Part shown: in pieces, positions 1-20,191 of the stretch
How positions within the stretch are numbered: the stretch's first letter is position 1
Layout: the number at the start of each line of letters is the position of its first letter
From: a virus
IMG/VR virus record: IMGVR_UViG_3300025430_001356
Location: 1 to 20,191 of that record
Strand: one strand, 5' to 3'
DNA length: 20,191 nucleotides
Position numbers and translations under genes: made by a program
Notes under the pieces: model-generated
The model's database searches: none
Told to the model about the DNA's origin: nothing
The model's input: the letters and a program-made list of their open reading frames with translations, nothing else

Positions 1-170
1 ATCAACCAGGTCTTAATGCAGTTGGTATACGTCCTGCACCGGAAGAAGCTGTGGAAACTCCAGCAGAAGCACCAATTGAAGGTGCGCCTCCTCCTACTGA
101 AGCCGGCGGCGCAATTGCAGGTGCCGCCGAGGAAGCTGCGGCCGGCGCATTAGGTCCAGCACCAGGCTAA
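1..170 (+). CDS. C-terminal end of probable portal vertex protein (gp20), partial
   Basis: An open frame enters from the left edge (first full codon at base 3) and stops at TAA 168-170. The visible 55 residues are low-complexity and rich in Ala, Pro, Glu and Gly, ending in GALGPAPG. No catalytic or fold motif is visible in this tail. The portal call rests on position: in T4-type phages gene 20 precedes the core, protease, scaffold and capsid genes, all of which follow here. Ala/Pro/Gly-rich portal tails are plausible but not diagnostic. It could equally be another structural protein. The stop codon overlaps a late-promoter-like AATAAATA box. Confidence 0.5.
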   Translation, partial: QPGLNAVGIRPAPEEAVETPAEAPIEGAPPPTEAGGAIAGAAEEAAAGALGPAPG

Positions 171-176
171 TAAATA
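169..176 (+). promoter_or_regulatory. Candidate T4-type late promoter box (AATAAATA)
   Basis: AATAAATA matches the NATAAATA form of the T4-superfamily late promoter (T4 consensus TATAAATA). It lies 18 bases before the ATG of the next gene and overlaps the preceding stop codon. Position before head genes fits late transcription. The motif is short and AT-rich, so chance occurrence is possible. Confidence 0.4.
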
Positions 177-194
177 ATACCTAAGGGAAATGAC

Positions 195-419
195 ATGAAC
201 GCCAACGAATTAGATCCATCTTACAGAAATAACAATGACGACGTAATTATGCAACGTCGAACATCAGACTCTCGCAAGCCTACAATCACATTACAGCACC
301 TTAACAAGCTTAAAAAAATGAGGGCTGCTAAAGATCTAGAAGAACTAATGCGGGGTGATTTTCTAGAAATTATCTACGGTGGAACCGGAGAAGAAGCTGC
401 AGGAGGCGCTGGTTTCTAA
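195..419 (+). CDS. Small conserved-type hypothetical protein, portal-adjacent
   Basis: A 74-residue protein starting at ATG 195 with AAGGG upstream. The N-terminal 30 residues are polar. Residues 29-62 form a Lys/Arg/Leu-rich stretch (KPTITLQHLNKLKKMR...DLEELMRGDFLEIIYG) that looks helical, followed by a Gly/Ala/Glu tail. From memory, small proteins with a similar LKKMR...L..MYG pattern occur beside portal genes in marine T4-like phages; their function is unknown to me. T4 has gp67 at this place, but this protein lacks gp67's acidic tail, and the 336-residue protein further on fits gp67 better. Its TAA shares one base with the next ATG (TAATG), suggesting translational coupling. Confidence 0.7.
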   Translation: MNANELDPSYRNNNDDVIMQRRTSDSRKPTITLQHLNKLKKMRAAKDLEELMRGDFLEIIYGGTGEEAAGGAGF

Positions 420-1558
420 TGCCATATAATATCAACAACTACAATGGCAGTTTTTTGGTTAGTGTCCAAAATAGTACAATTAATACAACCACAACTAGTT
501 TGGGATTAATTGGTCAAAATGCTGTAAATTTTGGTCTTACATTCAACGAAAACATGGTATATTTGTTGCAGAATTTTAGCAACAGTACGCCTCCAGCCAG
601 TCCAATTCAAGGACAAATATGGTATAATTCCGTCACATCTGTAATGAATTACTATACTGGTACAGAGTGGGAAGTTTTATCACCTCCATTTGATGGAGAT
701 GCAGGAACTGCACAGGTTATGATTACAGGTCATACCCCTCAGTTTGAAGTTACGGTTTGTTTAAGTGCTGGATTAATTGTCAGTGCTATAAGTCACTTCC
801 CAGTCTCACCTGCAAATTTGCCAATTTATGCTACAATTGGAGACACTAACTTCCCCTTTCAATCTTGTTTCCCAAACGGTATTGCAGCGGGTATTACATT
901 AGCAACAATACCAAGCAATCCCGACTGGCAAACTGGGTATCAATTTGTAGGCACTGCTACTTCAGCTAATGTTCTATCAACAAGCAGAACCATTACCCTT
1001 AGCGGATCCGCTGCTGGGAGCGTCCAGTTTAATGGTAGTTCAGATGTAGTTCTAAATACAACACTAATTAATGCATTAAATGGTAACATAATTTCCAGCG
1101 CTAATGTAACTCAAATTCCCAGTTGGTTTACAAATGTGTATGTAAATTCAAATGGTATAGTAACAGATGCTACATCGCTAAACAGTCAAGATGTTTACAA
1201 TGCACTAGGTTACACACCGCCATCTATTGTTCTGTTTCAGGGCAATGTGTATGGCAGTACAGCAGCCAATGGGACAATTTATACCGCGAACGTGTTTATC
1301 AATACACAGCCGGCTATAGTACCGGGGTATTATAGTAACGTTTATGTAAATTCAACTGGCATAGTAGAATATGCTAACAACGATAATTCGGTTCCAACAC
1401 AAGGTATTATATTGTGGGGCAATCCTGGACAAATTCCAAATGGTTGGCAAACCTGCGACGGCGGATCAGTTATATTACCAAATGGTAATGTCATTAACAC
1501 ACCTAATATAAACAGCACAGCACCCGCTGGAACTATTTGGATCATGAGAATTATCTAA
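419..1558 (+). CDS. Tail fibre / collar-domain structural protein
   Basis: This 379-residue protein has the modular build of phage fibre proteins. Residues 1-87 match the N-terminal module common in cyanophage-like fibres (TTTTSLGLIGQNAVNFG, then NENMVYLLQNF and a P.QGQIWYN segment). Residues 190-215 carry RTITLSGSAAGSVQFNG, a typical fibre repeat, and residues 257-267 carry DVYNALGYTPP. A VYVNSxGIV unit appears at 239-247 and 307-315. Residues 328-348 (GIILWGNPGQIPNGWQTCDG) match the start of a phage tail-collar domain (PF07484 type), and the end (AGTIWIMRI) matches its last strand. The likely role is host recognition or a virion appendage. AGGAGG at 401-406 lies 12 bases before the ATG. It is odd that it lies inside the head-assembly gene order. 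Confidence 0.85.
   Translation: MPYNINNYNGSFLVSVQNSTINTTTTSLGLIGQNAVNFGLTFNENMVYLLQNFSNSTPPASPIQGQIWYNSVTSVMNYYTGTEWEVLSPPFDGDAGTAQVMITGHTPQFEVTVCLSAGLIVSAISHFPVSPANLPIYATIGDTNFPFQSCFPNGIAAGITLATIPSNPDWQTGYQFVGTATSANVLSTSRTITLSGSAAGSVQFNGSSDVVLNTTLINALNGNIISSANVTQIPSWFTNVYVNSNGIVTDATSLNSQDVYNALGYTPPSIVLFQGNVYGSTAANGTIYTANVFINTQPAIVPGYYSNVYVNSTGIVEYANNDNSVPTQGIILWGNPGQIPNGWQTCDGGSVILPNGNVINTPNINSTAPAGTIWIMRII
1133..1163 (+). repeat. Fibre repeat unit, copy 1
   Basis: Bases 1133-1163 and 1337-1367 are imperfect copies sharing the core ATGTAAATTCAA, and both encode NVYVNSxGIV. This is a coding repeat within the fibre gene, typical of modular fibre proteins. Confidence 0.6.
1337..1367 (+). repeat. 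Fibre repeat unit, copy 2
   Basis: This is the second imperfect copy of the 1133-1163 unit, in the same reading frame, 204 bases downstream. Substitutions fall partly at third codon positions, consistent with an old duplication under protein-level selection. Confidence 0.6.
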
Positions 1559-1594
1559 AATTCACTATTTTTACTATTGATTGTCAGTATTTTG

Positions 1595-1617
1595 TATAAA
1601 CGGATTAAATAAATCCG
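1595..1617 (+). promoter_or_regulatory. Possible weak late-promoter box and small hairpin before the gp67-like gene
   Basis: TATAAACG at 1595-1602 matches 6 of 8 positions of the T4 late box. It is followed by a 6-bp hairpin (CGGATT 1601-1606, AATCCG 1612-1617, loop AAATA). The 96-base gap 1559-1654 otherwise holds only the AAAGGAG ribosome site before ATG 1655. No T-run follows, so it is not a convincing terminator. Confidence 0.2.
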
Positions 1618-1654
1618 AGTCTGTCCCACACTTTTGACAAAGGAGTTACATTAA

Positions 1655-2665
1655 ATGACTAATAGTCCAAAACTATCAAAAGTTCTTGAATACTTAATCA
1701 AGAACGACGAGGAGAAAGCCCGTGAGCTTCTCCATCAAGTATTTATTGAGAAGGCCCGTGCTATCCATGAGGAAATGATGGGCCACGACGAAGAAATGGA
1801 AGAAGAAATTGGTGGCAGCGGTGACGAGAGCACAGATTTCCGTCACGCTGTTAATGCGCGCGACCAGCACGACGACCACGCTGATGCAGTAGATGCACAG
1901 ATCAGAGCAATGGAAAACGAAATTGATTTCGAAGAAACCATGAGCGAAGATAGTGAACTTGACGAATTTAAGGCCACAACTGATGACGAAGATGAAATGT
2001 CTTTAGCAGTTGATAATGTTGATGGTAACACTGACGCCGAAATGGATATGGAAGTTCCAGCGGCTGGCGACAGTGAAGATGATGCTGATCATGATGCAAT
2101 TATGGGCAAAATGGATGACCTACAGTCTGCACTTGCTGAATTGAAAGCTGAATTTGAGAAGCTTGAAGCTGAAGAGGCTGGTGAAGAAGACGATGAAGGC
2201 GAAGAAGGCGAAGAAGAAGAATCCTGGGAAATGGATGAAGACTTTGATGACATCGCAGAAAGCCTTGACCTTGAAGTAGTAACTAAAGACATGGAAAAGT
2301 CAGTTCCAGCTAAAGATGTTGGTGCGGAACAAAGTGGCATGAGCGATGGTAACAAGGCTCGTAGTCCAGTTCCTCCTAGCCAAACTTCCCGCTTTGGAGC
2401 TAAGCCAGTAGATATTGGTGCAGGTCCAGACCACAAAGGATATGACCTACAAGCTGCTCCAAAGAGCAATATGGATGCAATGAAAATTGCCGATCCAGAT
2501 ATGAAGGCTGATAACCGTCGCAAGACAGCTTCAAGTGGTTCGTCACGTCTAAACCAAGAAGGCAATAAGCCGGCTGCTCAGTTAAACACAACTGCCAAGC
2601 AGTTTGGAGCTGATACTGTTGGTAAAATGAGCCCACTAAGCAAGGGCGGGCAAAACCTTAAGTAA
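1655..2665 (+). CDS. gp67-like acidic prohead core protein (enlarged)
   Basis: This is a 336-residue, extremely acidic protein. Residues 6-42 are an amphipathic helix (KLSKVLEYLIKNDEEKARE, then LLHQVFIEKARAIHEEMM). Residues 43-208 are Asp/Glu-dominated, with a predicted short coiled coil at 154-176 (DLQSALAELKAEFEKLEAEE). Residues 210-336 are neutral to basic and rich in Pro, Gly, Ser and Lys. The helix-plus-acidic-tail plan recalls T4 gp67, an 80-residue prohead core protein, but this protein is four times longer. Position immediately before gp21 supports a role in the scaffold core, which the protease would later degrade. AAAGGAG sits 10 bases before the ATG. The identification as gp67 is an inference from architecture and gene order; gp68 or another core protein remains possible. 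Confidence 0.65.
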   Translation: MTNSPKLSKVLEYLIKNDEEKARELLHQVFIEKARAIHEEMMGHDEEMEEEIGGSGDESTDFRHAVNARDQHDDHADAVDAQIRAMENEIDFEETMSEDSELDEFKATTDDEDEMSLAVDNVDGNTDAEMDMEVPAAGDSEDDADHDAIMGKMDDLQSALAELKAEFEKLEAEEAGEEDDEGEEGEEEESWEMDEDFDDIAESLDLEVVTKDMEKSVPAKDVGAEQSGMSDGNKARSPVPPSQTSRFGAKPVDIGAGPDHKGYDLQAAPKSNMDAMKIADPDMKADNRRKTASSGSSRLNQEGNKPAAQLNTTAKQFGADTVGKMSPLSKGGQNLK

Positions 2666-2676
2666 TTTGATGTAAA

Positions 2677-2715
2677 TTAAATTGGCTAGTTAGATTATCC
2701 AACTAGCCAATTTAA
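2677..2715 (+). terminator. Perfect 15-bp hairpin between core-protein and protease genes
   Basis: Bases 2677-2691 and 2701-2715 are exact inverted complements with a 9-base loop. The stem is AT-rich at its base and GGCTAG-rich near the loop. No run of T follows, so it may be a weak terminator, an attenuator, an RNA-processing site or an mRNA-stabilising 3' end rather than a standard intrinsic terminator. The rest of the 137-base gap 2666-2802 shows only a possible late box at 2756-2763. Confidence 0.55.
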
Positions 2716-2755
2716 GCGATTATCGAACCTAATACGGTATGAATTGCAACAAACT

Positions 2756-2763
2756 ATTAAATA
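2756..2763 (+). promoter_or_regulatory. Possible late promoter box before gp21
   Basis: ATTAAATA is one mismatch from the NATAAATA late consensus and lies 40 bases before the gp21 ATG, after the 2677-2715 hairpin. A fresh promoter here would fit the hairpin separating two transcription units. It is weak evidence because the region is AT-rich. Confidence 0.28.
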
Positions 2764-2802
2764 TTTCTACAGCAGAGTCCCACCAATAAGGTAACAAAAA
2801 GT

Positions 2803-3450
2803 ATGATAAACCATAACATATTAATAGAGCATCTAAATTATGACACAGCACAAGCCGAAGTCATAATGGAAGACGATGCTAGCCTAGGTGGTGCAAAAAA
2901 AGTTTTCATGAAAGGTATCTTTATACAAGGCGACCTGCGAAATCACAACGGGCGAGTATATCCTGTTAGTGAAATTCGTAAAGCAGTTGAAAACATTAAA
3001 GAAGCCATCAGGAATGATGCAGGGGTGCTTGGAGAATGCGATCACCCACAAGAACTTCAAATTCATCTCGATCGAGTAAGCCACAAGATCACCGAGATGT
3101 GGATGGATGGAGCTAACGGTTACGGCAAACTACAGATTCTGCCAACACCATGCGGTAACATCGTTAAAACACTGTTAGATTGCGGGGTGAAGCTAGGTGT
3201 TAGCTCTCGTGGATCAGGCAATGTTGATGACAACGGTCGAGTGTCAGATTTTGATATGTTAACTGTTGACATAGTGGCAAAGCCAAGTGCGCCTAATGCT
3301 TACCCTACCCCTATGTATGAGGCAATCATGAACCGCAAACATGGCTACAAGATTCATGAACTAGCAGAGAGTATGAAACATGACGCAGTTGCACAAACGC
3401 ACCTGAAGAAAATTCTTCTCAGCTGGGTCGATGAGTTGAAACTTAGTTAA
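2803..3450 (+). CDS. 21: Prohead core protease gp21
   Basis: A 215-residue serine protease of the T4 gp21 type, which cleaves scaffold and capsid proteins inside the prohead after (Leu/Ile)-X-Glu. The length is about that of T4 gp21. Diagnostic segments are HNGRVYP at 48-54, GECDHP at 77-82 with the likely catalytic His81, LDRVSHKI at 89-96, GVSSRGSG at 132-139 with the likely nucleophile Ser134 or Ser135, and TVDIVAKPSAPNAYP at 154-168. These blocks are the conserved core of the family. The C-terminal 35 residues are charged and helical. It precedes its probable substrates, scaffold gp22 and capsid gp23, in the T4 order. AAGGT upstream of ATG 2803 is a modest ribosome site. Confidence 0.93.
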   Translation: MINHNILIEHLNYDTAQAEVIMEDDASLGGAKKVFMKGIFIQGDLRNHNGRVYPVSEIRKAVENIKEAIRNDAGVLGECDHPQELQIHLDRVSHKITEMWMDGANGYGKLQILPTPCGNIVKTLLDCGVKLGVSSRGSGNVDDNGRVSDFDMLTVDIVAKPSAPNAYPTPMYEAIMNRKHGYKIHELAESMKHDAVAQTHLKKILLSWVDELKLS

Positions 3451-3463
3451 GGAGTAGTGTCCT

Positions 3464-4681
3464 ATGGAAAAGGAAATAAAAGACCTCCTGGAAAATGAAG
3501 TACTTGGCGAAGACGTCAAGACTGCACTTCAGGAAGCCTTTAACAACAAGGTAAAGGCCACGGAGCAAAAACTCCAGGAAGATTATGCCATTCGTTACAG
3601 TAACGATAAAGCACAGCTTGTTGAAGCCATGGATACGATGCTGAATGATGCTATTCGTGCTGAGCTAGGAGAATTTGCAGAGGATCGTGCTGCAATGCTT
3701 AGACAACGTGCGAAAATGAGTCAGGCAACACTAGAAGCCAAAAATCTGTATAAATCAAAGATGGTTGAGCATGCTAAAATGATCAACAGCTTTGTTGCAA
3801 AACAGCTTAGAGGAGAGATTGCCGAGTTTGTTGAGGATCGCAAGACCCTTATTGCACAGCGTCGTGAATTGGCTACAGAACTGCAGACTATTAAGGAAAG
3901 CAGCAAGCGCGAGCTCGCATCTCGCGTCAACAAGTTAGAAGGATTCGTTCTCAAGCAACTTAGTGAAGAAATTGCTGAGTTCCATGCTGATAAAAAGGCA
4001 TTAGTTGAACAACGAGTTAAACTGGCACAAGAAGGCAAAAAGAAAATCTCCGAAGCACAAAGTAAGTTCATTAATCGCGCAGTTGTTGCAGTTGACAAAA
4101 CTCTCAACGAAGTAATTAAGACAGAACTAGTACAGTGGAGAGACGATATCAAAGTTGCTCGTCAGAATAACTTTGGACGTCGTATTTTTGAAGCAGTGGC
4201 AGCTGAATATATGGCAAGCTATCTGTCAGAAGGTAGTCAAGTCAAGAAGTTGGATCAACAGCTTCAAGAGCAGAAGGCTGCATTAGCCGAAGCACGGGTT
4301 AGGTTACAAGAGCAAACAAAGCTTGTTGAATCAGCCAATGCTAAAGTACGTGCTGCTAACGATCGCATTCTACGTGAGGAAACACTAAAACAGCTTCTTT
4401 CACCGTTAGCACGCGATAAAAAGGCCGTAATGGAAGATATGTTGAAAGATATCAAGACATCTAGTCTAAAGGAAGCTTTCACACGTTATCTACCAGCAGT
4501 GGTAAACGGCGCCCAGGGTACAACACAAACCAAAGTAAATCTGGCAGAAACTACCCGACCAAAGTCTGTAGCCGTAACTGGTGACAGAAGCAACAACAAA
4601 CTCGCCCAAGCAGTGATTGAAGAAACCCAAGACGATCTTGGACTTGGACAACTACTTCACCTTGCCGGTATAAAGCATTAA
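3464..4681 (+). CDS. 22: Prohead core scaffold protein gp22
   Basis: A 405-residue, highly charged, almost wholly helical protein between protease and capsid genes, as T4 gene 22 is. T4 gp22 is 269 residues, so this one is enlarged. Four related units contain GEFAEDRAAMLRQR (69-82), AEFVEDRKTLIAQR (120-133), AEFHADKKALVEQR (171-184) and VQWRDDIKVARQ (223-234). Their aromatic residues Phe71, Phe122, Phe173 and Trp225 are spaced 51, 51 and 52 residues apart. NNFGRRIFEA (235-244) resembles a conserved block of cyanophage gp22. Residues 255-310 are a long coiled coil. The C-terminus (GQLLHLAGIKH) may contact the capsid shell, as in other scaffolds. AAGGAG lies 9 bases before the ATG. It is expected to form the prohead core and be destroyed by gp21. 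Confidence 0.88.
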   Translation: MEKEIKDLLENEVLGEDVKTALQEAFNNKVKATEQKLQEDYAIRYSNDKAQLVEAMDTMLNDAIRAELGEFAEDRAAMLRQRAKMSQATLEAKNLYKSKMVEHAKMINSFVAKQLRGEIAEFVEDRKTLIAQRRELATELQTIKESSKRELASRVNKLEGFVLKQLSEEIAEFHADKKALVEQRVKLAQEGKKKISEAQSKFINRAVVAVDKTLNEVIKTELVQWRDDIKVARQNNFGRRIFEAVAAEYMASYLSEGSQVKKLDQQLQEQKAALAEARVRLQEQTKLVESANAKVRAANDRILREETLKQLLSPLARDKKAVMEDMLKDIKTSSLKEAFTRYLPAVVNGAQGTTQTKVNLAETTRPKSVAVTGDRSNNKLAQAVIEETQDDLGLGQLLHLAGIKH

Positions 4682-4694
4682 GGAGCTATTAAAA

Positions 4695-5894
4695 ATGAGT
4701 ACGAACCTCTTCGAAACACACTGGTCGGCAACAAAAACCGCCCTCTGCGAAGGTCTAACCGGCAATCGCAAGAAGGTAATGGAAGTCGTCCTAGAAAATA
4801 CACGTAAAGATCTACAAGCCAAATCTGGAATACTTTTTGAAAGTGCAACACCTGGCGCAACCAGCGCTGGTAACGTTGCAACTTTGAACAAGGTTATTCT
4901 TCCAGTAATCCGTCGTGTTATGCCAACTGTTATCGCTAACGAAATCATTGGCGTACAGCCAATGAGTGGTCCAGTTGGTCAGATCCACACACTTCGCGTT
5001 CGTTACGCTGACACCTTTGGTACTCCAACTCCAGTAGTTGCCGGTAGCGAAGCACTCAGCCCATTCGATATTGCACGTTTTTATTCTGGTAACGGTAACA
5101 GCACCTATCCTGCTGCTGCTCCAGTAAGCGTGCTTGAAGGAACAGCTGGTAAGCGTTTGAACATCCAGATTTTGAAGGAAACCGTTGAAGCCAAGACACG
5201 TAAGTTGTCAGCTCGTTGGACCTTTGAAGCTGCTCAAGATGCACAAGCGCAACAAGGTATTGACATTGAAGCAGAAATTATGGCTGCGCTAGCACAAGAA
5301 ATTACCGCAGAAATTGATCAGGAAATCCTAGTCAGCCTGCGTACACTTGCTGGTACAACACTAACTTATGACCAAGGTGCTGTTTCTGGTACTGCTACAT
5401 ACGTTGGTGACGAGCATGCTGCTCTTGCAGTGCTCATCAACCGTGGTGCAAACTTGATTGCTGCTCGTACACGTCGTGGCGCTGGTAACTGGGTAGTTGT
5501 TTCTCCAACCGCTCTAACAGTTCTACAGAGTGCTACAACTTCAGCTTTCGCTCGTACAACAGAAGGTACCTTTGAAGCTCCAACCAACACCAAGTTCGTT
5601 GGAACACTAAACAACAGCATGCGCGTTTATGTTGACCAGTATGCTGCTGATGATACCAACGTTCTTGTTGGTTACAAAGGCCCAGGCGAAATCGACGCCG
5701 CAGCTTACTACTGCCCATATGTACCGCTGACAAGCTCAGGCGTGATCATTGATCCGTCTACCTTTGAGCCTGTTGTAAGCTTCATGACACGTTATGGTTA
5801 TCTAGAGCTTAACAACACAGCAAGCAGCTTGGGTAACGCTGCTGATTATCTAGCAGGTGTGGGCATAAATACTGCCCATTTAAAATTCCTATAA
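4695..5894 (+). CDS. 23: Major capsid protein gp23
   Basis: A 399-residue protein with the T4-superfamily capsid signature: VILPVIRRVMPTVIANE (67-83) followed by IGVQPMSGPVGQI (85-97), matching T4 gp23 VRRAIPNLIAFDICGVQPM. The C-terminal SFMTRYGYLELNN block is also typical. T4 gp23 is 521 residues, so this is a compact version. A gp21-type cleavage site, LFE at 47-49 before Ser50, would remove a 49-residue N-terminal delta segment. That position relative to the conserved block resembles cleavage after Glu65 in T4. AAGGAGC sits 8 bases before the ATG. Codons look richer in GC than in the flanking - strand genes, fitting high expression. The gene is followed 26 bases later by a strong terminator. 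No gene 24 paralogue follows. Confidence 0.95.
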   Translation: MSTNLFETHWSATKTALCEGLTGNRKKVMEVVLENTRKDLQAKSGILFESATPGATSAGNVATLNKVILPVIRRVMPTVIANEIIGVQPMSGPVGQIHTLRVRYADTFGTPTPVVAGSEALSPFDIARFYSGNGNSTYPAAAPVSVLEGTAGKRLNIQILKETVEAKTRKLSARWTFEAAQDAQAQQGIDIEAEIMAALAQEITAEIDQEILVSLRTLAGTTLTYDQGAVSGTATYVGDEHAALAVLINRGANLIAARTRRGAGNWVVVSPTALTVLQSATTSAFARTTEGTFEAPTNTKFVGTLNNSMRVYVDQYAADDTNVLVGYKGPGEIDAAAYYCPYVPLTSSGVIIDPSTFEPVVSFMTRYGYLELNNTASSLGNAADYLAGVGINTAHLKFL

Positions 5895-5920
5895 AATCTA
5901 GCGATTTCAATAGGTTATTC

Positions 5921-5954
5921 AATAAAAACCCGGGAGTAATCCCGGGTTTTTATT
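5921..5954. terminator. Perfect 15-bp bidirectional intrinsic terminator
   Basis: Bases 5921-5935 and 5940-5954 are exact inverted complements around the tetraloop GTAA. The stem has a GC core (CCCGGGA/TCCCGGG) and A-run/T-run arms, so each strand shows a hairpin followed by Ts. It sits between the convergent ends of gp23 and the - strand endonuclease gene and would stop transcription in both directions. Confidence 0.93.
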
Positions 5955-5965
5955 GTTTTTTAAAA

Positions 5966-7672
5966 TTACATATTTTGTATGATTAATTGCCATTTAATTT
6001 TACCACAGTCCCATATCCTATCGTAACCTAATTCTTGTAGGATTTGCCATTCTGTTTTGGATAGATCAATATTGGGATATGTGTGTTTCAGTTTGTATTT
6101 ACTGAGACTTAATTTGTGGTGTTTAATACTATAATTTTCTACATATTGTTGCATTGGTGGTACTGTTCCAATTTGCACAAATCCTAATTTTTTATACAAA
6201 TTTCCAACACTATATCTATTATCACTAAAGCTTGTAATAGATTGTGGATCGTATGTTTTAATAAAATGCGATAATAACCGCCCTGCACCGCCCGATATAA
6301 GATCTTTGGAAGCAAATCGTATTAATTCATAAGTCTTATCTGTTAATTTTATAAAACTCATTAAAGCTACTAATTCATTGTTGTATTCTAGTCCTACATT
6401 TACAGGTAACTTTGTAGGTGATCCCAATAGATGATATTCATTATAGAATTTTATAGACGCATCTCTAGCAATGATTTTAACACAACATTTTCTAGCTCCA
6501 ACTAAACGATTAGCAGATCCAAGTTTTGCTCTAAGTATATTTTGTACAATAGATCGTTGTGTTGTCCACTCATCGCTGAATATCGTAATAAGATCTATAC
6601 CAGCGTCTTTAGCAGCTTGCCACTTTCTGTGGTGATAATTCCAACTTTTTTTACCGCCTAGCTCGCTATGCCAATATAATCCGCAATACTCTATTCCAAG
6701 TTTTAGATCTGGAATATAAATGTCTATTTCGTATGGAGATATAACAGATCTATCTCCGCTAATTATTGGTAATGTTGTTTGAGATTTAACAAAATTTAAT
6801 AAATCTAATTCTTCCTTACTTTTAAAAGCTGTATCAGTTGGATGGCAAATCTTACATTTTGGGAGGGAAGCGTAGTCAAATCTTTTATTAAACATATAAC
6901 CACAAGAACAACACCTAAATGTTATGCGTGGGCGAGTCTGTACACCTATATACTGGTCTTTGGTTATAAGAGCATCTAAATCAAAATTTTCGCGGATCAT
7001 CTGAACAAACCGTTTATGATTTTGTTTTGCTAAATGGTGAGGTGTATATAAATGTTTCTTCGTTAGTTTAGACTTGTCAGCAATATGTGTTGATTGCATA
7101 GGATTTTCAAAACCATATTTTTCTAAATTAGTCTCTTTCTTTTTTTGTTGTATAAAATCTAATTTTGCAACGTTTATAACGCCATATTTTTCTAAAATAG
7201 TTGCTTGTTGTTTGTGTAATTGTTGGTTGATGTTTTCTTGTTGTGAATAAAATTTTTGATGAGCTGATTTAGCAGCAGAAGTTTGTCCTGCATTTACAAC
7301 TCCGTATTTTTTAAGATTTGTTTCTGAGCGTTTTAAATTTATAGCAGATTTTTCGTCAATACTTAATGTTTTTTTCGATTCTGCTACTTTTTTTGATATA
7401 GATTCTGCAATACATTTGCAATTTTTTGTATTACCACAAAACCCATAACCTTGGGTTAAACTTATAAATCTCTTTGATTTATTTGTAATCTCGCAACAAT
7501 TTGATTTGATGTTGTTTACAATTAAAAACGCTCTTTCGCTCAAAGATAGAGAATTATCTAAATGATTGGTTTTTAGATTTATCCATTCTGCTAATTCTTT
7601 GTCTTTTTTAATTTTACCGCCAACAGCCTTTGGGGAAGTATTGTCTATCAGATTAATCAAACGATGTAACAT
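5966..7672 (-). CDS. Vsr-like (EDxHD-type) homing endonuclease fused to GNAT-like domain
   Basis: The reading frame opens at GTG 7678, but ATG 7672 has AAGGA at 8 bases and is the better start (568 residues). Residue numbers here count from the GTG. There are DNA-binding-like KYG repeats (NLKKYGVVN 121-129, ILEKYGVIN 161-169, NLEKYGFEN 184-192). A zinc-ribbon pair follows (C256..C259 and C275..C278). The nuclease domain has SKEE at 287-290, EID at 317-319, IEYCGLYWHSE at 329-339, NYHHRKW at 347-353 and IFSDEW at 366-371. Glu289/290, Asp319, His349/350 and Asp369 fit the EDxHD pattern. Residues 395-520 resemble a GNAT acetyltransferase fold (GGAGRLL 463-469, NLYKKLGF 493-500). Such proteins are usually selfish homing enzymes cutting near conserved phage genes. 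The gene is strikingly AT-rich compared with gp23, fitting separate acquisition. Confidence 0.85.
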   Translation of the reverse strand: MLHRLINLIDNTSPKAVGGKIKKDKELAEWINLKTNHLDNSLSLSERAFLIVNNIKSNCCEITNKSKRFISLTQGYGFCGNTKNCKCIAESISKKVAESKKTLSIDEKSAINLKRSETNLKKYGVVNAGQTSAAKSAHQKFYSQQENINQQLHKQQATILEKYGVINVAKLDFIQQKKKETNLEKYGFENPMQSTHIADKSKLTKKHLYTPHHLAKQNHKRFVQMIRENFDLDALITKDQYIGVQTRPRITFRCCSCGYMFNKRFDYASLPKCKICHPTDTAFKSKEELDLLNFVKSQTTLPIISGDRSVISPYEIDIYIPDLKLGIEYCGLYWHSELGGKKSWNYHHRKWQAAKDAGIDLITIFSDEWTTQRSIVQNILRAKLGSANRLVGARKCCVKIIARDASIKFYNEYHLLGSPTKLPVNVGLEYNNELVALMSFIKLTDKTYELIRFASKDLISGGAGRLLSHFIKTYDPQSITSFSDNRYSVGNLYKKLGFVQIGTVPPMQQYVENYSIKHHKLSLSKYKLKHTYPNIDLSKTEWQILQELGYDRIWDCGKIKWQLIIQNM

Positions 7673-7680
7673 CTTCACGA

Positions 7681-7685
7681 TCCTT
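7681..7685 (-). promoter_or_regulatory. Ribosome binding site deciding the endonuclease start
   Basis: AAGGA on the - strand lies 8 bases before ATG 7672 but only 2 bases before the alternative GTG 7678. The spacing favours the ATG. Confidence 0.6.
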
Positions 7686-7702
7686 GATAACTTATTATAA
7701 TG

Positions 7703-7710
7703 TATTTATA
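7703..7710 (-). promoter_or_regulatory. T4-type late promoter (exact TATAAATA)
   Basis: An exact TATAAATA on the - strand, followed by CATTATAATA, lies 30 bases before the endonuclease ATG. Spacing and exact match to the T4 late consensus make this the best promoter candidate in the window. It would give late expression of the homing enzyme. Confidence 0.6.
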
Positions 7711-7736
7711 TGATCCTACAAGTTATGAGCCTGTTT

Positions 7737-7744
7737 TATTTATA
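7737..7744 (-). promoter_or_regulatory. Second T4-type late promoter box (TATAAATA)
   Basis: A second exact TATAAATA on the - strand lies 34 bases upstream of the first. Tandem boxes could reinforce late expression, or this copy could be chance within a very AT-rich 115-base gap (7679-7793). Confidence 0.42.
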
Positions 7745-7780
7745 ATATAATTTATATGATACGTTTCTTTGAATATACAT

Positions 7781-7788
7781 AATAAATA
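7781..7788 (+). promoter_or_regulatory. AATAAATA box at the start of the 119-aa gene
   Basis: AATAAATA matches the NATAAATA late form but lies only 5 bases before the ATG at 7794. Transcription from it would begin at or inside the start codon. It would therefore give a leaderless message, or the match is accidental. No Shine-Dalgarno sequence is visible, which keeps the leaderless idea open. Confidence 0.22.
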
Positions 7789-7793
7789 ATGTT

Positions 7794-8153
7794 ATGGACA
7801 TACGATCAATCATCACGCTTTTAGAAAGCATTCAACAACAAGAAGAAACCTACCACGGTGACGAATTCTACGAAACCTACGGCTGGCTTGAATGGCCAGA
7901 GGATGATACGTTAACAGAAGCTGAATATCACGGCCGCAAGGTGCCTCTTGGCAAGCCTATGCAGGGCGATGTTAAGAAATTCAAGGTCTATGTGAAAAAG
8001 GGTGACCGGGTAGTTAAAGTAAATTTTGGTGATCCCAACATGCGCATCAAACGTAGCATTCCAGCTAGACGTAAAAGTTTCCGTGCTAGACATCACTGCG
8101 ACTCACCAGGACCTCGTTGGAAGGCACGATACTGGTCATGCAGGAAGTGGTAG
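7794..8153 (+). CDS. Small conserved-type protein with basic Cys/His/Trp tail; possible capsid-targeted protein
   Basis: A 119-residue protein. Residues 1-11 (MDIRSIITLLE) form a short amphipathic leader followed by Ser. Residues 40-43 read LTEA. Both LLE/S and LTE/A fit the gp21 cleavage rule (Leu/Ile-X-Glu). The middle has KKFKVYVKKGDRVVKVNFGD (61-80), and the C-terminus is strongly basic, with RRKSFRARHHC (92-102), PGPRWKARYWSC (105-116) and a final Trp. I recall this type of tail from many marine T4-like phage proteins, but no function is known to me. The Cys and His residues could bind metal. The leader recalls T4 internal-protein capsid targeting sequences, so packaging into the prohead is a reasoned guess. 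No Shine-Dalgarno sequence precedes the ATG. The stop lies 4 bases from the convergent neighbour. Confidence 0.8.
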   Translation: MDIRSIITLLESIQQQEETYHGDEFYETYGWLEWPEDDTLTEAEYHGRKVPLGKPMQGDVKKFKVYVKKGDRVVKVNFGDPNMRIKRSIPARRKSFRARHHCDSPGPRWKARYWSCRKW

Positions 8154-8157
8154 GTAG

Positions 8158-9105
8158 TTATCTAGCTATCGCCTCAATATCATCAACAGTATTTGATATT
8201 AAATGATTTTCACAAACATACTCGTAAGCTGATTTGATATCAAAATCACTTCTATTAAACGTTCGTAATTGAAATATCAATTCAGCGTTTGTATTATATG
8301 TTTGGCCATAATCTTGCATTAAGTCGGCGCCAGCAATCTTACGTGCTATCCACGGAGTTTGATTAAGCATGGCTTCTAACAATACTAAGCCAAATCCTTC
8401 TTGGTAACTGTGCATTAATAAACAATCTGCATCATATATTGCAGACAGTAATTCGTCTCTGTTATTAAGCAGCATAGGTTTAACAAGATTTGATTCAGCT
8501 GGCATCAGATCCATACGATTGTCGTACCCTGTTGTAACTAAAGTTGCATTTACGGGATTGCATATTTCAAATGTGTTAGCAAGTTCACGCATTGCTTTAT
8601 TAGGCCAATATCCTCCACAGCTCAAAAACATTGTACCTTTTATACCATGTTTTTCTTTAAAGCCAGATGTCCCTACACAATTTTGCCAAGTAATACCATG
8701 TCTAACTGTTACAGCTTTACCAGTAACATTATATTTGTAACAGTGAACCCAGTCTTGACGTGTACTACACCCAATGTAATCGCAATCTTTCAAAGCTTGA
8801 ATACATACGTCACTTGTGCTAGGTAGTACTAATAGATACAATATAGGACTTGGTATGCGCACGGCATTTGACAACACAAAGTTCTGTACCGCAACATCGC
8901 CACCATGCACTATAATGAGGTCCCAGCTTGCACCGAGTATATTGGGATCACTTGATACTGTTACACCATTTAGATTGCCGGTATGTTCACCAGCAAATAC
9001 AGTAACAGTATGTCCACGTCGCAGACTCTCTTCCGCCATACCTTGCACATAAATCTCACTGCCGCCTGGGTATCCATATCTATGTACTACGTATAATAAT
9101 TTCAT
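8158..9105 (-). CDS. GT4-type glycosyltransferase
   Basis: A 315-residue GT-B fold enzyme of the family 4 type, which transfers a sugar from a nucleotide donor to a glycan. The N-terminus (MKLLYVVHRYGYPGGSEIYV) is the usual acceptor-domain start with the GG loop. FLSCGGYWPNKAM (162-174, numbered from the GTG two codons upstream) opens the donor domain. EGFGLVLLE (238-246) is the E-x7-E donor-binding motif. It is slightly shorter than typical members. ATG 9105 overlaps the preceding TGA (ATGA). GTG 9111 with GGAG at closer spacing is a possible alternative start. It is the last gene of the sugar cluster. The acceptor and sugar cannot be read from sequence. Confidence 0.88.
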   Translation of the reverse strand: MKLLYVVHRYGYPGGSEIYVQGMAEESLRRGHTVTVFAGEHTGNLNGVTVSSDPNILGASWDLIIVHGGDVAVQNFVLSNAVRIPSPILYLLVLPSTSDVCIQALKDCDYIGCSTRQDWVHCYKYNVTGKAVTVRHGITWQNCVGTSGFKEKHGIKGTMFLSCGGYWPNKAMRELANTFEICNPVNATLVTTGYDNRMDLMPAESNLVKPMLLNNRDELLSAIYDADCLLMHSYQEGFGLVLLEAMLNQTPWIARKIAGADLMQDYGQTYNTNAELIFQLRTFNRSDFDIKSAYEYVCENHLISNTVDDIEAIAR

Positions 9106-9815
9106 AGCCACTTAGTCTCCGATCTATCAATGTCATACCAAAAATTACCAACATCACCTATTCCAGACAACCCATTGATTCGTATTCCGGCATCTTGCCA
9201 TATTTTTGTTTGAATAATTTCGGGTATTCTAACTTGATGCAATAGTCCTTGAGAAGTCCATTCTTGTGCTTGTCCACGTATTTGCCAAAATGTTTCGTTA
9301 GCTTTGTCTATCAACCTCGGCGGTCCAAGGTAAAAATTATCAACCATTCTTGGCTTCGGTATATAATCGTCTATAATAGGATTATAACCTTGATTTGAGC
9401 ACAGAATAGCGTCGTCATTTAGTGATTGCTGGCACCTAGCAAAGTCTAATTTTTCAAAAAATATATTATCAGATCTTGCTTGTATAACAATATCATACGT
9501 AGTACCTTGCATCATTTCCCAGGTTTGTCGCAGTTGACTTACACGATAAAATTTATAACTCATAGGTGGCATATTTTTATGTACATTAAATGTAAACAAG
9601 TCGTCGAGGTAAGGTTTAATTATATTGTAATTCTCAATTTCAATTGATTTTGGTTTTAATGCTTGTCTATATGAATATAATGTTGCAAGATGTTCTGGTT
9701 GCCAAAAACTAAAAAATACATCTGGCTGCAACGGTTCAATTATCGCACCTATTAGACTAGATAAACTTGATTCTGTGAACCGTAATCTACCGCTAATTTG
9801 TAGAGCAATTTTCAC
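9102..9815 (-). CDS. Putative glycosyltransferase-like protein
   Basis: A 237-residue protein. It starts KIALQISGRLRFTE, a beginning common to a group of poorly characterised sugar-cluster proteins. A central segment YDIVIQARSDNIFF (108-121) resembles the aspartate-containing nucleotide-sugar site of GT-A-like enzymes of the type found in polysaccharide clusters. The later residues are Trp-rich and hydrophilic, with no membrane segment. The frame opens at GTG 9818, but GTG 9815 shares bases with the preceding TGA (GTGA), matching the overlap style of the cluster, and is preferred. Its place between a dehydratase and a GT4 gene supports a glycan role. The family is not firmly identified. Confidence 0.6.
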   Translation of the reverse strand: MKIALQISGRLRFTESSLSSLIGAIIEPLQPDVFFSFWQPEHLATLYSYRQALKPKSIEIENYNIIKPYLDDLFTFNVHKNMPPMSYKFYRVSQLRQTWEMMQGTTYDIVIQARSDNIFFEKLDFARCQQSLNDDAILCSNQGYNPIIDDYIPKPRMVDNFYLGPPRLIDKANETFWQIRGQAQEWTSQGLLHQVRIPEIIQTKIWQDAGIRINGLSGIGDVGNFWYDIDRSETKWL

Positions 9816-10762
9816 CACACAAACCTCTGGCTATGATACTCAATAATAGCAGGAAGTTCTTGATCAAAATTCTTTTGATTGCTCCAACCTAAGTTCCGTA
9901 GCTTGTCATCATTTATAGAATATCTTACATCTTGTCCTGGACGTTTAACACTAAAATCTGCATAGTTTTGATACAAATTAGGATCAAAGTTCATGCAACT
10001 TAATATTTTTTTAAAGATGTTTATATTACTATCTTCATAATTGCCTGATATATTATAAACGTCGTTAGCTGCATTGTTGCATAAAAGATACATTACAGCA
10101 TCTGCAGTATCTTGTGCATGCAACCATGTTCGCCGCGGAGTACCATTTTCATGAAGAGGTACACGCTTACCTAATGATAGGTACTGTATAGTTTTTGGAA
10201 TAAACTTTTCTATATATTGGCCAATTCCGTAATTATTACTTGGTCGTATAATTAAGTAAGGTATTCCATATGTTCTATGCCATGCCATTACTAGCATGTC
10301 TGCTGATGCTTTGGTAGCAGCATATGGATTACTAGGCCTCATTAATTGTGTTTCGTTGAAGCTGCCAGATTCTGTATCGCCATATACTTCGTCTGTGGAA
10401 AAATGAACCAACATAGGCATTTTAAAACGATGCTTAGTTTGTATCAAACGCAACAAATTGTGAACACCGTCAATATTACTACGGATAAATTCGTCACTGT
10501 TGGCAATGCTATTGTCTACATGAGTCTCGGCGCTGGTATTAATAATATAATCACAGTCATATAACATATTAAGATCGTTGATATTTTTAGACATAAACTT
10601 AAAGTTTTTGTATTGATTGAACTCGTCTAGTAATCCTATATTAGCAGCATATGTTTCGCAATCAACACCTAATACTTGCCATCCTTGCTCAAGGCATGTG
10701 CGGGTAACATACCCACCTATAAACCCTAAACATCCTGTTACATACACTACCTTTTTACTCAT
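9812..10762 (-). CDS. RmlB-like dTDP-glucose 4,6-dehydratase / extended SDR
   Basis: A 316-residue NAD-dependent short-chain dehydrogenase of the nucleotide-sugar type. TGCLGFIG (9-16) is the Rossmann dinucleotide loop. STDEVYGD (122-129) carries the Thr-Asp-Glu catalytic triplet characteristic of 4,6-dehydratases. Tyr147 and Lys151 (YAATK) are the SDR catalytic pair. RPSNNYGIGQYIEKFIPK (173-190) matches the RmlB substrate-binding block. Length is near the family's usual 320-350. Together these favour conversion of an NDP-hexose to its 4-keto-6-deoxy form, the first step to deoxysugars. No matching RmlA, RmlC or RmlD gene is in the window, so the donor would come from the host or from genes elsewhere. 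It overlaps the preceding gene by ATGA. Confidence 0.88.
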   Translation of the reverse strand: MSKKVVYVTGCLGFIGGYVTRTCLEQGWQVLGVDCETYAANIGLLDEFNQYKNFKFMSKNINDLNMLYDCDYIINTSAETHVDNSIANSDEFIRSNIDGVHNLLRLIQTKHRFKMPMLVHFSTDEVYGDTESGSFNETQLMRPSNPYAATKASADMLVMAWHRTYGIPYLIIRPSNNYGIGQYIEKFIPKTIQYLSLGKRVPLHENGTPRRTWLHAQDTADAVMYLLCNNAANDVYNISGNYEDSNINIFKKILSCMNFDPNLYQNYADFSVKRPGQDVRYSINDDKLRNLGWSNQKNFDQELPAIIEYHSQRFVW

Positions 10763-11241
10763 ATTTTTCTCGTGAGATTTAGATATGCAGGGGTGTTACT
10801 AAGGATAAAATTTGGCCAACATTCTTCTAGTTCTGGTATATCTTTTGGCCAATGAGGATCTATATTTGGCAATGCACGTAGAATTTCTGTGTCATCATGC
10901 GCCCAATGGCTTACACCATCATGAGAATAATCTTTATCACGACCGCTACCTATCAATTTGACCGGAATGTTTTCGTAATTAACATAATTACGTAATAGTT
11001 CAAATGGGCGATAGAGCAAAAAACTGCTCATGCTGTAACACACTGGAATTTTACCAGCTTCTGCAAGACCTATACCTGCACCTATCATAAGTTGTTCTGC
11101 CGCGCCAACATTCCAAAATCTGTCTAGATATGTATCTCGTATGCGATCTAAAAGACCAAACCCAAGATCAGCTGTGAGAACAACTATATTTTTGTTTTCT
11201 GCCATTGAATTAAACAGCAAATCTATACATTCTTTTCTCAT
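10759..11241 (-). CDS. Transketolase C-terminal (pyrimidine-binding) subunit, minimal
   Basis: A 160-residue protein equivalent to the pyrimidine-binding domain of transketolase-like thiamine diphosphate enzymes. FWNVGAAEQLMIGAGIGLAE (42-61) includes Glu49, the residue that activates the cofactor. SHDGVSHWAHDDTEILRALPNI (106-127) matches the conserved GPTHQP..D...LRA.PN region. Typical split C-subunits are about 300 residues because they carry a further C-terminal domain. That domain is absent here. It overlaps the N-subunit gene by ATGA, so the two are almost certainly made together as one enzyme. Likely role: two-carbon transfer to make an unusual sugar for the cluster. Confidence 0.85.
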   Translation of the reverse strand: MRKECIDLLFNSMAENKNIVVLTADLGFGLLDRIRDTYLDRFWNVGAAEQLMIGAGIGLAEAGKIPVCYSMSSFLLYRPFELLRNYVNYENIPVKLIGSGRDKDYSHDGVSHWAHDDTEILRALPNIDPHWPKDIPELEECWPNFILSNTPAYLNLTRKI

Positions 11242-11846
11242 AATGTTTGATAATCCTCTGGCTTCATTACATAGTAGTGCGTGAGAAGTCCTTTGGCAAA
11301 AGAAAATGATGTCGGCTCTGATATTCTAATATGAACACGTGGTAAAAATGACACTAATCTTTTTATCAAATAATCTACATCTAAATATTCGTATGCACTC
11401 ATTCCATTAATGTTTACATATACGTGCAAATTATCCAATTTTGATGTATGTATAAATCGCAAACTTTCCCAAATACTTCCTTCTGCTGCTTCACCGTCGC
11501 TTATCATGCAATAAACGTTTTTAGTTCGATCAGCTAGTGCATGCCCAACAGCAATTGGAAGGCCACTTCCCAAACTTCCAGTTGAACAATATAATTTGTT
11601 TTCTAAATCCTTGCTAGGATGTATACCATGCTTGTGAAGCAGCATCACAGGATCTATTCCGTAACGTGCTTCAAGTTCGCAATATAGCGCTAAACCTGCA
11701 TGTCCATTGCTGAGTATGAATACCTCGTCGTTGGTCTTTTTATTGTATATTTCGTGTATAATTGGCCATGCAGACAATACACTAGATAAATGACTGAGTT
11801 TTTCTTGATATGTTATATCTATTATTCTACGTTCTATTTGATGCAT
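11238..11846 (-). CDS. Transketolase N-terminal (ThDP-binding) subunit, minimal
   Basis: A 202-residue counterpart of the diphosphate-binding half of transketolase. LSNGHAGLALY (45-55) matches the LSKGHA block, and STGSLGSGLPIAVGHALA (88-105) the GSLGxGL..A.G.A block. SDGEAAEGSIWES (116-128) with Asn147 forms the cofactor-binding motif, though the usual leading Gly of GDG is Ser116. Family N-subunits are commonly near 270-280 residues; this one loses sequence after the cofactor motif. It begins 2 bases after the methyltransferase stop, with AAGGG upstream. Paired half-transketolases occur in bacterial polysaccharide and secondary-metabolite clusters, which fits its neighbours here. Whether the pair is active cannot be told from sequence. 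Confidence 0.85.
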   Translation of the reverse strand: MHQIERRIIDITYQEKLSHLSSVLSAWPIIHEIYNKKTNDEVFILSNGHAGLALYCELEARYGIDPVMLLHKHGIHPSKDLENKLYCSTGSLGSGLPIAVGHALADRTKNVYCMISDGEAAEGSIWESLRFIHTSKLDNLHVYVNINGMSAYEYLDVDYLIKRLVSFLPRVHIRISEPTSFSFAKGLLTHYYVMKPEDYQTL

Positions 11847-11848
11847 TG

Positions 11849-12562
11849 TTAACCCTTGTATGCATAAACGGCATCATATCGATGCTTAAATGCATTATAG
11901 CCATTATTGCGTAAGATTTGCATTATGTGATCTCTATTAAGATTTAAGCTGACTTCTGGATGTAAGGTTGAATCAGTAGCATGAACCTCTATGCTCCAGA
12001 CTTTTACGATATCTTTTACAGCTGATATAGTGTCGTGAGTGAGAGCGGCCATTTCTGATCCTTCTATATCACATTTAACAAAATCAACAGTATGCAGTCC
12101 TAATTCTGTGATAATAGAGTGTAATGTCTTACCTTGTACCATAGTTTTGGTACCGTAATGATTTACAGTACTATTCATAGTACTGTTTTCATCACTGATA
12201 TAAAATGCAATAGATTCATCTTTATTGTGCAATGCTGCATTTATTGGAAAAATGTTTGGATAATCTTTGGTCATTTCTTTTAATATTCCAAAATGACTAG
12301 GAGTGGGTTCAAGTGTGTAAACCACCTTGGCTCGATCATGTATATAGAGAGAGAATAAGCCAATATTGCCGCCAATGTCTAAGACTGTTAAATTGTCCCA
12401 ACCTTTGAAAAATTCATCATAAAATCTATCGTTATTAAACATGTCTAATACGACATCAGCATAATTAGCTGGATTTGCAAAATGATTAATGATACGAGAG
12501 TCGGTGGTATCTATAGTAACAATACCTTTTTTGGCTGTTATTAGCTGTCTTCGAAAAGTCAT
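11849..12562 (-). CDS. FkbM-family SAM-dependent methyltransferase
   Basis: A 237-residue Rossmann methyltransferase. VLDIGGNIGLFSLY (60-73) is the S-adenosylmethionine-binding motif I, TLEPTPSHFGIL (83-94) holds the acidic motif II residue Glu85, and VDFVKCDIEGSE (159-170) is the FkbM family signature. These enzymes are generally O-methyltransferases acting on sugars or polyketides. In this setting methylation of a glycan hydroxyl is likely, a common cap on terminal sugars. It overlaps the upstream SDR gene by ATGA. The length agrees with the family. Confidence 0.92.
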   Translation of the reverse strand: MTFRRQLITAKKGIVTIDTTDSRIINHFANPANYADVVLDMFNNDRFYDEFFKGWDNLTVLDIGGNIGLFSLYIHDRAKVVYTLEPTPSHFGILKEMTKDYPNIFPINAALHNKDESIAFYISDENSTMNSTVNHYGTKTMVQGKTLHSIITELGLHTVDFVKCDIEGSEMAALTHDTISAVKDIVKVWSIEVHATDSTLHPEVSLNLNRDHIMQILRNNGYNAFKHRYDAVYAYKG

Positions 12563-13392
12563 TCTGATTCCTTTTGGTAACTTGCAGTTGTTAGAAAATC
12601 GCCGACACCTGCTTCTAGATTATATACGCATTCAAATCCATATTCATTTTTGGCATATGTTGTATCACACTTCCATACTTCTGATTCAAAATTCTTAACC
12701 ATGCCCGCGATGTGAGTAACAGGGGCTGTACGACCAGTTATTTTGCTAAACATGTCCCAGACTTCTATGTTACTGTACTGTACTCCGGACCCAAAATTAA
12801 CAATATCGCCTAGTTTTTTGCTAGGCGAATTAACTAATAGATCAATGCCTCTAACAAAATCGTTGATATATATAAAATCGTGTTCGCCGTCAAATAACTT
12901 AATTGGCTGACCAAGTACAAACGCCTTCCATAATCTTGGAAAAAGTCGATGTGCTTTTTCATATTTGCCGTATACACTATAGGGTCTAACAATCTTTATA
13001 TCAAGACCAAATGTCCTTGCAGCACCCTGACAAAGTATTGTTGCCATACCTTTTGTGGTCTGATAAAAATCAACAGGATTGATTTTATCTGTTTCTGCGC
13101 TGGAACGCAGCATTGGCCCATATTCTGAACTTGATCCTATTTGTATCATCTTTTTGTTTGTGGTGCCTTTTAAATAGGTTACACATGTTGATGTGATATC
13201 TATGTTTGCTTGCCACATAAGGTTGGGATTATATATCTCAGCAGCACAGTTGATTATCAAATCTGGATCTGCTATCAACAAGGATTCAAACAACGGATCG
13301 CAGCGGTTGTATTCTATTACATTATGCTGTTGGTAATATTCTACTAAATTACGGCCAATGAACCCGGTGGCACCTGTAATAAAAATTTTCAT
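12559..13392 (-). CDS. NAD-dependent epimerase/dehydratase (extended SDR)
   Basis: A 277-residue nucleotide-sugar SDR. GATGFIG (7-13) is the dinucleotide loop, IINCAAE (46-52) a conserved strand, GSSSEYG (86-92) carries the catalytic Ser, and YQTTK (110-114) gives the Tyr/Lys pair. RPYSVYG (136-142) and FIYINDF (168-174) are typical of sugar epimerases, reductases and synthases. It is more compact than the RmlB-like enzyme and lacks the TDE triplet, so it is more likely a 4-epimerase, 4-reductase or GDP-sugar-type enzyme than a 4,6-dehydratase. The substrate is unknown. The ATG shares one base with the previous TAA (TAATG). Confidence 0.87.
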   Translation of the reverse strand: MKIFITGATGFIGRNLVEYYQQHNVIEYNRCDPLFESLLIADPDLIINCAAEIYNPNLMWQANIDITSTCVTYLKGTTNKKMIQIGSSSEYGPMLRSSAETDKINPVDFYQTTKGMATILCQGAARTFGLDIKIVRPYSVYGKYEKAHRLFPRLWKAFVLGQPIKLFDGEHDFIYINDFVRGIDLLVNSPSKKLGDIVNFGSGVQYSNIEVWDMFSKITGRTAPVTHIAGMVKNFESEVWKCDTTYAKNEYGFECVYNLEAGVGDFLTTASYQKESE

Positions 13393-13763
13393 TAATTATC
13401 CTTTGATTCTATACGCGCTCTACCACCGCTATTATACCAAACATGGTATTCATAAAGATACATTTGATATTTTAATGGTTCTAAACTTTTAAAATTTTCG
13501 TCCTCAAAATGATCAGAATACAACTGAATTCTTGGGTCGTCTGGATCGTTGAAATTTACTATGAAGTTACATTTACCGCCATCTAAATTGTCATGAAACT
13601 CCGCCGCCTCATATGTCAATCCTTGAGCATCAAACCATTCGAAGTGCAACCGTTTTGCGATTTGATCAGGTTCATGTGCATTATTCTGCTCTACAAAACT
13701 TATATATAACATAGGTTTTTTATGAATCCACATAATTTCGTCAACCGCAGTTACGGTATACAT
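13392..13763 (-). CDS. Hypothetical protein in the sugar cluster
   Basis: A 123-residue soluble protein from ATG 13763, one base after the previous stop, with GGAAG upstream. A longer frame from 13814 would overlap the neighbour by 50 bases and is less likely. It is aromatic-rich and acidic (FVEQNNAHEPDQ, FNDPDDPRIQLY, YLYEYHVWYNSGG) with no transmembrane segment or signal peptide. I do not recognise a family. The pattern of alternating hydrophobic and charged residues suggests a small beta-rich fold. Its place inside an overlapping string of glycosyltransferase and sugar-nucleotide genes suggests an accessory role there, but nothing in the sequence proves it. Confidence 0.7.
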   Translation of the reverse strand: MYTVTAVDEIMWIHKKPMLYISFVEQNNAHEPDQIAKRLHFEWFDAQGLTYEAAEFHDNLDGGKCNFIVNFNDPDDPRIQLYSDHFEDENFKSLEPLKYQMYLYEYHVWYNSGGRARIESKDN

Positions 13764-13764
13764 A

Positions 13765-14415
13765 TTAGGTAATAACTTCCGGAAGAATTTGATTAAACAA
13801 CGACATGCGAACATGCATAGGATGGTCGGGACAATGAATTAAAAAATCGCCTTTATACCATTGACCGCTAAATCCCATACCATCTAGATTGTTTTTAGCA
13901 CCTTTATTTTTATATAATGGATAATGGTATGCGTTCAAATATCGCTGAGGTACCACTTTAACAACATGCCTGTAATCCTTATATGATTCCATCATAACAC
14001 CTTGTTCAAAATAAGGGTGTCTACTATATTCTCTTTGTTTATCCATAATCATTTGCAACCAAGCTCTACCGTTGTCATCATTCCTGATCACGAAACTATC
14101 AGCCTGAATACCATTAAAATCTGTAGAAATTGTTACAGAAAATCCATCATATAAAAATTCTGTCAGAGGTATATGCCAATTGGTTATCATTGTATCAGTT
14201 CCGCTAAAATGCAGCACCTCGTAATCAGTATTTTTCATAATTTCAAGGCACCATGCTATTTTCTCCCAGCCTATGATAGGTTGAGTAAAATTACTGGTTT
14301 TAGCTAATGCACCGTAGCCGTGTTTTTGAGCATACAATGCACGATTTTTTGTCCAAGTTAAGGCTGCTAACGCTGCATAATTATCGTCATGTGTGGTAAC
14401 AACTGCACATTTCAT
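13765..14415 (-). CDS. GT34-like (GMA12/MNN10-type) glycosyltransferase
   Basis: A 216-residue protein from ATG 14415. The frame extends to 14442, but GGGGGA lies 6 bases before 14415 and the ATG overlaps the previous TGA (ATGA). Order of blocks: CAVVTTHDDNYAALA, YAQKHGYGAL, GWEKIAWCLEIMKNTDYEVL, FNGIQADSFVIRN, FEQGVMMES, VKVVPQRYLNAY and a final HCPDHP. This is the layout of the galactosyl/mannosyl transferase family GT34 (PF05637). The usual W-x-D-x-D metal site reads HFSGTDT here, so the first Asp is replaced while the second (Asp74 from this start) is kept. That may mean altered metal use or a divergent relative. The sugar specificity is unknown. Confidence 0.72.
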   Translation of the reverse strand: MKCAVVTTHDDNYAALAALTWTKNRALYAQKHGYGALAKTSNFTQPIIGWEKIAWCLEIMKNTDYEVLHFSGTDTMITNWHIPLTEFLYDGFSVTISTDFNGIQADSFVIRNDDNGRAWLQMIMDKQREYSRHPYFEQGVMMESYKDYRHVVKVVPQRYLNAYHYPLYKNKGAKNNLDGMGFSGQWYKGDFLIHCPDHPMHVRMSLFNQILPEVIT

Positions 14416-15578
14416 TTTGATTCCCCCGATGTTGTTTGCCATAGAATTAGATTTTTCTTTAGTTCTGAAATTTCAATTAAAGACGTAACATCACCGTTGA
14501 ATTCGTCTCTAACATAACTCCAGCTAGTGTTCATAGCAAAATAATGACCAAAATATATTTCAGATGTTTTAACATATGGACCGTATGTTTTATGCAGATG
14601 CCATTGATAGCCGAGATTTCGTTGAGGATTCAACATCCATTTCACACCAATACCACGACCGTCTCCATGTTGTGTATGCCAATAATTTAGAAATTTTCGA
14701 TCTTCAAATTTTATATCTTTAGCAATTACACCAGTTTTGCTGTCAATTGGTTCTATCCAAATTCCGTCATATATAAGGACTGAATGTTCTCCTGTTGAAC
14801 AATACTCTGCTACGCCATCAAGATTAGAATTTTTAATTACTAATAATTCATCAGTATCAGCATTTATTACTAATTTTGCGCAATATAAATATCGCCATTT
14901 AGCATGCTCTAACATAACGTATTGGCTAAAGTCGCTATCCCATGGGAGATAGGTACCACTTCTACCTTCCCATTCCCATAGTCCTCCGCCCATTACACCA
15001 AATGGTACATCGTAATCAACAACTTTGATCACCATGTCATCTCTCACCAGCTGTTGTTCGAGTAGCTCTGATGTGTAGATTGTGCTGCGATTATTATAAA
15101 GCAATAGTCCTTCAACATTATGTACAGTTTTGTGGTAATCTATCCATTGTTTTAACCAAGAAACTGGGTGATCTTTACTAATAGTTACGATTACCTTTTT
15201 GTTGGCAAATTCTTCATTTGGGTAATTTACTTTGATAACATACGTTCCATATGGTGTTTTTAAAAATAATTCTTGGATCCAGTCATGTGTAGTTAATCTC
15301 ATAACGCACGCTCTATCCATTTCGCTGTATTCCCAACTAATCTGACGACCAATGTTGTCTATGAAAATACAATTCTCATTAATCCATGATGCTGTTGCAT
15401 ATAATGGTGGGCCAACCAACAACAATGTGTCTTTTTGCACTTGTATAGCGTCATTCCAAATTGTATCATAATCATAATTACTATCAAAATTCAACACCCT
15501 GAGCTGCTGTGGTCTAACAGGCTCTCTCTTTTGGTTCCATTCGCGTGGATATATAAATCGGCTAAGGATCTCAGGCAT
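14412..15578 (-). CDS. GT2/GT92-like glycosyltransferase (GT-A fold)
   Basis: A 388-residue protein. The N-terminal 125 residues match nothing I recognise. From 128 the sequence reads KVIVTISKDHPVSWLKQWIDYH (127-149), the KNE..LxEWxxYH start of DUF23/GT92- and Glyco_tranf_2_4-type enzymes. VEGLLLYNN (155-163) follows. INADTDELLV (238-247) is the D-x-D-E nucleotide-sugar site (Asp241, Asp243). FEDRKFLNYW and GIGVKWMLNP follow later. The first start ATG overlaps the previous gene by 8 bases. The likely function is sugar transfer within the phage glycan pathway. The extra N-terminal region may bind the acceptor. Confidence 0.75.
   Translation of the reverse strand: MPEILSRFIYPREWNQKREPVRPQQLRVLNFDSNYDYDTIWNDAIQVQKDTLLLVGPPLYATASWINENCIFIDNIGRQISWEYSEMDRACVMRLTTHDWIQELFLKTPYGTYVIKVNYPNEEFANKKVIVTISKDHPVSWLKQWIDYHKTVHNVEGLLLYNNRSTIYTSELLEQQLVRDDMVIKVVDYDVPFGVMGGGLWEWEGRSGTYLPWDSDFSQYVMLEHAKWRYLYCAKLVINADTDELLVIKNSNLDGVAEYCSTGEHSVLIYDGIWIEPIDSKTGVIAKDIKFEDRKFLNYWHTQHGDGRGIGVKWMLNPQRNLGYQWHLHKTYGPYVKTSEIYFGHYFAMNTSWSYVRDEFNGDVTSLIEISELKKNLILWQTTSGESK
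14422..14427 (-). promoter_or_regulatory. Ribosome binding site deciding the GT34-like start
   Basis: GGGGGA on the - strand is 6 bases upstream of ATG 14415 and inside the end of the preceding gene. It supports the internal ATG over the longer frame beginning at 14442. Confidence 0.55.
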
Positions 15579-16557
15579 CAGCTATTCCATATTTTGTTTT
15601 AAGGTGTCGCATTATCATATGATATGTCATTTCATTTGTAACATCGTCGTTAAACGGGTTTTCTCCCTGCCAACGAAATTTCATTATATTACGATGATTA
15701 AAAAGCTCTTTGCCTGCACGATCTCGTTGTACCATTACGGTACCTCCCCCATATTTGTGCCAGGGATTTTGTACGCCTTTGTGAAACGGTCCGTATGGCA
15801 TCATTCCGTATGGAACTTGGTCACTAGCATGATAATTAAATCTAGCATGGTATCCTCCAGTTTTGCCGGCAACGTATTGCCAGGCCATCCGCCAACATTC
15901 TGCATCACCTCCAAAACTATAATAAATTTCGCAGTTTTCAGTAAAATGCAGCATTAGACTAAGCTGTTTCCAGACTACTGGTTTGTTTAGTAAGAATTGT
16001 CCGCTCTCAAATGGTTCTGCATCATTTGGTTCTATATCAAATACTTGCCATAACTGACCATTGTCATGATACTGATTTGCTCTATCTATACTATAAACGT
16101 CTCTCCAAAACAAACTTCCCTTTGCTGTATATTCTGCATCATCAAATAAATCGAGACAATTTCTAATAGGAAAATTGTCGCCGTCAATCCAAAGATTCTC
16201 TGCATATGCACTTTCTATAACAGCGTGAACCTTTGTACTCCAACCCTTGTTATTACCCCAACGATCCTGATAATCTTTAGCATTAGCTTTAATTTGCTTA
16301 AATTCTATATGTCCTGGCCAACAAGCAGATAACTCATTAATTTCACTTTCATTTAGCTCGCCGGCTCTGTAAAATACTTCAATTGGAATATTAAATTCGT
16401 ACCTTTGTAGTTCTTTTAAAAGAATAAACATTCCTGGAATTTCTGTACGATAACAACTTGTTACGATGCTTCTGCCTGGTAAATATTGCGGCATTGGAAC
16501 AGATGATCTAAGGACATAATCTTTGGCTTGATGTATCTTATCTAAATTAATTTCCAT
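15571..16557 (-). CDS. Mannosyltransferase-like glycosyltransferase (PF11051/MNN1-type)
   Basis: A 328-residue GT-A-type protein. IVTSCYRTE (31-39) opens the domain. KVHAVIESAYAENLWIDGDNFPIRN (109-133) contains the D-x-D metal site Asp125/Asp127 in the context typical of alpha-mannosyltransferases of the MNN1 type (LLLDADNVPLRD). GSLFWRD (147-153) and ESGQFLLNK (184-192) are further family signatures. This family is best known from fungi but is also seen in viruses and bacteria. Its ATG shares one base with the previous TAA. Donor and acceptor are unknown; mannose is only the family association. Confidence 0.8.
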   Translation of the reverse strand: MEINLDKIHQAKDYVLRSSVPMPQYLPGRSIVTSCYRTEIPGMFILLKELQRYEFNIPIEVFYRAGELNESEINELSACWPGHIEFKQIKANAKDYQDRWGNNKGWSTKVHAVIESAYAENLWIDGDNFPIRNCLDLFDDAEYTAKGSLFWRDVYSIDRANQYHDNGQLWQVFDIEPNDAEPFESGQFLLNKPVVWKQLSLMLHFTENCEIYYSFGGDAECWRMAWQYVAGKTGGYHARFNYHASDQVPYGMMPYGPFHKGVQNPWHKYGGGTVMVQRDRAGKELFNHRNIMKFRWQGENPFNDDVTNEMTYHMIMRHLKTKYGIADA

Positions 16558-17411
16558 TATCCGTATCTCTTTTCTATTTCAGGTTTCCACGTTGGTATTC
16601 TGTCCCATTGATGAAGTATTGCATGAATATCACCTGTGCTAGTTCTTGCAAAACTGCCATCCCATGTTGGTTCGGGTTCTAATAAGTTAGGTCTAAAATT
16701 AACAATTTTAGTTGGATCAACTGTTGTGCCTGCTTGACATGCCCAGCCGCTTTCGCTAAAAGCTCGCATGGTTATATTTGACCATGCAACAGTATTCAAC
16801 AACAAATTATACGCAGCTTGATCTGAATTAGCTCTACCACCTGCTCTACAAGTTAACCATATACTTAACCATAAATCTCGCAAGGCAGCAACTGTACCAG
16901 CCTGAACTCCGCAATTCCATATAGGTTGATCTTTAATACGGTTCCATACCATAGGATAACTTCCTTGCATGTTATCTGATCCCCACGGTTCGTCTTTATA
17001 ACAAAGACTTTCGCAGCTAGCAACAATACTATTGTTTCCTATATTTTGCTCAAGCCATTCGCTGGGATTTGTTTGAAATACCACATCTTTTACATCTGTT
17101 GATATTACGTATCTGTAAGAATTTGCAGGAAGTTGATCCAAATAGTACCAAAGATGATAAAACCGTTGAACCACAATGACTAAATCTTGAGACCAATAAT
17201 AGTTCCCGGTATTTGGGTCTGTATTAAACGCCCATACTTTAAATCCCAAGTCTAACAAGCGTTGAACCGTTACTTTGTCACTATTATAAACGATCATTGC
17301 TTTGTCGCCTGTAAATCCGCAGCGATCTATACTATTTGCCCAATATTTGATTTGATCCCAGTTATAGTTAGTGTAGGCTCCAATAATTAGGTCGCGAGAT
17401 GATTGATCCAT
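16557..17411 (-). CDS. GT-A-type glycosyltransferase
   Basis: A 284-residue protein with a nucleotide-sugar transferase layout. DLIIGAYTNYNWDQIKYWAN (7-26) is the first strand, RYVISTDVKDVVFQTNP (100-116) carries the Asp106/Asp109 site resembling TDxRDVxFQ.DP of polysaccharide galactosyl-type transferases, and IWNCGVQAGT (164-173) matches the NxGxxxG block that precedes the acceptor region. No membrane segment. It is the first gene of the sugar block after a 26-base gap, with no clear Shine-Dalgarno sequence. A sigma-70-like promoter candidate lies directly upstream, so the message might be leaderless or translated by coupling to the upstream gene. Confidence 0.75.
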   Translation of the reverse strand: MDQSSRDLIIGAYTNYNWDQIKYWANSIDRCGFTGDKAMIVYNSDKVTVQRLLDLGFKVWAFNTDPNTGNYYWSQDLVIVVQRFYHLWYYLDQLPANSYRYVISTDVKDVVFQTNPSEWLEQNIGNNSIVASCESLCYKDEPWGSDNMQGSYPMVWNRIKDQPIWNCGVQAGTVAALRDLWLSIWLTCRAGGRANSDQAAYNLLLNTVAWSNITMRAFSESGWACQAGTTVDPTKIVNFRPNLLEPEPTWDGSFARTSTGDIHAILHQWDRIPTWKPEIEKRYG

Positions 17412-17420
17412 GATAGATCA

Positions 17421-17450
17421 ATTATATCACACAGCAGTTAAATGTTGCAA
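17421..17450 (-). promoter_or_regulatory. Possible sigma-70-type promoter before the sugar genes
   Basis: On the - strand TTGCAA (17445-17450) and TATAAT (17421-17426) are separated by 18 bases. Nine bases separate the -10 from the ATG at 17411, so the transcript would be leaderless or nearly so. It overlaps the end of the nucleotidyltransferase gene. A chance match is possible. Confidence 0.3.
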
Positions 17451-18205
17451 TTAATACCTAATGGTTGTGCCACACCTATGTTGCACATCATACTGAAAAT
17501 CTTTTTAGAATTTTTTGCTGATAATAGACTTGACAATAATAATTTGGTTCTCTCTTCGTCTTTTACAGCAGTTATCTTGTCTGCATTACGTTGATTCAAC
17601 TCTTTGTCGTTGTTTATCCATTTAGGTTGATCAAAATAAGCAAGTGCCTTAAACCATCTTAGTATTGTAAATGGATCATTATCAATTTTTTCTTGAGCAT
17701 TTGGACAATACTTTATCAAACTGCGAGCCAAATCTGCTTGTCCATTTTGATAATCATATAGATTGCCATCCATATCAACACTCATACTGTTGATAGTTAA
17801 ATCTCGTCTAAAGCTATCAAATTTCCAGCTATCGGTTCTATCAATTTTAATCTTACTATTAACTACCGTCATCTTGTAACTAATACTAGTGACATCTATT
17901 TTTTCGTTGCCAAACACGGCTTTTATTGTTCCGTGTTGTATGCCTTTGGCATCATAATCAATACCTTCCAAATCGAAAATAAAAATTAATTCTGCTGGCT
18001 CTGCATCGGTAGCAAAGTCAACATCCCTTGGTAATTTTCCAAGTAAAAAATCTCGAACAGCTCCTCCTACTACCCTTATATCAAACCCATACTTTCTAAT
18101 AGTTTCGATAGTTTTCCGTATATCTTTGGTAAAAACCTTACTAAAGGTATCCATATCAACTGAATTTTCTATCTCAAACAGATTTTTTATATTTGTTGTA
18201 ATCAT
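17438..18205 (-). CDS. CCA-adding enzyme / poly(A) polymerase head domain protein, short
   Basis: A 255-residue class II nucleotidyltransferase. From ATG 18205: VVGGAVRDFLLGKLPRDVDFAT (45-66) holds the GG..R motif and the metal-binding carboxylates Asp61 and Asp63, IDVTS holds the third (Asp104), RRDLTINSM (134-142) is the ribose-discriminating RRD motif, and NDPFTILRWFKALAYF matches the DPxRxLRxxRFA block. The usual bacterial enzymes are near 400 residues, so the body and tail domains are reduced. No HD domain is present. It would add CCA or A residues to RNA 3' ends, for tRNA repair or RNA tailing. The frame opens at TTG 18220, but ATG 18205 overlaps the gp15 TGA as ATGA and is preferred. 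No tRNA gene is visible in the window. Confidence 0.88.
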   Translation of the reverse strand: MITTNIKNLFEIENSVDMDTFSKVFTKDIRKTIETIRKYGFDIRVVGGAVRDFLLGKLPRDVDFATDAEPAELIFIFDLEGIDYDAKGIQHGTIKAVFGNEKIDVTSISYKMTVVNSKIKIDRTDSWKFDSFRRDLTINSMSVDMDGNLYDYQNGQADLARSLIKYCPNAQEKIDNDPFTILRWFKALAYFDQPKWINNDKELNQRNADKITAVKDEERTKLLLSSLLSAKNSKKIFSMMCNIGVAQPLGINCNI

Positions 18206-20112
18206 AGGGCTATTGTCCAAAAACCTGGTTTATATTCAGTGTCAACTACTGGTGACCAAAAACCGTCGTTCCAAACATACATGCGATTTGAATTAAGATT
18301 CAACACACGTTGCGATGTATTACCATTAGTTAATGAGTTAAAAGTAACTATCCAATTGTTGCCATCAAATGTTACAATATCGTTAGCAGTTGATCTAGAA
18401 TAAAAATTAACAGTTGAATAATTGCTACTGGTTGCAGTTAAATTACTTTGCAGCGGGTCATTCTGATTGACTATGTTAAGTGTTGTATTAACAACATCTA
18501 AAACAATTGTTCCATTTGGTATACCATTACTACTACTAGTTACAAGTTGTCCTGATCGTATAGTTTGATTATTTGCACTTAATTGTATAGTTGTTTGATT
18601 TTCGTACCATTTACCTTGTTGAGTTGTTATAGGTGCAGACAACTCTAGGTTAAAATTGCCCCATGCCTGACTAGTAATAGGTAAACTTTCCGTTAACAAA
18701 TAACGTTGATTATCTGCTGCTGCTGGCAAATTTATACCTGGGCCAGTCGTAGTTGGATCTATAATTGCATTAATTGGTGGTAATGTAGATGACGGAAAAC
18801 TTTCTGAATCCGCTATCCAATAAAGGATATTTTGATCTGTAGGATGTATTTCAATCCAACCTACTAGATCGGAATTAGTTTGAGTTAAATCGTCAACTGT
18901 CTTAAGTCGTATTTGACTAGCATTTGCACCATATTGGCTATAAGGTTTAATTGTGCCGTATAGTTGCAAAAGTTTCCACCACGCTAGGTTGCCTCCTGGG
19001 TAAGTTGTTGCGGTTAAACCTAACGCTGCTAACGATCCTGGCACAACATCTGCAAATGTGTTGTTACCGCCAGTTGTGTTAATGAATTGCATGCTGTTAA
19101 TGTTATAAACTGTACAATTTAGCTTGGTGCCACTGAGAAAGCTTTTTATATCTGCTACAACGTCTGATATTTCAGTATGTGATATAGTGATTTGTATTTC
19201 ATTCCATAGAAATACCATTCCCACAAAAGGTTCTAGATACGGCGCAGCAAATGTTACAGTTGGACTATGTGTAGGGTCTGCTGGAGATCCGTTATCTCCG
19301 CATAAACTCAATGCATATGTAGTAGGGTTAACTCCTGTGACTCGAATGATAGCCTCTCCGGGAGTTGTTATGGTACGGGCCAAGAATTCGTATTCGGTCC
19401 ATTCCATTGCATTGGGAGATTTTGAACCTTCTATAATGTTAGTGATAATTTCCTCAATTAGAACCTGTTTTTTGACTTTAGCAGGTGGATTGATCCATAT
19501 TGGAAATTTAAACTGAATAGTTGCAACATCGATTGGATTATCGGTGCCAATTGGTATACTTCTTGAGCTCCAATTGATATTCTGTTGCATTTCTATATAA
19601 GATAACACTGTCCAATCTATTGGATTGTTCGATGTTTGTATATTCAGTGTTGGATTATACAACACCATTATTTGTTCAAGTAACTGTTCTTTAATATCTT
19701 CGTTGTTGGTCCATATATCAACTTGCATAGTCACATCGTATGGAACAGGCATGTACATATCAACTGTATATCTATTGCCAACTTGGTTAGTATATTGTTG
19801 AGCCTGCTGGTCATATAAACGTTCGTTTACCTGCACAGATCTCGAATATGACGGGTCTTGTCTACGACTGGCATCCATAACAAGACTGCTAATATAACAG
19901 GTAATGAACGGTACTGTTAGTACCTTGTTCTCACTATTACCTCGTACTACCGTGGCGGCTACTCGAGAAGGATCGCCATACCGACATGGTACTTTTAACA
20001 ACTCTTCTGTGTTATTAGGTCCTCCGCGACCAGTTTTAACAGAAAACCCACTAAATGCTCTGATAAACTGTAATCGATACTGTCGTATTTGAGCGGAGAA
20101 CCAATATTGCAT
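18202..20112 (-). CDS. 15: gp15-like tail sheath stabiliser with long C-terminal extension
   Basis: A 636-residue protein. Its first 225 residues follow T4 gp15, the terminator protein that caps tail tube and sheath: YWFSAQIRQYRLQFIRAFSG (3-22), VPCRYGDPSR (41-50), VLTVPFITCYISSL (64-77), YTVDMYMPVPYDVTMQVDIW (115-134), NNEDIKEQLLEQIMVLYNP (136-154), DVATIQFKFPIWINPP (195-210). The same order exists in T4 gp15 (IKMIYELSIFTRYEDDMFQIVEQ, LTFEVNGWMYPP). T4 gp15 is 272 residues. Here about 410 further residues follow, rich in Ser, Thr, Asn and Val, probably beta-rich, ending VWNDGFWSPVVDTEYKPGFW. The function of the extension is unknown. AAGAAGG precedes the ATG. It heads the - strand gene string, away from the head genes. 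Confidence 0.82.
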   Translation of the reverse strand: MQYWFSAQIRQYRLQFIRAFSGFSVKTGRGGPNNTEELLKVPCRYGDPSRVAATVVRGNSENKVLTVPFITCYISSLVMDASRRQDPSYSRSVQVNERLYDQQAQQYTNQVGNRYTVDMYMPVPYDVTMQVDIWTNNEDIKEQLLEQIMVLYNPTLNIQTSNNPIDWTVLSYIEMQQNINWSSRSIPIGTDNPIDVATIQFKFPIWINPPAKVKKQVLIEEIITNIIEGSKSPNAMEWTEYEFLARTITTPGEAIIRVTGVNPTTYALSLCGDNGSPADPTHSPTVTFAAPYLEPFVGMVFLWNEIQITISHTEISDVVADIKSFLSGTKLNCTVYNINSMQFINTTGGNNTFADVVPGSLAALGLTATTYPGGNLAWWKLLQLYGTIKPYSQYGANASQIRLKTVDDLTQTNSDLVGWIEIHPTDQNILYWIADSESFPSSTLPPINAIIDPTTTGPGINLPAAADNQRYLLTESLPITSQAWGNFNLELSAPITTQQGKWYENQTTIQLSANNQTIRSGQLVTSSSNGIPNGTIVLDVVNTTLNIVNQNDPLQSNLTATSSNYSTVNFYSRSTANDIVTFDGNNWIVTFNSLTNGNTSQRVLNLNSNRMYVWNDGFWSPVVDTEYKPGFWTIAL

Positions 20113-20133
20113 AAAATAAAACCTTCTTTAGTA

Positions 20134-20140
20134 TATTTAC
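20134..20140 (-). promoter_or_regulatory. Possible late promoter box before gp15-like gene
   Basis: GTAAATA, followed by TAC, lies 21 bases before the gp15 ATG on the - strand. It matches the late consensus except at one core position. If real it would drive gp15 and perhaps the whole - strand string. The evidence is weak. Confidence 0.25.
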
Positions 20141-20164
20141 CGCAGCATTGGTACCAGCTTATAA

Positions 20165-20191
20165 TTACTGCGCTCCAAGTACTTGTAATGC
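20165..20191 (-). CDS. Possible C-terminal end of an upstream structural gene, partial
   Basis: One - strand frame reads ALQVLGAQ then TAA at 20165-20167, entering from the right edge. In T4 the neck-protein gene 14 precedes gene 15, so a neck protein end is expected here. Eight residues cannot identify it; this is a positional guess only. Confidence 0.3.
   Translation of the reverse strand, partial: ALQVLGAQ

Follow-up and report, generated by a model that had tools for sequence, protein, structure and literature searches.

A T4-like phage encodes a split transketolase reduced to two short chains. Its assignment as a two-chain ThDP enzyme of the transketolase type, lacking the C-terminal (TKC) domain and placed in nucleotide-sugar pathways, is well supported, as is the view that the gene pair is no decaying remnant but real, selected and widely distributed in viruses. 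The pair very probably works as an active ketol transferase within a pathway for nucleotide sugars; that its two chains add a two-carbon unit to a keto-sugar nucleotide for a phage-specified glycan is about an even call. We infer the complex, the cofactor, the donor, the acceptor and the product alike. The window, by which we mean the whole stretch of DNA analysed, corresponds to a 20,191-base virus record in IMG/VR. Its source is a T4-like phage, because a major head protein, a head maturation protease and a T4 gp15 tail sheath stabiliser are encoded in the same 20 kb, and the initial annotation was right to call the pair phage-encoded. The pair and its neighbours are as follows.

8158–9111, minus strand: GT4-type glycosyltransferase (Pfam Glyco_trans_1_4, 3e-9)
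9812–10762, minus strand: dTDP-glucose 4,6-dehydratase-like SDR with TDEVYG and YxxTK motifs, directly downstream of TK-C and overlapping it by 4 bp
10759–11241, minus strand: TK-C, 160 aa, predicted pyrimidine-binding (PYR) subunit with the predicted catalytic Glu49 (Pfam Transket_pyr)
11238–11241, minus strand: ATGA stop/start overlap of TK-N and TK-C, 4 bp, coupling both genes
11238–11846, minus strand: TK-N, 202 aa, predicted ThDP/metal-binding (PP) subunit (Pfam Transketolase_N)
11849–12562, minus strand: FkbM-family methyltransferase (TIGR01444, 8e-20, above cut-off)
12559–13392, minus strand: second SDR with SSSEYG and YxxTK motifs (Pfam Epimerase, 7e-32)
13765–14442, minus strand: GT34-like glycosyltransferase (Pfam Glyco_transf_34, 7e-14)
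15571–16557, minus strand: putative mannosyltransferase-like glycosyltransferase (Pfam Mannosyl_trans3, 2e-16)

The initial annotation had read two overlapping genes of 202 and 160 residues as the ThDP-binding and pyrimidine-binding halves of a transketolase of about 360 residues whose third, C-terminal domain is missing, and each of these points held. Pfam matched Transketolase_N to residues 38-150 of TK-N (E=4e-7) and Transket_pyr to residues 8-159 of TK-C (E=6e-17), with no Transketolase_C match in either; the same domains were found in 26 of 26 TK-N relatives and 26 of 26 TK-C relatives, respectively. TK-C stops where, in the solved split transketolase, the PYR domain (residues 1-162) gives way to TKC. 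TK-N is also internally shortened, having lost a beta-alpha unit together with the DGH loop and KGKG segment that this unit bears; even so, the His of its last invariant pair, His190-Tyr191, lines up with the active-site His that normally lies close to the domain's end. PHROGs held no family for TK-N and none for TK-C. The NCBIfam transketolase equivalogs, with cut-offs of 488-788 bits, were not reached (best 79.7 bits for TK-N and 50.7 for TK-C), the dxs cut-off of 465.95 bits was missed widely (33.7 bits for TK-C, 14.5 for TK-N), and every short-pair protein that we compared with NCBIfam stayed well short of the transketolase equivalog cut-offs.

We ran AlphaFold2 on purpose-built alignments, modelling each chain singly. 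The TK-N model (pLDDT 91.8) best matched chain AAA, the N chain, of PDB 6yak (TMq 0.81), and the TK-C model (pLDDT 88.8), in which the acceptor loop at residues 101-120 has low confidence, best matched 6yaj (TMq 0.85-0.87). Structure prediction had been proposed as a check, and for single chains both folds match chains of the solved split transketolase, that of Carboxydothermus hydrogenoformans (PDB 6yak/6yaj, PMC7661550). Like the phage pair, this enzyme has separate PP and PYR chains; it is the best solved match to both phage subunits in sequence and fold, and it has the same Glu, Asp, Asn and His residues. However, residues 164-312 of its PYR chain form a C-terminal domain that TK-C lacks, and its PP chain is about 80 aa longer than TK-N, reads GDG and is of the central-metabolism type. 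In the phage enzyme, the active site would lie where one PP chain meets one PYR chain, presumably within an alpha2beta2 complex, and there Glu49 of TK-C would activate ThDP while Asp117, Asn147, Gly118, Glu119 and His49 of TK-N would hold the metal and the diphosphate.

In the solved enzyme, ThDP and metal are bound by His70, Asp148, Gly149, Glu150 and Asn178 of the N chain and by Glu55 and Phe80 of the C chain (PMC7661550). Sequence alignments equate these with His49, Asp117, Gly118, Glu119 and Asn147 of TK-N and with Glu49 and Phe74 of TK-C. Columns tallied over the first 43 intact pairs were invariant in TK-N at His19, Asn47-Gly48-His49, His76-Pro77, Gly90-Ser91-Leu92-Gly93 (GSLG 90-93), Ser116-Asp117-Gly118-Glu119 (SDGE 116-119), Asn145, Asn147 and His190-Tyr191; a 26-member alignment of TK-C was invariant at Arg2, Glu49, Phe74, Arg101, Asp104, His112 and Arg158. 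The observation that Glu49 and Asn147 remain in the window thus extends to the relatives, in which a loss of the catalytic Glu had been one outcome to look for, and the catalytic Glu, the metal ligands and the His residues are unchanged down to 44% identity. His76-Pro77 we take to be the GHP motif of transketolases, a contact of hydroxylated donors. Arg2 and Arg158 of TK-C align with arginines at both ends of the PYR domain of a full-length transketolase. Against our main reading, the diphosphate-contact lysines are missing or replaced: Lys68 of the solved split enzyme, two before His49, is Asn47 in TK-N, and the KGKG Lys is gone.

The metal motif opens with SDG (residues 116-118) in place of GDG, as the initial annotation had pointed out. 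SDG is invariant in the 43 distinct intact pairs and present in every virus member, in cellular short members (with L151 set aside) and in several long or ordinary split transketolases that have the C-terminal domain. Because it is present in such ordinary split enzymes, and because activity is known for a CDG variant from a different ThDP family (PMC12247030), SDG is no mark of inactivity, and we reject the equation of SDG with a dead enzyme.

Scans of IMG/VR with the single proteins gave 38 and 32 loci, and profile scans gave 380 and 377 encoding contigs (about 380 per half), the matches listed being the best 80 of each. We collected 43 distinct intact pairs and later 80 distinct viral loci, with nearly the same two lengths in the same order. 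Similar short pairs in other phages had been named as something to search for, and frameshifts in all relatives as something that would weigh against an enzyme; the former exist in 80 loci, and the pairs are intact. A truncation specific to the window is rejected, since 80 viral loci carry the short pair, and its recurrence is far beyond chance. The N chain mostly measures 199-232 aa and the C chain 156-184 aa across viral loci, and the few values outside these ranges may come from start codons having been chosen mechanically. The 4-bp overlap was seen in 50 of the 77 scorable viral loci and an 11-bp overlap in 11. Over unsaturated pairs, median dN/dS was 0.14 (N) and 0.16 (C). Distances in N and C correlate (r=0.86), as expected of partners, though linkage alone contributes too; FkbM and C correlate about as well (0.87). 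Among the 50,697 GenBank phage records searched, from which close neighbours of the window may be missing, we recognised no short pair. There, an annotated Acinetobacter record holds an ordinary bacterial split transketolase (283+334 aa) and two human-gut contigs that we opened hold full-length C chains (313-337 aa); these records look like bacterial DNA.

The short SDG family forms one clade (SH-aLRT 100), in which virus and MAG-contig members are nested among or beside cellular short pairs, and which is shared with a few Omnitrophota and Patescibacteria. Cellular relatives are scarce: a single, pattern-based scan of 84,980 genomes found 21, a count that includes long forms and probable viral contigs. 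By open-frame length, short forms occur in 3 of 287 sampled genomes of the Pacebacteria (the phylum of L085) and 3 of 193 sampled from the Omnitrophota (that of L083), and several bacteria with the short pair also hold a separate full-size split transketolase. Two cellular pairs look broken: the N half at L140:742-1466 is spread over two ORFs, and the C half at L151:1504-1992 has an in-frame stop, so that L151, a long form, was set aside as a short cellular member.

A scan with long split transketolases added at least 240 further viral contigs (range L233-L312), some of them TKC-less elsewhere on the tree, namely a GDG group, with N halves of about 245 aa and C halves of about 160 aa, and a small group with SDG. 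A single origin of the TKC-less state was rejected: the tree, built without a full-length outgroup, needs at least three changes, which count losses and gains of TKC alike. PF02780 was absent from 14 large contigs of the short-pair group, of up to 357 kb, in a search that was positive in 14 of 14 control genomes, and it was absent from 12 contigs of the other TKC-less viral groups. A third domain encoded elsewhere in the phage is rejected on these 14+12 contigs, whose records are possibly incomplete. The L233-L312 viral enzymes, long or separately TKC-less, also lie beside SDR, kinase and glycan genes. By eye, L302:363-1485 holds a second, different short ThDP-like pair just upstream of the transketolase pair; its downstream ORF resembles a PYR domain, and its neighbours are radical-SAM-like.

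The neighbourhood of the pair points to sugar nucleotides. The ORF at 9812-10762 scored 277.5 bits (1e-82) with TIGR01181, under the cut-off of 365 though full length, and matched dTDP-glucose 4,6-dehydratases in the PDB to 3e-59; we predict that it is the source of a 4-keto-6-deoxy sugar nucleotide. The ORF at 12559-13392, whose closest solved relatives are sugar epimerases and 4,6-dehydratases, is predicted to be the reductase or epimerase of the pathway, and the FkbM-family enzyme (11849-12562) is predicted to O-methylate the sugar. The usual viral order is GT34, SDR, methyltransferase, TK-N, TK-C, 4,6-dehydratase, and in most viral loci an SDR like that at 12559-13392 lies on the upstream side. 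Same-strand SDRs lie within 5 kb of the pair in 76 of 80 viral loci (two SDRs in 60 of 80), same-strand methyltransferases occur in 65 of 80, and the 4,6-dehydratase motif was present in 68 of 97 loci. Short pairs in cells are flanked by SDR or methyltransferase genes on one side and, in most of those read, by a GT2 gene on the other. An RfbH-like gene is near the pair in 11 of 80 viral loci. All three such genes tested (in L126, L010 and L077) passed the RfbH NF011936 cut-off of 423 bits, at 428, 437 and 702 bits; a PAHH...GEGG motif, with His replacing the PLP Lys, is present in 15 of 16 such neighbours, and the closest solved relatives are CDP-4-keto-6-deoxyglucose-3-dehydrases. Close to the pair, operons of the window's type lack genes for an isomerase, a kinase or a nucleotidyltransferase. 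In a marine-type sister clade, a KdsC-like phosphatase, a PfkB-like kinase and a nucleotidyltransferase-RpiB fusion lie directly upstream of the pair. The sugar nucleotidyltransferase fused to RpiB was seen at L066:8145-9353, whose relatives are L060-L068 and L076. We read the L066-type upstream genes as a compact viral module leading from a ketose phosphate to an NDP-sugar.

We tentatively propose, while rating it as somewhat doubtful in its full detail, that the virus-dominated TKC-less clade moves a hydroxyacetyl group onto the 4-keto position of a nucleotide 6-deoxy or 3,6-dideoxy sugar, yielding a two-carbon-branched sugar for phage-directed glycans. A ketose phosphate of the host, or hydroxypyruvate, would donate the two-carbon ketol, and the enzyme would place it on a carbonyl acceptor within the nucleotide-sugar pathway. 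For the window's clade the most economical proposal is that the adjacent 4,6-dehydratase supplies an NDP-4-keto-6-deoxyhexose whose ketone is the acceptor, and the product would be a 4-C-glycoloyl sugar. The second SDR would reduce this sugar and the FkbM enzyme methylate it, after which the glycosyltransferases would attach it to a phage-specified glycan on the virion or the host surface. We favour ketone branching because of the adjacent ketone-making dehydratase, the association with RfbH, His76, and the fact that no genes for activating sugar phosphates lie next to the pair in the window. A ketone as transketolase acceptor has been proposed for miharamycin and amipurimycin, and never demonstrated (PMC12247030).

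The genes of the marine-type clade fit an aldehyde acceptor better than a keto-sugar. On that account the enzyme would still be an active ketol transferase, but its product would be an unusual ketose phosphate; isomerisation, phosphorylation and nucleotide activation would follow, and the neighbouring SDRs would act after these steps. The KdsC-like phosphatase, PfkB-like kinase and nucleotidyltransferase-RpiB are a set that would turn a ketose phosphate into an NDP-aldose. The classical acceptors of transketolases are aldehydes. We nevertheless think this account rather unlikely, given that the window's operon lacks this set and has a ketone-making 4,6-dehydratase directly downstream, and that an RfbH gene adjoins the pair in several relatives. 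Improbable, too, is a pyruvate-using acyl transferase with the donor chemistry of DXS, PDH-E1 or YerE, which would add an acetyl branch. TK-C does match DXS profiles, and its invariant Arg101 aligns with the DXS Arg that precedes the DGxTH motif, yet His76-Pro77 is invariant and the best structural match of both chains is a split transketolase. Acetyl branches on 4-keto sugars are known biology, with a precedent in YerE (PMC12247030), but the characterised split transketolase does not accept pyruvate (PMC7661550).

Viral tktA and tktB have been reported as abundant or transcribed and widely interpreted as pentose-phosphate or carbon-fixation auxiliary genes (PMC12783922, PMC13390420, PMC12615777). 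Together with its transketolase ancestry, this would cast the pair as an ordinary auxiliary metabolic gene, one that raises the central metabolism of the host by way of the pentose-phosphate pathway or Calvin cycle. We give this little credence: glycan and nucleotide-sugar genes surround the pair in nearly all loci, several short-pair bacteria already have their own full-size split transketolase, and the NCBIfam equivalog scores are far too low. The gene context argues for a role of this family other than such an auxiliary one. The initial annotation had left the choice between an enzyme making a rare sugar and an inactive derivative. The operon makes the rare-sugar role plausible, whereas the invariance of the catalytic residues, the purifying selection and the constant pairing of the genes all speak against the inactive alternative. 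SDG for GDG and the loss of the diphosphate-contact lysines and the third domain could be expected of an inactive or regulatory protein, but we regard one as very improbable, in view of a catalytic Glu, metal ligands and His residues that are invariant down to 44% identity, the low dN/dS, and SDG in full-size split enzymes.

Several known systems share parts of this logic. The split-gene transketolases of miharamycin and amipurimycin, which we liken to the phage pair by description, are proposed to branch ketones and lie in streptomycete antibiotic clusters (PMC12247030). The YerE/YerF branch of yersiniose A has in common with the phage loci the use of a 4,6-dehydratase, a ThDP enzyme, a reductase and a 4-keto sugar nucleotide; the RfbH-type 3-dehydrase of that pathway is matched only in some relatives of the phage pair. 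The L126 locus, in the order RfbH, TK-N, TK-C, FkbM, SDR, 4,6-dehydratase, resembles the yersiniose A gene set, with TK-N and TK-C standing in for YerE. However, YerE is a pyruvate-using member of the decarboxylase superfamily, and among 12 viral contigs, RfbH-bearing ones included, none carried a gene of the YerE class (PF02776); we propose that the pair works in a YerE-like way, not that it belongs with YerE. DXS has a PYR domain similar to TK-C, including an Arg at the position of Arg101, but unlike the phage pair it is a single chain with a TKC domain and a pyruvate donor.

At about 360 residues the pair would rank among the smallest transketolase-type enzymes, and it would offer a natural test of the purpose of the C-terminal domain. 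It is also a concrete candidate for the branching of sugars at ketones by transketolases, an open proposal in the literature. Our results suggest that some virome 'tktA/tktB' genes counted towards the pentose-phosphate pathway or carbon fixation are glycan-biosynthesis enzymes, and members of the short-pair family could be among the viral tktA/tktB already reported (PMC12783922, PMC13390420, PMC12615777).

Two further genes of the window deserve mention. The one at 5966-7678 (minus strand), adjoining the major head gene, encodes a 570-aa protein of DUF7487 that weakly matches REase_MTES_1575 and is possibly a homing-endonuclease-like insertion. At 17438-18220 (minus strand), flanked by the glycan genes on one side and the gp15-like gene on the other, a nucleotidyltransferase with a PolyA_pol head domain (E 2e-27) is encoded.
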